Below, one piece after another: positions 1 to 64,000 of a stretch of DNA of 64,000 nt. The stretch is taken from positions 38,478 through 102,477 of the forward strand of contig SIBG01000001.1 of assembly GCA_009695305.1 (NCBI GenBank). Reading direction: 5' to 3'. The translations under genes were made by a program, and so were the position numbers. This stretch comes from Opitutus sp. (GTDB lineage: Bacteria; Verrucomicrobiota; Verrucomicrobiia; Opitutales; Opitutaceae). The notes beneath the pieces were generated by a model, which saw only the letters and a program-made list of their open reading frames with translations, was not told the origin of the DNA and did no database searches. The first letter of the stretch is position 1. The number at the start of each line of letters is the position of its first letter.

Positions 1-1090
1 CCTCGAGGATCGTGAGGTTGATGAACGATGGCGGACGGATGCGGTAGCGGTAGGGATTGGGGCTGCCGTCGCTGATGAGAAAGAAACCGATCTCGCCCTT
101 CGGACCCTCGATTCGGCCGTAGGCTTCGCCGGCTTTGGGGCGGAAGCCGCGGAGTTTCGCCTTCGGGTCCATGATCGGGCCGGCCGGAATGCCGGCAAGC
201 GCCTGCGAGAGGATTTTGATCGACTCGCGCATTTCGAGGACGCGGATCATGTAGCGGTCGTAGACATCGCCGTGGTCGCCCAGCGGCACACGGAAATCGA
301 AACGCGGGTAGACGCCGTAGCCGTCCACCTTGCGCAGGTCGTAGTTTACGCCGGTCGCGCGGAGCATCGGACCGGTGACGCCGGCGCTGATCGCGAGCGC
401 GGGCGAGAGCCGGCCGACGCCCTGTGTGCGGGCCATGATGATTTCGTTACCCGTGAGCAACGTCTCAAACTCGTCGAGAAACGCCCCGTAGCCGTCGGTG
501 AGTTTTTTCGCGCCGTCGAGCCAGTCGGCGGACGGATCGACGCGGCAGCCGCCGAAGCGCTGGTAGTTGCACATCATCCGTGAGCCACTGAGCGATTCGA
601 AGAGGTCGAGGATTTTTTCGCGCTCGCGGAAGGCATACATCAGGGGAGTGCCGCTGCATCCGCAGTCCTGCATGAGGAAGCCGGCCAGGCAGGTGTGATT
701 CAGGAGGCGCGTGAGCTCGGCGAGGATCACCCGCACATATTCGGCGCGTTCGGGCACGGGCTGGCCGGCGAGTTTTTCGACGGCGAGGGCGTAGGCCCAG
801 TTGTTCGTCATCGACGACAGGTAATCGAGCCGGTCGGTGTAGGGCATCGACCCGAGATAAGAGGTGTTCTCACCGAGTTTTTCGTGATTGCGGTGCAGAT
901 AACCGAACACCGGTTTGAGCTTCACGATGGTCTCGCCGTCGAGCGTAACGATCATCCGAAACACGCCGTGCGTGGAGGGATGATGCGGCCCCATCGAGAC
1001 CTCGAGGAGATCGCCGTGAAATTCATCGTGCACCGCACGGACGTGCGAGCCGCCCGGCGAGCCCAGTGAGGAGAGATCCGAAACGCTCAT
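1..1090 (-). CDS. nuoD: NADH-quinone oxidoreductase subunit D (partial, C-terminus beyond window)
   Basis: This is the 49 kDa quinone-site subunit of respiratory complex I, on the cytoplasmic peripheral arm. About 363 residues are visible from the ATG at 1090; the 3' end runs off the left edge. Diagnostic motifs are MGPHHPSTHGVFR near the N-terminus, GYLHRNHEKLGE, MPYTDRLDYLSSM, and later LRATGVNYDLRK and EGPKGEIGFFL. The start overlaps the nuoC stop as ATGA (1087-1090), so the two are probably translationally coupled. NuoC and NuoD are separate genes here, not the fused NuoCD of enterobacteria. Codon use matches the neighbours. Confidence 0.97.
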   Translation of the reverse strand, partial: MSVSDLSSLGSPGGSHVRAVHDEFHGDLLEVSMGPHHPSTHGVFRMIVTLDGETIVKLKPVFGYLHRNHEKLGENTSYLGSMPYTDRLDYLSSMTNNWAYALAVEKLAGQPVPERAEYVRVILAELTRLLNHTCLAGFLMQDCGCSGTPLMYAFREREKILDLFESLSGSRMMCNYQRFGGCRVDPSADWLDGAKKLTDGYGAFLDEFETLLTGNEIIMARTQGVGRLSPALAISAGVTGPMLRATGVNYDLRKVDGYGVYPRFDFRVPLGDHGDVYDRYMIRVLEMRESIKILSQALAGIPAGPIMDPKAKLRGFRPKAGEAYGRIEGPKGEIGFFLISDGSPNPYRYRIRPPSFINLTILE

Positions 1091-1758
1091 GGTTTGGCTC
1101 CTTCCGCTGCGGGCACCGCGGCCACCGAAGGCGCGGGGTAGTGCGCCTTGGCTTTCTCCAACACCGCGCCGTGCGGCGTGGGCTCCCACTCGTAATCATC
1201 GGGCTCGACGTAGTCGCGGCGCATCGGGTGGTCTTTGAAAGCGTCCCACATCAAAATGCGGCGCAGGTCGGGATGCCCCTCGAAAACGACGCCGTAGAGA
1301 TCAAACACTTCACGCTCCTGAAACTCACACGCGCGCCACACGGGCGTGAGCGAGGGGACGGTGCTCTGATCTGTGCGATTGCCGGTGCGCAGTCGGAGCA
1401 CCACCGGTCCGTGGCGCAGCGCGATCGAGTAGAGATGGTAGACAACCTCCAAGCAGCCGGGCTGGATGCGCTTGGTCTTTAGCTCCACGACCTTGGCTGG
1501 GCCGCCGGCCGGATCGGGGACGGTGGATTTTGTCGTCTCGATGATTTCCTTTTCCGGCCAGTCGATACCGGTGACATTGGAGCACTGGTCGAGCTTCAGG
1601 TTGGCGTCGTCGCGCAGAAATTCGGCGATGGCGCGTGCGTGGGCCGCACCGAGGAGCAGCGAGTGCTGCGCGGCCACGCCGGGATTCGTGACGACAGAAA
1701 TCTCCGCGCCGGGAAACTGGGCGAGCAGGCGGTCGCGAATCTGTTCGGCGGACTCCAT
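1087..1758 (-). CDS. nuoC: NADH-quinone oxidoreductase subunit C
   Basis: This is the 30 kDa subunit of complex I (223 aa), which packs against NuoD in the peripheral arm. The family signature is clear in the second half: EREVFDLYGVVFEGHP followed by LRRILMWDAFKDHPMRRDY. The first half holds the usual variable alpha/beta region, plus an extra charged linker around residues 70-95. A Pro/Ala-rich tail follows the signature. It lies 6 bp downstream of nuoB and overlaps nuoD by 4 bp, so it belongs to the nuoABCD transcription unit. Confidence 0.97.
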   Translation of the reverse strand: MESAEQIRDRLLAQFPGAEISVVTNPGVAAQHSLLLGAAHARAIAEFLRDDANLKLDQCSNVTGIDWPEKEIIETTKSTVPDPAGGPAKVVELKTKRIQPGCLEVVYHLYSIALRHGPVVLRLRTGNRTDQSTVPSLTPVWRACEFQEREVFDLYGVVFEGHPDLRRILMWDAFKDHPMRRDYVEPDDYEWEPTPHGAVLEKAKAHYPAPSVAAVPAAEGAKP

Positions 1759-1764
1759 GGTGCT

Positions 1765-2427
1765 TCAGGCCTTTTCGGATCGAACGAGGGTCGGAGCGGT
1801 CCAGACTTCCGGGTTCGCGGGCGGCTCAAGGTCGTGCTCGCCGAATTCGGGCACCGGGCAGTCGCACTTAAGGTCGGCCCGCAGGTGGCGCGGCGCGTCG
1901 GGACCGGAAATCTTAAACCCTTGAATTTTCTTCTGCAGCTCCAGGAGACCATGGAGGAGCGCTTCGGGCCGCGGCGGGCAGCCGGGGATATAGATGTCGA
2001 CCGGGATGAAACGATCGATGCCTTTGAGGACGTTATAGCCCTGCTTGAACGGACCGCCGGAAATCGCGCAGGCGCCCATCGCGATGCAATATTTGGGCTC
2101 AGGCATCTGGTTCCAGAGGCGGATGACCTGCGGAGCCATTTTTTTCGTGACCGTGCCGGAGACAATCAGCAGGTCCGCCTGGCGCGGCGAGGGGCGAAAC
2201 ACCTCTGAGCCGAAACGCGCAATATCGAAGCGCGCCATGGAGGCGGCGATCATCTCGATCGCGCAGCAGGCGAGGCCGAAATTAAGTGGCCAGACCGAGT
2301 GACTGTTACCCCAGGTGTAGAGCTCTTGCAGGCTCGTAAGCAAAATGCCCTGGCGGCGGAGCTCATCGCGCTCGGCATCGGTGACGGCAGGCGGGGGCGG
2401 GGTGGACGCGGTGACTTGGTCGCTCAT
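1765..2427 (-). CDS. nuoB: NADH-quinone oxidoreductase subunit B
   Basis: This complex I subunit binds the terminal [4Fe-4S] cluster N2, which reduces quinone (220 aa). The ligand motifs are visible: the adjacent cysteines in GLACCAIEM, the cysteine in GACAISGG, and [13 protein letters not shown] start at the ATG at 2427 (MSDQVTAS). The reading frame is open further upstream, but a longer start would run into nuoA, whereas 2427 leaves a normal 5 bp gap after the nuoA stop. The C-terminal 40 residues after the cluster motifs are a Pro-rich extension of the kind seen in many NuoB proteins. Confidence 0.97.
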
Positions 2428-2432
2428 GCGGC

Positions 2433-2813
2433 TTATTTCCACTCCAGATGACCGCGGTGCCAAGCCCACACGAGGCCCTCGGCGAGCAGCAAGATGAAGA
2501 CGAGCATGGCGACGAGTGCGCCGGCCGGCAGCGTCGTAAAAGTGACGGCGAAGGGGAGGAGAAACAGCACCTCGACGTCAAAAATCAGAAACAGAATCGC
2601 ATAGAGATAATAATGCGCCTTAAACTGAATCCACGAGTCACCGGTGGGGGCGACGCCGCATTCATAAACGTCGTTCTTGGTGGCGCTGGGTTTTGGTGGC
2701 TGGAAGAAGCGGAACCACAGTTGCGCCACCGCCAGCAACAGCAGCGGAAACGCGATCGCCACCAAGGCAAAGAGGGCAAGAAACGCGTAAGGATGGGCGC
2801 TGGGAAGAGTCAC
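2433..2813 (-). CDS. nuoA: NADH-quinone oxidoreductase subunit A
   Basis: This small membrane subunit of complex I (126 aa) has three hydrophobic segments at about residues 8-33, 67-90 and 95-115. The conserved loop YECGVAP and the motif [15 protein letters not shown] in helix 2 identify the family. The start is GTG at 2813 with AGGAG almost abutting it; no better in-frame ATG exists upstream. It is the first gene of the nuo run in this window, preceded by a 146 bp gap that separates it from gmk. Confidence 0.96.
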
Positions 2814-2822
2814 GCTCCTAGG

Positions 2823-2851
2823 ATTACAATAAACGACGGCGCGTTACTCAA
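2823..2851 (-). promoter_or_regulatory. Candidate promoter upstream of nuoA
   Basis: On the minus strand, TTGAGT (2846-2851) and TGTAAT (2823-2828) are separated by 17 bp, two mismatches and one mismatch from the sigma-70 consensus. It is the most AT-rich spot in the gap. The implied transcript would start almost at the GTG, leaving little leader, which weakens the call. Confidence 0.3.
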
Positions 2852-2959
2852 TGTTTCTTGGCGGAAGTAGCGCATTATTTGTTGCGCATGCTTTGTGGGC
2901 GACTGGTCCGGGCGCCGGCTGATCCCGGCGTGGTCGATCCCTGCCATGGAACGCCGGGT

Positions 2960-3559
2960 TCAGCCCGCGCGGGCGCGCGCCTGGTGCAGAATCTCCAGCA
3001 GCGTGGCGAAGTCCTCATCGCGGGTGCGGCTTTCGATGCGGTGGTCAAATTTCGCCGCTTCACGCAGCTCGCGCTCGGCCGTCCTCATGCGGCCGGCGAT
3101 CTCGGCCTCATCGTCGCGGGCCCGTCCGCGCATCCGGGCAACCAGGCGCTCGTGATCCACCACGATAAACACCGTCGTCATCCGGCGGGCGAGCAGCGGG
3201 CTCGCCGCGGCGGCGCGGCGAAAACTCTCCACGCCCTGCACATCGAGGCTGATCACGAGGCTCTGGCCGCGGGCCAGTGGCTCGAGCACACTCGAGGCGA
3301 GCGTGCCGTAGCGGCGCTGACCATGGACCCACGCCCATTCGAGGAATTCGCCCGCGGCGATCTTCTGGTCGAACTGCCCGGGGGTGAGAAAATGGTAGTG
3401 CACGCCGTCGACCTCGTCCGTCCGCGAGGCCCGCGTGGTCGTCGTGACCACCCGGGCGAAATCGGGCACCTCGTGCACGAGCCGGTCGCACAGGGTGCTC
3501 TTGCCGGAGCCGGCGGGGCCGGCAATGACGAGGAGGACAGGGGTGGCGGGCGCGGGCAT
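2960..3559 (-). CDS. gmk: Guanylate kinase
   Basis: It phosphorylates GMP to GDP with ATP (199 aa, normal length). The P-loop is at about residues 14-21 (GPAGSGKST). The GMP-binding region follows as TTTTRASRTDEVDGVHYHF at about 40-58. The lid-domain arginines lie in GRMRTAERELREA. It stands 11 bp downstream of a membrane protein gene on the same strand. The closest alternative, the guanylate-kinase domain of MAGUK proteins, is not relevant in bacteria. Confidence 0.94.
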   Translation of the reverse strand: MPAPATPVLLVIAGPAGSGKSTLCDRLVHEVPDFARVVTTTTRASRTDEVDGVHYHFLTPGQFDQKIAAGEFLEWAWVHGQRRYGTLASSVLEPLARGQSLVISLDVQGVESFRRAAAASPLLARRMTTVFIVVDHERLVARMRGRARDDEAEIAGRMRTAERELREAAKFDHRIESRTRDEDFATLLEILHQARARAG

Positions 3560-3570
3560 CGCGGCGATTC

Positions 3571-4107
3571 TCAGTAGGTGAAAGCCACGAGCGCCAGCAG
3601 CAGGCCGTAGCCCGTCAGCGCGCCCCCGACGGCGCGCCCCCGGCCAGGCCGGGCAAAGAGCCAGCTGTTAAAATCCCGCAGGCGCCAGGGCTGGGCGCCG
3701 AGCCAGATGGCCAGCGCGATCGCCAGATAAACCAGACCGACCATGAGTAGCCGTTGCCGAGGCTCCTCCAGGTAGGCGGCCATGAGCAGCGGCCAGGCGC
3801 CGACGAGCGCGAGCACACACCCGCCGCGCACGGCGAGGAAATCAGGCACACATTTGAACGACAGCACCGCAATGGCGGCAAAGGCGATGAAGAGCAGCGT
3901 GCGGTAATCGCCGAAATCCGCGGGCGAGAGATGCCAGATGAGGTGGAGAAACCACGCCGCGCCCGCGCCAAAGAAAACATACGCCGCCCGCGTCGAGCGC
4001 GGGAACGCCTTCAGCACGGCGACAAAGCCGGAATGGTTGAGTAGCAGCGGCACGCCGAGCGCGAGGAGCAGCAGGCCGGGAAGGAGAGTGGCGAGGGAAA
4101 GCGACAT
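3571..4107 (-). CDS. Predicted integral membrane protein, unknown function
   Basis: This 178-residue protein is almost entirely hydrophobic, with about five or six likely membrane helices (roughly 5-25, 40-60, 68-88, 93-112, 120-140 and 158-178). It is rich in Leu, Ala and Trp, and no catalytic or ligand motif is evident. It sits directly upstream of gmk (11 bp) and downstream of miaB (81 bp gap with a GTTGAG-type repeat). I do not recognise the family. The coding call rests on length, codon bias and hydrophobic periodicity. Confidence 0.75.
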   Translation of the reverse strand: MSLSLATLLPGLLLLALGVPLLLNHSGFVAVLKAFPRSTRAAYVFFGAGAAWFLHLIWHLSPADFGDYRTLLFIAFAAIAVLSFKCVPDFLAVRGGCVLALVGAWPLLMAAYLEEPRQRLLMVGLVYLAIALAIWLGAQPWRLRDFNSWLFARPGRGRAVGGALTGYGLLLALVAFTY

Positions 4108-4108
4108 C

Positions 4109-4152
4109 AGAAAAACTGAGAGTTGGGAGTTGAGGGTTGAGTGTCGAGTCGC
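4109..4152. repeat. Degenerate GTTGAG-type short tandem repeat
   Basis: The gap between miaB and the membrane protein carries AACTGAGAGTTGGGAGTTGA followed by GGGTTGAGTGTCGAGTC, a run of imperfect 7-8 bp units around AGTTGAG. It encodes nothing obvious and occupies most of the 81 bp gap. Confidence 0.5.
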
Positions 4153-4188
4153 GGATGCAGGTGGCGTGTTGTTCGCAATTTTCCGCGC

Positions 4189-5550
<1,362 letters not shown>

Positions 5551-5661
5551 CTAGAGCGAGGTGTCTAACTACCCTGCCCTTCCGCCCGGTCAACGTGGAT
5601 TCCCCTCAACAGTCTCGCCTCGGTGCGGCGAAGGGCACAGGTTTCGCCGGTCGATGCTGTC

Positions 5662-6639
5662 ATGAAACCCCGCGCGCGTTGGATTCTCGTTCTGGCCGGC
5701 TGTGCCCTCACCGCGGGTGCACAGACACCGCCGGCCGCGCCAGCGACGCCGCCAGCGAATGCGGATGAACTCTTCAAGCTTGGCCAGCAACTCTTCGACC
5801 AGCTCGCTCCGGCGGAAATCAAGGCGCAGTTCGAATTTCCCTCGAAGGAACAGTGGGACGCGTTCGCCGTCCGCCTCCAGCATGCGCTGGAAAACGACTC
5901 GCTCGCGGAACTCGCCGCGTTCGAACCCGAAGCGCGCGCCGCGCTCACCGCGCTTCGCACGCTGTCCGGCTACGAATACTACGCCGACTGGCTGGAGCAA
6001 CGCCTGGATGAAATCGAAGTGGCGCAGCAACTCACAGTCGGCGCACCTCGACCGAAAATTCCCCCACTGCCAGCACAGCCTGTCCCCGGTCCTGCCGGCC
6101 GCCCACCGCACTACGATCTCTGGCGCGCGCGGGTGAGCGCACGACCGTTGCCCGCCCGCGCGGCGGCGCTCATGCCCCGGCTGCGTGCGGCATTCACGGC
6201 CGAGGGCGTGCCGCCCGAGCTGGCGTGGCTGGCCGAGGCGGAGTCCTCGCTCAATCCCGCGGCCCGCAGCCCCGTCGGGGCGAAGGGGCTTTTTCAGTTC
6301 ATGCCCGCCACGGCCGAGTCGCTCGGACTCAGCACGCTGCTCCCCGACGAGCGCACCGACCCCGAAAAATCCGCCCGCGCGGCCGCACGCCACCTGCGTG
6401 CGCTCCACGGAAGATTCGGCGATTGGCCGCTCGCCCTCGCCGCCTACAACGCCGGGGAGGGCCGCGTGAGCCGCGCCCTGACCGCGCGGCGCGCCCGTGA
6501 TTTCGCTGGCGTCGCCGACGCGCTGCCCGCCGAAACGCGCATGTATGTGCCGAAGGTCTGCGCCCTGGTGGCGTATCGCACCGGGGTGCTGCCCGAGAAA
6601 ATCCCACCGCCGCGGGCGGGCGGGCACCTCTCGCGATAG
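5662..6639 (+). CDS. Lytic transglycosylase (SLT domain) lipoprotein
   Basis: It is predicted to cleave the MurNAc-GlcNAc bond of peptidoglycan in the periplasm (325 aa). The ATG at 5662 is chosen because it gives a lipoprotein signal: KPRAR, a hydrophobic run, then the lipobox LAGC with Cys14. Residues 30-150 are helical with no recognised domain. The SLT domain follows, with catalytic Glu194 in AEAESSLNP, then SPVGAKGLFQFMP and ALAAYNAGEGRV. It resembles MltD/Slt family 1 domains. No LysM repeats are present. Confidence 0.88.
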   Translation: MKPRARWILVLAGCALTAGAQTPPAAPATPPANADELFKLGQQLFDQLAPAEIKAQFEFPSKEQWDAFAVRLQHALENDSLAELAAFEPEARAALTALRTLSGYEYYADWLEQRLDEIEVAQQLTVGAPRPKIPPLPAQPVPGPAGRPPHYDLWRARVSARPLPARAAALMPRLRAAFTAEGVPPELAWLAEAESSLNPAARSPVGAKGLFQFMPATAESLGLSTLLPDERTDPEKSARAAARHLRALHGRFGDWPLALAAYNAGEGRVSRALTARRARDFAGVADALPAETRMYVPKVCALVAYRTGVLPEKIPPPRAGGHLSR

Positions 6640-6683
6640 GATTTCTGGTCGCCAGCGCCGCGCGCGGCGCTTTGCTCGGAGGC

Positions 6684-8042
6684 ATGGGATTTTTTGATCG
6701 TCTCGCTGGAAAGAAACTCACACCACCCGCCACTCCGGCTGCCACGCCGCAGGCTGAGGTCGCCGCGGCGACCGCCGCCGCGGGCGGCGTGCTGCCCCGT
6801 CTCACGCTGGCGCGGGAAAAGCTCGACGCCAAAGACCTGCCCGCCGCGCTCTCGATTTACGAAGAAGTGCTCGCGGCGTCCGGCGACCGCGCCGATGTGC
6901 TCGTCACGATCTCCGGCGACCTTGGCTCCAGTGGCCACGTGGGTGAAATTATCGAGCTGATCGCGCCGCGCTACGACGCCGATCTGCACGGCCCGGCCAC
7001 CGGCCTCAACCTGCTCCAGGCCTACCTCGCCACGCGCAACGCCGACGCCGCGCAGCATGTGCTCGATATTCTCTTCGGCCTCAACCGCCCCGAGCTCGAA
7101 GAGCGGCTCCACGGGTTTTCCAACGCGATTGCCGAGCTCATCCACGATCGCCATTCGCCACTCGATCCGGGCGCGACCTCCAATATTCCCGTCGTGCCGA
7201 AGATCGGCCTCATCACCATTAGTAAACCGATCTGGTTCTACGGTCTCGAGCCACTCGCCGCGCAACTGCTTCCGCCCAAGGAGGGACGGCTGCGTCGGAT
7301 CGCGTTCGTGCAACTCGCTCTCCCTGGTTACGCCGAGATCAGCGCGGCCATGCAGAAGCCAGAGGACGAATTAGGCCGGCTCACCCGCGGCCTGCCGCTC
7401 TGGCTGGCAGAGACGTTTTATTTTTCGGCGGCCTACGCGCCCGTGGCCGCCGTCGGCATCATGAAGCGACCCGGCGGGGACGATCATTACGCGCTCTTCG
7501 CGTCCGAGTGGACGACCGAAAATCTGCAGCAGTTGATCGACGCCAACGAGGGCGGCTTCGACTATATCGTCACCGGCGCCCTGCGCGCGATGGCGGGCGA
7601 CTACGAGGTGCTGCTGCGGCTGTGGGAGGTGAAAAAATTTCGCGAGCGCAAGACTTTCTCTGCGCGCTGGACGCCCGCCACGGCCGACGCCGCCCTGGCC
7701 CAACTGCAAGGCGAGGTCCGCGCTTTTATGGAGTGGTCGCCAGCGAGCGCCGCCCTGGCCTACTCGCCGCCCGTGCAACCCAGCACCTGGCTCGGCACGC
7801 TTGGGGCGTCGCTCAGTCTTTTTCTCGCAGAAAAAACCATTTTGCCAAAAACGCAGCTCGCGGCGCCGGCCGAGTCACTCGCGCACGCTGCGCACCGCGC
7901 CGCCACCAGCGAAATGGCGGCGCTGGCATTTCTGACGATGAACGCGCGGGCGGCAAAGCTCATCGATTCACCCGCGCCAGTTGGAGTCGCACTCGCGGCC
8001 TCGCCGTTGGTGACGCAGGCCCGTCAGGCCCTCGGCCTCTAG
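6684..8042 (+). CDS. Conserved hypothetical protein, unknown function
   Basis: This 452-residue protein has no recognised catalytic motif. It begins MGFFDRLAGKK, followed by an Ala/Thr-rich linker (12-30). Next comes a TPR-like helical region at about 30-135 (LAREKLDAKDLPAALSIYEEVL; ATGLNLLQAYLATRNADAAQ). A mixed alpha/beta domain starts with the strand PKIGLITISKPIWFYGLEPL. The ATG at 6684 follows GGAGG with only 1 nt spacing; a TTG four codons earlier is an alternative. It is followed closely (20 bp) by DAHP synthase, so co-transcription is likely. Function unknown. Confidence 0.75.
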   Translation: MGFFDRLAGKKLTPPATPAATPQAEVAAATAAAGGVLPRLTLAREKLDAKDLPAALSIYEEVLAASGDRADVLVTISGDLGSSGHVGEIIELIAPRYDADLHGPATGLNLLQAYLATRNADAAQHVLDILFGLNRPELEERLHGFSNAIAELIHDRHSPLDPGATSNIPVVPKIGLITISKPIWFYGLEPLAAQLLPPKEGRLRRIAFVQLALPGYAEISAAMQKPEDELGRLTRGLPLWLAETFYFSAAYAPVAAVGIMKRPGGDDHYALFASEWTTENLQQLIDANEGGFDYIVTGALRAMAGDYEVLLRLWEVKKFRERKTFSARWTPATADAALAQLQGEVRAFMEWSPASAALAYSPPVQPSTWLGTLGASLSLFLAEKTILPKTQLAAPAESLAHAAHRAATSEMAALAFLTMNARAAKLIDSPAPVGVALAASPLVTQARQALGL

Positions 8043-8062
8043 GCGGCCAGGTTTCGCGCCTC

Positions 8063-9118
8063 ATGCACCTGCCGACTTTCGACCTGCGCATCCGTGCGAC
8101 CAAGCCGCTGGTGGCGCCGGCGGTGTTGGAGGATGAATGGCCGCTCTCCGATGTTGGCGCGTCCCTCATCGCCGGGGCGCGGCGCGAGATCGCCGGCGTG
8201 CTGAGCGGCGCCGACGATCGATTGCTCGTCGTGGTGGGGCCCTGCTCGATCCACGATCCGGCGGTCGCCCTCGAATACGCGCAGCTCCTCGCGCCCATCG
8301 CCCGGCGCTATGCGCCCGACCTGCTGGTGGTGATGCGCGTTTATTTTGAGAAGCCGCGCACCGTTGTCGGCTGGAAGGGGTTGATCAATGATCCTGGTCT
8401 CGACGGCAGTTTTCAAATCAACCACGGCCTCCGGCTCGCGCGGCAGCTCATGCTCGAAATCGTCGCGTTGGGTTTGTCGGTCGGAACGGAGTTTCTCGAC
8501 ACCACGCTCGGCCAATATTACGCGGACCTGGTCGCGTGGGGTGCGATTGGCGCGCGGACGGTCGAGAGCCAGGTGCACCGTGAGCTTGCGTCCGGCCTCT
8601 CAATGCCGGTGGGTTTTAAGAACCGCACCGACGGCGATGTGCAAGTGGCGGTCGACGCCATTCGCACGGCGCGCCACCCGCACTGGTTTCCTTCGCTGAC
8701 GCGCGATGGCGCGCCCGCGATCATGGGCACCGCGGGCAACGAGCACACGCACCTCGTGCTGCGCGGCGGCACGCGCGGACCGAATTTTGCCGGGGAACAC
8801 ATCCGCGCCGCGGCGGAGTTACTGGGAAAAAACGAGCTTCCGCCGCACCTGATGGTCGATTGTTCGCACGCGAACAGCGGCCGGGACCCCGCGCGCCAGC
8901 TCATTGTCGCCGCCGATCTTTGCGCGCAACTCGCCGCCGGTGAGCGCGCTCTCGCCGCCGTGATGATCGAGAGCAATCTGCTGGGTGGCACCCAGGATTA
9001 TCAGACCCGCCCGCTGGTCCACGGTCGGAGCATCACCGATGCGTGCCTCGCGTGGGAGCAGACGCTTCCCGTGCTGGACCAATTCGCCGCAGCGGTGCGG
9101 GTGCGGCGCAAAAAGTAG
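8063..9118 (+). CDS. 3-deoxy-7-phosphoheptulonate (DAHP) synthase, class I
   Basis: It catalyses the first step of the shikimate pathway, phosphoenolpyruvate plus erythrose-4-phosphate to DAHP (351 aa, normal for the AroFGH type). Motifs are VVGPCSIHDP, MRVYFEKPRTVVGWKG, GFKNRTDGDV, the metal/substrate region MVDCSHANSGRD, and ESNLLGGTQ. The ATG at 8063 gives the normal N-terminus; the frame is open upstream but overlaps the preceding gene. Which AroF, AroG or AroH regulatory type it is cannot be told, so no symbol is given. Its TAG stop lies in one arm of an inverted repeat shared with rlmN. Confidence 0.94.
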   Translation: MHLPTFDLRIRATKPLVAPAVLEDEWPLSDVGASLIAGARREIAGVLSGADDRLLVVVGPCSIHDPAVALEYAQLLAPIARRYAPDLLVVMRVYFEKPRTVVGWKGLINDPGLDGSFQINHGLRLARQLMLEIVALGLSVGTEFLDTTLGQYYADLVAWGAIGARTVESQVHRELASGLSMPVGFKNRTDGDVQVAVDAIRTARHPHWFPSLTRDGAPAIMGTAGNEHTHLVLRGGTRGPNFAGEHIRAAAELLGKNELPPHLMVDCSHANSGRDPARQLIVAADLCAQLAAGERALAAVMIESNLLGGTQDYQTRPLVHGRSITDACLAWEQTLPVLDQFAAAVRVRRKK

Positions 9119-9190
9119 GGCGGACCATTTCATATTTGCTGACTCAGGGTGCGCGCACGGGAACGGCGCGTTCGGGATAACGCGCCCTAC
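9115..9190. repeat. Inverted repeat joining the ends of two convergent genes (GTAGGGCG/CGCCCTAC)
   Basis: GTAGGGCG at 9115-9122 and its reverse complement CGCCCTAC at 9183-9190 bound a 60 bp spacer containing GCGCGTTC. Each arm supplies the stop codon of the adjacent gene: TAG of DAHP synthase at 9116-9118 and TAG of rlmN at 9187-9189. The arms resemble those at 12429-12538 and 24316-24387, suggesting one repeat family that may also act as a bidirectional terminator. Confidence 0.6.
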
Positions 9191-10260
9191 CCTACTGCGA
9201 GCTGTCCACAACCGGCCGCAATATCGATTCCGCGTCGCTGGCGCACAGTGCTCGGTAGACCAAACTCGTCGGCCAGAATCCGCTGGAAGATTCGCGCCGC
9301 CTCGCTGCGGGTGGGCGCACCAGCGTAGCCCGCGGTCGGGTTGAGCGGAATGAGGTTCACCTGCGCCGGCAGCCCGTGGAGCAGCCGGCCGACCTCGCGC
9401 GCCTGCCCGGGCGAATCGTTTTTCCCCTCAATGAGCGTCCACTCGTAGAAAATCCGTCGACCGGTTTCCGTGCTGTAGGTGCGGCATGCGGCCATGAGCT
9501 CGTCGAGTGGCCATTTTTTGGCGACCGGCACGAGCGCCACGCGCTCGGCCTGCGTGGCCGCGTGCAGCGAGACCGCGAGGCTGAGCGGGCGTTTTTCCTG
9601 GGCCAGCCGCAGGATGCCGGGCACGACGCCGACCGTGCTGACCGTGATCCGTTCGCCCGCGAGCGCGAGACCGTTGGGATCGCGCAGGATGTCGATGGCG
9701 TGCATCACGGCGTCGTAATTGTGCAACGGCTCGCCCATGCCCATCAGCACGACGTTTCTGAGTCGCGCAGAAGTGTCACCCAATCGGTGACACTTTCCGG
9801 CGGGCGATTTTGGGCGGAGGGCGCGGGCGACGTGGACGGCTTGGGCGACGATCTCGCCGGGCGTGAGGTGCCGCGTGTAACCCATCTGGCCGGTGGCGCA
9901 AAAAACGCAGCCCATCGCGCAGCCGACCTGGCTGGAAACGCACGCGGTCACACGACCAGTGAAGCGCATGAGCACGGTCTCGATTTTTTCCTGGTCGGTG
10001 AGCGTGAGAAGATATTTCCGCGTGAAACCGTCCCGCGAATCCGTTTCGAGTGCCGTCGGCAGCACGCCGATTTGGGTTTCGCTCACGAGCCTTGCCCGCA
10101 CCTTCGCCGGTAGGTCTGGCATCGCGGCGAACGAATCGGCGAGTTCAAGGTAGAGATAATTCCAGAGTCGCTCCGTGTGAAACGGGCTGAAGCCCCAGCG
10201 CACGAACCGCTGCCGCAGCTCCTCGCGCGTGAGGTCGTAGAGATTGAGCTGAGACGGCAT
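9187..10260 (-). CDS. rlmN: Dual-specificity RNA methyltransferase RlmN
   Basis: This radical-SAM enzyme makes m2A2503 in 23S rRNA and m2A37 in some tRNAs (357 aa). The cluster cysteines are Cys114, Cys118 and Cys121 (GCAMGCVFCATGQMG). NVVLMGMGEPLHNYD and the C-terminal RRGIDIAAGCGQL, with the catalytic cysteine, are typical. I start at the ATG at 10260 (MPSQLNLYDLT). Residues 150-166, between the helix VAQAVHVARAL and NVVLMGMGE, look like an extra loop; within it CHRLGDTS is encoded by a perfect 10 bp palindrome. It lies 13 bp downstream of the GH88 gene. Confidence 0.95.
   Translation of the reverse strand: MPSQLNLYDLTREELRQRFVRWGFSPFHTERLWNYLYLELADSFAAMPDLPAKVRARLVSETQIGVLPTALETDSRDGFTRKYLLTLTDQEKIETVLMRFTGRVTACVSSQVGCAMGCVFCATGQMGYTRHLTPGEIVAQAVHVARALRPKSPAGKCHRLGDTSARLRNVVLMGMGEPLHNYDAVMHAIDILRDPNGLALAGERITVSTVGVVPGILRLAQEKRPLSLAVSLHAATQAERVALVPVAKKWPLDELMAACRTYSTETGRRIFYEWTLIEGKNDSPGQAREVGRLLHGLPAQVNLIPLNPTAGYAGAPTRSEAARIFQRILADEFGLPSTVRQRRGIDIAAGCGQLAVG
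9771..9795 (-). repeat. Palindromic repeat inside the rlmN reading frame
   Basis: AAGTGTCACC and GGTGACACTT form a perfect 10 bp stem around a 5 nt loop. Read in the gene's direction it encodes CHRLGDTS. A second copy with compensatory changes (TGTAACC/GGTTACA) lies in oleC at 28760-28780, in the same orientation and reading frame. Confidence 0.75.
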
Positions 10261-10273
10261 CGGTGGCCGCGGC

Positions 10274-11686
10274 TCAAAAGAACGTGTAGTATTTTCCGTT
10301 CGCGAGCCGCGAGATGAGCAGCGCGAGCTCCAGCGCGTGGTAGTCGCCCCACATGGAGGACTCGCCGTTGGGCACCTTCTGACCTTTCGCGATGTGGTCC
10401 CAGCCGTTCGGACGGTGATACACACTGTGCAAAATCAGGCCCTGATGTTTTTTGTCGGTCGCGAGATAGGGTTCGGCGAAGAGCGTGTCGGCGATAGTGA
10501 GGCCCGCCTGGAAATATTTTTTCCCGGCGGCCTTTTCGCCGTGCGCGGCAAGGTAATTCCCGAGACGGAGAAACCCCTGCGCGGCGATGGCGGCGGCGGA
10601 GCTGTCGACGGGCTCGTGCGCGTTGAAGGGATCGGCGTTCTTCGTCGTGAAATTGCCGAGCTGATGGGTCTGCAGGGCGCAGCTGTCCCAGTAAGGCACG
10701 CCGTCTTTCGCCGAGTAGCCGTCGATGTAGTAGTCGCTCGTGGCCCGCGCGGTGGCGAGGAAGAGATCGGTCACGGCGCGGCGACCGCCGACGGCGTCGA
10801 GGGCCGAACCTTTCACGGTGTCGAGGAACTCGAGCTGCTCGGCGTAGCCGCAGATGAGCCACGCGGCGCCGCGCGTCCAGGTCGTGAAGGGCGAGTAGCC
10901 CTGCTGGGAACTCGGGCAGCGGAACTGGCCGTCGTTGCGGTTAAAGACCGACTCGTGCGCCACGCGGCCGCGCACGTCGTAGCGGTCGCGGCCGGCGCCG
11001 AAAAAGACGTTAAAGCGGGCGGTGGTGGCGGCGTGCTCGATGGCCCGGTGGAGGAGATTGGTCGGCTTGTCGCCCTCGCCCATCAGCGCGTGGCCGAGTT
11101 GGTGCGCGACGACGAGCGAGCGCATCGAGCGAATGGTGTCGGCGAAGAGCGACTGCGGGCCGTTGAAGGAGTAGACGTAGCCGCCCGGCACGACGCCGGC
11201 GGCGCCCGCCACCGGCGACCACGGGGCACGGTAGGCCGTCGGGGCATAGCGCGCGGCTTGGACGGCGCCGGAGGCCTTGAGCGCGAGCTCCGTGAAATTG
11301 AGTTCGTCCTGATGGAAGGGAATTTTGCCCTCGAGCATCAGGCGGCGGAGATTGCCGTAGGTGGAGACGTTGTTGAAGCCGTGATCGTGCACGCCGGTGT
11401 GCGAGACGTGCGAGGCCATGAGCTTCACGGTCTTCGCGCGGCCGAGTTTCAGCATCGCGGAGTCGCCCGTGGCGTCGAAGTGCAGGAAGGCCATGCCGAA
11501 CTGGAAACCTTGCGTCCACTCGGTCCAGCCGCGCGAGGTGTAGCGGCCCTTTACGGTGAAGACCGGTGTGCCCTGTGCGGGATCCCACGCGGCGTCGACG
11601 GCGCGAATCTTCTGGCCGGCGAGTTCGAAGACGCGGGTGGTTTTCTTCTGGAGCTTGGCCGGAGTCAGGGCGGCGTTAATTTTCAT
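10274..11686 (-). CDS. Glycoside hydrolase family 88-like unsaturated glucuronyl hydrolase
   Basis: Family 88 enzymes hydrolyse the unsaturated uronyl residue left by polysaccharide lyases, by hydration of the double bond. At 470 aa it is slightly longer than typical. GH88-like signatures are HDHGFNNVSTYGNL, FTTWTRGAAWLICGYAEQLEF, GVPYWDSCAL, DSSAAAIAAQGFLRLG and SSMWGDYHALELAL. No export signal is seen at the chosen ATG (11686, MKINAALTP), so it probably acts in the cytoplasm on imported oligosaccharides. No lyase or uptake genes lie nearby. The exact substrate, such as alginate, heparin or ulvan fragments, cannot be told. Confidence 0.85.
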   Translation of the reverse strand: MKINAALTPAKLQKKTTRVFELAGQKIRAVDAAWDPAQGTPVFTVKGRYTSRGWTEWTQGFQFGMAFLHFDATGDSAMLKLGRAKTVKLMASHVSHTGVHDHGFNNVSTYGNLRRLMLEGKIPFHQDELNFTELALKASGAVQAARYAPTAYRAPWSPVAGAAGVVPGGYVYSFNGPQSLFADTIRSMRSLVVAHQLGHALMGEGDKPTNLLHRAIEHAATTARFNVFFGAGRDRYDVRGRVAHESVFNRNDGQFRCPSSQQGYSPFTTWTRGAAWLICGYAEQLEFLDTVKGSALDAVGGRRAVTDLFLATARATSDYYIDGYSAKDGVPYWDSCALQTHQLGNFTTKNADPFNAHEPVDSSAAAIAAQGFLRLGNYLAAHGEKAAGKKYFQAGLTIADTLFAEPYLATDKKHQGLILHSVYHRPNGWDHIAKGQKVPNGESSMWGDYHALELALLISRLANGKYYTFF

Positions 11687-11745
11687 GGAGAGGGGGTGGG
11701 CACGTTGCCGCTCCGCGCGTGGTGAAACAAGGGCGAAAGAGAAGC

Positions 11746-11830
11746 GGGACCAAGGACGAGGGACCAAAAGACCCGGTAGTTTGCTGCCGCCGATCGATGC
11801 CTTGGTCTTTTTGTCTCTTGGCCTTTCGCT
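11746..11830. repeat. GGACCAAGGAC-type degenerate repeat
   Basis: The gap between the divergent GH88 and marC genes contains GGGACCAAGGACGAGGGACC and then a partly inverted CTTGGTCTTTTTGTCTCTTG. It is AG-rich on one strand and CT-rich further on. It appears to be a short intergenic repeat that also occupies the promoter space of marC. Confidence 0.45.
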
Positions 11831-11853
11831 CTCGCAGGCTTCTACTCTCAGCC

Positions 11854-12432
11854 ATGCCCGCGCTCGTGGAAAACTTCCTGAAGGCCTTTATCCCACTCTT
11901 TGTGGCGATCGATCCGATCGGGCTCGCCGCGGTCTTTCTCGGGCTCGGCCAGGGTGTGCCGGTGGTCACACGCAAGAAAATCGCCAACCAGGCGGCGTGG
12001 ACGGGCGGCGCGGTGGCGCTGCTGTTTCTGTTTCTCGGGCAGACGATCTTTGCCGCGCTGGGGATTTCCCCGAGTGATTTTCAAATCGCGGGCGGGCTCA
12101 TCCTGTTTATCCTCGCCGCGCGCGACCTCGTCCAGTCCGCCGCGGAGGAGCCGGCGAAACTCGCCGACGATTTTGGCGTCGTGCCGCTGGGGATGCCGCT
12201 GATCGCGGGGCCGGCGTCGATCACGACGCTCATTCTTCTCGCGCAGACGCTCGGCGTGGCGGTGACCTTCGCCGCGCTCGTCGTGAATCTCGTGATCGTG
12301 GTGCTCGCCTTCGCCTACAGCGAACGGCTCGGCCGGCTCATTGGGGCGACGGGCATGCGGGCGATTTCGAAAATCGTCTCGATGCTGCTCGCCGCGATCG
12401 CGGTAAATATGATCCGGCAGGGGTTGAAGTAG
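11854..12432 (+). CDS. MarC family integral membrane protein (UPF0056)
   Basis: This six-helix inner-membrane protein of 192 aa has the family motifs FIPLFVAIDPIGLAAVF near the N-terminus and VPLGMPLIAGPASITTLI in the middle. The transported substrate of MarC proteins is unknown, and the old link with antibiotic resistance is not well supported. I start at the ATG at 11854 (MPALVENFLKAF), because upstream residues are repeat-derived and polar. Its TAG stop lies in the left arm of an inverted repeat shared with the convergent M20 peptidase gene. Confidence 0.9.
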   Translation: MPALVENFLKAFIPLFVAIDPIGLAAVFLGLGQGVPVVTRKKIANQAAWTGGAVALLFLFLGQTIFAALGISPSDFQIAGGLILFILAARDLVQSAAEEPAKLADDFGVVPLGMPLIAGPASITTLILLAQTLGVAVTFAALVVNLVIVVLAFAYSERLGRLIGATGMRAISKIVSMLLAAIAVNMIRQGLK

Positions 12433-12538
12433 CGCGGTGCTTTAGCCCGCGTTGTAGGGCTGCCGCTTGTCGGCAGGCCGCGGCCCGGCGACGAGCGCCG
12501 GCCCTACAAACTGAACGCGGGCGGAAGTCTCGCGCTAC
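12429..12538. repeat. Large nested inverted repeat spanning two convergent stop codons
   Basis: Three nested arm pairs are present: GTAGCGCG (12429-12436) with CGCGCTAC (12531-12538), GCCCGCGTT (12445-12453) with AACGCGGGC (12514-12522), and TTGTAGGGC (12452-12460) with GCCCTACAA (12501-12509). The outermost arms contain the TAG stops of marC and of the convergent peptidase gene. A long hairpin in either transcript could act as a terminator, though there is no U-tract. Confidence 0.65.
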
Positions 12539-13776
12539 CCGGCGAAGCTCGTCAGCACGTCCGCGTAGATTTTGGCGCTCGCGAGGAGCTCCTTCACCTT
12601 CGCGGCCTCGTCCACGGCGTGCTCCTTGCGTCCCCCGGGGCCGTAACCGGCGGTGGGAATCTTCAGGACGCTGGCGAAAAAATGCATGTCGTTGAAACCG
12701 GTCGAGACGTTGAACGCGGTTTTTTCCCGGCGCACGCGCGTGACGCTCGCGGCCACCGCGCCGAAGAACGGGTGTGTCGGGGCGGTGAAGCAGGCGAAGT
12801 TCTCCGAGATCTTTCGCACGGTGATCTTGCAGCCGGGGATTTCGCGTGCGGCACTGGCCAGGAAGGAGCGGAGCTCCCGCTCGGCGGCGGCGTGGGACTC
12901 GATGGCGAGCACGCGGCGGTCAATGGTGAAGCTGGCTTGCGCGGGCACAGTGTTGACCTTCGCGCCCTCCCCGCAGGCGAAAACGCCGCCGACGTTGAGC
13001 GTCGGCCGAGCGATGCGGCCGTCGGGCGTGCGCCACGCGCGGTGGGCGAGGGCGCGCTGATGGCTTTGGAGCGCGAGCACGAGCGCGGACATTTTTTCCA
13101 ACGCGTTCACGCCTAAATCCGGCCGGGAGCCGTGCGCGGCGCGGCCGTGGACCGTGACCTCGAGCCAGACGACGCCGTTGTGGCCGCAGCAGACGTGGTT
13201 GAGTTCGCCGCCCTCCATCACGATGGCGAAGTCAGGGCGGATGGGCGCGTGCTGCACGAGCCAGCCGGTGCCGAGCGCGGAATCGGTTTCCTCGTCGGCG
13301 GTGAAGGACACCTCGACGTTCATGCGCGGTGCGGTGCCGGTCGCGTGCAAGGCGTGCAGCGCGGTGAGCAGGCTGGCGATCGAGCCCTTCATGTCGGCGG
13401 TGCCGCGGCCGTAAATCCAGCCGCCGTCGACCGCGCCGCTGAACGGGCTGCCGTGCCGCCAGCGGCCGGAAACGGGGACAACGTCGTAGTGCGCGTTGAA
13501 GTGAATGGTTTTTTTTGCGCCGGGCGCGGGTAGTTTGCCCAGGACATTGAAGCGGGGAAACGCGCGCTGCTCGGGCGGCAGGGATTTTTTTAGGAGGGCG
13601 CGCGGGACCGTGAAGCGCTGCGCCCGCAGGCCGAGGGCGGCAAGTTCCCGGGTGAGCCACGCGGTGATCGCGGGATAATTTTCGCCGGGTGGGTTGACGG
13701 TCGAGATACCCACGAGGTGCCGGAGTCGGCCGAGCAGCGCGGCGGGGTGGCGGTCGATGAAGGCGGCAGGCGTCAT
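12535..13776 (-). CDS. M20 family metallopeptidase (ArgE/DapE-like)
   Basis: This dinuclear zinc hydrolase of the acetylornithine deacetylase/succinyl-diaminopimelate desuccinylase superfamily has 413 aa. Metal and catalytic motifs are FNAHYDVVPV (His, then catalytic Asp), GRGTADMKGSI (bridging Asp) and FTADEETDSALGTG (catalytic Glu pair). The dimerisation lid domain lies at about residues 195-320 and includes GRAAHGSRPDLGVNALEKM. The C-terminal metal ligand is in GGRKEHAVDEA. The true substrate is not evident from context, as no lysine or arginine biosynthesis genes adjoin it. Confidence 0.9.
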   Translation of the reverse strand: MTPAAFIDRHPAALLGRLRHLVGISTVNPPGENYPAITAWLTRELAALGLRAQRFTVPRALLKKSLPPEQRAFPRFNVLGKLPAPGAKKTIHFNAHYDVVPVSGRWRHGSPFSGAVDGGWIYGRGTADMKGSIASLLTALHALHATGTAPRMNVEVSFTADEETDSALGTGWLVQHAPIRPDFAIVMEGGELNHVCCGHNGVVWLEVTVHGRAAHGSRPDLGVNALEKMSALVLALQSHQRALAHRAWRTPDGRIARPTLNVGGVFACGEGAKVNTVPAQASFTIDRRVLAIESHAAAERELRSFLASAAREIPGCKITVRKISENFACFTAPTHPFFGAVAASVTRVRREKTAFNVSTGFNDMHFFASVLKIPTAGYGPGGRKEHAVDEAAKVKELLASAKIYADVLTSFAG

Positions 13777-13815
13777 ACGGAAGCGATTAGTATCGCGGAA
13801 ACGGCGCCGGAACGG

Positions 13816-13844
13816 AAGCGCGGAAAGCAGCGGATTCCGCGCTT
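13816..13844. repeat. Perfect 10 bp inverted repeat in a divergent intergenic region
   Basis: AAGCGCGGAA (13816-13825) and TTCCGCGCTT (13835-13844) flank a 9 nt loop between the divergent M20 peptidase and DUF985 genes. It could be an operator or another small palindromic repeat. No U-tract follows on either strand, so it does not look like a terminator. Confidence 0.5.
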
Positions 13845-13877
13845 TCGGCGGGCACCTTTCCGTGATTACCTTGGGCG

Positions 13878-14366
13878 ATGAACGCGGAGGCCCAGCAACT
13901 CATCGCCGCCCTCGGGCTGGTGCGACTGCCACACGAGGGCGGGTGGTTTCGCCAGTCATGGCGGACGGCGGCGGGATCGGCGATTTGGTTTTTGCTGACA
14001 CCGGAAGATTTTTCGGCGCTGCACCGCCTGCGGACGGATGAGCTCTGGCATTTTTATGCCGGCGATCCGGTCGAGCATGTTCAGCTCGACCCGCGCACGA
14101 GTGCGGAGAGGGTGACCGTGCTCGGACCGGAGGTGCTGGCGGGACAAAGTCCGCAACTCGCCGTGGCTGGCGGAGTGTGGCAGGGCGCGCGCGTCTGGCC
14201 GGGCGGCGGGCGCGGCCCGGCCACCGCGCCCAGGGCAGGTTGGGCGCTGCTTGGCTGCACGATGGCCCCGGCTTGGGCGGAGGCAGAGTTTGAGCTGGGC
14301 GCGAGGAGCGAATTGCTGAGGACCTTTCCCGCGCAAGCGGCGAGGGTGGCGGCGTTGACGAGATGA
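13878..14366 (+). CDS. Cupin domain protein, DUF985 family
   Basis: This 162-residue protein matches the DUF985 cupin family: LGLVRLPHEGGWFRQSWR at the N-terminus, AIWFLLTPEDFSALHRL, and DELWHFYAGDPVEHVQLDP, which holds the usual histidines of the beta-barrel. The C-terminal WALLGCTMAPAWAEAEFELG is also typical. The biochemical role is unknown in the family. It stands 43 bp upstream of pdxH on the same strand. Confidence 0.85.
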   Translation: MNAEAQQLIAALGLVRLPHEGGWFRQSWRTAAGSAIWFLLTPEDFSALHRLRTDELWHFYAGDPVEHVQLDPRTSAERVTVLGPEVLAGQSPQLAVAGGVWQGARVWPGGGRGPATAPRAGWALLGCTMAPAWAEAEFELGARSELLRTFPAQAARVAALTR

Positions 14367-14409
14367 CTTTTGACAGCCGGCGGGGTTGGGGCTCACTCTG
14401 ACCATCCGC

Positions 14410-15045
14410 ATGACCCTGGCCGACCTCAGAAAAGAATACTCGCTCGCCGGCCTCGCCGAAAAAGATCTGGCGCGCGATCCGTTCCGCCAGTTTGAGAAAT
14501 GGTTTCAGGAGGCCGAGGCCGCGAAGATTCCCGAGCCCAACGCCATGACGCTGGCCACCGCCACGCGGGATGGCCGGCCGTCAGCGCGCACGGTGTTGCT
14601 CAAGGGGGTCGATGGGCGGGGCTTCGTTTTTTACTCGAACTACGAGAGCCGCAAGGGCCGCGAGCTCGAGGCCAACGCGCAGGCCACCCTGCTCTTTCCC
14701 TGGGTCGCACTCGAGCGGCAGGTCATCATCGAGGGCGCCGTCACGCGGGTGGCCCGCGAGGAGAGCGAGGCGTATTTTCACACGCGGCCGCAGGCCAGCC
14801 AGCTCGGGGCGTGGGCTTCGGCGCAGAGCACCATCGTGGCAGGCCGCGGCGTGTTGGAGGCGGCGATGAAGGCGCTCGAAAAAAAATACGCCGGGCAGGT
14901 GGTGCCGCTGCCGCCGCACTGGGGTGGCTGGCGGTTGACGCCCGAGACGGTGGAATTCTGGCAGGGCCGGCGCAGCCGGCTGCATGACCGACTGCGGTAT
15001 CGCCGGGGCAAAGACGGGTGGTCGGTCGAGCGTCTCGCCCCATGA
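14410..15045 (+). CDS. pdxH: Pyridoxine/pyridoxamine 5'-phosphate oxidase
   Basis: This FMN enzyme oxidises PNP or PMP to pyridoxal 5'-phosphate (211 aa, normal). Motifs are [75 protein letters not shown], and the C-terminal [19 protein letters not shown] with [10 protein letters not shown]. The ATG at 14410 gives the conserved N-terminus; an earlier TTG would add eight unconserved residues. Its stop overlaps the next gene's start as ATGA (15042-15045). Confidence 0.95.
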
Positions 15046-16607
15046 GCGCCTTGCGCCAGCCCCGTCGCTTCGCGCGGTCCGCGCCCAAGGGCGTGCCGGT
15101 GGGACTGCTCGCCGCGGCCCTGCGCGGGCAGAGCGAGGGCGTGTTTATCGCGGACCGGCGGCGCCCCGGGGTCAACGGACTGAAGATCGTTTTCGTCAAC
15201 GATAGTTTTTGCACGATGACCGGCCACAGCGCCCGGGACCTCGTGGGTTGCGCCCACGGCGTGCTCCACGACGAACGCGCTGATGTCCGGCGCCTGCGCC
15301 GATGGCTGCCGAAGGCGCGGCCGGGCGAGCCGCTGACGGGTGAGGGTTTTTTGCGGTGCGCCGATGGCAGCGCCATCAGCGCGATGTGGAGTTTCGATCC
15401 GTTATGCGACGCGCGCGGGCGCGTCACGCATATCGTGGCCACCTACCGCGACCAAACCGAAAAGCGCCGCCTGCTGGAGGCACTGGTCCACGCCCAGCGG
15501 CTCGATGCGGTGGGCCGGCTCGCCGGCGGCGTGGCGCACGATTTCAACAACCTCATCTCCGTCATCAACGGTTACTGCGAGATGCTCGCCGCGCACGTCA
15601 CCGCCAATCCGCAGGCGCTGCGCGAGGTTTCTGAAATCCACAACGCCGGCCGCCGGGCCGCCGCACTCACCCAACAGCTGCTCGCCTTCAGCCGCCGCCA
15701 GCCGCTGAACGCCCGGGTGCTCAACCTCAATGAGCTCGTGCGCGCCAACGTCGAGATTCTCCAACGCCTCCTCGGCGAGGCCGGCCGGCTCGAACTGGAG
15801 CTTGGCGACCGCCTCGCCAACGTGCGCACCGATGAAGCCCAGTTTCAGCAAGTGTTGCTCAACTTGGTGATCAACGCCCGCGATGCACTGCGTGATCGGG
15901 GCCGGGTGGTCATCGCCACGGCGAACCGCGAGATCAAGGCGGGCCTCAACCGCCGCATCACTGACACCCCGCCCGGCCGCTATGTCGCCATCAGTGTGAT
16001 CGACAGCGGCACCGGCATGACCGCGGAGACCCAGAAACATCTCTTCGAGCCGTTTTTCACGACCAAGCCCGAGGGCAAGGGCACCGGCCTCGGTCTCGCC
16101 CTCGTCTATGGCGTCGTGCAGCAGAGCGGCGGCTTCATCTCCGTGAAAAGTTCGCTGCTCGTGGGCTCGACCTTCGAGATTCTGCTGCCGGTCGTGCGCG
16201 AGGCGGTCGAGCTGCCACCGCCGCTGCTCGCCGCGATGCCGACGACCCGCGGCAGTGAAACCGTGCTGCTGGTGGAGGATGACGAGGTGGTGCTCAAGAT
16301 GGTCGCGGGCATCCTCACCGCCGACGGCTATCGCGTGGTGGCCGCCAAATCGCCCGCCGCCGCGCAGCGCGAAGCACGCGGGCTCGCGCGACCCGCGCAA
16401 CTGCTCATCGCCAACCTCGCCGGGGACGGCGAAAAACTTGCCCGCCGGCTCCTCGGCGCGCGAGCTGATCTCCGTGTGCTTTGCACCAGCGACCACGAAT
16501 TTACCCCGCCGGTGGCCTGGCTGCCGCCGACGCATCAGGCGAGTCTCGCCAAACCCTACGCGTTGAGCGAGCTGCTCAAGGCCGCGCGGCGGTTGCTCGA
16601 CGCGTGA
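15042..16607 (+). CDS. Hybrid sensor histidine kinase with degenerate receiver domain
   Basis: This cytoplasmic sensor kinase of 521 aa has a PAS domain (about 20-140, [21 protein letters not shown]), a HisKA helix with phospho-acceptor His166 ([11 protein letters not shown]), and an ATPase domain with N box [11 protein letters not shown]1 DSGTGM and G2 [10 protein letters not shown]-terminal receiver (about 407-521) keeps the acidic pocket (Glu412, Asp413, Asp414) and Lys504. The expected phospho-acceptor Asp is Asn458 (LLIANLAG). There is no transmembrane segment, so it senses a cytoplasmic signal. Its start overlaps the pdxH stop. No cognate response regulator adjoins it. Confidence 0.9.
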
Positions 16608-16641
16608 GCGCGCCGGCGGAGGGTTGGCGGGATTTGCGCGC

Positions 16642-17571
16642 ATGAAGATTTTTCTCACCGGCGCCTCCGGCCTCGTCGGCTCCGCTTTTGCCCGGGCGGC
16701 GGCGCGGCGCGGCCATGCAACGACCGGCGTGGTGGGCGGCTACGCGGGCGAGCTGGTGGGCGTGGCAAAAAAACTCGCGCTCGACCTGACCGACGAGACG
16801 GCGACGGCGGCCGCGGTGCTCGAGGCCTTTCCCGACGCCATCGTCAACTGCGCGGCGATCTCCGCGCCCGAAGCCTGCGACACGGATCCGGCCCGCGCGC
16901 AGACGCTCAACGTCACGCTGCCCGCCGTCCTCGCGCGGCTGGCGCATCACCTGAGCGCGCGCTTCGTGCATTTATCGTCGGAGCAAGTTTTCGACGGCGC
17001 GCGCCCCACGCCCTATGCGGCGGGCGATCCACCCTCCCCCATCAATCTTTACGGTCGCCAGAAACTGGAAAGTGAGCGCGCGGTCCACGCCGCGGCACCG
17101 GAGTTTGCGGTCACGCTCCGCGCCCCGCTGCTGATGGGCGACAGCCCGGGCGGCCGACGGAGTCTGCACGAGCGGCTGCTCGCCGACTGGGCGGCGGGCA
17201 AAACCGCGAGGCTCTACACGGATGAATTCCGCCAGCCGTGCGCCGCGGAGAATCTCGCCGAGGTGATGGTCGAACTATGCGAGCGGAGCGATGTGCGCGG
17301 GGTGTTTCACTGGGCGGGGGCCGAGTTGCTCTCGCGGCACGCACTCGGGCGGCGCCTTCGCGATTACTTCAAGCTCTCCGAAAAACAGGCGCCCATCACC
17401 GCTGTCGCGCGGGCCGATACGCCCGAGGCCGCGAAGAAACGCCAGCCGTGCCTCGCGCTCGACCTCGCGCCACTCGCGGGAAAGTTAAAGACGCGGCCGC
17501 AGACGATCGCGGAGCAGCTGGAGGGGCTGAAGGTGCCGTCGCCGGTGCGCGAATGGTATTTTTCGGTTTGA
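16642..17571 (+). CDS. NAD(P)-dependent sugar-nucleotide reductase, RmlD-like
   Basis: This short-chain dehydrogenase-fold protein (309 aa) of the dTDP-4-dehydrorhamnose reductase superfamily starts at MKIFLTGASGLVGSAF, which holds the GxxGxxG dinucleotide site. The family motifs NCAAISAPEACDTDP, FVHLSSEQVFDGARPTPY and INLYGRQKLESERAV follow, with the catalytic Tyr and Lys in YGRQK. No other rmlABC genes are near, so the exact substrate is unknown; MAT2B-like or another deoxysugar role is possible. The ATG at 16642 is chosen over an upstream TTG. Confidence 0.82.
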   Translation: MKIFLTGASGLVGSAFARAAARRGHATTGVVGGYAGELVGVAKKLALDLTDETATAAAVLEAFPDAIVNCAAISAPEACDTDPARAQTLNVTLPAVLARLAHHLSARFVHLSSEQVFDGARPTPYAAGDPPSPINLYGRQKLESERAVHAAAPEFAVTLRAPLLMGDSPGGRRSLHERLLADWAAGKTARLYTDEFRQPCAAENLAEVMVELCERSDVRGVFHWAGAELLSRHALGRRLRDYFKLSEKQAPITAVARADTPEAAKKRQPCLALDLAPLAGKLKTRPQTIAEQLEGLKVPSPVREWYFSV

Positions 17572-17619
17572 ACAGAAGGCAAGGGAGAGCATGGAGACCG
17601 GCGGAGGAGAATTGGCTTT

Positions 17620-17646
17620 CTCCGTTTCCTCCGTTTCCTCCTGTAA
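17620..17646. repeat. CTCCGTTTCCTCCTGT-type intergenic repeat
   Basis: The tandem CTCCGTTTC-CTCCGTTTC-CTCCTGTAAA sequence lies immediately upstream of the lipoate-ligase-like start. From memory, this type of repeat is common between genes in this phylum. Here it leaves no room for a normal ribosome binding site on the plus strand. Confidence 0.45.
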
Positions 17647-17647
17647 A

Positions 17648-18355
17648 ATGAATTTAGAAATCCTACCCGTGCGCACTGGCGGCGCCGCGGAAAACATGGC
17701 GACCGACTTCCTGCTGCTCCAGCGCTACCCGCGCGCCGAGGCGGCGCGGTTTCGGCACTATGAATGGCGTGGGCCGGCGTTTACCTTCGGCTATTCGCAG
17801 AAACTCTTATTGGTGCAGGCCCAACTGCCAACGGGCGATCACTTCGACCTCTGCCGGCGGGCGACGGGCGGAGGCGTGGTCGATCACGGTGAAGACTGGA
17901 CTTACGCGCTCGTGATTCCGCGCGGACATCCGCTGGAGGAATTGCGGGCGACGCAAAGCTACCGCGAGATTCACGAAGCGCTTGCGACGGCGCTGCGGGT
18001 GCAAGGCGTGGCCGCGGTGACCAAGCAGACGAAGGACGAGGCGGCAGAGGGTATCGAAGGAGTGTGCTTTCAACGCGCGGAAATCTACGACGTCGTCCAC
18101 GAGCGCACCGGTGAAAAAATCGCGGGCGCGGCACAGAAGCGAAACAAGCGAGGGCTGCTGTTTCAGGGCTCGATTTGGCGGCCGGCGTGCGGCTCGGCGA
18201 TCGACTGGGAAAAATTTCACGATCAGTTCGTCGCCCAACTGGCCGCGGCGCTCGGCGCGGAAGCGGAGCCAACGCCGTGGCCGGATATCGCCGAGGACGA
18301 ACTCAGCGCGCTCGTGGAGCAATACTCGTCGCCGGAGTGGAACGAGTGTCGGTAA
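17648..18355 (+). CDS. Lipoate-protein ligase A family protein (BPL/LPL catalytic domain)
   Basis: This 235-residue protein has the biotin/lipoate ligase fold: AAENMATDFLLL (N-terminal helix), RFRHYEWRGPAFTFGYSQ, and the hallmark RRATGGGVVDHGEDWTYAL, followed by the lysine in EKIAGAAQKRNKRGLLFQGSI. It may attach lipoate or octanoate to carrier domains, but the family also includes LipM and LipL transferases, and the acceptor cannot be told from sequence. I start at the ATG at 17648 (MNLEILPV), since the upstream extension is repeat-derived. Confidence 0.85.
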   Translation: MNLEILPVRTGGAAENMATDFLLLQRYPRAEAARFRHYEWRGPAFTFGYSQKLLLVQAQLPTGDHFDLCRRATGGGVVDHGEDWTYALVIPRGHPLEELRATQSYREIHEALATALRVQGVAAVTKQTKDEAAEGIEGVCFQRAEIYDVVHERTGEKIAGAAQKRNKRGLLFQGSIWRPACGSAIDWEKFHDQFVAQLAAALGAEAEPTPWPDIAEDELSALVEQYSSPEWNECR

Positions 18356-18365
18356 ACTGAGGCGG

Positions 18366-18400
18366 CGGCTTCCAGCCGCAGAATCACCGGCTGGAAGCCG
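18366..18400. repeat. Intergenic hairpin, 13 bp perfect arms (GGCTTCCAGCC type)
   Basis: CGGCTTCCAGCCG (18366-18378) and CGGCTGGAAGCCG (18388-18400) flank a 9 nt loop just after the lipoate-ligase-like gene. There is no U-tract. The sequence resembles the GGCTTCAGCCGG hairpin at 22092-22170 that bounds the same broken gene on its other side. Confidence 0.7.
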
Positions 18401-18448
18401 GAGCCACGGCGCACAATGAACTCGCCCTGGCGCTGCGCTGCCAGGAAG

Positions 18449-21400
18449 ATGCCGCCATTCCCCCTGCGCGTGTCCGCTTCCACTAACAAGGCCGTCTTCC
18501 TCTCCTACGCGTCGCAAGATGCGGTGACAGCGCTCCGTGTTTGCGAGGCACTGCGCGCGGCGAGCATCGAGGTCTGGTTCGACCAGAGCGAGCTGCGGGG
18601 TGGCGATGTGTGGGACCAGAAAATCAAGAAGTAGATCCGCGAGTGCGCGCTGTTTCTGCCGTTAATCTCGGCCAACACCAATGCGCGCGCCGAGGGCTAC
18701 TTCCGGCTCGAGTGGAAACTGGCGGTCGATCGCTCCCACCTCATGGCCGATGACGCGCCGTTCATCGTGCCGGCCGTGATCGATGACGTGCCCGACGCCA
18801 CGGCCCGGGTGCCGGACAAATTTCGCGAGGTGCAGTGGACGCGCCTGCGGTCCGACGACGCGTCGGCGGCGTTCGCGGCGCGGATGCTGGCTCTCTTGAC
18901 GGGAGCAGCGGAACCGAAACAAACCAAGACGCACGACACTCCGTCCAAACCGTCGACCGCTGAAACGAAAACCAAGCCGACCGTCATCGTCGAACCCGCG
19001 CCAACTTTGGACTGGCGCCCGGCGCCGGATGTCTCGGTTCCCGGCACGAAGTGGATGCTCGAACGGAAGCTGGGCGAAGGCGGCTTCGGCGAGGTGTGGC
19101 TCGGCCGCCATCAGACGATGAAGGAGCATCGCGTGTTCAAGTTCTGTTTTCGTGAGGACCACGTGCGCTCGCTGAAACGCGAGCTGACGCTTTTCCGCGT
19201 GCTCAAGGAGCGCGTGGGCGGCCACCCGAACATCGTGCGGTTGCTCGACGTCCATTTCGACGAGCCGCCCTTCTACGTGGAGATGGACTACGTCGAGGGC
19301 CAGAGCCTGAAGGTCTGGTGCGAACAACAGGGCGGCGTGGAAAAAATCCCGCTCGCCGCGCGCCTCGAAATCGTCGCGCAGATCGCCGACGCCCTGCACG
19401 CCGCGCACACCGCCGGCGTGATCCACCGCGATGTGAAGCCGGGTAACATTTTGATCGCGCAGTCCGCGACGCCTCACGCGCAACCGACCGCCAAGCTCAG
19501 CGACTTTGGCATCGGGCAAGTGACTTCCGAGGACGCGCTCAGCGGTGTGACGAAGAGCGGCTTCACGCAGTCCATCGTGGTGGATTCATCGTCGGCGCGC
19601 TCGGGCACGCAGTTGTATATGGCGCCGGAGTTGGCCGCCGGAGTGCCGGCATCCGTGCGCTCCGACCTGTATTCGCTGGGCGTGGTGCTGTTTCAACTCG
19701 TGGTCGGCGACATGCATCGGCCGCTGACGACCGATTGGTCGCAGTCGGTCGACGATCCGATGTTGCGCGAGGATTTGACGCGGTGCTTCGCGAGCCGGTC
19801 CGAGGAACGTTTTGCGAGCGCCGATCTGCTGGCGCAAAGCCTGCGCGCGTTTGAGTCGCGGCGCGCCGCTTTCGCCACGGAGCAGGCTGCGGCGGCGGCC
19901 CGACAGCGGGCGGCACAACGGTGGAGGATTTTCCGCACGGCTGCCGTCGCCGTCGTCGTGGTCGGTTTGGGCGCGAGCTTGATCTGGTTTCTCCAGCGCA
20001 ACTCGAAACTCCGCTGGGCGCGGCAGCAGGCGTTGCCCGAGATCAGCCGGCTCCTCCAAGCGAATGAAATCTCCGCCGCGTTTGCGCTGGCGATCGAAGC
20101 CGAAAAATATCTGCCCGACGATCCGGCCCTGACGAATCTCTGGCAGCGACTCGCGGCCAAAGCCTCCGTCGAGACGACGCCGGCTGGCGCGGACGTTTAC
20201 ACCAAGGAGTATCGGAAACCGAATTCCGAATGGCGGCGCCTCGGGAAGTCGCCGTTGAAGGACATCCGTGTGTCGAGAGTTTTCTACCGATGGCAGATTC
20301 GCAAGGAGGGCTATGAAACGCTTGAGCAGGCAGTGGGCGTGGGGGCTGCACTCAAGTTTTCCCTCGACCCGACCGGCGCGATCCCGCCGGGCATGGTGCG
20401 CGTGCAGGGGACCACCACGAGCGCGACGTTTACTGGACTGCCATCCGTGCAACTGGACGATTACTCCATCGACCGGCACGAAGTCACCAACCGCCAGTTC
20501 AAGGAGTTCGTCGACCGTGGCGGCTACGCCAACGCCGATTACTGGAAGCAGTCTTTCGTCAAGCAGGGCAAAACACTCACACGGGCGGAGGCGATGGCCG
20601 AGTTCCGCGACCTGACGGGCCAACCTGGACCGGCGAAGTGGAAGAACGGGACGTTTCCCGATGGCGAAGCTGACCACCCCGTGACCGGGATTAGTTGGTT
20701 CGAGGCGGCGGCCTATGCCGAGTTCGCAGGGAAGAGGCTTCCTTCCATCTACCATTGGCGCTCGGCATCGCTCATCGCGGCGGTCGAATCGATCGTGCCC
20801 CTCAGCAATTTCGCCGGCAAGGGTCTCGCCCGCGTTGGCAGTTACCAGGGCATGAGCGCTTGCGGCGCATTCGACATGGCCGGCAACGCGAAGGAGTGGT
20901 GCTGGAACGAAGCCGGTCCGGAAACGCGCTACATTTTGGGCGGCGCGTGGCGCGAACCCGACTACATGTTTACGCAAGCGGATGCGCTGTCGCCGTTCGA
21001 CCGTTCCGCCGTAAACGGATTTCGCTGCATAAAGCTGCTCACCGCCGGCGCGCTGCCCACGAACGTTGACGACGCGCTCGTGCCCGTTTTGCGCAATTTC
21101 GCGAACGAACAGCCCGTGAGCGACGAGGCTTTCCGAATCTTTCGCAGTCTCTACTCCTACGACAAGACCGCACTGGATCCACGCGTCGAAACGTCGGACG
21201 ACTCCGAAAACAGATGGCGCAAAGAGAGAATCTCCTTCAATGCCGCCTACGGTAATGAGCGCATGGCGGCGATTGTGTTCCTGCCCAAGAAATCCCCGTC
21301 ACCCTGCCAAGTCGTCATTTATTTCCCTGGGACCAGCGCCCGCCAACAACCGTCGAGCGAAAGACTGGCCGGCAACGCCATGGATACGGTTAACCTCGTG

Positions 21401-22075
21401 GTCGGAAGTGGCCGGGCCTTCATTCGCTGTGGGTCCGATACCCCGAAGCTTGCTTCGGCTTGGTTGGACGGACGGGTTTAAGCGCGAATTGCATTATGGT
21501 CGGATGAGTTTGCGGCGGTCTTGTCAAATGCCCCGGGGCTTGCCCCGGGGATTTTTACTTATCCTATTTACAAGGGCACCCACGAACGCGGCGGCGATTT
21601 GCGAGGCGTCTCATTCGTCACCCTCGGATCGGGCGCCTACCGCGACTATTTCGTCCAGCTTTCGAAGGATTTGAGCCGCACCATCGACTATGTCGAAACG
21701 CGTCAGGATCTTCAGGCCGATCAGCTGGCTTATATGGGCTACAGCTGGGGGGCGGTGATGGGCTCAGTGCTTCCGGCGCTCGAGCGCCGCATCAAGGTGA
21801 ACGTGCTCATGATTGGTGGACTGGTCATGGACACGAGGTTTCCGGAGTCAGACCAAATCAACTTTGCACCGCGAATCACGATACCGACCCTGATGCTGAA
21901 CGGACGTTACGACTTCAGATTCCCGCTAGAAACGTCGCAACGGCCCATGTTCCGTCTGCTCGGCGCCAAAGACAAGGACCACGTGCTGTTCGAGACCGGC
22001 CACGCGTTAGCTGCGGACCAAATCTCCAAGCCTGTCCTCGATTGGTTGGACAAGTATCTCGGGCCGGTGAAGTGA
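18449..22075 (+). pseudogene. Broken TIR - Ser/Thr kinase - PEGA - formylglycine-enzyme-like - alpha/beta hydrolase gene
   Basis: One reading frame of 1209 codons is interrupted twice. Segment 1 (18449-18634) begins a TIR domain (AVFLSYASQDA, EVWFDQSELRGGDVWDQKIKK) and ends at an in-frame TAG. The TIR domain continues without a gap (IRECALFLPLISANTNARAE, YFRLEWKLAVDRS), and the next usable ATG is at 18743. Segment 2 (to 21481) holds a complete kinase (GEGGFGEVW, VIHRDVKPGN, SDFGIG, MAPEL), a transmembrane helix, a PEGA repeat and a formylglycine-generating-enzyme-like domain (DRHEVTNRQFKEFVD, GAFDMAGNAKEWCW). A hydrolase domain then starts and is cut at about 21430 by an in-frame REP-type insert with a TAA. 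It resumes as PIYKGTHERGGD, with nucleophile motif GYSWG. An ATG at 18416 is an alternative start. Confidence 0.85.
21430..21563 (+). mobile_element. REP-type double palindrome inserted in the hydrolase domain
   Basis: Two palindromes in the same orientation lie about 75 bp apart: CCGAAGCTTGCTTCGG (21443-21458, preceded by GATACC) and CCCCGGGGCTTGCCCCGGGG (21531-21550, followed by ATTTTT). Both share the form CCCC-stem-CTTG-stem seen in REP sequences mobilised by RayT (TnpA-REP) transposases. The flanking protein reads GSGRAFIR before and YPIYKGTHERG after, which would join naturally if this insert were removed. Exact ends are uncertain by several bases. Confidence 0.6.
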
Positions 22076-22091
22076 AAGGGCACCGCTGGTT

Positions 22092-22170
22092 GAGTTCGTA
22101 GCACCGGCTTCAGCCGGAATCCGAAACACTGTCGCCAAGACATTCCGGCTGAAGCCGGCGCTACGAACTC
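22092..22170. repeat. Large intergenic inverted repeat, 29 bp arms with one mismatch
   Basis: Left arm 22092-22120 begins GAGTTCGTAGC and contains CCGGCTTCAGCCGG; right arm 22142-22170 is its reverse complement except for one base. The 21 nt spacer is unremarkable. The arms contain a second, internal palindrome. No U-tract follows, so this looks more like a palindromic repeat element than a terminator. It fills the gap between the broken TIR-kinase gene and the S9 peptidase. Confidence 0.75.
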
Positions 22171-22217
22171 GGGCTGGCTTTGACTCGCGGCGCGCGGGGG
22201 TCCAACGTCGCCGGTCT

Positions 22218-24311
22218 ATGAAACTCCTTCGCGCACTGGTTGCGTTCACGCTCTCGCTTGCAGCGGCGTTTGCCGCTGAGAAACGTCCGCTTGCTCCGCA
22301 AGATCTCTGGGCCATCAAGCGGGTCGGCAGCCCGGCCGTCTCGCCTGACGGGAAGCAGGTCGTGTTCACCGTGCAGGAATGGTCGGTCGACAAAAACAAG
22401 AGCACGTCGAATCTCTGGCTCGTCGAGGTCGCGGGCGGCGAGCCGCGGCGGCTGACGACGGCGAATGCGTTGGACACTGCGCCGACGTGGAGCCCGGATG
22501 GCACGCGCATCGCGTTTCTCTCGAAGCGCGGCGACGACGAAAATAATTCGCTCTACATCTTGCGCCGCGACGGCGGTGAGGCGGAGAAAATCCTCGAGCT
22601 GCCCTACGCGCTCGCGACGCCGCGGTGGCTGCCCGATGGCAAATCGGTCGTCGTGCAGACGAAGGTGATTCCTGAACTCGTCGGCAAATGGGCGAAGGCC
22701 GACCTCGCGGCGATGAAAAAGGAAATCAAGCGCCGCAAGGACTCGAAGATGACGGCACGCGTGACGGAGAACCGGCAGTATCGCTACTTCGATTCGTGGC
22801 TGACCGACAACCTCGCGAGCCGGCTGCTGCTCGTCGACGTAGCGACGAAGGAATTCAAGGACCTCACGCCGAAGCGCGACTATCTGTTTTCGAATAGCGG
22901 TGACGCAACCTTCGACCTCGCGCCCGACGGAAAGTCGCTCGTGCTCACGATGAACTCCACGCCGCCGCCGTTCCGCGAGGACAGCAACGCCGACCTCTAC
23001 TTCGTGCCCACCGACGGCAGCGGCGCGCTGCGCAACCTCACCGCGGAAAACAAGGGCACCGACACGTCGCCCACCTTCGCGCCCGACGGCAAGTCGCTCG
23101 TGTATGCGCGGACCAAGACCACAATCCACAACGGCGAGAGCCGGCGCCTCTGGCGGCATGATTTTGCGACTGGAAAAAATTCACCGCTCACGGAGCAGCA
23201 CGACTGGTCGATCGACGAAATCAAGTTTTCCAGCGATGGCCGCACGCTGTGGCTGACCGCCGAGGAGAAGGGCCTGCTGCCCATTTTTCGTTTCGCGGCC
23301 GACGGTTCCGGCCCGCTGGTGCCCATGTTCAAGGAAGGCAGCGCCACCGCGGTCGACGTGGTGGGCCACACCGCGGTATTTCTCAACGACAGCACCAACC
23401 GGCCCGGCGAGTTGTTTGCGCTCAACGGCGACGGCTCGCGGCGCGCGCTCACGCATTTCAACGATGCGTTCCTGGCGCAGATCGATTTCGGGAAGGTCGA
23501 GGGCTACTGGTTCAAGGGCGCGAAGGACGCCGACATCCACGGCTGGCTCGTCTACCCGCCGGGCTACGATGCGAAGAAAACTTATCCGCTCATCGAGCTC
23601 ATGCACGGCGGCCCGCACACGATGAACCGCGATGCGTGGAGTTACCGCTGGAACACGCAGCTCTTCGCCGCGACCGGCGCGATCGTCACGTGGGTCGACC
23701 GCCACGGCTCGACGGGCTATGGCGAGAAATTCGCGATGAGCATCGTCAACGAGTGGGGCGAGATGCCGTTCGAGGACATCATGAAGTCGACGGATTTTCT
23801 CCTGAAGAAATTCCCCAACATCGATCCGCAGCGCACGGCCGCCGCGGGCGCGAGCTACGGCGGCTACATGGCCGCGTGGGTGCTCGGGCACACGGACCGC
23901 TACAAGTGCATCATCGATCACGCCGGCGTGAACAGCTCCTACGCGCAATACGCGACGGACGTGCCGCACGGATTTCCGCAGGTGATGGGTGGCACGCCGT
24001 GGTCCAACATCGAGGGACTGCAGCGCGAGAACCCGATGTTCTACGCGAAGAACTTCAAGACCCCCACCCTCATCACGCACGGCGAGATCGACTATCGCGT
24101 CCCCTACGGCAACGGCCTCGAGCTCTACGGCGTGCTGCAAGCGATGGGCGTGCCGTCGCGGCTCGTGGTGTTTCCGAACGAGAACCACTGGGTGCTTTCG
24201 CCGCAGAACGCGATCCACTGGCACTGGGAAATGCAGAGCTGGCTCGCGCGTCACATCGGCGTGAAACCCACGCTCGCGAAACCGAATTTCGAGAGCGGGG
24301 ATGGGAAGTAG
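22218..24311 (+). CDS. S9 family prolyl oligopeptidase (exported)
   Basis: This serine peptidase of 697 aa has an N-terminal signal peptide (MKLLRALVAFTLSLAAAFAA), so it probably acts in the periplasm. Residues 30-400 form the beta-propeller with WD40-like/TolB-type repeats (PAVSPDGKQVVF, APTWSPDGTRIAF, PTFAPDGKSLVY). The C-terminal alpha/beta hydrolase carries Ser546 (GASYGGYMA), Asp625 (HGEIDYRVP) and His657 (NENHWV). The layout is closest to acylaminoacyl-peptidase and dipeptidyl peptidase groups of S9. It is bounded by large hairpins on both sides, so it is probably transcribed alone. Confidence 0.92.
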   Translation: MKLLRALVAFTLSLAAAFAAEKRPLAPQDLWAIKRVGSPAVSPDGKQVVFTVQEWSVDKNKSTSNLWLVEVAGGEPRRLTTANALDTAPTWSPDGTRIAFLSKRGDDENNSLYILRRDGGEAEKILELPYALATPRWLPDGKSVVVQTKVIPELVGKWAKADLAAMKKEIKRRKDSKMTARVTENRQYRYFDSWLTDNLASRLLLVDVATKEFKDLTPKRDYLFSNSGDATFDLAPDGKSLVLTMNSTPPPFREDSNADLYFVPTDGSGALRNLTAENKGTDTSPTFAPDGKSLVYARTKTTIHNGESRRLWRHDFATGKNSPLTEQHDWSIDEIKFSSDGRTLWLTAEEKGLLPIFRFAADGSGPLVPMFKEGSATAVDVVGHTAVFLNDSTNRPGELFALNGDGSRRALTHFNDAFLAQIDFGKVEGYWFKGAKDADIHGWLVYPPGYDAKKTYPLIELMHGGPHTMNRDAWSYRWNTQLFAATGAIVTWVDRHGSTGYGEKFAMSIVNEWGEMPFEDIMKSTDFLLKKFPNIDPQRTAAAGASYGGYMAAWVLGHTDRYKCIIDHAGVNSSYAQYATDVPHGFPQVMGGTPWSNIEGLQRENPMFYAKNFKTPTLITHGEIDYRVPYGNGLELYGVLQAMGVPSRLVVFPNENHWVLSPQNAIHWHWEMQSWLARHIGVKPTLAKPNFESGDGK

Positions 24312-24315
24312 GAAC

Positions 24316-24387
24316 GTAGGGCGTCTGTCTTGCAGACGCCGCTCGGCCTTCCGACGAATAACGGCGTCTGCAAGACAGACGCCCTAC
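24316..24387. repeat. Large intergenic inverted repeat, 26 bp perfect arms (GTAGGGCGTCTG type)
   Basis: Left arm 24316-24341 starts GTAGGGCGTCTGTCTTGCAG and right arm 24362-24387 is its exact reverse complement, ending in GCCCTAC. The loop is 20 nt. It sits between the convergent S9 peptidase and TrmA-family gene. The outer GTAGGGC/GCCCTAC tips match those at 9115-9190 and 12452-12509. Confidence 0.8.
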
Positions 24388-24442
24388 AAATGGCCGAACG
24401 CTTTTCTTATTTTGCCAGGCGCGACTGCTGCCCGAGGCAACC

Positions 24443-25714
24443 TCACGGCGCCGTTTTGGCGAGCGTGAGGACGCATTCGAGGTGGCGGGTTTGCGGGAAA
24501 AGATCGAAAGGCTGCGCCGCGGTGAGCGTGTAGCCTGCGGCGAGAAAGTGGCGGAGGTCGCGCATTTGCGTGGCCGGGTCGCACGAAACGTAGACGACGG
24601 CGCGTGGGGCGAAGGCGAAGAGCTGGCGAAGAAAGTTTTCGTCGCAGCCTTTGCGCGGCGGGTCGATGACGACGACGGTGGCGGCGGCGACAAAACCGGG
24701 AGCGAGGCCGGCGAAGACCGCGGCGGCATCGGCGGCGAGGAAGGTGGCGTTGGCGATGTGGTTGGCCGCGGCGTTTTCACGGGCGAAGCGCACGCTGCTT
24801 TCGCTGATCTCGACGCCAGCCACGCGCTCGAAAGCCGATGCGGCGCTAAGCGCGAAGAGTCCGCTACCGCAGTAGGCGTCGACCAGAAAACGCGCGCCGC
24901 TCGCGGCGGCCTGCGTGCGGACGTAGCCGGTGAACGCGGGGAGGATGAAGGGGTTGTTCTGGAAAAAATCGCGGGCGAGGAAGTGGAGTTTCAGATCGCC
25001 AATGGTTTCGGTGACGATGGACTCGTAGTCGTTGGTCACGATGCCACTGGCGTCGCGCAGGAGGAGTGTGGCGGCGCGCTTAAATTCGCCTGCGGCGGCC
25101 CGGGCGTGAATTCCGGCGCGGACGGACGGGAGTTTTTCGTTGATGGCGTCGGTGGCGATGGGACAACGCGGGACGTCGAGAAGGTCGAAGCGGGTCCCCT
25201 GGCGGAGAAAACCGATGGGGGGCGGGAGGGCGGGATCGCGGGGCGGGTTGAAATGCGGGGTGATCTTCGAGCGGTAGCCGAACTCGCGAGGGGAGGCGAT
25301 AACGGGTGCCACGGGAAACTCAAGGCCGGCCAGATGTTGGAGGAGCTCGGCGACCTGACGTTGTTTCCAGCGGAGCTGACCGGCGTAGGCGAGGTGCTGG
25401 TATTGGCAACCACCGCAGCGGCCGAAGAGGTCGCAGCGCGGAGCCACGCGGTCCGGCGAGGCGGTGAGGACGGCGACGAGGTCGGCCTCGGAGTAATTCT
25501 TGTGGTTGCGGAAAACGCGCACGCGGACGCGCTCGCCGGGGAGCGTGAACGGCACCATCACGACCCAGCCGGAGGAATTTTCGATTTTCGAATCTCGATT
25601 TTCGATTGGAACGCGGGCGAGGCCGCTGCCGAGGTTGGTGAGCGTGGAGATTTCAAGCTCAAGCTCGGCGTGATAGGCGAAGGGTTGGTCGTTGAACTTT
25701 TTCGGTTTTCCCAC
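24443..25714 (-). CDS. TrmA/RlmC/RlmD family RNA (uracil-5-)-methyltransferase
   Basis: This SAM-dependent enzyme makes m5U in rRNA or tRNA (423 aa). An N-terminal TRAM-like region (15-80) precedes an iron-sulfur motif (RCDLFGRCGGCQYQHL, with a later Cys in VPRCPIATDA). The Rossmann core has the SAM loop DAYCGSGLFALSAA, DPPRKG, and the catalytic cysteine in VYVSCDPATQMRDL. The conserved HLECVLTL near the C-terminus follows. RlmC, RlmD or RlmCD specificity cannot be decided. Residues 36-47 (IENRDSKIENSS) are encoded by an AATCGAAAATCGAGATTCG-type repeat lying in a TRAM loop. Confidence 0.88.
   Translation of the reverse strand: MGKPKKFNDQPFAYHAELELEISTLTNLGSGLARVPIENRDSKIENSSGWVVMVPFTLPGERVRVRVFRNHKNYSEADLVAVLTASPDRVAPRCDLFGRCGGCQYQHLAYAGQLRWKQRQVAELLQHLAGLEFPVAPVIASPREFGYRSKITPHFNPPRDPALPPPIGFLRQGTRFDLLDVPRCPIATDAINEKLPSVRAGIHARAAAGEFKRAATLLLRDASGIVTNDYESIVTETIGDLKLHFLARDFFQNNPFILPAFTGYVRTQAAASGARFLVDAYCGSGLFALSAASAFERVAGVEISESSVRFARENAAANHIANATFLAADAAAVFAGLAPGFVAAATVVVIDPPRKGCDENFLRQLFAFAPRAVVYVSCDPATQMRDLRHFLAAGYTLTAAQPFDLFPQTRHLECVLTLAKTAP
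25575..25608 (-). repeat. CGAAAATCGA-type repeat inside the TrmA-family gene
   Basis: On the coding strand the repeat reads AATCGAAAATCGAGATTCG and then AAAATCGAAAATTCC, three imperfect units of a 9-10 bp word. It encodes IENRDSKIENSS in frame. A closely similar sequence occurs outside genes between atpG and atpA at 43531-43552. Confidence 0.65.
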
Positions 25715-25728
25715 GAAACAAACGAAAC

Positions 25729-26553
25729 ATGCCGATTGAAAAAATCTCCAGCCTGCAGAATCCGCGCGTCAAGCAGCTGGTGAAACTGCGCGACCGGCGG
25801 CCGCGCGATGAGGCGGGGGTGTTTCTGGTCGAGGGCTACCGGGAAATCCGGCGGGCGCTGGAGAAAAACGTGTTGCTGACCGAGCTGTATTTTTCCCCGG
25901 AGTGGTTTCTTGGCGAAAATGAACCGGCGTTGATTGAGCAGGCGCGGACGGCGGGCGCGCAGGTGTGCGAGCTGGCCAAGGAGACGTTCGCGAAGGTGGC
26001 TTATCGCGAGCGGCCCGACGGGTTGCTCGCCGTCGCGCCGCAATGGAAACGCGCGCTGGCCGATCTCGCGCTGCCGGCGGTGCCATTTGTCCTCGTGGTC
26101 GAGGCGATCGAGAAGCCGGGCAATCTCGGGACGATTTTGCGGAGCGCGGATGCGGCCGGCTGCGATGCGGTGATTGTGTGCGACCCGGTGACGGACATTT
26201 TCAACCCGAATGTCGTGCGCGCCTCGACGGGCGTGTTGTTTTCCGTGCCACTGGTCGTCGAGGAGAGTGCGCGGGTGTTGGCGTGGTTGCGGGAGAAAAA
26301 AATTCGCACGGTGGCGACGACCCCGGCGGCGGAGCAGGTCTATTCGGAGGTCGATTTGCGCGGTGCCCTGGCGGTCGTGATGGGCAGTGAGCAATACGGG
26401 TTGAGCGAGTTCTGGCTGAAAAACGCCGACCTGCCGGTGCGCATCCCAATGGCGGGGCAGGCGGACTCGCTGAATGTGGCGATGGCGACGATCATCACGC
26501 TGTTCGAAGCGGTGCGGCAACGGGGCCCAAACGGAACGCGGAGTGGAACCTAA
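25729..26553 (+). CDS. SpoU/TrmH family RNA 2'-O-ribose methyltransferase
   Basis: This SPOUT-fold methyltransferase of 274 aa has an N-terminal substrate-binding domain (KISSLQNPRVKQLVKLRDR, FLVEGYREIRRAL) typical of RlmB/TsnR-like rRNA enzymes. The SpoU knot motifs are EAIEKPGNLGTILRSADAAG, VMGSEQYGLSEFW and IPMAGQADSLNVAMA. The exact rRNA or tRNA target is unknown. It is transcribed divergently from the TrmA-family gene 14 bp away, and it ends 4 bp into the convergent transporter gene. Confidence 0.88.
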   Translation: MPIEKISSLQNPRVKQLVKLRDRRPRDEAGVFLVEGYREIRRALEKNVLLTELYFSPEWFLGENEPALIEQARTAGAQVCELAKETFAKVAYRERPDGLLAVAPQWKRALADLALPAVPFVLVVEAIEKPGNLGTILRSADAAGCDAVIVCDPVTDIFNPNVVRASTGVLFSVPLVVEESARVLAWLREKKIRTVATTPAAEQVYSEVDLRGALAVVMGSEQYGLSEFWLKNADLPVRIPMAGQADSLNVAMATIITLFEAVRQRGPNGTRSGT

Positions 26554-27068
26554 GCGGCGGCGGTGAGGCGGGCGACCAGCAGGCGGTAGGGTGGCAGGAG
26601 GGCGAAAGCCATCGCGAGTTTTACCCCGAGGTCGCCGGCAGCGAGGTGCAGCCAGCTGAAATCGGAGCCGGCGAAAGCGGCGCTAAAAAAGATGGCGGTG
26701 TCGACGACCGAGGCCGCGACGGAGCCGAAGAGCGGGGCTTTCCACCAACTCTGCTGACGAAGGCGGTTGAACACGGCGACGTCGAGCAACTGGGAGACAA
26801 TAAAGGCTGCGCCAGAAGCGGCGGCGATGCGCGCGGGGGCGAAGCAGGCGGAGAGCAGGAGCCCGACGGCGAAGCCGACCCACGCGACGCGGCGGGCGAG
26901 CGCGGGTCCGGAGGTGCGGTTGCACACGTCCGTCACGAAGTAGGCCACGGGATAGGAAAACGCCCCCCACGTGAGCCAGGTGTTGAGGGGAAACTGCACG
27001 AGCACATTGGACAGCAGCACAATGGCCGACATCGCGAGCGCGGGCAGGAGGAGTCGCCGGAGGTTCAC
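26550..27068 (-). CDS. VUT/YhhQ family transporter, probable queuosine precursor transporter
   Basis: This six-helix membrane protein (172 aa) of the VUT family imports the queuosine precursors preQ0/preQ1 in characterised cases. Motifs are PVAYFVTDVCNRTSGPALARR and ASGAAFIVSQLLDVAVFNRLR. I take GTG at 27068 as start: it overlaps the oleD stop as GTGA and yields the expected N-terminal helix (NLRRLLLPALAMSAIVLLSN). The ATG at 27032 is the fallback. queC and queE lie 5.5 kb away, supporting the queuosine link. It is probably co-transcribed with oleC-oleD, which have no obvious functional connection. Confidence 0.82.
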   Translation of the reverse strand: MNLRRLLLPALAMSAIVLLSNVLVQFPLNTWLTWGAFSYPVAYFVTDVCNRTSGPALARRVAWVGFAVGLLLSACFAPARIAAASGAAFIVSQLLDVAVFNRLRQQSWWKAPLFGSVAASVVDTAIFFSAAFAGSDFSWLHLAAGDLGVKLAMAFALLPPYRLLVARLTAAA

Positions 27069-28084
27069 GAGGAGGAGGCGGCGGGGCGGCGGAGCAAGGC
27101 GACGAGCTCGGCCGTGCCAGCCGCCATGGTGATGCGCGGTTTGTAGCCGAGGTCGCGGCGGGCGGCGGTGAGGTCGAACCAATGATCTTTGGCCAGTTCG
27201 GAGGCAATGAAGCGCGTCATCGGTGGTTCGCCGCGAAGCGGGAGGGCGCGCCAGAGGGTTTCGCAGACGGCGCCGAGGGCGGAGGCGGCGCGAAGGGAGA
27301 TTTTTTGGGTGACCGGCGGTTCGCCGAGGCCGCGAAGGAGCTGGTTGATCCAGTCCCAGAGGAGGACGGGCTCGCCGTTGGTGATAAAATAGGCGCGGCC
27401 GGCCGCCGAAGTTTCCCCCGAGGGGTGACCCTTGATCAGGGCCTGTTCAGCGAGGAGGTGGGCGTCGACGGCGTTTTCCACGTGGACCAGGTCGACGCGG
27501 TTTTGGCCGGTGCCGACGATCCGGAGGCGGCCGGCGCGGGCGCGGGCGAGCATGCGGGGAACAAGGTGCGGGTCGCCGGGGCCCCAGATGAGATGCGGCC
27601 GGAGGGCAATTGTGCGAGTGCTCGCAGAATTGGCAGCGAGAACTTCGCGCTCGGCGATGGCTTTGGTGAGCGGATAGGGACTCGGGCAGTCGGTCGTGAG
27701 CGGGAGAGATTCGTCAGCCCCGGTGAGATCGCGGCCGTTGTAGACAACGCTCGGCGTGCTGGTGTAAACGAGGCGGCGGACACCATGGGCGCGGCAGCCA
27801 TCGAGGAGCGCGCGAGTGCCCAAGACGTTGGTGCGGAAAAAATCCTCGGAGCGACCCCAGACACCAACTTTGGCGGCGGTGTGGAAAACGGTCTCGATGC
27901 CCGCACAGGCCGCGCGGATCGCGGCGACATCGTCGAGCGAGGCGCGGAGGAAGCGCACGCCGAGGACCTCGAGATCAGGCGCGGGGGTGCGGGCCAGCAC
28001 GGTGACGCGGCGACCTTCGTCGAGCAGGCGGGCCACCAACCGGCGGCCGAGGAAGCCGGTGCCGCCGGTCACGAGCGTGCTCAT
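27065..28084 (-). CDS. oleD: OleD-like NAD(P)-dependent 2-alkyl-3-oxoalkanoate reductase
   Basis: This extended short-chain dehydrogenase (339 aa) starts at MSTLVTGGTGFLGRRLVARL, with catalytic YPLTKAIAE (Tyr-x-x-x-Lys) and VYTSTPSVVYNG. The STPSVV context and YKPRITMAAGTAEL are typical of 3-beta-hydroxysteroid-dehydrogenase-like OleD proteins, which reduce the beta-keto acid in head-to-head long-chain olefin synthesis. The immediate upstream partner, an AMP-forming ligase with an ATGA overlap at 28081-28084, fits OleC. OleA and OleB are not in the window. If the pathway is absent elsewhere, a different sterol-like or lipid substrate is possible. Confidence 0.75.
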   Translation of the reverse strand: MSTLVTGGTGFLGRRLVARLLDEGRRVTVLARTPAPDLEVLGVRFLRASLDDVAAIRAACAGIETVFHTAAKVGVWGRSEDFFRTNVLGTRALLDGCRAHGVRRLVYTSTPSVVYNGRDLTGADESLPLTTDCPSPYPLTKAIAEREVLAANSASTRTIALRPHLIWGPGDPHLVPRMLARARAGRLRIVGTGQNRVDLVHVENAVDAHLLAEQALIKGHPSGETSAAGRAYFITNGEPVLLWDWINQLLRGLGEPPVTQKISLRAASALGAVCETLWRALPLRGEPPMTRFIASELAKDHWFDLTAARRDLGYKPRITMAAGTAELVALLRRPAASSS

Positions 28085-29811
28085 CGTTTCGGATCGCACT
28101 CGAAGCCTTTCGCGGTGGCGGCCCATTGGGCGAGGGCGAGGCGGTGGATCTTGGCGTTGTGCCGGACGTCGACGGGAAACTTGGGCTGGAAATAGAACAG
28201 TTTGATGGCGGCGGTGTGCTCGTGCTGCTGCGCGAGGGCGCGCAGTTCGCGGGCGAAGGCGCGGCAGGCGGTGGAATCTTTCGGTTTGGCCTCGACCACG
28301 AGGGCGGGGCGCTGGTGGCCGCTTGCGCCGAGGCCGATGAGGGCGCAGCGCGTGACTTGTGGGTGCAGCCGGAAAACTTGCTCGCAAGGTTCGGTGTGGA
28401 GGGTGCCACGGGCGGTGGCGACACGCTCGGCTTTACGGCCGCAAAACCACAGGAGGCCTTGTTCGTCCAGATACCCGCAATCGCCCATCCGATGCCAGAC
28501 CGCGGCAGCGCCGCCGTCGGGAGATGGAAAATGCGAGACGGGAGAGGAATCAAAGATTTTCGCGAGCGCGGTCGCTTCGGGGAGCGCGTCGTAGGTCTTG
28601 GTGACGACCGGTCCGCGGACGATGATTTCGCCGATTTCACCGAGGGGAAGTTCGCGGGCGTCGGCGATGCTGGTGATGGGTGCAGCGGTGAGGGCGATGA
28701 TTTTGGTTTCGACCTCGCGCCCGGGGCGGCCGACGCAGGCGCCGGGGCGGAAACCAAGTTTGTAACCCAATAGGTTACAAGTCGAGGGGTCGCCGGGAGT
28801 GGAGTGAGTGGCAATTTCGTCGGAGGAGACGGAGGCGACGGGCAGTGCTTCGGTGGCGCCGTAGGGACTGTGGAGCTGGCCGTGGGTGAGAAAGGCGCGG
28901 GAGTTTTTCCAGAGCGTCGCGGGGACAGGTGCACCCGCGCAGAGCACACGGCGGAGGGAGGGGAGCGTAATTTTTTCGGCGAGGCAGTGGTCGCCGATCT
29001 TTTTCCAGAGCGTGGGAGACCCAAAGGAGTTGGTGACGTTTTCCTGGCGGATGGCGTGGACGATCTTGGCGGGATTGACCTCGGCAGGACGGCGGGGATC
29101 GATCTCGGGCACGATGGTGGTCAGGCCGAGGGCGGGGTTGAAGAGGGCGAAGATCGGGAGGAGCGGCAGGTCGATCTCGCCGGGGGCGATGCCGTAGGTG
29201 TCGCGGATGAGGCGGACCTGGGCGTCGAACATGCCGTGTTCGTAGCAGACGCCCTTCGGCGCGCCGGTCGAACCCGAGGTGAAGAGGATGGCCGCCAGTT
29301 CGTCGGACGAACTGACGGCGAGGGGAGCGTGGAGCGCTGGGAGTTGAGCGCCGGAAGACAACCGCGCGGTGAGCGAGCTGCTGGCGGCTACCCGGATTGC
29401 AACCGTGGAGAATGCGGAGCGGAACGCATGGCTGACGAGTCGGGCGAAGGGAATGCCGACCAGCGCGCGGGGACGGGAGCGGGCGACACCGGCGAGAAAA
29501 TTTTTCAGGCCCATGCCGGGATCGATGAGGACGGGAATCGCGCCGAGGCGGAAGAGCGCAAAGGCGGAGGCAAGGAGCGGGAGGCCCTGGCGCACCATCA
29601 CGAGCGTGCGGTCGCCGCGGTGGACCCCGGCGGCAGCGAGGCGCGCGACCCACGCGGCGACTTCGGCGTCGAGTTCGGCAAACGTGAGCGAGAGGTAGTC
29701 GATGTCGCCGGCGCGAGTGCGGCCGCGGGGAATTTTTAAGGCGGCGCGGGTGGGCGACGCGGCCGCCATGAGCGCGAGGTGGCGGGCGATGTTGGCGTTG
29801 GGCGTGGACAC
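28081..29811 (-). CDS. oleC: OleC-like fatty-acid AMP ligase / beta-lactone synthetase
   Basis: This ANL-superfamily adenylating enzyme (576 aa) has the P-loop AAILFTSGSTGAPKGV, the motif LHSPYGATEALPVA, and RMGDCGYLDEQGLLWFCGRK with the hinge. In olefin synthesis OleC activates a beta-hydroxy acid and closes a beta-lactone. Pairing with oleD by 4 bp overlap is the main support for this name. The start is uncertain: GTG at 29811 (STPNANIARHLALMAAASP) is preferred, GTG at 29835 possible. Residues TCNLLGYKL are encoded by a palindromic repeat (28760-28780) that has a copy in rlmN. Confidence 0.75.
   Translation of the reverse strand: MSTPNANIARHLALMAAASPTRAALKIPRGRTRAGDIDYLSLTFAELDAEVAAWVARLAAAGVHRGDRTLVMVRQGLPLLASAFALFRLGAIPVLIDPGMGLKNFLAGVARSRPRALVGIPFARLVSHAFRSAFSTVAIRVAASSSLTARLSSGAQLPALHAPLAVSSSDELAAILFTSGSTGAPKGVCYEHGMFDAQVRLIRDTYGIAPGEIDLPLLPIFALFNPALGLTTIVPEIDPRRPAEVNPAKIVHAIRQENVTNSFGSPTLWKKIGDHCLAEKITLPSLRRVLCAGAPVPATLWKNSRAFLTHGQLHSPYGATEALPVASVSSDEIATHSTPGDPSTCNLLGYKLGFRPGACVGRPGREVETKIIALTAAPITSIADARELPLGEIGEIIVRGPVVTKTYDALPEATALAKIFDSSPVSHFPSPDGGAAAVWHRMGDCGYLDEQGLLWFCGRKAERVATARGTLHTEPCEQVFRLHPQVTRCALIGLGASGHQRPALVVEAKPKDSTACRAFARELRALAQQHEHTAAIKLFYFQPKFPVDVRHNAKIHRLALAQWAATAKGFECDPKR
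28760..28780 (-). repeat. Palindromic repeat inside the oleC reading frame
   Basis: TTGTAACC (28760-28767) and GGTTACAA (28773-28780) form a perfect 8 bp stem around CAATA. It shares the form TGTNACC-N5-GGTNACA with the copy in rlmN. The variable pair is A-T here and C-G there, a compensatory change. In both genes the codon TGT is read in the same frame. Confidence 0.75.
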
Positions 29812-29940
29812 GTGGGCGGGCGCGGGAAGGGTCACGCAATGGCGCGAAGGGGCCAAGAAAAACCTGCGACGATCAGGTGGGGGGAGGCTTGGCTGGTGGC
29901 GGGCGGCAACGCGACGAGGGCGTCGTGTCCCGCAGACTAG

Positions 29941-29973
29941 AAAAGAAAAAGGCCGCGCGCGGAGCGCACGGCC
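29941..29973 (-). terminator. Intrinsic terminator after the small lipoprotein gene
   Basis: On the minus strand GGCCGTGCGC and GCGCGCGGCC pair around a TCC loop (10 bp with one G-T pair), followed directly by TTTTTCTTTT. It lies 31 bp after the stop of the 85 aa lipoprotein gene. Confidence 0.85.
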
Positions 29974-30003
29974 CACCGGAAAGGGGTGGATAAGGCCCGA
30001 CGC

Positions 30004-30261
30004 TCAATAATCGTGGAGCGTGATGAGGCCCCAGAAAAGAGTCGTTTTTCGGCCGGTGGGGTTGCCTTTGCTGGCGAGTTTCGAGGTGTCGACGTCGAGG
30101 GTCGCGGGCGCAGTGGGCTGGAAGGAATCGGTCGAGACGCTCACCGCGCCGCCGAGGAGCGTGGTTTCGCGACCGCCGTTGGCGGTGGTGCGGGTGGCGC
30201 AACCGGAGCCAAAGAGGAGAGCGGCGAGGGTGATGGCGGGAACGAAGAGCTTGGTTTTCAT
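30004..30261 (-). CDS. Small putative lipoprotein, unknown function
   Basis: This 85-residue protein starts MKTKLFVPAITLAALL and has a lipobox-like FGSGC (Cys21), with Gly rather than the usual Leu three residues before the cysteine. The rest is polar and ends GRKTTLFWGLITLHDY. No domain is recognised. It is followed by a strong intrinsic terminator and preceded by a 69 bp gap after RNase D, so it may be transcribed alone or as the last gene of that unit. Confidence 0.7.
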   Translation of the reverse strand: MKTKLFVPAITLAALLFGSGCATRTTANGGRETTLLGGAVSVSTDSFQPTAPATLDVDTSKLASKGNPTGRKTTLFWGLITLHDY

Positions 30262-30330
30262 GGGGCGCGAGGGGTTGACGCTGGGCGGGAGAGAATGTTT
30301 CGCAAGAGTGACCTGAAACTGAGCGGCGGG

Positions 30331-31512
30331 TCAGGGGAGATTTTTCAACGTGGGTTCGTGGCGGAGCAGGTCGGCCTGCCAGGCGAGCAGGTGCTCGTCG
30401 AGTTGCGCGGGATCGTGGGCGATTTGGGCAAGTTGAGCGCGGTTGGCAATGAGCGTGGCCTCTAAGCCGAGTTTTTGAGCGACGCGATCGCGGTCGGCCT
30501 TGAGACGATCCTGCAGCTCGACCTCGGCGTGGGAGAGCGAAACATGATTGGGATCGCGGCCGGGGCGGCGCGGGAGCGTGCGGGGATCGCGGGCGAGGCC
30601 GGCGCGGATGGCGGCCGCGAGCGAGGGGAAGAGGCGGTCGTGACGGCGGCCGAGGTTGACCCGGTCGAGGATGGACGATTCGTCGTCGCCGTGTTCAGCG
30701 GTTTCGACGATCTGGAGGACGAGGGTGTTGCCGCAGACTTTGAAGGGAGGGGTGTCGAGGCGCTCGGCGGTCGCCTCCCGCCAGTGCCAGACGGCGTGAA
30801 GCACGCCGAGGCCGGCGCCGCGGAGCCGTTCGCTGCGACCGATGCGCCAGTCGTTTTCGGTGGCGGGGGCGAAGCCGGTGAGGCCGGACTCGATTTGCGC
30901 GCGGCATTGCTGATCGAGCCAGTCGAGGCGGCCGAGCTTCTTCAGTTCGCGCGTGAGGATGTCGCGGAGGGCGGGGAGATGCCAGACGTCGAGCGCGGCG
31001 TAGTTGAGAAGTTTTGGCGTGATGGGGCGCTGGGACCAGTTGGCTTTCTGGCCCGATTTGTCGACGGCGACGCCGAAGTGATCCTCCAACAGACCGGCGA
31101 GGCCGATGCGCTGGCGGCCGAGGAGTTGGGCGGCGAGCATGGTGTCGAAGATGCTTTTCGGGCGGAAGCCGCAGAGGTCGTGCAGCAGGCGGATGTCGAA
31201 ATCACTGCCGTGCATCAGCAGGTGTTTTTTCGCGAGAATGCGCCAGAGAGGTTCGAGCTTCTGGCCGGGCGCGAGCACGTCCACGAGGAAAACTTTGCCT
31301 TCCACGAGAAATTGCAGGAGGCAGACGCGCGTCTTGTAGTGATACATGTTGTCCGCCTCGGTATCGAGGGAGACCTCGTCCACGCGTTCGAGCGCGGCGA
31401 GCAACGGGGTGAGCGATCCGGGCTGATCGAGTAGTTGGAAGGCGGGCGGGCGCGTGGTCACTTTCACGCCGAGCAAACGGCGAAGGCGTTGAGGAAGGAA
31501 GCGCGAAATCAT
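30331..31512 (-). CDS. Ribonuclease D-like 3'-5' exonuclease
   Basis: This DEDD-family exonuclease has 393 aa. The DnaQ-fold core at about residues 40-200 carries DEVSLDTEADNMYHY (Asp-x-Glu), LLMHGSDFDIRLLHDLCG (second Asp), and LLNYAALDVWHLPAL (final Asp, with the Tyr of the DEDDy subclass). HRDC-like regions follow (FRSLVAAIRAGLARD-type helices at about 290-310 and 340-380). RNase D trims tRNA precursors. I start at the ATG at 31512, which overlaps the upstream deacetylase-like stop as ATGA. Confidence 0.88.
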   Translation of the reverse strand: MISRFLPQRLRRLLGVKVTTRPPAFQLLDQPGSLTPLLAALERVDEVSLDTEADNMYHYKTRVCLLQFLVEGKVFLVDVLAPGQKLEPLWRILAKKHLLMHGSDFDIRLLHDLCGFRPKSIFDTMLAAQLLGRQRIGLAGLLEDHFGVAVDKSGQKANWSQRPITPKLLNYAALDVWHLPALRDILTRELKKLGRLDWLDQQCRAQIESGLTGFAPATENDWRIGRSERLRGAGLGVLHAVWHWREATAERLDTPPFKVCGNTLVLQIVETAEHGDDESSILDRVNLGRRHDRLFPSLAAAIRAGLARDPRTLPRRPGRDPNHVSLSHAEVELQDRLKADRDRVAQKLGLEATLIANRAQLAQIAHDPAQLDEHLLAWQADLLRHEPTLKNLP

Positions 31513-32429
31513 GCGGGACGGAGAGGGTTCTCCCACGCGGAGAGGAAGGCATCAATCAGCAAAGGGAGGTCCGCGCTGTAGCCACCCTCAAGGATTCCGG
31601 CGGCGGGAATCCCGTGGGTGTCGCGCAATTCCGCCAGCCAGTGGCCGAGGGTGGCGAAGTCTTCGCCCTCGAGGGTCATCGCGGTGATGGGGTCTTGCGC
31701 ATAGGCATCGAAGCCGGCGGAGACGAGAATGAGGTCGGGCGCGAACGCCACCACGGCATCGAGCGCCGCCCGCAGCGCAGCCATGTGCTTTCCGCGCGGG
31801 GTGTGTGGAGCGATGGGCCAGTTCCGCGTGCGTGGGCCGAGGTCGCGCGTGCCGGTGCCGGGGTAGCCGGGCGCTTGATGGACGGACGCGAAGAAGAAGG
31901 CGCCGGAGGCGGCGTGCGCGTGCAGGATGGACTCCGTGCCGTTGCCGTGGTGGGCGTCGAAATCCCAGACGGCGACTTTCCGCGGGGCGGCGGAACGGAA
32001 AGCCGTTCCGCTATGGGCGGCGTGAAGCGCGGCGATGGCGATTTGGTTCAGGTAGCAAAACCCCATCGCGGTGTCAGCAGTCGCGTGGTGGCCGGGTGGG
32101 CGCATGAGCGAGAAGGCGGGCGTGCGCCGCGTGAGGGCGTGCTGCGCGGCGGCCACGGCAGTGGCGACCGCCCGGCGGGCGTGCTCAGCAATGGCGGGGA
32201 AATACGGCGTGTCGTCATCAAAGTCGCGCGGTTGCGCGAGGCGTTGGAGGTGCGTCGGGGTGTGGGCGAGCAGGAGGGTGTCGTCGGTGACGGGGGCCGT
32301 GGGCCCGGAAAAATTCCAGTCCGGGTGCGCGGCGCCAAGGTGGGCGACGCTGCGCGTCACGCGGGCGGGCTGCTCGGGCCGCAGCGATGAGCCGTAGGCG
32401 GCGCAGTGGGGGTCGTGGAGAATGAGCAT
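31509..32429 (-). CDS. Histone deacetylase-like amidohydrolase
   Basis: This zinc-dependent deacylase of the HDAC/AcuC/acetylpolyamine amidohydrolase fold has 306 aa. Catalytic and zinc motifs are LMRPPGHHATADTAMGFCYLNQ, VAVWDFDAHHGNGTESI and ILVSAGFDAYAQDP; EGGYS at the end is also typical. The substrate could be a protein lysine, a polyamine or another acylated amine. Between LNQIAIAALHAAH and KVAVWDFDAHHG sit extra residues SGTAFRSAAPR, which derive from a palindromic repeat at 31990-32011. It overlaps RNase D by 4 bp. Confidence 0.88.
   Translation of the reverse strand: MLILHDPHCAAYGSSLRPEQPARVTRSVAHLGAAHPDWNFSGPTAPVTDDTLLLAHTPTHLQRLAQPRDFDDDTPYFPAIAEHARRAVATAVAAAQHALTRRTPAFSLMRPPGHHATADTAMGFCYLNQIAIAALHAAHSGTAFRSAAPRKVAVWDFDAHHGNGTESILHAHAASGAFFFASVHQAPGYPGTGTRDLGPRTRNWPIAPHTPRGKHMAALRAALDAVVAFAPDLILVSAGFDAYAQDPITAMTLEGEDFATLGHWLAELRDTHGIPAAGILEGGYSADLPLLIDAFLSAWENPLRPA
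31990..32011 (-). repeat. Palindromic repeat inside the deacetylase-like gene
   Basis: GCGGAACGG (31990-31998) and CCGTTCCGC (32003-32011) form a perfect 9 bp stem with a 4 nt loop. On the coding strand it reads GCGGAACGGCTTTCCGTTCC and encodes part of SGTAFRSA. It lies exactly in the loop before the conserved DFDAHHGNG strand. Confidence 0.65.
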
Positions 32430-32432
32430 GGG

Positions 32433-32510
32433 TGAAATCGTTCTCGTAATCGTTCGGCAGAAGAGAAGAGGACGGGCTGACGAAAGAGAAAGATAAAGAC
32501 GAAAGAGGAA
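32433..32510. repeat. AATCGTTCTCG / GAAAGAGAAAGA-type intergenic repeat
   Basis: AATCGTTCTCGTAATCGTTC (32435-32454) is followed by GACGAAAGAGAAAGATAAAG and another GACGAAAGAGG, so the two halves are roughly inverted copies of a CGTTCTC/GAGAACG word. It fills the gap between the divergent deacetylase-like gene and queC. A similar block lies at 55168-55285. Confidence 0.55.
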
Positions 32511-32549
32511 AGATTGGCAGGCCGGGATTCGGGCTGTATGGGTGTGGCC

Positions 32550-33239
32550 ATGAACGTGGTCGTGCTCTGTTCCGGCGGGATGGATTCGGTGACGGCGCTC
32601 CATTGGGCGCGGCGCGAGCACACGGTCGTGGCGGCGATGAGCTTCGACTATGGGGCGAAGCACAACCCGCGGGAGATTCCGCTGGCGCGGGAGCAGGCGA
32701 AGGTTGGTGGCGTGCGGCATGAGATCGTGAAATTGGATTTTGTCGCGCGGCTGTTTGCGTCGACTTTACTGGAGAGCGGCGGGGCGATTCCGGATGGACA
32801 CTACGAGGCGGAGAACATGAAGCAGACGGTGGTGCCCTTTCGAAATGCGGTCATGCTTTCGATTGCGTGCGGCTTCGCGGAGAGCGCGGGCGCGGAGGGG
32901 TTGGTCATCGCGGCGCACGGCGGGGATCACGCGATCTACCCGGACTGTCGCGAGGAATTCATGCAGGCGATGGGCGACGCGATGCGGCTCGGCACGTATG
33001 CGGGCGTGAAGTTGCTGCGGCCGTTCATCGCGATGAGCAAGGGCCAGATCGCCGCCGAAGGCGCGCGGCTCGGCGTGGATTTTTCGCGCACGTGGTCCTG
33101 CTATAAGGGCGGTGCGATCCACTGCGGCACGTGCGGCACGTGCGTGGAGCGCCGCGAGGCGTTCATGCAGGCGGGCCTGTTGGATCCGACAGAATATGCG
33201 TCAAATGAGGCGCTGCCTCCGAAGCCAAGCCAGTTTTAA
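32550..33239 (+). CDS. queC: 7-cyano-7-deazaguanine synthase
   Basis: It converts 7-carboxy-7-deazaguanine to preQ0 using ATP and ammonia (229 aa). The PP-loop SGGMDSVTALHWA is at residues 8-20. GGDHAIYPDCREEF and the C-terminal zinc site (SCYKGGAIHCGTCGTCVERREAF) are conserved. The ATG at 32550 gives the normal start MNVVVLCSGG. It is followed 80 bp later by queE, with an ACCACGGAT-type repeat between them. Confidence 0.96.
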   Translation: MNVVVLCSGGMDSVTALHWARREHTVVAAMSFDYGAKHNPREIPLAREQAKVGGVRHEIVKLDFVARLFASTLLESGGAIPDGHYEAENMKQTVVPFRNAVMLSIACGFAESAGAEGLVIAAHGGDHAIYPDCREEFMQAMGDAMRLGTYAGVKLLRPFIAMSKGQIAAEGARLGVDFSRTWSCYKGGAIHCGTCGTCVERREAFMQAGLLDPTEYASNEALPPKPSQF

Positions 33240-33312
33240 CCACGGATTTCACGGATGAACTCGGATGGAAAACGCCTTTATCCGTGCCCATCGGTGCAAT
33301 CCGTGGATAGTT
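33240..33312. repeat. ACCACGGATTTCACGGAT-type repeat between queC and queE
   Basis: ACCACGGATTTCACGGATGA (33240-33259) is followed by ATCCGTGCCCATCGGTGCAA and ATCCGTGGATAG, giving a loose inverted repeat of the ACGGAT word. It fills the whole 80 bp gap. A related copy lies at 62603-62681. Confidence 0.65.
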
Positions 33313-33319
33313 TTATCCG

Positions 33320-34015
33320 ATGCTGATTTCAGAGATTTTCTATTCGATTCAGGGTGAGGGTGAGCTGACGGGGGTGCCGTCGGTTTTCGTGCGCACGAGC
33401 GGCTGCAATCTGCGCTGCGCGTGGTGCGACACGCCGTATGCATCGTGGAATCCGGAAGGTGAGCCACGCTCGGTCGCGCAGATCGTGGCGGCGGTGGAAA
33501 ACCATCCGGCCGCGCGGCATGTGGTGCTGACGGGCGGTGAGCCCATGATCGCCAAGGAGATTCACGAGCTGGCGGCAGAGGTGAAGAAATCCGGACGCCA
33601 CCTCACGATTGAGACGGCGGCGACGGTGACGCCGGACGGCATCGCGTGTGATCTCGCGTCGCTGTCCCCGAAGTTGCTCAACTCGGCACCCGATCCGGTG
33701 GCGCATGGGGCGTGGCGAAAAAAACACGAAGCGACGCGCTGGCAGCCCGAAGTGGTGCGCGCTTGGCTCGACGCCTATCCTTACCAATTCAAGTTCGTCG
33801 TCGCGCGGCCGGAGGACATTGAGGAAATGGAGCACATGCTGGCGGCGCTGCATCGGGAGGTGCCGCGCCACAAGGTGCTGCTCATGCCCGAGGCGACGTC
33901 GCTCGCGCAGATGCGTGAACGAGCGGGGTGGCTCGGCGAGCTCTGCAAAGCGCGCGGTTATCGCTACGCGCACCGGCTGCACATTGAACTTTACGGCCAC
34001 CGGCGCGGAACATGA
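33320..34015 (+). CDS. queE: 7-carboxy-7-deazaguanine synthase
   Basis: This radical-SAM enzyme ring-contracts CPH4 to 7-carboxy-7-deazaguanine in the queuosine pathway (231 aa). The N-terminus MLISEIFYSIQGEGELTGVP and the cluster motif CNLRCAWCDTPYA are diagnostic, as are HVVLTGGEPM and LIRYAHRLHIEL-like C-terminal residues (YRYAHRLHIELYG). It overlaps exoD by ATGA at 34012-34015. With queC and the VUT transporter it supports queuosine synthesis plus salvage in this organism. Confidence 0.95.
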   Translation: MLISEIFYSIQGEGELTGVPSVFVRTSGCNLRCAWCDTPYASWNPEGEPRSVAQIVAAVENHPAARHVVLTGGEPMIAKEIHELAAEVKKSGRHLTIETAATVTPDGIACDLASLSPKLLNSAPDPVAHGAWRKKHEATRWQPEVVRAWLDAYPYQFKFVVARPEDIEEMEHMLAALHREVPRHKVLLMPEATSLAQMRERAGWLGELCKARGYRYAHRLHIELYGHRRGT

Positions 34016-34662
34016 TTGCGACCGATCCCGCCGCTCCCCTCCCCCCGCCGGCCCGGGCGTTGTCCGCCGAATTGACCCAGTTGCAGCTGGCCTTGGCGGA
34101 CCGGTCGGTGACGCTGCGCGAAATCATTAGCGTGCTCGGTGGCCGCGCCTATGAGCTGCTGCTGATTTTGTTCGCGCTACCTTTCTTGCTGCCGGTGTCG
34201 GTGCCGGGCACCTCCACCCCGCTCGGGCTGGCGGTCGCAGCGATCTCGGCCCAACTGGCGGTGGGGCGGCTGCCATGGCTGCCGCGCCGGCTGCTCGACT
34301 GGCGGCTACCGCCGGGGTTCTTGGCGAAGGTGCTGGCGGTCACGCAGCGAGTGGTGCGGTGCCTTGAACGCGTGCTACGTCCGCGGTGGCTTGCGCTCAC
34401 CGGGGCGGGCTGGGCGTGCGCCCTGCATCTGTTCGTGGTGACGGCTGCGGCGCTCCTGCTGGCCTTGCCGATGCCCATCCCTTTTACCAACACCCTGCCG
34501 GGCTGGACGATTCTCCTGCTGGCGGCCGGGCTGTTGGAGCGCGACGGGCTGTTCGTGGTCATGGGTTATGGAGCGATGGTGGCGACGCTGGTTTTATTTT
34601 CCCTGCTCGGTGTCGGGGCGGGGGAAACTTTTTCCGCCATCTCGCATTGGCTGGCCAGGTAA
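34012..34662 (+). CDS. ExoD family membrane protein
   Basis: This 216-residue membrane protein is of the ExoD family, named for exopolysaccharide defects in rhizobia. The family pattern is seen in VTLREIISVLGGRAYELLLILFALPFLLPV followed in the chain by GTSTPLGLAVAAISAQLAVGR, PWLPRRLLDWRLP and LPMPIPFTNTLPGWTILLLA (shown as separate pieces of the chain). The true biochemical role is unknown. It starts in the queE stop codon, so it is likely translated with queE, though no functional link to queuosine is known. Confidence 0.85.
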   Translation: MIATDPAAPLPPPARALSAELTQLQLALADRSVTLREIISVLGGRAYELLLILFALPFLLPVSVPGTSTPLGLAVAAISAQLAVGRLPWLPRRLLDWRLPPGFLAKVLAVTQRVVRCLERVLRPRWLALTGAGWACALHLFVVTAAALLLALPMPIPFTNTLPGWTILLLAAGLLERDGLFVVMGYGAMVATLVLFSLLGVGAGETFSAISHWLAR

Positions 34663-34689
34663 GCGCGATTTTATCACCTTACGGCTCCC

Positions 34690-35088
34690 ATGAACCCGCC
34701 TGCCCCGGCCCCCGGCCTCTCGGAAATTGGACAGATTGCGATCACGGTCGGCGACGTGGCGAAGGCCACCGAGTTTTATCGCGACGTGCTGGGCGTGAAA
34801 TTCCTTTTTGCGGCCGGACCGAACCTCGCGTTTTTCGCGGCGGGCAGCGTGCGCCTCATGCTCAGCACGCCACAGGGCGCGGGCGAGGTGGGGAAAAACT
34901 CGATTCTCTTTTTCAAGGTGAACGACATCGCCGCGGCGCACGCGGCGATCGTGGCGCGCGGAGCAAAGAACGAGAGCGAGCCGCACCTGATCGCGAAAAT
35001 GTCGGATCACGATTTATGGATTTCCGCCGTGCGGGATCCGGAGGGCAACCTCATCGAGTTGATGAGTGAAGTGCGGCCGGCGAAATGA
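34690..35088 (+). CDS. VOC (glyoxalase/bleomycin resistance) superfamily protein
   Basis: This single-domain 132 aa protein has two beta-alpha-beta-beta-beta modules: IGQIAITVGDVAKATEFYRD with VLGVKFLF, and NSILFFKVNDIAAAHAAIV with DHDLWISAVRDPEGNLIELM. The C-terminal Glu in GNLIELM is a usual metal ligand. The function cannot be assigned: the superfamily holds isomerases, dioxygenases and resistance proteins. It lies 27 bp after exoD and may be the last gene of the queC-queE-exoD unit. Confidence 0.85.
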   Translation: MNPPAPAPGLSEIGQIAITVGDVAKATEFYRDVLGVKFLFAAGPNLAFFAAGSVRLMLSTPQGAGEVGKNSILFFKVNDIAAAHAAIVARGAKNESEPHLIAKMSDHDLWISAVRDPEGNLIELMSEVRPAK

Positions 35089-35170
35089 GCGGCCGGGGCG
35101 GCGCGGGAAGATTCCCGCCCGGCGCGAGGGTTAATCGTTGGGCGGCGGCCAACGCGGCGAAGGCGCCGGG

Positions 35171-36421
35171 CTACCGTGGACCGTCCGCGAAGATCTGGCC
35201 GCCGACCACGGCGCCAATGCAGTGGGTCGTGTATTCGAACGGATCGCCGTCGTAGAGTGCGAGGTCGGCATCTTTGCCGATGGCGAGTGAGCCGGTGCGG
35301 GCCGCGATGCCGAGAAGTTTCGCGGCCTCGAGGGTGACGCTCGCCAGCGCGGCATCGAAGCCCAGGCCGTTGGCCGCGGCGATGGCCGCTTCGAACAGGA
35401 CGACGCGGATCTTGGGCACGTAACTCTCGTAGCCGCTCTGGAGGGCAAAAGGGATGCCGGCGGCGCGGAGCTTGGCAGCGGTTTCGACACTGAGGTTTTC
35501 CGCGTCTTCGCTGCTGCGGGCCATCGTCGGGTGCAAGATGACGGAAAATCCGCTCGCCTTGATTTCGTTGAGCACGAGCGGGGCATCGGCGCAGCCGTCG
35601 AGAATGATTTTCACGCCGAACTCTTTTGCGACGCGGAGGGCGGAGAGGATGTCCTGCTGGCGATGAGCATTGACGAGGAGCGGTTGTTCGCCGGAGAACG
35701 CGCGGAGCAGAGTCTCGGACTTGAGGTCGCGGGCGGGCCGTTTGGTTTCGTCCTTGGCTTCGCGCTTCCGGGCGTATTCCTGCGCCTTGATGAATTCGGC
35801 GCGGAGCATCGCGACGGCTTTCGCGCGCGTGCCGGGCGCTTTCGCCGAGGGTGTGCCGGCGCCCGGGACGACCTCGGCGGCGGTGAGGCCGTTGCGACCG
35901 AGGGCAACTGCGGTCATCGCGGCGGGGTTGATCACGTCCTCATCCGCGGTGCGCCCGTAGGTTTTCACGATCATCGTCTGGCCGGAAGAGAGAGCCCCGG
36001 GGGAGTGGCCGGTGTTCACGGTGGTGACGCCGAACGAGCGCACCCACGCCACGAGCGGGTCCTTCGCGTTGTAGGCGTCGAGGGCGCGAAGTTCGGGTTG
36101 AAACGAGGCCGATCGCTCCAGCTGATCCTGATCGTTTGGTTGATTAAGAATGCCGGAGAGGCCGACGGTGGTGTGGGCGTCGATCAGGCCCGGGGTGACC
36201 ACCGTGGCGGTCAGCGTGCGATAGCCAGCGGGAATCGTGATGGAGGCGGCGGGGCCGATGGCCTCGATCTTGCCATCGCGAATGAGGATGACGCCGTTTT
36301 TTAGCGGCGCACCAGCCATGGAATAAACCGTGCCGCCCGTGATGGCGAAATTTTCGGCGCGCAGGGCCAGCGGGCCGACCACGAGCGCGACGACCGCGAG
36401 GAAAGAAAACGTAGTTTTCAT
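35171..36421 (-). CDS. Amidohydrolase-superfamily protein, probably catalytically impaired, exported
   Basis: This 416 aa protein has a signal peptide (MKTTFSFLAVVALVVGPLAL) and the amidohydrolase shell (NFAITGGTVYSMAGAPLKNG at the start, LGIAARTGSLAIGKDADLALYDGDP at the end). The first metal motif, usually HxH, reads DAHTT (His83 kept, second His replaced by Thr85). The region equivalent to the catalytic Asp loop of its neighbour (FHTDDP) reads LQSGYE, without Asp. It overlaps the upstream paralog by one base (TAATG at 36421). It may be a partner or pseudo-enzyme subunit of that paralog. Confidence 0.85.
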   Translation of the reverse strand: MKTTFSFLAVVALVVGPLALRAENFAITGGTVYSMAGAPLKNGVILIRDGKIEAIGPAASITIPAGYRTLTATVVTPGLIDAHTTVGLSGILNQPNDQDQLERSASFQPELRALDAYNAKDPLVAWVRSFGVTTVNTGHSPGALSSGQTMIVKTYGRTADEDVINPAAMTAVALGRNGLTAAEVVPGAGTPSAKAPGTRAKAVAMLRAEFIKAQEYARKREAKDETKRPARDLKSETLLRAFSGEQPLLVNAHRQQDILSALRVAKEFGVKIILDGCADAPLVLNEIKASGFSVILHPTMARSSEDAENLSVETAAKLRAAGIPFALQSGYESYVPKIRVVLFEAAIAAANGLGFDAALASVTLEAAKLLGIAARTGSLAIGKDADLALYDGDPFEYTTHCIGAVVGGQIFADGPR

Positions 36422-37755
36422 TAGTTGTCTCCGTTGGCGGCGGCGATGAGGTCCCAGGCGCTCGTGAAACAGCAGAGGTGCGCGCGTTGCGGGCTACCGG
36501 CCCCCGGGCCACCGACGGCGTAGAGGTGATCCTCAGCGCGGGAAAGATCGAAGACCTTGCGGCCTTCGACCCACGTCTGCTCGACGTGCGAATAAACGCT
36601 GAGCGGGTCGCCGGAGAGCAGAATGAAGTCGGCGTCTTTGCCGGGCTCCAGGGAGCCGAGCCGGCTTTCGAGGCCGAGGATTTTGGCGTTAGCGATGGTC
36701 ATGGCCTCGAGGGCGCCCTGGCGCGTCATGCCGGCGCGGACGGCGAAAGCGGCCGAGCGCAGGAAGCGGCGGGAGTCGGTGATGGGGTCGTCCGTGTGGA
36801 AGCCGACGAGCACGCCGGCTTTTTCGAGGAACGCGGGCGTGCGCCAGTCGAGCTCGCGCGCCTCGAGTTTGCCGCCGGGTGAATCGATCATGATGACGGA
36901 GCACGCCACATGGGCGGCGGCGATTTCGTCGGCGACTTTCCAGCCTTCGCTCACGTGGTGGAGGACGACCTTGTAGCCGAATTCCTTGGAAATCCGGAGG
37001 ACGGTGAGGAGATCGTCGGCGCGGTGCGAGTGGTGTTGCACGATGCGTTGGCCGTCGAGGACCTCGACCAGTTCCTCGAGGGCGAGGTCGCGCGGCGGAA
37101 GTTTTTCGGCGTCACCGGCGGCCCGTTTGATTTTTTCGCGGTATTCCTGGGCTTTGAGGTATTGCTCGCGGACGAGCGCGGCGGACTTGGCGCGGGTGCC
37201 GGGAAACGGGGCGGACTTGATGGAGTTGGTGCCGTTGGCCATTTTAAGACCGCCCGCCGGGGAGCCGTCGGGAAGTTTGATCAAGAGGTCGTCGATGACG
37301 CGGGCTTCGCGCAATTTCAGATAGAGCGTCTGGCCGCTGATCAGATGGCCGGAGCCGGGCATGACGTTGGCCGTCGTGATGCCGCCGGCGCGGGCTTTGC
37401 GAAGGGAAGCATCCCGCGCATCGAACGAGTCGAGGACGCGCGCATCGGGCTGGATGGGACTGGAGCCATCGCCGCCGGAGCCGGAGCCAATATGGCTGTG
37501 AGAATCAACCAGGCCGGGCATGAGGACCTTGCCCGTGGCGTCGAGCACCTCGGCGCCGGCGGGGATGACCACGGAGGCGGCGGGGCCGACGGCGAGGATT
37601 TTTCCGCGCTGGACGAGGAGAACGCCGCGGGCGATGGGCTCGCCGGCGATGGGGATGATTTGGGCGCCGGTGATGGCGAGGGGCTTTTCCTGGGCGCAAA
37701 CGAAAAGGGCACTGCACGACAGCAGCACCAGACAGCGGAGGGGGTGGGACAGCAT
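36421..37755 (-). CDS. Amidohydrolase, exported, with intact metal-binding residues
   Basis: This 444 aa paralog of the next gene has a signal peptide ending near residue 22 (LSCSALFVCAQ). The metal motif DSHSHIG (His86, His88) and the active-site FHTDDPITDSRR are intact, as is the C-terminal GSLEPGKDADFILLSGDPL. Such exported imidazolonepropionase/dihydroorotase-like proteins often act on cyclic amides or peptides, but the substrate is unknown. I start at the ATG at 37755 (MLSHPLRC); a more upstream ATG would add a polar segment before the signal peptide. Confidence 0.88.
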   Translation of the reverse strand: MLSHPLRCLVLLSCSALFVCAQEKPLAITGAQIIPIAGEPIARGVLLVQRGKILAVGPAASVVIPAGAEVLDATGKVLMPGLVDSHSHIGSGSGGDGSSPIQPDARVLDSFDARDASLRKARAGGITTANVMPGSGHLISGQTLYLKLREARVIDDLLIKLPDGSPAGGLKMANGTNSIKSAPFPGTRAKSAALVREQYLKAQEYREKIKRAAGDAEKLPPRDLALEELVEVLDGQRIVQHHSHRADDLLTVLRISKEFGYKVVLHHVSEGWKVADEIAAAHVACSVIMIDSPGGKLEARELDWRTPAFLEKAGVLVGFHTDDPITDSRRFLRSAAFAVRAGMTRQGALEAMTIANAKILGLESRLGSLEPGKDADFILLSGDPLSVYSHVEQTWVEGRKVFDLSRAEDHLYAVGGPGAGSPQRAHLCCFTSAWDLIAAANGDN

Positions 37756-37821
37756 GACGGGGGCGACCGTAGCCGCGGAGCGGGCGCACACAACCGCGAA
37801 TGTTTCGCGCCGATCGCGCGG

Positions 37822-37989
37822 TTACGGCCGCGGATTTTTCGCGATACGGAACTTGGCGTCAGGCGCCGCACAGCCACAGTCGCCGCCGCAGCCGGGATTT
37901 TTTTTCTTGGCGAGCGCGCGCCGCACGAGCCACGTCGCCGCGAGGGCGACGACGGCGAGGGCGACAATCGATTGGAGTGGCGGACTCAT
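37822..37989 (-). CDS. FeoB-associated Cys-rich membrane protein
   Basis: This 55-residue protein has one membrane helix (SIVALAVVALAATWLV), a basic stretch (RRALAKKK), and then the cysteine-rich motif NPGCGGDCGCAAP. Small proteins of this shape are commonly encoded next to feoB. The start ATG is 2 bp after the feoB stop, showing it is the last gene of the feo operon. Its role, perhaps redox or metal handling at the FeoB channel, is not established. Confidence 0.8.
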   Translation of the reverse strand: MSPPLQSIVALAVVALAATWLVRRALAKKKNPGCGGDCGCAAPDAKFRIAKNPRP

Positions 37990-37990
37990 G

Positions 37991-40114
37991 TTAGTAGCCA
38001 AGCGCGCGGCCGGCCTGATAGACAATGAAGCTGAGAATCCAAGCGGTGCCAGTCATGTAGCACGTTTGAAAGATGGGCCATTTCCAGCCGTTGGTTTCAC
38101 GTTTTACGACGGCGATGGTGCTCATGCACTGCATCGCGAAGACGTAGAAAATCATCAGGGTGAAACAGACGAGCGGAGTGAAAAGCGCGCGACCGTCGGG
38201 CCATTTAGCGGCGAGCATCGCCTCGCGGAGTGGCGCGATGTCGTCATCCTTGGCTTCGGCGTTGAAGACGACGCCCATCGTCGAGACGAAGACCTCGCGG
38301 GCGGCGAACGAGCTGATGAGGCCGATGCCGATCTGCCAGTCGAAACCGAGCGGCGCGATGACCGGTTCGAGGGCATGGCCGGCGCGGCCGGCGAAGCTTT
38401 GGGCGAGTTGCTGCGTGGGTGTCGCGCCGGCCGGGGCCTTGGGATAGGCGGCGAAAAACCAGAGGATGATGCTGATGCCGAGAATGACCGTGCCGGCGCG
38501 GCGAAGAAAAATGTAGGCGCGCTCGAGCATGTGCCGTGCGACATCGCGCCAGCGCGGCAGCCGGTAGGGCGGCAGCTCCATGATCATGAGCGGCGGCACG
38601 CCTTTGAGCAGTGTGCGCTTAAACAGCCACGCGAAAGCGAACGCGCCAAACGTGCCGAGAAAATACATCAGCAGCATCAGGCCGACTTTGGCGCCGAGCG
38701 AGACGGTGCCGGTGGGCATAAGCGCAGCGATCATCAACAGGTAGACCGGCAGGCGCGCGGAGCAGCTCATGAGCGGCGCGACGAGGATCGTGACGAGGCG
38801 ATCTTTCGAATCCTCGATGGTGCGCGTGGCCATGATACCGGGAATGGCGCAGGCGTAGGAACTGAGGAGCGGGATAAAACTTTTGCCGTTGAGACCGACC
38901 CGGCTCATCAGGCGATCCATGATGAACGCGGCGCGCGCCATGTAGCCGGTGCTCTCGAGCAGGCCGATGAAGAAAAATAGAATCAGGATTTGCGGGAGAA
39001 ACTTCACCACGCCGCCCACGCCGCCGATTACCCCGGCGGTGACAAGGTCGCGCAGATCGCCGGCGGCCATCGTTTGCTTCACCCAGGTGGCGAGAGCGGA
39101 GGCTTGATCGTCGATCCAGTTCATCGGCGCTTCGGCGAGGGAGAAAATACTGACGAAGATCAGGGTCATCACCGCGGCCAGCGTCAGCCAGCCCCAGACC
39201 GGGTGCGTGACGACGGCGTCAATCTTGTCCGAGGCGGTCGGGCCGGTGTCGCCGGCGCGGAGGACGACTTCGGTGGCGATGCGGCCGATCGCGTCGTAGC
39301 GCGACGCGACGAGCGTGCCGGCCCAGTCAGTCCCCTCGCCGGCCCAGCGTTTTTGCCAGCTGTGCAGGATGTCGGCGGTGCGCGGGCTGAGCGGGGTGGA
39401 CCCGGCGACGCGCACGCTGTCCTGATCGGTGAGGAGGAGCAGAGCCTCGGCCCGCGCGATGAGGGGATGCTTACCGTCGTTCGCGGTGAGTGAGGCTTGC
39501 AACTCGGCGACGGCCGGTGCGATGGGTGCGGGGATGTCCCACGCGTGGCGCGAGAGCGGCAGATCGGGCCGGCTCATGGCGAGGCGGAGATCGATGACGC
39601 CTTTGCTGTTGCACGCTTCGCAGGCGATGACGGGGATGCCGAGTTCGTGTTCGAGGCGTGCAACGCGGACGTTGAGGCCGGCGGAGGCGGCGAGGTCCAT
39701 CATGTTGAGGACGACGATGACGGGGCGGCCGAGGTCTAGAATCTGGTGAACGAGGTAGAGGTTTCGCTCGAGGTTGGTGGCGTCGACGATGCAGAGGATC
39801 CGGTCAGGCTGCGGGGTGTCGGCGCGGCGGCCGAGGAGCACGTCACGGGTGACGGCTTCGTCGGGCGAGCGGGCGGCGAGCGAGTAGGTGCCGGGGAGAT
39901 CGACGACCGTAATCGGCTGACCGTGCTGGGAGTAGGCCGTGCCGATTTTTTTTTCAACGGTGACGCCAGGATAGTTGCCGACTTTTTGTTTCAGTCCTGT
40001 GAGCGCGTTGAAGAGCGTGCTCTTGCCGCAATTGGGATTGCCGACCAGCGCATAGACGGGCGTGCGCGAAGCGGCGGCGGCGGGGCCGGCGGAAATGTGC
40101 GGCGGCAACGCCAT
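37991..40114 (-). CDS. feoB: Ferrous iron transporter B
   Basis: This cytoplasmic-membrane GTP-dependent Fe(II) importer has 707 aa. The N-terminal G domain shows G1 GNPNCGKST (25-33), G3 DLPG (72-75) and G4 NMMD. The GDI helical region spans about 170-270. The transmembrane part begins near residue 300 and includes the two Gate motifs with conserved cysteines (FIPLLSSYACAIPGIMATRT; APLMSCSARLPVYLLMIAAL). The operon order on the minus strand is feoA-feoA-feoB-Cys-rich protein, with spacing of 11, 3 and 1 bp. Confidence 0.97.
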   Translation of the reverse strand: MALPPHISAGPAAAASRTPVYALVGNPNCGKSTLFNALTGLKQKVGNYPGVTVEKKIGTAYSQHGQPITVVDLPGTYSLAARSPDEAVTRDVLLGRRADTPQPDRILCIVDATNLERNLYLVHQILDLGRPVIVVLNMMDLAASAGLNVRVARLEHELGIPVIACEACNSKGVIDLRLAMSRPDLPLSRHAWDIPAPIAPAVAELQASLTANDGKHPLIARAEALLLLTDQDSVRVAGSTPLSPRTADILHSWQKRWAGEGTDWAGTLVASRYDAIGRIATEVVLRAGDTGPTASDKIDAVVTHPVWGWLTLAAVMTLIFVSIFSLAEAPMNWIDDQASALATWVKQTMAAGDLRDLVTAGVIGGVGGVVKFLPQILILFFFIGLLESTGYMARAAFIMDRLMSRVGLNGKSFIPLLSSYACAIPGIMATRTIEDSKDRLVTILVAPLMSCSARLPVYLLMIAALMPTGTVSLGAKVGLMLLMYFLGTFGAFAFAWLFKRTLLKGVPPLMIMELPPYRLPRWRDVARHMLERAYIFLRRAGTVILGISIILWFFAAYPKAPAGATPTQQLAQSFAGRAGHALEPVIAPLGFDWQIGIGLISSFAAREVFVSTMGVVFNAEAKDDDIAPLREAMLAAKWPDGRALFTPLVCFTLMIFYVFAMQCMSTIAVVKRETNGWKWPIFQTCYMTGTAWILSFIVYQAGRALGY

Positions 40115-40117
40115 GAT

Positions 40118-40357
40118 TCAGGGTGCGGGCTCGACGAGGATGTGATCTGCGTCGGCTTTGCGAATGGTGAGGTGATAGCCGCGGACCGTAAGCTCAAGCG
40201 GGTCGCCGAGCGGCGCGGTGCGGACGAGCGAAACCGGCGCGCCAGCGAGGAGTCCCATTTCGCGAAACCGGAGGAAGGCGGGAGCGTTGGCCGGCACCTC
40301 GCGGACGGTGGCGGAGGCACCGACGGCGAGGGCCGAGAGCTTGATGGTGGCGGGCAT
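40118..40357 (-). CDS. feoA: FeoA domain protein (second copy)
   Basis: This SH3-like domain protein of 79 aa helps FeoB. Typical residues are FLRFREMGLLAGAPVSLVRTAPLGDPLELTVRGYHLTIRK (given here as the family region at residues 28-67). It lies between the first feoA and feoB, 11 bp and 3 bp away. Two separate feoA genes preceding feoB is a recurrent arrangement in several phyla. Confidence 0.92.
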   Translation of the reverse strand: MPATIKLSALAVGASATVREVPANAPAFLRFREMGLLAGAPVSLVRTAPLGDPLELTVRGYHLTIRKADADHILVEPAP

Positions 40358-40368
40358 CGCGGCGGCAG

Positions 40369-40626
40369 TCAGCGCCGGGCGATTTGCTCGACGAGGATTT
40401 GTTTCGCCGCACCGTGGCTGAGGCCGATGCGGTTGCCATCGACTTGGCAGAGAATCGTGGTGGTGCCGGAAACCTTTGTGATAAAGGCCGATTCACCAAG
40501 GCCCATTTCGCGCACGCGTTGGCAGAAGGCGGCGTCGCCGGCCAATTCGCACACGCGACCGAGCGCCCCGGCGGGGAGCTGGCAGAGCGGAATACGAGTG
40601 GTGGACGGTGGGTGACTCATGGACAT
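40369..40626 (-). CDS. feoA: FeoA domain protein (first copy)
   Basis: This 85 aa protein carries RVREMGLGESAFITKVSG and CQVDGNRIGLSHGAAKQILV, the FeoA SH3-like core. It shares the arrangement but not close identity with the second copy. An ATG two codons downstream (40620) is an equally good start. It is the first gene of the feo operon; the atp operon terminator lies upstream at 40670-40703. No Fur-box-like palindrome stands out in the 40 bp before it. Confidence 0.9.
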   Translation of the reverse strand: MSMSHPPSTTRIPLCQLPAGALGRVCELAGDAAFCQRVREMGLGESAFITKVSGTTTILCQVDGNRIGLSHGAAKQILVEQIARR

Positions 40627-40669
40627 TCGAGGCGGATTAACTGAGACTCAGTTTCAATGGATGCGCAAG

Positions 40670-40703
40670 AAAAAGGCCCGGGCGCGGTGAGCGCGGGCGG
40701 GCC
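40670..40703 (-). terminator. Intrinsic terminator of the atp operon
   Basis: On the minus strand GGCCCGCCCGCGC and GCGCCCGGGCC pair around TCACC with a small bulge, followed by TTTTTCTT. It lies 13 bp after the atpC stop and separates atp from feo. Confidence 0.85.
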
Positions 40704-40715
40704 TCGGGAATTTTC

Positions 40716-41123
40716 TTAACGGCGACGGCGTTTGACGGCGAGTTGGACGCCCGAGTAGCGGACGAGGTTTTGCAGGTGTTCGTATTGCTGCGGATCGATG
40801 TCTTTGGCGTCCTTCAGTTCCTGCTCGGCGCGCTTCATGGCGGCTTCGACGGCGTTTTCGTCGATTTTTTCCTCGGTGATGGCGTGTTCCGCCAAGACGT
40901 GGACCCGGTCCCCCTCGACTTCGGCAAAGCCCCCGCTGACGGCGAGCAAGCTGGTCTGGCCGTTCTTCGTCACGCGGAGTTCACCGTGCTCGATTTGGGT
41001 GAGCAGCGGGATGTGGCCCGGGAGGATGCCGACTTCGCCGGAGGTCGTCGGGAGGACGACCGTGTCGATGGTGTCGGAATAAACCCGCGCCTCGGGTGTG
41101 ACGATTTCGAGCGTGAGCGGCAT
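40716..41123 (-). CDS. atpC: ATP synthase epsilon subunit
   Basis: The epsilon subunit of F1 (135 aa) forms part of the central stalk and can inhibit ATP hydrolysis. The N-terminal beta-sandwich shows LEIVTPEARVYSDTIDTVVLP, GEVGILPGHIPLLTQIEHGE and VSGGFAEVEGDRVHVLAE. The C-terminal helical hairpin (about 85-130) follows. It lies 5 bp downstream of atpD and is the last gene of the atp operon, followed by a terminator. Confidence 0.97.
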   Translation of the reverse strand: MPLTLEIVTPEARVYSDTIDTVVLPTTSGEVGILPGHIPLLTQIEHGELRVTKNGQTSLLAVSGGFAEVEGDRVHVLAEHAITEEKIDENAVEAAMKRAEQELKDAKDIDPQQYEHLQNLVRYSGVQLAVKRRRR

Positions 41124-41128
41124 GAGGA

Positions 41129-42574
<1,446 letters not shown>

Positions 42575-42596
42575 TTAGACGAGGGGTGGTTGAAAA

Positions 42597-43478
42597 TCAG
42601 GCGGCGAACTGGGCGGCGGCGATTTCAAGGATTTCTTGAGTGATGCCAGCTTGGCGGGCCTTGTTGTATTCGAGCGTGAGGTCACCGAGGAGTTTGGTCG
42701 CGTTGTCCTTCGCGGTTTTCATCGCGACCATGCGGGCGCTGTGCTCGGAGGCTTTGGCGTCGAGCGCGTGCTGGAAGACTTCGCGGTTCAGGTAAAGCGG
42801 GAGCAGCGATTCGAGAACGGTCGCGGCATCGGGCTCAAAGAGCATCTGGTTATCGACGGCCTTCGCGGCGGGCGCCGCGGTGAGGCCGGCGTCGGACCGG
42901 AGGTCGGCGATGACGTCCTTTACGCTGCTGAGCGGGAGCAACACCATGACGGTCGGCACCTGCACGAGCGTGTTGCGGAAGCGCGGCCAGATGATTTCGA
43001 CGGTGTCCACCGCGCCATCAAGAAATTGTTTTACCATGAACTCGGCGACAACCTTGATGTCGGCGAACGAGGTGCGGTCATTCGCGGGAAAATCGGCGAG
43101 CAGCTCGCGGCGCGTGCGGGCGATGAACTGCGCGCCCTTGCGGCCGATCACCGCGTATTTGGCTGGCGTCTTGATATCGGTGACGAGCTTAAGCACGTTG
43201 GAGTTGAGCGGGCCGCACAGGCCCTTGTCCGACGTGATAAGAATAATCCCGCGAGTCTTCACTTCGCGCTGGGAGAGGAAGGGATGCTGGGTGGCTTCGA
43301 CGCGGTCGGCGAGCGCGGCGAGCATCGAGGCCATGAGTTCGGCGTAAGGCCGGCCGGCGAGCGCGGCCTGCTGGGCCTTCTTCATCTTCGATGCCGCCAC
43401 CAACTCCATCGCCTTGGTGATCTGGCGGGTGTTCTTGACCGACTTGATGCGGCGGCGGATGTCGCGGGTGGAGGCCAT
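42597..43478 (-). CDS. atpG: ATP synthase gamma subunit
   Basis: The rotor shaft of F1 (293 aa) begins with MASTRDIRRRIKSVKNTRQI and TKAMELVAASKM and ends with helix ASEHSARMVAMKTAKDNATK and TLEYNKARQAGITQEILEI, the two strands of the coiled coil. The central Rossmann-like domain shows ILITSDKGLCGPLNSNV. It is separated from atpA by 77 bp that contain a CGAAAATCGA-type repeat. Confidence 0.97.
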   Translation of the reverse strand: MASTRDIRRRIKSVKNTRQITKAMELVAASKMKKAQQAALAGRPYAELMASMLAALADRVEATQHPFLSQREVKTRGIILITSDKGLCGPLNSNVLKLVTDIKTPAKYAVIGRKGAQFIARTRRELLADFPANDRTSFADIKVVAEFMVKQFLDGAVDTVEIIWPRFRNTLVQVPTVMVLLPLSSVKDVIADLRSDAGLTAAPAAKAVDNQMLFEPDAATVLESLLPLYLNREVFQHALDAKASEHSARMVAMKTAKDNATKLLGDLTLEYNKARQAGITQEILEIAAAQFAA

Positions 43479-43496
43479 GAGGGATTTTCGGTGGGA

Positions 43497-43552
43497 GGTT
43501 TTCGATTTTGGGCGGACCGGCGGCGCCGGGCGAAAATCGAGAATCGAAAATT
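43497..43552. repeat. CGAAAATCGAGAATCGAAAAT repeat between atpA and atpG
   Basis: TTTTCGATTTTGGGCGG (43498-43514) and CGAAAATCGAGAATCGAAAA (43531-43550) form an inverted pair around a GC-rich spacer. The same word occurs in frame inside the TrmA-family gene at 25575-25608. It occupies most of the 77 bp atpA-atpG gap and would be present in the atp mRNA. Confidence 0.6.
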
Positions 43553-43555
43553 AGT

Positions 43556-45082
<1,527 letters not shown>

Positions 45083-45129
45083 CGGAAAAGGAGGGTTGGG
45101 AAGCGGGAAGCGGAAACGGGTGAGGGAAA

Positions 45130-45525
45130 TTAGACGGCGGCCGCGAGCGCGGCGAGCTGGCCGGAGACAGAGGATTCGTAGGTGTCGTCGCCGACGCGGA
45201 CGCGGAGGCCGGCGAGGAGCGAGTCGTTTTTCTTCGCGCGGGCGGCGACGGGGCGGGCGTATTTTTCGGACATCGCGGTGGCGATGGCGCCGAGCGTGGC
45301 TTCCTGGATGGCGCCGGCATGCTCGACGACGGCGAGACCGCGCGCGAACTCGGCGGCGACGAGCCGCTGGTAGGCTTTGAGCACCGCGAGCGTGTTCGCT
45401 GGACGGTGTTTCTCGATATACTCCAAGACGCCGGCGACCCGGTCGGCGGACAACGCGCCGTCGACCACGCTCAGTTTGAAAAACTGGCGCGAGAGGAGCT
45501 GGATTTGTTTTTTACCGGAGGCCAT
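45130..45525 (-). CDS. atpH: ATP synthase delta subunit, shortened
   Basis: The OSCP/delta subunit links F1 to the peripheral stalk. At 131 aa it is shorter than the usual 175-180. The C-terminal domain is recognisable: [19 protein letters not shown], then [20 protein letters not shown] and [10 protein letters not shown]. The N-terminal bundle, normally about 105 residues, is only about 65 here (residues 1-65). It lies between atpF and atpA in the canonical position, which supports the name. Confidence 0.9.
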
Positions 45526-45543
45526 CGCGAAGCGCGGGAGAGG

Positions 45544-46107
45544 TTAGGCGTTGGTGAGCTCGCGCGAGGCGGCGTCGTTGTAGGCGGCGCGGTCAGCTTC
45601 GGTGAGCTTCTTCGCGAGGACGCGTTCGGTGGTGGTGACGACGAGGCGGGCGATTTCGTGGCGGGCATCGGCGAGCATTTTTTTGTGCTCGAGCTCGATG
45701 GACTGCTGGCCTTTTGCGAGGGCCTCGTTGGCTTTGGCCGTGGCTTCCTGAACCTGCTTGTCGAGATGATCCTTCGCGGACTTGCGCGCTTCGTCGATAA
45801 TGCGGGAGGCTTCGACCGAGGCTTGCTTGAGGAGGGCGGCGGTTTCCTGCTTGGTCGCGTCGAGCTTGGCCTTCATGTCGTCGGCGTATTTCAGGCCGAC
45901 GGCAATTTTCTGCTGGCGCTCATCAAGGGTCGCAAGGACGGGCTGGAAGGCGAACTTCCAGAGAATGAACGCGACGACCGAGAAATTCAGAATCTGCGCG
46001 AGGATGAACGGCCAGCTGATGCCGAAATCGCCGAGGATTTTGGAGACACCGCTGGCGGCTTCACCATGGGCGGCGGCTTGAGCGAGTAAGATCAGATGGG
46101 AGAGCAT
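45544..46107 (-). CDS. atpF: ATP synthase b subunit
   Basis: This is the peripheral stalk subunit of Fo (187 aa). One membrane helix lies at about residues 30-52 (PFILAQILNFSVVAFILWKF), followed by a long charged coiled coil from about 55 to 165 (LDATKQETAALLKQASVEAS; AKDHLDKQVQEATAKANEAL). An extra N-terminal hydrophobic stretch (MLSHLILLAQAAAHGEA) resembles a signal peptide and precedes the membrane anchor. It lies 62 bp downstream of atpE. Confidence 0.95.
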   Translation of the reverse strand: MLSHLILLAQAAAHGEAASGVSKILGDFGISWPFILAQILNFSVVAFILWKFAFQPVLATLDERQQKIAVGLKYADDMKAKLDATKQETAALLKQASVEASRIIDEARKSAKDHLDKQVQEATAKANEALAKGQQSIELEHKKMLADARHEIARLVVTTTERVLAKKLTEADRAAYNDAASRELTNA

Positions 46108-46169
46108 GACGGAAACGGGGAGAAGGGCCGCACCGGCGCGGGAAGCGCCGGCGCGGTGCGAGGGCAGGA

Positions 46170-46379
46170 TTACTTACCGAGGAACAACGCGTAGAACGCG
46201 ACGGCTTCGGCCAGCGCCATGCCGATGATGCCTTGCACGAGAATTTTCGTGGAGGCGCCAGGATTGCGGCCGACAGCTTCAGCGGCTTTAAAGCCGACAA
46301 GGCCGACGCCGATGGCGGCACCGAGGCAACCGAGGCCGCCTTGGATGGAGCCGGTGATTTCAGCGAGTGTGGTGATCAT
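46170..46379 (-). CDS. atpE: ATP synthase c subunit
   Basis: This is the rotor-ring proteolipid (69 aa). Two helices flank the polar loop GRNPGA (37-42). The ion-binding Glu58 lies in GMALAEAVAFY. The Gln and Ser/Thr side chains typical of sodium-binding rings are missing: Ala and Val flank Glu58, and helix 1 has GLGCLGAAIGVG. This suggests a proton-driven enzyme (inference). I start at the ATG at 46379 (MITTLAEITG); the upstream frame is not conserved-looking. Confidence 0.96.
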   Translation of the reverse strand: MITTLAEITGSIQGGLGCLGAAIGVGLVGFKAAEAVGRNPGASTKILVQGIIGMALAEAVAFYALFLGK

Positions 46380-46457
46380 GATGGTTTCTGTTGTTGTTGG
46401 TTGGATTGCCGCCGTCCGCACGCGAAGCACGGTCCCGGCGGGAAAGAGAGGGGAAAA

Positions 46458-47360
46458 TCAATGGGCGGCGTCTTTGGCGCCGTGGTCGTGCTCCGCGTGA
46501 TCGTCGCCGTGGTTACAGATCAGGCCGATGTAAACGCTGACGAGGAGCGTAAACACGAACGCCTGCACGAAGCCGATCAGCAGCTCGAGAAAATAGAACG
46601 GAGCGGGCAGCCCCCACTTTTGGATGCCGCTCATGGCGTGCATGAGATTCTCGCCGCCATAGATGTTGCCGAAAAGTCGGAAGGAGAGCGAAATGGGCCG
46701 GAAAAGAATGGAGATGATTTCGATCAGGCCGGCGGCAAAGAAAATCAGGAAGAGCGGATAATAGATGATGGCGGGAGTTTCCTTTTGGTCGGCCTTGTTG
46801 CCGAAGATGTCCTTAATGATGAACGCCGGACCGGCGAAGCGCAGGATGAAATAGAGCCAGCCGATGAACGCGACGACGGCGAGGGCGACGGTGCCGTTCA
46901 TATCGGCGTTGGCGGGACGGATGAGTTCCATCCAGTGGGATTCGCCGGGTTTCGAGTGGTCCAGCATGTAAATCGTGCCGACACCGGGGAGCAGGCCGCT
47001 CCAGTTTTGGATGAGAATGAAGGTGAACAGGCCGATGAGCAGCGGGAAGGAAGGTTTGGCAACTTTGTTGCCGACGATCGGGGCGGTGAGGTCGAGGATT
47101 CCCTGGACCAAATTTTCGACGATCGCCTGGCCGCGCGAAGGGATGAGTTGGGAGCGGCCGACGGCGAGGCGGATGGCGATGATCAGCGCGAGCGCGACGA
47201 TCCAACTGGTCACCATGCTGTTGGTGACGGGCAGTGGGCCGAGGTGAAACAGGGCTTCGGCGGTCGCTGATACACCCGCATGCGCTTCCGCGCCAAGCGC
47301 CGGCAGGCTCGTGGCGGCGAGCTTGGAAACCAAAAAGAGGATTTTTCTGACCCAGAGCAT
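46458..47360 (-). CDS. atpB: ATP synthase a subunit
   Basis: This is the stator proton-channel subunit of Fo (300 aa). Five or so membrane helices are seen. The essential Arg lies in SLSFRLFGNIYGGENLM, and the late helix carries LLIGFVQAFVFTLL with the conserved Gln. The N-terminus (MLWVRKILFLVSKLAATSLP) is a signal-like extension, and the C-terminus is His/Asp-rich (HGDDHAEHDHGAK). It is the first gene of atpBEFHAGDC in this window. No atpI or atpZ gene precedes it. The 153 bp upstream gap holds no obvious feature beyond poly-purine stretches. Confidence 0.96.
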   Translation of the reverse strand: MLWVRKILFLVSKLAATSLPALGAEAHAGVSATAEALFHLGPLPVTNSMVTSWIVALALIIAIRLAVGRSQLIPSRGQAIVENLVQGILDLTAPIVGNKVAKPSFPLLIGLFTFILIQNWSGLLPGVGTIYMLDHSKPGESHWMELIRPANADMNGTVALAVVAFIGWLYFILRFAGPAFIIKDIFGNKADQKETPAIIYYPLFLIFFAAGLIEIISILFRPISLSFRLFGNIYGGENLMHAMSGIQKWGLPAPFYFLELLIGFVQAFVFTLLVSVYIGLICNHGDDHAEHDHGAKDAAH

Positions 47361-47513
47361 GAGAGGTTTGAAGCGGTAGTGAACCGAGGAAAGAAAAGCA
47401 GAAAGGCCAACGCCCCACCCTCCGTCAACCCCCGAAATCACACGGTGCAAAAATGATCCGGATCGAGCACGGGAGGAGAAAAAGAAAAACGCTTTTCACC
47501 CGCGACAGGTTGA

Positions 47514-48116
47514 TCATGGGATCGCGCTTCGGCAGGCGACCAGCGAACGGTGGCTCGAAGCGCGTTTTTGAAACACCGTTTCGTGCTCGAAGGGCCAGGG
47601 CTCGTCGACGAGCCGCCAAGCGGGGTGATGGCTGAGGGTGTGACGCGCGCTTTCGAAATAAGCCTCGTGATCCGTGCGAAAATAGAGGCGCGTCCCCTCC
47701 CCGGCGTGCAGCGCCGCGGCGTGGAGAAATTCCGGCTGCATCAGGCGGTGTTTATTGTGCCGCAATTTAGGCCACGGGTCTGGAAACAGAATGTAGATGG
47801 CCGCGAACGTGGCCTCAGCAGCGAGCGCGTGGAGAAAACCCAAGGCGTCGGCCCGCACAAAATGAAGATTCGATAATTTTGCACGGGCCTGCTTGCGATG
47901 GGCGCGCTCGATTCGTTCCTGGGCGATGTCGATGCCGACGCACCGCGCGGTGGGATGATGTTGCGCGAACGCCGTGAGGAAATGTCCATGGCCACAGCCG
48001 ATTTCCCACGTGAAAACTGCTTGAGGAGGAAGAATAGCGTCCAGCGTGGCACCAAGCTCTTGGTGACGCGCCTCCATGCGCGCCAAATAATCGGCCTGTC
48101 GGACGGGTTGCTCCAC
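47514..48116 (-). CDS. trmB: tRNA (guanine-N7-)-methyltransferase
   Basis: It forms m7G46 in the variable loop of tRNAs using SAM (200 aa). The SAM motif is WEIGCGHGHFL, with VGIDIAQERIERA after it. The catalytic/tRNA-binding segment is YILFPDPWPKLRHNKHRLMQPEFL, and the C-terminal TVFQKRASSHRSL region is near-typical. It lies 3 bp downstream of the mnmG stop, so it is probably read from the same mRNA as mnmG. Confidence 0.94.
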   Translation of the reverse strand: MEQPVRQADYLARMEARHQELGATLDAILPPQAVFTWEIGCGHGHFLTAFAQHHPTARCVGIDIAQERIERAHRKQARAKLSNLHFVRADALGFLHALAAEATFAAIYILFPDPWPKLRHNKHRLMQPEFLHAAALHAGEGTRLYFRTDHEAYFESARHTLSHHPAWRLVDEPWPFEHETVFQKRASSHRSLVACRSAIP

Positions 48117-48119
48117 GGT

Positions 48120-49997
48120 CTAGATGGCGGGGGGTGAGTTCGGTGTGGATGGGCCGCGGCCGGAGGCGATTAGCACCATCAAGATACTGATGTCGGCGGG
48201 ATTGACGCCGCTGATTCGACTAGCCTGCCCGAGGGTGGTCGGCTTGAATTCTGCAAGTTTTAGGGCGCTCTCGCGCCGCAGCCCGCGCACGGAAAGGAAA
48301 TCGAAGTCCGCCGGCAGCCTGATTTTTTCGATGTGGGACATTTTCTCGATCTGACGCTGCTCGCGAATCAGGTAGCCTTGGTAGCTAACGCGATAGAGCG
48401 CCTCATCCCTGATGGCGGCGGGTGCTTGCATGACGCGAGCTGGTAAGGAGGCGTTTGCTCGGTCTCGCCGGATGGCGTCTCCCCAAGTTCCTCCGTGGGT
48501 CCGGGTTTCCTCCAGAAATTGAACGAGATAATTTATTTGCTCTCGTTTACACTCGACTGACGTTAAACGTTTATTAGATAGTAAGTTATGTGTTTTTGAA
48601 TGGTGGGCTAGTCGCAATTCAGCGCTGCCGTGATTAAACAACAATCGGTGCTCTGCTCTACTTGTAAACATGCGGTAGGGCTCATTCGTGCCCTTGGTTG
48701 TGAGGTCGTCGATGAGCACACCGATGTAGGCCTCATTTCGTTGGATGAGCATGGGCGGCGCCCCGCGCACTTTGTTTGTCGCATTGACGCCGGCCACCAA
48801 GCCCTGCGCCGCGGCCTCTTCGTAACCCGAAGTCCCGTTGATCTGGCCGGCAAAAAACAGCCCCTCCACTTTCTTGGACTCCAGCGATTGAAAAAGCTGG
48901 GTAGGTGGGGCGAAATCATATTCGACCGCGTAGGCCGGCCGCAGAATAACAGCCTGTTCGAGTCCCGGAATGCTCTGGACCATTTGAACTTGAATATCGA
49001 ACGGCAGACTTGTTGACAACCCATTCACATAGAATTCGTTCGTTCCCCTACCCTCTGGTTCAAGGAAAAGCAGGTGTCGCGGTTTGTCGGAGAACCGAAC
49101 AAATTTGTCTTCGATGCTTGGGCAATACCTTGGCCCCGTGCCTTCTATGTGACCGCCATACATGGCCGACAAATGGAGGTTGTCTCTCACCAGGCTGGCC
49201 GTCTCCGCCGTGGTGTGGGTCATCCAACAGGAAACTTGTTCACATCCTGGCCTCCACCCTGCCCTCCTCTCCCCGGTCTGTTCCACGTGGAACAGATCCT
49301 CGCGCTCTCGGGTATCGTGGAAGGCAAATAGGGTCGGCGTGCTGTCTCCTTTCTGCTCCTGCATTTTCCCGAAATTGAGGCTGCGACCAAGCAATCTGGG
49401 TGGCGTTCCAGTCTTCAAACGGCGCAACTCAATTCCAGCACTGATAAGACTTCCAGAGAGCGTTTTAGCGCTAAAGTCCCCTAGCCGACCGCCCTCATTT
49501 TTGTTTTGGCCGATGTGCATGAGACCCCGCAGAAATGTCCCGGTCGTGATGATGACCGTTAGTCCCATGAATTCGATGTCTAGGTTTGTGCGGCAGCCCC
49601 TAATTTTGCCGTGGTCGAATATGAGTTCTGTTACCGTCGCCTGGAAAATCCGGAGATTCGGCTGCAACTCCAAAGTGTGCTTGAGTCGAAATTGGTAGGC
49701 TTTCTTGTCGCACTGAGCGCGTGGCGACTGAACCGCCAGTCCTTTTGATTCGTTGAGCAAGCGAAACTGGATCCCGGTCAGATCGGTGTTGATGGCCATT
49801 TCGCCGCCAAGTGCGTCGATCTCTCGGACGATCTGGCCCTTCGCCTGCCCACCAATCGCGGGGTTGCAACTCATCTGAGCGATCGTGTCGATGTTACCGG
49901 TAAGGAGTAGGGTAGAGGCCCCCATTCGAGCGGCAGCCAGCGCCGCCTCCACTCCGGCGTGTCCTGCTCCGCAAACGATTACGTCAAACTGTAACAC
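48120..49997 (-). CDS. mnmG: tRNA uridine 5-carboxymethylaminomethyl modification enzyme MnmG (GidA)
   Basis: This FAD protein works with MnmE to make cmnm5U34 (625 aa). Motifs are the FAD-binding [39 protein letters not shown], and [11 protein letters not shown]. The C-terminal MnmE-binding domain includes [21 protein letters not shown]-type sequence (about 575-605). The start is GTG at 49997, with no clear ribosome binding site in a very AT-rich leader. Residues 228-252 are extra relative to the family I know, and encode LFHVEQ from a perfect parS site. Codon use between 48500 and 49990 is visibly less GC-biased than in the neighbours. Confidence 0.95.
49279..49294. promoter_or_regulatory. 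parS chromosome-partition site inside mnmG
   Basis: TGTTCCACGTGGAACA is a perfect 16 bp palindrome matching the ParB-binding consensus TGTTNCACGTGNAACA. It lies within codons 235-240 of mnmG (LFHVEQ). Such sites nucleate ParB spreading near the replication origin. It is the only perfect match I found in the window. No parA, parB or dnaA gene is present here. Confidence 0.85.
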
Positions 49998-50063
49998 TTT
50001 AATATAGAATTAGTTGAACAATTTTGTTATTGCTACCAGCGACTGGAGTCCAGTGCAGGCGAG

Positions 50064-51425
50064 CTATTTGCCTATACAAAATTTTGCGAATAACTGGTCG
50101 AGCATTCGCTCATTATCAACCACGCCGGTGATGACGCCGTAGGCATTCAGCGCGCCGCGCAAGTCGCTGGCGAGCAACTCGGCGGGCCCGCTGTTCCCAA
50201 TTTTCAACCGCGCTTGGCCCAGACAGTCGCGAGCCTCACCTAGCGCGTGACTCTGCCGGGCGTTAATCGCGATCAATTCGTCACCCGTATCCTGTCGAAA
50301 TGATTCGGCCTGTCGGGCTATGGCCGCAATCAACTCGTCCAAGCCCGAACCAGTAAGCGCGGAAACTCGCGCGACCGGCAACCCCGGCAGGCCGGAGATT
50401 GGAAGCGTGGCCGCCGCCGCGACCAGATCGCACTTGTTGAGGATCACCAACGATTTTTCCGGGCGGATTATTCCCAACAACTCGACGGGGAGGGTGGGCG
50501 CGGGCTGCGTCGCATCGAACACGAGCAGAAACAAGTCCGCTTCAGCTGCGCGTTCGAGGGTCTTTTCCATTCCCAGCCGCTCGATCGGAGCGGGCGAGGG
50601 GTTGATCCCCGCCGTGTCGATCACCCGCAGGCTGTGCGGCCCGACCTGGATCTGTTCTTCGATAAAATCACGCGTTGTGCCCGGCTCGGTGCTGACCAGC
50701 GCGCGATCAAAGCCCACCAGGCGATTGAGCAGGCTGCTCTTTCCGACATTCGGTGGGCCCACGATCACGGTCTTGATGCCCTCGCGTAACAACGCCCCAT
50801 AGTGGCTGGTTGCGAGCAACCGCCCGGTGTCGTGGATCAAGCGATCCACCTCGCGCGCGACCACCTCGCGATCCTCTCGCGGCAAATCCTCCTCGGGGAA
50901 ATCAATATACGCCTCGACGCGCGCCAGCACGCCGAGCAGCCCGTCGACCAGCCCGCCCATGCGCCGGCCCAGTGCGCCCCGGAGCTGCTGGTTCGCCGCG
51001 GCGAGCGAGCGCTCACTGCGCGCCCGAATCAAATCCATCACGGCCTCCGCCTGGCTGAGATCCATTTTTCCGTTAAGAAACGCCCGTTCGGTGAATTCTC
51101 CCGGTTCCGCCGCCCGGCAGCCGCGGGCCAGCAGATCCTCCAGGATTTTTTGCGCAATGAACGGATTGCCGTGGCACGAAACCTCGAGCGCATCCTCGCC
51201 GGTGTAGGAGTGCGGGCCCGCAAAAAACGTGAACAACACGTCATCCAGCAGCGTGCCACCAAGATTCCGGTAGTCCCGGTGCCGCACCGAGCGGGGCGGG
51301 GAGTCCGGGCCGAAAATTTCCCGCGAGATCCGCGTTGAATCAGGACCACTGATACGAATGACGGCGAGCGCGGCGGTGCCCACGGGGGTGGCGAGCGCGG
51401 CGATGGTATCCTGCAGGCGAGGCAT
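50064..51425 (-). CDS. mnmE: tRNA modification GTPase MnmE (TrmE)
   Basis: This dimeric potassium-dependent GTPase partners MnmG in modifying U34 (453 aa). The N-terminal tetrahydrofolate-binding domain starts DTIAALATPVGTAALAVIRI and contains the GEDALEVSCHGNPFI region. The G domain shows G1 GPPNVGKSSLLNRL, G3 DTAG and G4 NKCD. The C-terminus ends FCIGK, the essential FC(I/L/M)GK motif. I start at the ATG at 51425 (MPRLQDTIAALA). The 66 bp gap to mnmG is AT-rich and could hold the mnmG promoter. Confidence 0.96.
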   Translation of the reverse strand: MPRLQDTIAALATPVGTAALAVIRISGPDSTRISREIFGPDSPPRSVRHRDYRNLGGTLLDDVLFTFFAGPHSYTGEDALEVSCHGNPFIAQKILEDLLARGCRAAEPGEFTERAFLNGKMDLSQAEAVMDLIRARSERSLAAANQQLRGALGRRMGGLVDGLLGVLARVEAYIDFPEEDLPREDREVVAREVDRLIHDTGRLLATSHYGALLREGIKTVIVGPPNVGKSSLLNRLVGFDRALVSTEPGTTRDFIEEQIQVGPHSLRVIDTAGINPSPAPIERLGMEKTLERAAEADLFLLVFDATQPAPTLPVELLGIIRPEKSLVILNKCDLVAAAATLPISGLPGLPVARVSALTGSGLDELIAAIARQAESFRQDTGDELIAINARQSHALGEARDCLGQARLKIGNSGPAELLASDLRGALNAYGVITGVVDNERMLDQLFAKFCIGK

Positions 51426-51510
51426 GAGCGGGCTGCCACGCTTCCCCCCCGCGCACCCCAAGTCAAACGCGCGCGCCATCCCGCGGCGGCCCACCGGCCC
51501 GCGGGCTTCG

Positions 51511-52782
51511 TTATCGTCCGCTCATCACCATCGGCTCGATCCGGCTCCCGTCAGCGACCTTGTCGCCGGGATAGACGATTACCCGGTCGCCCTCGCGCAG
51601 GCCGTCGAGCACCTCGGTTTCGACGCCGTTGCTCCGGCCCGGCTTGACGGCGTGGAGCCGCGCCCGCGTGCCGTCGATGACGAAGGCCTGCCACGTCCCG
51701 CCGCGTTGAAACAGCGCGCCCGCCGGAGCGCGCAGGGCGCTGGCATTTTCCCAGGTTACCACGCGGGCCTCAACCCGATAGCTGTCCCCGAGGGTGGGTC
51801 GCTTCTCGAGTGGATCGACAAAATCTGCCACGACATAAACGCGTTGTTCTTCGACACCCAGCGCCGAGATCTTGGTGAAAGCCGACGGCTCCACGTGGCG
51901 CACGCGCGCCGTCAGTGGCTCCGGGCCGCCCCATTGATCGAGCAGCACGCGGGCCCCGGGGCGAATCGCCACGCCGTCGCGCGACAGCACCTCGATGCGC
52001 ACTTCTAGATCCCCTTGATCGCCGACCTCCATTAAAGGAAAGCCCGCAGGCACCACGCGCGCGCTTTCCTGAAATACGCGCAAGATCCTCCCGCCCACCG
52101 GCGACGTAATCGTGAGCGGCTCCGCGCCACCCCCGGCCGGTCCGGCGCCGGCCGAATGGGGCTGGCCACGCGCGAGCAGCGCGCGGGCCTGCTCCAGCTC
52201 AAATTCCGCGATCTGCGCGGCAAACTCGGCGGTGCGTTCGTCCTGCGCCGTGGTGGTCGCACGCATTTGCGCGGCGTCGAATTCCTGCGCGGACAAGACT
52301 TTTTGGGCGAAGAGCTTTTTTAGCCGCTCGAAATCGGCGGTGAACATTTGCGCGGCGGCCCGCGCCCGTTCCCGTTGCGCGACTGCGGCCTCGCGGTTCG
52401 CCCCGGCGGCCCGCACGCGCGCTTCGGCCTGCGCCAGGCTGCGCGCGTCGAGAAAATCCGCTCCGCTCGTCTCGAGCACGGCGAGCATCGTTTTTCCCGC
52501 CTCCACGATCGCGCCGGCTTTCCAGTCGATCCGGCGGAGCTGGCCCGCGACCGGCGCGGAGACCACATAGCGATTTTTTACGCGCGTCATGCCTTCCTCG
52601 TCGACGGTGACGACCAGCGGGCCGCGCGTGACGGCGATGACTTCGACGGCGACCGCGCTCGGCCACAGGCCGACGACGATCAGGGCCACGAAAGCCACGG
52701 CACCCAGCCACGGCAGCTGGCGGCGCCACGCGGCGGCGCCCGGTTTTTTGACCACAGAGGAGGGCAGGGGAGTTTCGTGCAT
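51511..52782 (-). CDS. HlyD/MacA-like periplasmic adaptor (efflux RND/ABC type)
   Basis: This membrane-fusion protein of 423 aa has an N-terminal anchor (WLGAVAFVALIVVGLWP, about 25-45), a lipoyl-like hairpin, a coiled coil at about 105-205 (EARVRAAGANREAAVAQRER; ARAAAQMFTADFERLKKLFA), a beta-barrel and a membrane-proximal domain (ALRAPAGALFQRGGTWQAF). It follows the permease by 13 bp and completes a tripartite export or ABC-type system with it and the ATPase gene. The exported substrate is unknown. Confidence 0.87.
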   Translation of the reverse strand: MHETPLPSSVVKKPGAAAWRRQLPWLGAVAFVALIVVGLWPSAVAVEVIAVTRGPLVVTVDEEGMTRVKNRYVVSAPVAGQLRRIDWKAGAIVEAGKTMLAVLETSGADFLDARSLAQAEARVRAAGANREAAVAQRERARAAAQMFTADFERLKKLFAQKVLSAQEFDAAQMRATTTAQDERTAEFAAQIAEFELEQARALLARGQPHSAGAGPAGGGAEPLTITSPVGGRILRVFQESARVVPAGFPLMEVGDQGDLEVRIEVLSRDGVAIRPGARVLLDQWGGPEPLTARVRHVEPSAFTKISALGVEEQRVYVVADFVDPLEKRPTLGDSYRVEARVVTWENASALRAPAGALFQRGGTWQAFVIDGTRARLHAVKPGRSNGVETEVLDGLREGDRVIVYPGDKVADGSRIEPMVMSGR

Positions 52783-52795
52783 GGAAAAATTTTGC

Positions 52796-55162
52796 TCAGT
52801 CGGGCAGTTTGAGGGCGCTGACCAAATCGATCTCGGCGAGTTTGCGCGCCGCAAAGAGCGCCGACAACGCCGAAGCCACCGCGACCACGAGCACGGCAAA
52901 CGCGTAGTTGGCCGCCGTCAGCACGAGGGGGAGCCGCACCGTCTCGGTGTTCACCGTGGTGATGATGCCGCGGGCGAAAAGGCCGCCGATCACCAGCCCA
53001 AGGGGCAGGGCGACGATCGTGAGCAGCACGAGCTCGCCCACCAGCACCGCGCCGACTTCGCCGCGGGTGAAGCCGAGCACGCGCAGCGTGGCCAGCTCCC
53101 GCGCGCGCTCGGAGAGGGAAATGCGGGCGCTGTTGTAGATGATGCCAAACGCCACGATGGTCGCGAAGATCCCATACATTTTTTGCAGCAGGCCAATGCT
53201 CTCAGCGGTAGTTTTACGGAAACCTTCACGAATCGATGCCTTGATCACGCAACCGGCCGCGCGCGGCGTGTGTTTCACCGCGTAGAGAAATTCGGTCCAC
53301 TGGCCGGCGGCGACGGCCAGGTGCGCGCCGCTGATTTGGTCGCCCTCCAGCAGCAGGCGATTGAGCGCGTGCCGCTCCATGTAGGCCGCCATGCCGGCGA
53401 AATCCTCCGCCAATCCCACGACCGGCACGGTCAGTTCGCGCTCCGCTCCTTCGAGGACCTTGGCAATGACCTCGTCACCGGGCCGCACATGCAGCACTTC
53501 GGCGAGCTTGGAGGAAATCACGATGCCGCGCGCAGGCAGGGCGAGTTGCTGCGGCCGGGCGTCGATGACGCGGCTCAGGTTGCCGTGCGCGGGCAGGCCC
53601 TGCAGCAACACCCGCCGCGTGATTGGACCGGCGCGCAGCTCGACCGGCACGAAGCGAAAGGGCTCCGCCAGCACGACGCCTGGCAGATGGCTGAAATCCG
53701 CGATGGCGCGCGCGGGTCCCGGCTCCACGAGTGACAGCGTGACGGTTTGCCGCTGCACGATGTCCCACTGAAAATCGAGCACGTAGGCGATGCCGTCGCG
53801 AAATGAATTGGGCACGATCAGAATCGCCGTGGCCAGGGCGAGGGCGAGGCACGTGAGTCCGCTGCGCACCGGGCGGCGCTCGATGTTGCGCAGCGCCATC
53901 CGGAACGACGGGGTAAACCAGCGGGCGGCGCCCAGCCGCTCGGCCAGGGCGGGCCGGAAGCTCGCGGGCGCCTCGGGCCGCATCGCCTCCGCGGGGGGCA
54001 GCCGCACCGCCCGCCGCACCGCGCCCGCCACGCCGACGAAGGCGGCGCCGGCACTGACCAGCGTCGCCGTCACGAGCACGTGCGTGTCGAGGAGGAAGTC
54101 GAGCTGCGGAAACCGGAAAAAAATATGATACATCACAACGAGCTTGTGTCCGAGAAACACGCCGCCGACGGCCCCGAACCCGACGCCGGCCACGACGATC
54201 GCGAGCGAGAACTTGAAATAATGCGCGCCGATCTGCGCGTTGCCGAAGCCGCAGGCCTTGAGCATCGCGATCTGTTCGCGTTGCAGCGCGATCTGGCGGC
54301 TGATCACCGAATTGGTCATGAACGCGGCGACACTCAGGAACACGAGGGGAAACGCCACCGAGAGACCCTGCAGGATGCGAATCTCGTCGTCCACGCGCCG
54401 ATGCGAGGGGTGATTCGCGCGACCGTAGGCGCCGCGGGCGCCATACGGCGCGAGCACGCGATCAACCGCGGCGATGACGGCGCCCTCGGATGCGCCGGGG
54501 GCCAGGGTGAGCGCGACGGAGTTGAACGCGCCGTAGAGTTGAAAAGCCGTGGCGAGCTCGCGGTAGGGCATCCAAAATACGCCGTAGGTTTTGTTGTCGG
54601 GCAGCGCGGCCCCGGGCGGCGCCTCAAAAACAAATTCAGGCGAGAGGACGATGCCGGAGAGGGTAAAGGATTGTTTCCGGCCGTTAAGGATGGCGGAGAT
54701 GACCGCGCCAGGCTTGAGGTCGTGCGCTTCCGCGAAGGCCTCGCCGACCGCGAGTTCGCTACGAGTCGTGCGGCCCACGGGCAGACGGCCGGCGCGAATG
54801 TAAGGACGGTTGAGCGCCGGCTCGCCGCGCTCGGGGAGTGAGTTGAGCAGGCCGACGGCGGGCTCCGCGAGACCGGGGACGTCGAGCGTGACCTGGATGG
54901 CGATGCCCGTCTGCACGACGGCGACTCCGGGAATAGCCGCGAGTTGCTCGCGGACGGAGTTAGGGGCGCGTTTGAGTCGCGCAAAGACCTCGCCGAATCG
55001 ATGCTGCTCGTAGTAGGTGTCGCGCGCGGTTCCGAGCGAGAGGATGAGCGAGCGCGTCATGATCATCGTCGCGAGGCCGCACGCCATCACGAGCGCGACG
55101 GCGAGCGCTTGGGATTTAAGCGCGCGGAGGTCGCGGAGGAGTTTGCGGTCGAGGAGGCTCAT
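52796..55162 (-). CDS. ABC transporter permease, FtsX/MacB-like, double-domain
   Basis: This 788 aa permease starts MSLLDRKLLRDLRALKSQAL. It has a first helix near residues 15-45 and a periplasmic domain. Three helices follow at about 265-385 and a linker. A second FtsX module starts at about 425 (FRMALRNIERRPVRSGLTCL), with final helices from about 665 to 780. Its shape fits type VII ABC transporters that act on lipoproteins or small molecules in the periplasm, not a channel. With the adaptor and ATPase it forms one operon. Confidence 0.87.
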   Translation of the reverse strand: MSLLDRKLLRDLRALKSQALAVALVMACGLATMIMTRSLILSLGTARDTYYEQHRFGEVFARLKRAPNSVREQLAAIPGVAVVQTGIAIQVTLDVPGLAEPAVGLLNSLPERGEPALNRPYIRAGRLPVGRTTRSELAVGEAFAEAHDLKPGAVISAILNGRKQSFTLSGIVLSPEFVFEAPPGAALPDNKTYGVFWMPYRELATAFQLYGAFNSVALTLAPGASEGAVIAAVDRVLAPYGARGAYGRANHPSHRRVDDEIRILQGLSVAFPLVFLSVAAFMTNSVISRQIALQREQIAMLKACGFGNAQIGAHYFKFSLAIVVAGVGFGAVGGVFLGHKLVVMYHIFFRFPQLDFLLDTHVLVTATLVSAGAAFVGVAGAVRRAVRLPPAEAMRPEAPASFRPALAERLGAARWFTPSFRMALRNIERRPVRSGLTCLALALATAILIVPNSFRDGIAYVLDFQWDIVQRQTVTLSLVEPGPARAIADFSHLPGVVLAEPFRFVPVELRAGPITRRVLLQGLPAHGNLSRVIDARPQQLALPARGIVISSKLAEVLHVRPGDEVIAKVLEGAERELTVPVVGLAEDFAGMAAYMERHALNRLLLEGDQISGAHLAVAAGQWTEFLYAVKHTPRAAGCVIKASIREGFRKTTAESIGLLQKMYGIFATIVAFGIIYNSARISLSERARELATLRVLGFTRGEVGAVLVGELVLLTIVALPLGLVIGGLFARGIITTVNTETVRLPLVLTAANYAFAVLVVAVASALSALFAARKLAEIDLVSALKLPD

Positions 55163-55167
55163 GGCCC

Positions 55168-55285
55168 GAAATCGTTCCTCGTTCGCTTAATCTTTCTCGT
55201 GCGCTCGGGTTGGATCAAGGCGGCAGGACGGCTCGTTTCCGTGAAAAGCCGGGAGAACGAGAACGAAGAAAGAGAACGATTCATC
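55168..55285. repeat. CGTTCTCG/GAGAACG-type repeat between ATPase and permease genes
   Basis: AAATCGTTCCTCGTTCGCTT and AATCTTTCTCGTGCGC (55169-55205) face GGGAGAACGAGAACGAAGAA and AGAGAACGATTC (55250-55283). The block forms a loose inverted repeat of the CGTTCTC word. It fills the 134 bp gap between the ATPase and permease genes. The same repeat type lies at 32433-32510. Confidence 0.6.
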
Positions 55286-55296
55286 GCGGGACGCGT

Positions 55297-56055
55297 TTAC
55301 CACGCGAGATCGCGCACGGAGCCGCGGCGGGTGTTGGTGCGGCGGTTCACGATCCGGCCGTCGGAGAGGGTGAAGACGCGATCGGCCATGTCGGCGAGAA
55401 TGGCGTTGTGCGTGATGATGACGGCGAGCGTGCCGAGGTCGCGGTTGATGCGTTCGATGGCTTCGAGCACGGTGATGCCGGTGTGGACGTCGAGTGCGCC
55501 CGTTGGTTCATCGCACAGCAGCACGGCGGGACGCTTGGCGATGGCGCGGGCGATCGCGACGCGCTGCTGCTCGCCGCCGGAGAGTTGGGCGGGAAAATGA
55601 TCCATCCGCTCGCTGAGGCCCACGAGCTGGAGCGCTTCCTCCGGCGCCATCGGGTCGCGGCAAATCTCGGTGATGAGCGCGACATTTTCACGCGCGGTCA
55701 GGCTGGGGATCAGGTTGTAGGCTTGAAACACGAAACCCACGGCGTCGCGGCGAAACTGGGTGAGCCCCGGTTCGTCGGCCGCCGCGAGATTCCAGCCGCG
55801 GTAGCGCAGCGTGCCGTGGGTGGGCGAGTCGAGGCCGCCGAGCTGGTTGAGCAGCGTGGATTTCCCGCTGCCGGAGGCGCCGAGGAGCACGATGAGTTCG
55901 CTGTGAAACAAATCAAAATCGACCCCCGCGAGCGCCGTGACCGCCGCGGTGCCCTCGCCGTAAATCCGCTCCAGCCTGCGCACGTGAAAGACGGGCTCGC
56001 GGTCCCCATTGTTCCCGGCGGGCAGGTGAGGAGCGGAATCGGCGGCAGTCGGCAT
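55297..56055 (-). CDS. ABC transporter ATP-binding protein, LolD/MacB-type
   Basis: This ATPase of 252 aa has Walker [20 protein letters not shown]-loop [17 protein letters not shown], signature [15 protein letters not shown], Walker [14 protein letters not shown] and the H-loop [14 protein letters not shown]. The N-terminal 20 residues are polar and probably unstructured. The type VII subfamily pairs it with the FtsX-like permease downstream (134 bp away, with a repeat between). No membrane segments, as expected. Confidence 0.92.
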
Positions 56056-56176
56056 GGCGAAGAGGCCGCCGAGAGAACCGGTTCAGCCTGCGCGCCGCAA
56101 CGCACAAACCGCCGCGCCCAGGAAAACGTGAGCGGTTCGCTGTTCGACGATCAAACGCCGGGAGGGCTGGTGGCGC

Positions 56177-56470
56177 CTACTTTTTTGGCGCCAGCTCGCG
56201 AATGAAGGCCCATGAGACTTCGGCGGTCTGGCCGTTGTCGTAGTGGACGAAGAAGCCGTGGCGCAGTTCTTCGTCTTGCTCGACACGAACGATGATGGCC
56301 TTAGGAGAAATCTTGTTCGCCTTGCGGATAGTCTTGTGCGGCTCGAGGAAAGAAAGGCCGTCGTCGAACTCCACCTCGAAGGCGTCTTCCCACTGACGGT
56401 AGGAGACGTTTTTCACCCGCGAGAACTTTGCCTTGCCAAAAGGGGCTTTGAGCGGGTTGAGAAGTTTCAT
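56177..56470 (-). CDS. Small protein of a DUF4160-associated two-gene unit
   Basis: This 97 aa protein starts MKLLNPLKAPFGKAK and ends DNGQTAEVSWAFIRELAPKK. The middle repeats DxVxFDDG-like features (EVEFDDGLSFLEPHKTIRKA). It may be a DUF2442-like protein, but I do not recognise the family with confidence. Its ATG overlaps the stop of the DUF4160-type gene (ATGA at 56467-56470). Such pairs are sometimes annotated as toxin-antitoxin modules; this is only a hint. Confidence 0.65.
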   Translation of the reverse strand: MKLLNPLKAPFGKAKFSRVKNVSYRQWEDAFEVEFDDGLSFLEPHKTIRKANKISPKAIIVRVEQDEELRHGFFVHYDNGQTAEVSWAFIRELAPKK

Positions 56471-56667
56471 AGGCGGCCTTCGGCTTTGAGCTGCCGCAGG
56501 ATATCAACCACTTTTCGTGGTGGCTGCCAACTGTCAAGCGGGGCAAAATTGTCGAGGGCTACGCGACCAAGCAAATGGCCGTTACCATCCGAAATGTGAA
56601 CGTGCCGGGGTTCGTGGTCACCAATCCACCAGTCGAAGATGTAGCCGCCTCGGCGAACGCGTCCCAT
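56467..56667 (-). CDS. DUF4160-type small protein
   Basis: This 66 aa protein carries YIFDWWIGDHEPRHVHI followed by SDGNGHLLGRVALDNF, similar to the HxPPHVHV core of DUF4160 proteins. The biochemical function of the family is unknown. It starts 12 bp after the recA stop on the same strand, so it is probably read through from recA and may share its induction. It is coupled to the next gene by an ATGA overlap. Confidence 0.65.
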   Translation of the reverse strand: MGRVRRGGYIFDWWIGDHEPRHVHISDGNGHLLGRVALDNFAPLDSWQPPRKVVDILRQLKAEGRL

Positions 56668-56679
56668 GACCGGCAGCGA

Positions 56680-57756
<1,077 letters not shown>

Positions 57757-57863
57757 GATGGAGGCTGTTTGAGGGCTTTGGTTTTAGTGAAAGTGGGCTC
57801 GGTCGGCAGCGTGCGAGGCGGGTTTTACGAGGCAAGTGCGGAAGGACCGGCGTGAGCAAGCCC

Positions 57864-57887
57864 TGACGTGTTCATTTGCACACGTCA
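57864..57887. promoter_or_regulatory. Candidate operator palindrome upstream of recA
   Basis: TGACGTGT (57864-57871) and ACACGTCA (57880-57887) form a perfect 8 bp inverted repeat with an 8 bp AT-rich spacer, about 110 bp upstream of the recA start. It does not match the Gram-negative or Gram-positive LexA boxes. It could be a regulatory site for recA or for the opposite strand. Confidence 0.35.
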
Positions 57888-57949
57888 AGCTTTCTGTGGA
57901 CGGGCCGGCGAAAGCTTGCCGGGTGCCGGCCGATCAGCGTGGACCGACT

Positions 57950-58005
57950 CCCGGCTTGAAGGCCGTCGCGAAATACACGGCGAGCAGGATCAGCGCGAAG
58001 CTCAC
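57950..58005 (-). pseudogene. Duplicated 3' fragment of the DUF486 gene
   Basis: These 56 bp are identical to 62240-62295 and encode VSFALILLAVYFATAFKPG on the minus strand, the C-terminus of the DUF486 membrane protein. Similarity stops abruptly on both sides. The two copies lie in the same orientation and flank the M14 peptidase pair. The rest of 57757-58271 (about 515 bp) shows no other gene I can support. Confidence 0.8.
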
Positions 58006-58271
58006 CGCGTGCAGGAAGCGAACCTGATTCCGCCTGAGCGAGCGGACGGCTCAACTTGCGGATGGAATCAACTCCCGTTGGGCGGCTGGAACTCGCAGAT
58101 TGACGGCGAGCCGGCCTGGCCATTTCACTTTGCCTCGTGATCGCCCCCATCGCGCCCTGGATTTCCCCCCGTTGCTCAACGGCGCCGGACGCCAGGGTTG
58201 GTTCCTGCCTTCGACTCTTGTCCGCGCCCCACGCGCCCGGCCGCCTCCGGTCAACGGGCTCGAAAAAAACC

Positions 58272-60314
58272 ATGCGACCGAACCCCAAGTTGACACGTTT
58301 CGCTGCAGTTGGCGCGACCATGATGGTGATCGCGCTCGGGTCGCTGCTACCCGTTCGCGCCGCCACCGACTTCGCCAAATACCACAACTACGACGAACTT
58401 TCGGCCGCGCTGAAAACCGCGGTCGCCGCCCATCCCGAGCTCGCCAAGATCGAATCGATCGGCCGGACGAGAGAAGGGCGCGAGCTCTGGGCGGTGGAGA
58501 TCGCCAACCGCACGGGGACTCCCGTCGACAGCCGGCCCGCCCTGCTCATCGCCGCCAACCTTGAGGGCGACCACGTGATCGGCAGCGAACTGGCCCTCTA
58601 CCTTGCCGACTTTTTGCTCAACGCGTATGCGACGGACGCCGCCGTCAAGCAACGTCTCGACCACTCGGTGATCTACGTCGTGCCGCGGCTAAACCCGGAC
58701 GGTGCTGAGCAGATGTTCGCGCCCGTCAAGGCGCTGCGCCGGAGCAACGCGACGCCGTTCGACGCCGACAACGATGGTCGCACGGACGAAGACGGGCCGG
58801 AGGATCTGAACGGCGATGGCGTGATCACCGTCATGCGCGTGAAGGACCCGAAAGGCCCTTACATGATTAGCCCGGAACACCCGAAACTGATGAAACGCGC
58901 GGATCCCGCCAAGGGTGAAGCCGGCGGCTGGGCGCTCCACCCCGAGGGCATCGACAACGACGGCGACGGTTTCATCAACGAAGACGGACCCGGCGGCGTC
59001 GATCTCAACCGCAATTTCATGCACCAGTATCCTTACTTCGGTGCCGACGCCGGCCGCTACATGGCGAGCGAAACCGAAACGCGGGCGATGCTCGAATACG
59101 TGCTGAAGCACCGCAACATTGCCGCGATCCTCTCGTTTGGCGAAAGCGACAATCTGATCGCCGCCGCCGGGCGGGCCGGCACCGCCGCGGCGATCAACCT
59201 CATCGATTTTGCCGAGGCCAGCAACGCGGGCGCCCGACGCGTTGGCCTCGCGGTGGATTTTGGCGGAGGTGCCGGCCGTGGCGGATTCGCTGCCGCCGCC
59301 GCCGGAGATGAATCGACGCCAGCGGCCGCCGCGGCTGGCGCGCGTGGCGCCCAAGCTCCGGCCGCGGGCGGCCGCGGCCCCGGCGTGCAGCCGGCCACCA
59401 CGGTCAATGCGGCCGACACGGAGTATCTCAACACGATTGCCACCAAGTATCGCGAGTTGACCGGGCTGAGCAGCTCGGGCTACACGCGGGCGCCGGCCGG
59501 TGCGTTTTACGAATATGGCTATTACCAATACGGCGTGCCGTCGTTTTCGACGCCGGGCTGGGGCCTGCCCGCCGGCGCTCCCCCCGCTGGTTCCGCGACC
59601 GGAGCCCCCGAGGGCGAGGCGGTGGCGCGGCCGGCTGCACCTCCCGTGGACGCAGCAGCCGGCCGGGCCGGCGGCGGCGGCCAGCGCGGAGGTGCCCGCG
59701 GTGGACCCGGCCGGGGCGCTGGTCGCGGTGCCGGTGGTGTCGCCGGCGCTGCCCCTCCGGCTGCGGCGGTCCCCGAGGGGATCGATTTGCGACTCCTGAA
59801 ATGGATGGAGAGCGAAAAAATCGACGGGTTCGTCGACTGGACGCCGTTCAAGCACCCGACGCTGGGCGACGTGGAGATCGGCGGCTTCAAGCCCTATGTG
59901 ACCGTCAATCCGCCGGCAGAGAAAATCGCCGACCTCGGAGCGGGCCACGCCAAGTTCGTCGTCTACCTCACATCGCTCTTCCCGAAAATCGCGTTCGCCA
60001 AGACCGAAGCCACCGCCCTCGGTGGCGGCCTCTATCGCATCAAGGCGGAAATCGAAAACACGGGCTACCTGCCCACCGCGCTCGCGCAAGGCGTGCTGGC
60101 CCGGTCCGTGAAACCAAGCATGGTGCAGCTCGGCGTCCCCCCCGAATCGATCCTCACCGGCGCGGAGAAGACCAATTCCATCCCGACGCTCGCCGGTTCG
60201 GGCGGCCGGATGGCGTTCGAGTGGGTGATCAAGGGCAAACCCGGGACCTCCATTCCCCTCAAGCTGGTTTCGCAAAAGTCCGGCACCGACAGCGCGACGC
60301 TGCCGCTGAAATAA
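58272..60314 (+). CDS. M14 metallopeptidase-like protein, probably catalytically inactive
   Basis: This exported 680 aa protein (signal MMVIALGSLLPVRAA) has the M14 carboxypeptidase fold: ELAKIESIGRTREGRELWAVE, VVPRLNPDGAEQM, EDGPEDLNGDGVITVMR and GGVDLNRNFMHQYPY. The zinc motif HxxE is replaced by NLEGDHVIGSE (Glu98, His101). The third zinc ligand position is Gly290 (ILSFGESDN), and the catalytic Glu region reads SFSTPGW. Two Ala/Gly-rich inserts (about 300-345 and 455-520) are low-complexity. Its paralog downstream keeps all of these residues. The ATG at 58272 is chosen because it gives the signal peptide. Confidence 0.85.
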   Translation: MRPNPKLTRFAAVGATMMVIALGSLLPVRAATDFAKYHNYDELSAALKTAVAAHPELAKIESIGRTREGRELWAVEIANRTGTPVDSRPALLIAANLEGDHVIGSELALYLADFLLNAYATDAAVKQRLDHSVIYVVPRLNPDGAEQMFAPVKALRRSNATPFDADNDGRTDEDGPEDLNGDGVITVMRVKDPKGPYMISPEHPKLMKRADPAKGEAGGWALHPEGIDNDGDGFINEDGPGGVDLNRNFMHQYPYFGADAGRYMASETETRAMLEYVLKHRNIAAILSFGESDNLIAAAGRAGTAAAINLIDFAEASNAGARRVGLAVDFGGGAGRGGFAAAAAGDESTPAAAAAGARGAQAPAAGGRGPGVQPATTVNAADTEYLNTIATKYRELTGLSSSGYTRAPAGAFYEYGYYQYGVPSFSTPGWGLPAGAPPAGSATGAPEGEAVARPAAPPVDAAAGRAGGGGQRGGARGGPGRGAGRGAGGVAGAAPPAAAVPEGIDLRLLKWMESEKIDGFVDWTPFKHPTLGDVEIGGFKPYVTVNPPAEKIADLGAGHAKFVVYLTSLFPKIAFAKTEATALGGGLYRIKAEIENTGYLPTALAQGVLARSVKPSMVQLGVPPESILTGAEKTNSIPTLAGSGGRMAFEWVIKGKPGTSIPLKLVSQKSGTDSATLPLK

Positions 60315-60343
60315 CCGCCACCACGACGACGGAAATACGGACC

Positions 60344-62173
60344 ATGAAAAAACTTTTCAAACCCACCGCCACGCTGGTCCTGCTGACCGCGCTCATGTTG
60401 CTGGAATCATCCGGCCTGTCGGCGCAAAACACTGCGGCCGCCGCCGCGCCCGCCCGCCCGGCCGCCGACTGGAGCCGCACCCCGACCTCGGAGCCCACCT
60501 ACAAGGTGCGACTGGACTTCAACCGCTGGCACGACGTCGCCGATCTTCAGGCCGACCTGCGCACGCTCGAAAAAGCCTACCCGAAATTTCTGAAATACAT
60601 TTCGCTCGGCAAGAGTTACGGCGGCCGCGACATCGCCGGGATTATTCTCAACAATCCCGACACCGGTGCCGACACCACCAAGCCGGCGATGTATATCGAG
60701 GCCAACATCCACGGCAACGAGATCCAGGGCGGCGAAGTCTGCCTCTACACGATTTGGTATCTGATGGAGAACTATGGGAAGATTCCGCGCATCACCAAAC
60801 TCGTCGATGAGCGGGCGTTCTACATCGTGCCCTCGGTCAACCCCGACGGTCGCGATTATTTCATGCACGGCTCGGGCCAGGGTGCGCGCACCGGACACCT
60901 GCCGCTCGACGAAGACAACGACTATCTGTTCGACGAAGACGGCCCGGAGGATTTGAACGGCAACGGCGTCATCGAGCAGATCCGCAAATACGTGCCCGGC
61001 CAGGGCACGCACCGGAAAAGCGCCGCCGATCCCCGCATCCTGGAAGCCGTCAAACCGGGCGAATTCGGCGACTACGTCCTGCTCGGCGTGGAGGGCATTG
61101 ATCACGACGGCGACGGCCGCGTGGGCGAAGACGGTCCCGGCGGCTACGATCCCAACCGCAACTTTGCGTCCGACTGGCAGCCGAACTACGTCCAGCGCGG
61201 CGCGATGGAGTATCCGTTTCAGTTGCCCGAGGCGAGGGCCGTCAACGATTTCCTCCTCGCCCATCCGAATGTCGCCGGTCTCCAGACCTACCACAACAGC
61301 GGCGGCATGATCCTGCGCAGCCCCGGGGCCGAATCGATCGGGGAATATCCGGCGGCCGACGTCCGCGTCTATGATGAAATCGGCCGGACGGGCGAGCGCA
61401 TGCTGCCCTATTATCGCTACCTGATCATCTGGAGCGGACTTTACACGGTGCACGGCGGCACCACCGACTGGGGCAACGACACGCTGGGAATCCTGTCGTT
61501 CTCGAACGAGCTGTGGAACGTCGGGCAGTATTTCAACAGCCCCGAGCTGAAGGAGCAGCAAAGAGATCCGGAGAGTGTGATCGCTCCGCGCGTGGCCAAT
61601 AATTTCTTCAACGACAAACTGGAGTTCGGTGACGAGCTGACGGAGTGGAAGGCCTTCAAGCACCCGCAATTTGGCGACGTCGAAATCGGCGGGACTTTCA
61701 AGAAGACCTTTGGCCGCCTGCCACCGCGCTTCATGAACGAGGAGCTCTGCCACCGGAACATGGCGTTTTCCCTCTACCAGGCCGACGAAATGCCCCAGAT
61801 GGCGATCGGCGAAACCAAGGTCGAAAAAATCGCCGACGGCGTTTTCAAACTCTGGGTGGACCTCAACAACCCGAAGGTGACTCCCACGATCCTGGCCAAG
61901 GCCGCGCTGAACAACGTCGTGCCGCCGGATTTGTTGACGATCGACGGCAAGGGACTCGAAGTGCTGGCGGCCAGCTGGGTGCCCAACAAGTGGCGGCCCG
62001 GCGTAGCCCCGATGATTGATCAGAAGGACTTGAAACGAATCATGGTCCGCAACGGCCACCCTGGCCGCACCATCCGCACCGTGCAATACCTCGTCCGGGG
62101 ATCGGGTAGCGTGTCCGTCACCTATGCCACGGTGAAAGGTGGCACCGTGCGGAAGGTGATCGCGCTCCAGTAG
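60344..62173 (+). CDS. M14 family zinc carboxypeptidase, exported
   Basis: This exported 609 aa peptidase (signal LVLLTALMLLESSGLSAQN) cleaves C-terminal residues in characterised family members. The zinc ligands His123 and Glu126 (EANIHGNEIQGGE) and His317 (LQTYHNSGG) are present, and Glu389 in SFSNELW fits the catalytic base. FYIVPSVNPDGRDYF and GGYDPNRNFASDW are conserved. Acidic DEDNDYLFDEDGPEDLNGNG resembles a calcium-binding loop. It follows its inactive-looking paralog by 29 bp and may function with it as a pair. Confidence 0.9.
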   Translation: MKKLFKPTATLVLLTALMLLESSGLSAQNTAAAAAPARPAADWSRTPTSEPTYKVRLDFNRWHDVADLQADLRTLEKAYPKFLKYISLGKSYGGRDIAGIILNNPDTGADTTKPAMYIEANIHGNEIQGGEVCLYTIWYLMENYGKIPRITKLVDERAFYIVPSVNPDGRDYFMHGSGQGARTGHLPLDEDNDYLFDEDGPEDLNGNGVIEQIRKYVPGQGTHRKSAADPRILEAVKPGEFGDYVLLGVEGIDHDGDGRVGEDGPGGYDPNRNFASDWQPNYVQRGAMEYPFQLPEARAVNDFLLAHPNVAGLQTYHNSGGMILRSPGAESIGEYPAADVRVYDEIGRTGERMLPYYRYLIIWSGLYTVHGGTTDWGNDTLGILSFSNELWNVGQYFNSPELKEQQRDPESVIAPRVANNFFNDKLEFGDELTEWKAFKHPQFGDVEIGGTFKKTFGRLPPRFMNEELCHRNMAFSLYQADEMPQMAIGETKVEKIADGVFKLWVDLNNPKVTPTILAKAALNNVVPPDLLTIDGKGLEVLAASWVPNKWRPGVAPMIDQKDLKRIMVRNGHPGRTIRTVQYLVRGSGSVSVTYATVKGGTVRKVIALQ

Positions 62174-62220
62174 CGTTCATGGGCGCCGGTGCTGGGGAGA
62201 CCGGCCGCGCACCGGTCCAG

Positions 62221-62582
62221 TTATCGACCCCCGGCGCCGCCCGGCTTGAAGGCCGTCGCGAAATACACGGCGAGCAGGATCAGCGCGAAGCTCACGGCGT
62301 AGTTCCACGTGAGTTTTTCGCCGAGCACGAACCACGCAAACGCGACAAACACTCCCAGTGTGATCACCTCCTGCGCGATTTTGAGTTGATACCCACTCAG
62401 GCCGCTGGCGTAGCCCCCGCGATTCGCCGGCACCATCAGGCAGTATTCGAAGAACGCGATGCCCCACGCCATGAGGATCACGAGCCAGAGCGCCTTGCCC
62501 TCGAAAATCTTCAGCTTGAGCTGCCATACCAGGCCAGCGTCATGAAAATATTGGAGGCGACGAGGAGGAGGATGGTTCTCAT
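62221..62582 (-). pseudogene. DUF486 membrane protein with a single-base frameshift
   Basis: The intact reading would be about 120 aa (MRTILLLVASNIFMTLAWYG, then KIFEGKALWLVILMAWGIAF, FEYCLMVPANRGGYASGLSG and so on), a four-helix DMT-type protein. From the ATG at 62582 the first 19 codons fit. Then one missing base near 62513 puts AGC-TCA-AGC-TGA in frame and stops it. The rest reads on uninterrupted in the other frame to TAA at 62221. Sequencing error is possible. The 3' end is duplicated at 57950-58005. Confidence 0.8.
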
Positions 62583-62602
62583 ATTCTGAAAAAAGGAATT
62601 AA

Positions 62603-62681
62603 CCACGGATCACACGGATGGACACGGATCACACCATCGCCGCGTGGATCGAATCCGCGCTCATGCGTGAAATCCGTGGTC
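62603..62681. repeat. ACCACGGAT-type repeat after the epimerase gene
   Basis: ACCACGGATCACACGGATGG (62603-62622) and ATGCGTGAAATCCGTGGT (62664-62681) form an inverted pair in the gap between the epimerase and the frameshifted DUF486 gene. A related copy fills the queC-queE gap at 33240-33312. Confidence 0.6.
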
Positions 62682-62693
62682 AAAAATCAGGCA

Positions 62694-63668
62694 TCAGAGC
62701 TGGTAGTAAACCCGGAACCACTCGACGAACTGCTTCAATCCTTCCTCGAGTGGCACTTTGGGCGTGAAACCGATCGCGGCCTGCACGCGCGTGAGGTCGG
62801 CGCAGGTTTCAAACATGTCGCCCGGCTGCGGCGGGAGCAGTTCGACCTGCGCGGAGCGGCCGAGGAGTTGCTCGAGCATCTTTACGAAGAGCAGGGTCTC
62901 GACCGGGCGGTGATGGCCGAGATTGAAAATCCGCATCGGCGGGGTGGGGGACTCGGCCGGCGGATAGAGCAGCACCTTCACGACGCCGTCTACGATGTCG
63001 TCGACATAGGTGAAGTCCCGGAGATTTTTCCCGTGGTTGAACAGTTTCAGCGGTTTGCCCTCGCAGATCGCGCGCGCGAAGATCGTCGGCGCCATGTCGG
63101 GCCGGCCCCACGGGCCGTAGACGGTAAAAAAGCGCAGGCCGGTGATGCGGAGCCCATGGTTGAGCGCGTAGCTGTGCGCCATCAGCTCGTTGGCTTTCTT
63201 CGTCGCCCCATAATACGACACGGGTTGATCGGTGTTGTCCTCCTCGCGAAACGGCGACTTCGCGCCCGCGCCGTAGACGCTGCTGCTCGACGCAAACACG
63301 AGGTGCTTCGGGGGCGTGCGGCGGCATGCTTCGAGCACGCTCGCGAAGCCGGCGAGGTTGCTGTGCGTGTAGGCCACCGGATTTTCCATGCTGTAGCGCA
63401 CGCCGGGCTGCGCGCCGAGATGCACAACATACTCCGGCTTAAAATGCGCCATGAGGGCGGCAAATTTTTCCGCCTCCGCGAAATCCGCCTGCACGAAACG
63501 GAAATCCTCGATGGCCGCGAGTGCGGCGAGCCGGGCCCGTTTGAGCGCGACCTCGTAGTAGTCGCCCACGTTGTCCACACCGAGCACCTCGCAGCGCTTC
63601 GTCTCTGCGAGACGGCGCGCGACGTGGTAACCGATGAAGCCGGCTGCGCCGGTCACGAGGACTTTCAT
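62694..63668 (-). CDS. NAD-dependent sugar-nucleotide epimerase, UDP-glucuronate 4-epimerase-like
   Basis: This extended short-chain dehydrogenase of 324 aa starts MKVLVTGAAGFIGYHVARRL. The catalytic YYGATKKANELMAH (Tyr-x-x-x-Lys) and HLGAQPGVRYSMENPVAY and LRFFTVYGPWGRPDMA fit UDP-glucuronate 4-epimerase, used for capsule or LPS sugars. The C-terminal PVSLEEGLKQFV-type ending (VPLEEGLKQFVEWFRVYY) is typical. I start at the ATG at 63668. The upstream 194 bp gap holds several short hairpins and the divergent start of the TIR gene. Confidence 0.88.
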   Translation of the reverse strand: MKVLVTGAAGFIGYHVARRLAETKRCEVLGVDNVGDYYEVALKRARLAALAAIEDFRFVQADFAEAEKFAALMAHFKPEYVVHLGAQPGVRYSMENPVAYTHSNLAGFASVLEACRRTPPKHLVFASSSSVYGAGAKSPFREEDNTDQPVSYYGATKKANELMAHSYALNHGLRITGLRFFTVYGPWGRPDMAPTIFARAICEGKPLKLFNHGKNLRDFTYVDDIVDGVVKVLLYPPAESPTPPMRIFNLGHHRPVETLLFVKMLEQLLGRSAQVELLPPQPGDMFETCADLTRVQAAIGFTPKVPLEEGLKQFVEWFRVYYQL

Positions 63669-63862
63669 TCGCTGCGTGATAGGGCCCGCCGCGAACGGCG
63701 GGAAGCTCCAAATTCCAAATGCCGCAACGGAGGGGCGCGCCTCGTGCGCGCCTTGGCCCGAAGGGCGCGGACAAGCCGCGCATCTACGCCGGCCGGTGCC
63801 GCGCGGCCCATATCCGCCTTGCGGCGTCCCGCGGCGTCCGCGAGTCTCACGCCGCTCCCAGC

Positions 63863-64000
63863 ATGACCGCCCCGACGACAACCGCTTCGCGTGCGGTCTT
63901 CCTCAGCTACGCGTCCCAAGACGCGGAGGCGGCGCGGCGTATTTGCGAGTCGTTGCGGGCGTCGGGCATCGAGGTGTGGTTCGATGCCGACGGCGGACTC
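63863..64000 (+). CDS. TIR-domain protein (partial, continues past window)
   Basis: The visible 46 residues run MTAPTTTASRAVFLSYASQD and AEAARRICESLRASGIEVWF, ending DADGGL. They match the N-terminus of the TIR domain in the broken gene at 18449-22075 (AVFLSYASQDA, EVWFD). TIR domains often hydrolyse NAD+ or signal in defence. Which effector domains follow cannot be seen. It is transcribed divergently from the epimerase gene. Confidence 0.8.
   Translation, partial: MTAPTTTASRAVFLSYASQDAEAARRICESLRASGIEVWFDADGGL

Follow-up and report, generated by a model that had tools for sequence, protein, structure and literature searches.

GTAG-tagged REPs, their head-to-head dimers, the REPtrons in which a RAYT is flanked by the same REP, and intragenic REP copies have all been described (PMC3733652). 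REPINs (PMC3116915), recognition by TnpA-REP, as the RAYT is also called (PMC8266576), and the use of REPs as targets by insertion sequences (PMC1525189) have been reported as well. In Opitutus terrae several REP families coexist, one of them GTGG-tagged (PMC3733652). Some REP-bearing genomes are without REPtrons (PMC3733652); a cognate RAYT in the same genome, though usual, is therefore not a defining requirement of a REP, and orphan REPs are known.

The window considered here, a stretch of 64,000 nucleotides from Opitutus sp. (contig SIBG01000001.1 of assembly GCA_009695305.1), contains a broken TIR-kinase gene with a hairpin on either side. The downstream hairpin, hairpin B (22092-22170), consists of 29-nt arms (22092-22120 and 22142-22170), 97% complementary and separated by a 21-nt gap. 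Its RNA fold has an energy of -56.9 kcal/mol (z -12.5), and a chance origin is excluded because no inverted repeat of at least 25 nt arose when the 64-kb window was resampled 100 times at order 1. Each arm is composed of GTAG, two bases and CCGGCTTCAGCCGG, with the arms opposed and the tags outermost. The left REP unit (22098-22120, forward strand) has its GTAG tag at 22098-22101 and the mini-hairpin CCGGCTTCAGCCGG at 22104-22117; the right, inverted unit (22142-22164, reverse strand) has its tag at 22164-22161 and its mini-hairpin at 22158-22145. A GTAG tag adjoining a short G+C-rich stem-loop is thus found on both arms, and the inverted dimer makes one long hairpin, as in known GTAG REPINs. 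Hairpin B is a REPIN, or BIME, of two GTAG-tagged REP units placed head to head. It resembles the described GTAG REPs and REPINs in the tag, the 6-bp stem, the 2-nt loop, the dimeric arrangement around a 21-nt spacer, the intergenic position 3' of a gene, and the existence, in other genomes, of a RAYT flanked by the same REP. It differs from them in that its own genome holds few copies and yielded no close cognate RAYT.

Hairpin B belongs to a dispersed multicopy family (family B). In its own genome the family is represented by two dimers, hairpin B and one on contig C108, and by a single unit on contig C36; the bare core motif is not over-represented there (27 occurrences vs 25 in the control). 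Matches to the family were found in 8 of the 95 genomes searched, the own one included, with most of those among relatives in G042 (19) and G017 (13), figures in which one copy can count on both strands. Searching GTDB species for the exact unit retrieved 86 stretches, spanning Opitutaceae and other Verrucomicrobiota, planctomycetes, acidobacteria, Lentisphaeria and Kiritimatiellae.

REPtrons of family B occur in several of these genomes. In a Pirellulaceae locus (L198), a RAYT at 3349-3945 has family B REPs on both sides; the protein, of 198 amino acids with an HYH motif, scores above the NCBIfam cut-off for REP-associated tyrosine transposases (91 vs 80 bits). A homologous RAYT from Lentisphaeria (L258) has family B REP dimers on both sides, and its stop codon is provided by the tag of the downstream REP. 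A third RAYT of this type (L192), damaged, lies beside a family B REP. Within Opitutaceae, a RAYT of the focal type in G056 (L304, contig C128, after position 520) is followed by hairpins whose core, CCGACTTCAGTCGG, is a variant of the family B core with compensatory changes.

The cognate RAYT type was recovered only through the scan around GTDB copies of the family, since its scores with Pfam models are weak or missing altogether. A PF01797 search of the relatives that carry family B REPs gave other REPtrons and not the cognate RAYT, and the L013-like RAYTs of relatives accompany other REPs, not family B. In the own genome, an 87% complete assembly, the search for the cognate RAYT gave no close relative of it, only a distant one (contig C131), and a match was likewise absent from G017. 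Hairpin B is either an orphan in its own genome or the partner of a RAYT in the portion that the assembly lacks. As own-genome copies are few and no close cognate RAYT accompanies them, the mobility of family B here is judged from other genomes; by analogy with the REPtrons found there, hairpin B would be a non-autonomous repeat mobilised by a RAYT.

The upstream hairpin, hairpin A, had been placed at 18366-18400 in the earlier note and extends over 18361-18405, with 18-nt arms that are 89% complementary. It is a REP dimer as well, with a GTGG-type tag and the core CGGCTTCCAGCCG, and the RAYT on contig C81 of the same genome has this core and a GTGGC tag on both sides. RAYTs of relatives that are 50-60% identical to that of C81 have flanking REPs of their own, mostly GTGGC-tagged, with other cores. 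Hairpin A, with a GTGG tag on one arm, is comparable to the GTAG-20 REPs of Opitutus terrae, which are mostly GTGG-tagged (PMC3733652); the C81 RAYT with its GTGG-tagged flanking REPs is also comparable, a likeness drawn from the description of the tags. The host of hairpin A and Opitutus terrae likely belong to the same taxonomic family. The two hairpins had been regarded as similar in design, which is correct insofar as both are REP dimers; since their cores, tags (GTGG vs GTAG) and RAYTs differ, they represent two families.

REPs also occur in the window away from the TIR-kinase gene, at three sites absent from the earlier note. A site at 9190 matches the REPs of the RAYT on contig C27. The second site (12454-12507) falls within a REP cluster (GTAGGGC..., 12429-12538) between unrelated genes, and a related REP lies beside a RAYT on C78. 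The third (24316-24387), between the S9 peptidase and RNA methyltransferase genes, is a REP dimer of another family (GTAGGGCGTCTGTCTTGCAGACGCC) with a RAYT on C121. Five Y1-transposase loci of the genome bear GTAG-REPs of their own. A further palindromic repeat family, ACCACGGATTTCACGGAT..., occupies 33237-33309 and 62599-62683; it is not a REP, and similar repeats are present in relatives (L409).

The gene between the hairpins (18449-22075, forward strand) encodes, by domain search, TIR, Ser/Thr kinase and FGE-sulfatase (SUMF1-like) domains and a weak alpha/beta-hydrolase-like tail that falls below the Pfam cut-offs. That it is broken, as the earlier note stated, is borne out by two disruptions, an in-frame TAG (18632-18634) and an insert. 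The insert, described earlier as a REP-type element, is instead an IS200/IS605-type miniature element (MITE) of 135 bp (21424-21558, forward strand) without a GTAG tag; it lies 3' of TTCAT (21419-21423) and introduces an in-frame TAA at 21479. The 4.3-Mb assembly contains 40 or more copies that are 99-100% identical, among them 135-bp copies on contigs C90, C134, C120 and others. The left flank is TTCAT in every copy for which it is available, and the right flank starts with TT. As in IS200/IS605 elements, hairpins lie subterminally at both ends (CCGAAGCTTGCTTCGG and CCCCGGGGCTTGCCCCGGGG), and the target motif is fixed and not duplicated. In these features and in its many identical copies the insert resembles IS200/IS605-derived miniature elements (PATE- or MITE-like); it differs in that the Y1 transposase loci examined showed no parent whose ends match. 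The insert is thus not a REP and makes a third family beside the GTGG-REP and the GTAG-REP. The insert family appears as a recent burst, which also breaks the TIR-kinase gene.

TIR genes of this type are strongly expanded, with 19 matches in the own genome and 41 in G042, partly in tandem arrays (e.g., L397 and L401). In-frame stops interrupt several of those in the own genome (C52, C63 and the window). A leader, CACAATGAACTCGCC, common to other TIR genes, starts just after hairpin A (18410-18430, forward strand). It is part of a conserved stretch (about CACAATGAACTCGCC...GCGCCGTTCCC, 18410-18448) that precedes several TIR genes here and in G042 (L359, L365, L373 and L382) and is possibly the promoter or leader of this gene family.

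The comparison of flanks in relatives that the earlier note proposed shows that in G036 and G039, the nearest two genomes with synteny, nothing separates the lipoate ligase gene from the S9 peptidase gene after it, and the TIR-kinase gene and both hairpins are missing; the TIR-kinase block (18356-22171, edges approximate) is therefore accessory. Hairpin A begins six bases past the stop codon of the lipoate ligase, and hairpin B begins 17 nt past that of the TIR-kinase gene and is followed at once by the S9 peptidase leader GGCTTTGACTC... (22174-22217, forward strand), which is common to the relatives. Both hairpins sit at host/block junctions, and the bracketing that had been claimed is real. 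Their fit to the block edges, to within about 6 nt, is unusually tight and not something that random landing would require. A single inserted gene has only two gaps beside it, and REPs that lie between genes could hardly be elsewhere.

Very probably, hairpin B is a GTAG REPIN scattered by a RAYT, hairpin A is the independent landing of another REP family, and neither moved the gene. In single-stranded DNA or RNA the REP units of hairpin B would fold together as a single long hairpin. A RAYT, an HUH-type tyrosine transposase related to the TnpA of IS200/IS605, would recognise single-stranded DNA by the GTAG tag and the mini-hairpin and scatter REP copies, chiefly to the intergenic gaps that lie 3' of genes. 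One such copy may have landed in the short gap between the TIR-kinase and S9 peptidase genes, and hairpin A may have landed independently in the upstream gap. REPs in both gaps around one inserted gene would then look like brackets.

The best-surviving alternative, an improbable one, would make the hairpins either the termini of a TIR-kinase cassette that was mobilised or the marks of an insertion hot spot, guided by REPs, into which the gene was taken. It would account for a block that is missing in G036 and G039 and has a hairpin at each edge, and some insertion sequences do target REPs (PMC1525189). In G042, moreover, another TIR gene that shares the leader of the broken one has a family B REP dimer immediately before it. 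However, hairpins A and B, as members of different REP families, do not provide the matching ends of a composite transposon or mobile cassette, no target duplication was evident on inspection of the block, and the empty ligase-peptidase site of G036 and G039 has no REP. Nor was the same unit found at the own-genome kinase/FGE loci or at TIR genes elsewhere, which are mostly without REPs or have other REPs. The expectation of the same hairpins around other TIR or kinase genes failed at the own-genome kinase/FGE homologs, where 27.7 kb contained no head-to-head REP dimer. Among 105 loci with family B REPs, a close TIR homolog was nearby in one (L195, in G042), and a few had distant kinase or hydrolase matches.

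Inverted repeats of at least 14 nt were counted within 200 nt upstream of genes, which a rough home-made program had called in 364 kb from the own genome and 320 kb from G042. Such repeats preceded 3 of 19 TIR genes vs 17 of 261 others in the own genome (Fisher p 0.14), 7 of 32 vs 29 of 205 in G042 (p 0.19), and 10 of 51 vs 46 of 466 when pooled (p 0.036). This enrichment is marginal: it emerged after several looks, involves repeats from many families, and is significant in neither genome. The earlier note held that its reading would fail if the hairpins lay at sites unlinked to accessory genes, and this is largely what was seen, in that the same or sibling REP dimers occur beside and between unrelated genes in the window and in control stretches. 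Its reading, in which three palindromes at one locus indicate a hot spot or cassette, is borne out insofar as the two hairpins lie at the edges of an accessory block, but the three elements are of three unrelated families. A cassette or hot-spot mechanism, conceivable as it is, is not supported. It is likewise improbable that intergenic REP dimers serve as landing or exchange sites for TIR-kinase blocks in Opitutaceae and that REP transposases thereby indirectly shape gene turnover.

Less probable again is that hairpin B acts mainly at the transcript end, where selection for the upstream gene would have favoured it as a terminator or mRNA stabiliser. The 17-nt distance from the stop codon and the very stable fold would suit this role, and REPs downstream of genes have been proposed as RNA elements (PMC3733652). 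Against it, no T-run follows hairpin B, the upstream gene is broken, copies elsewhere adjoin unrelated genes, and the hairpin is not conserved at this site in relatives. A secondary RNA effect of hairpin B is possible.

An unrelated RNA gene or miRNA-like precursor, raised by a weak Rfam match to MIR1432, can be dismissed, as the match, of 33.7 bits, lies far below the gathering score of 90 for this plant miRNA family and is of a kind that long hairpins produce by chance, and the REPtron evidence speaks, for practical purposes, against that identity.

The hairpins are ordinary REP dimers of a kind already known. What had been suspected to be a special cassette becomes a readable case of RAYT-driven repeats and IS200/IS605-type miniature elements piling up around an accessory gene. 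The pairing of two REP families, with cores CCGGCTTCAGCCGG and CGGCTTCCAGCCG, with their RAYTs makes REP recognition directly testable in Verrucomicrobiota and planctomycetes.
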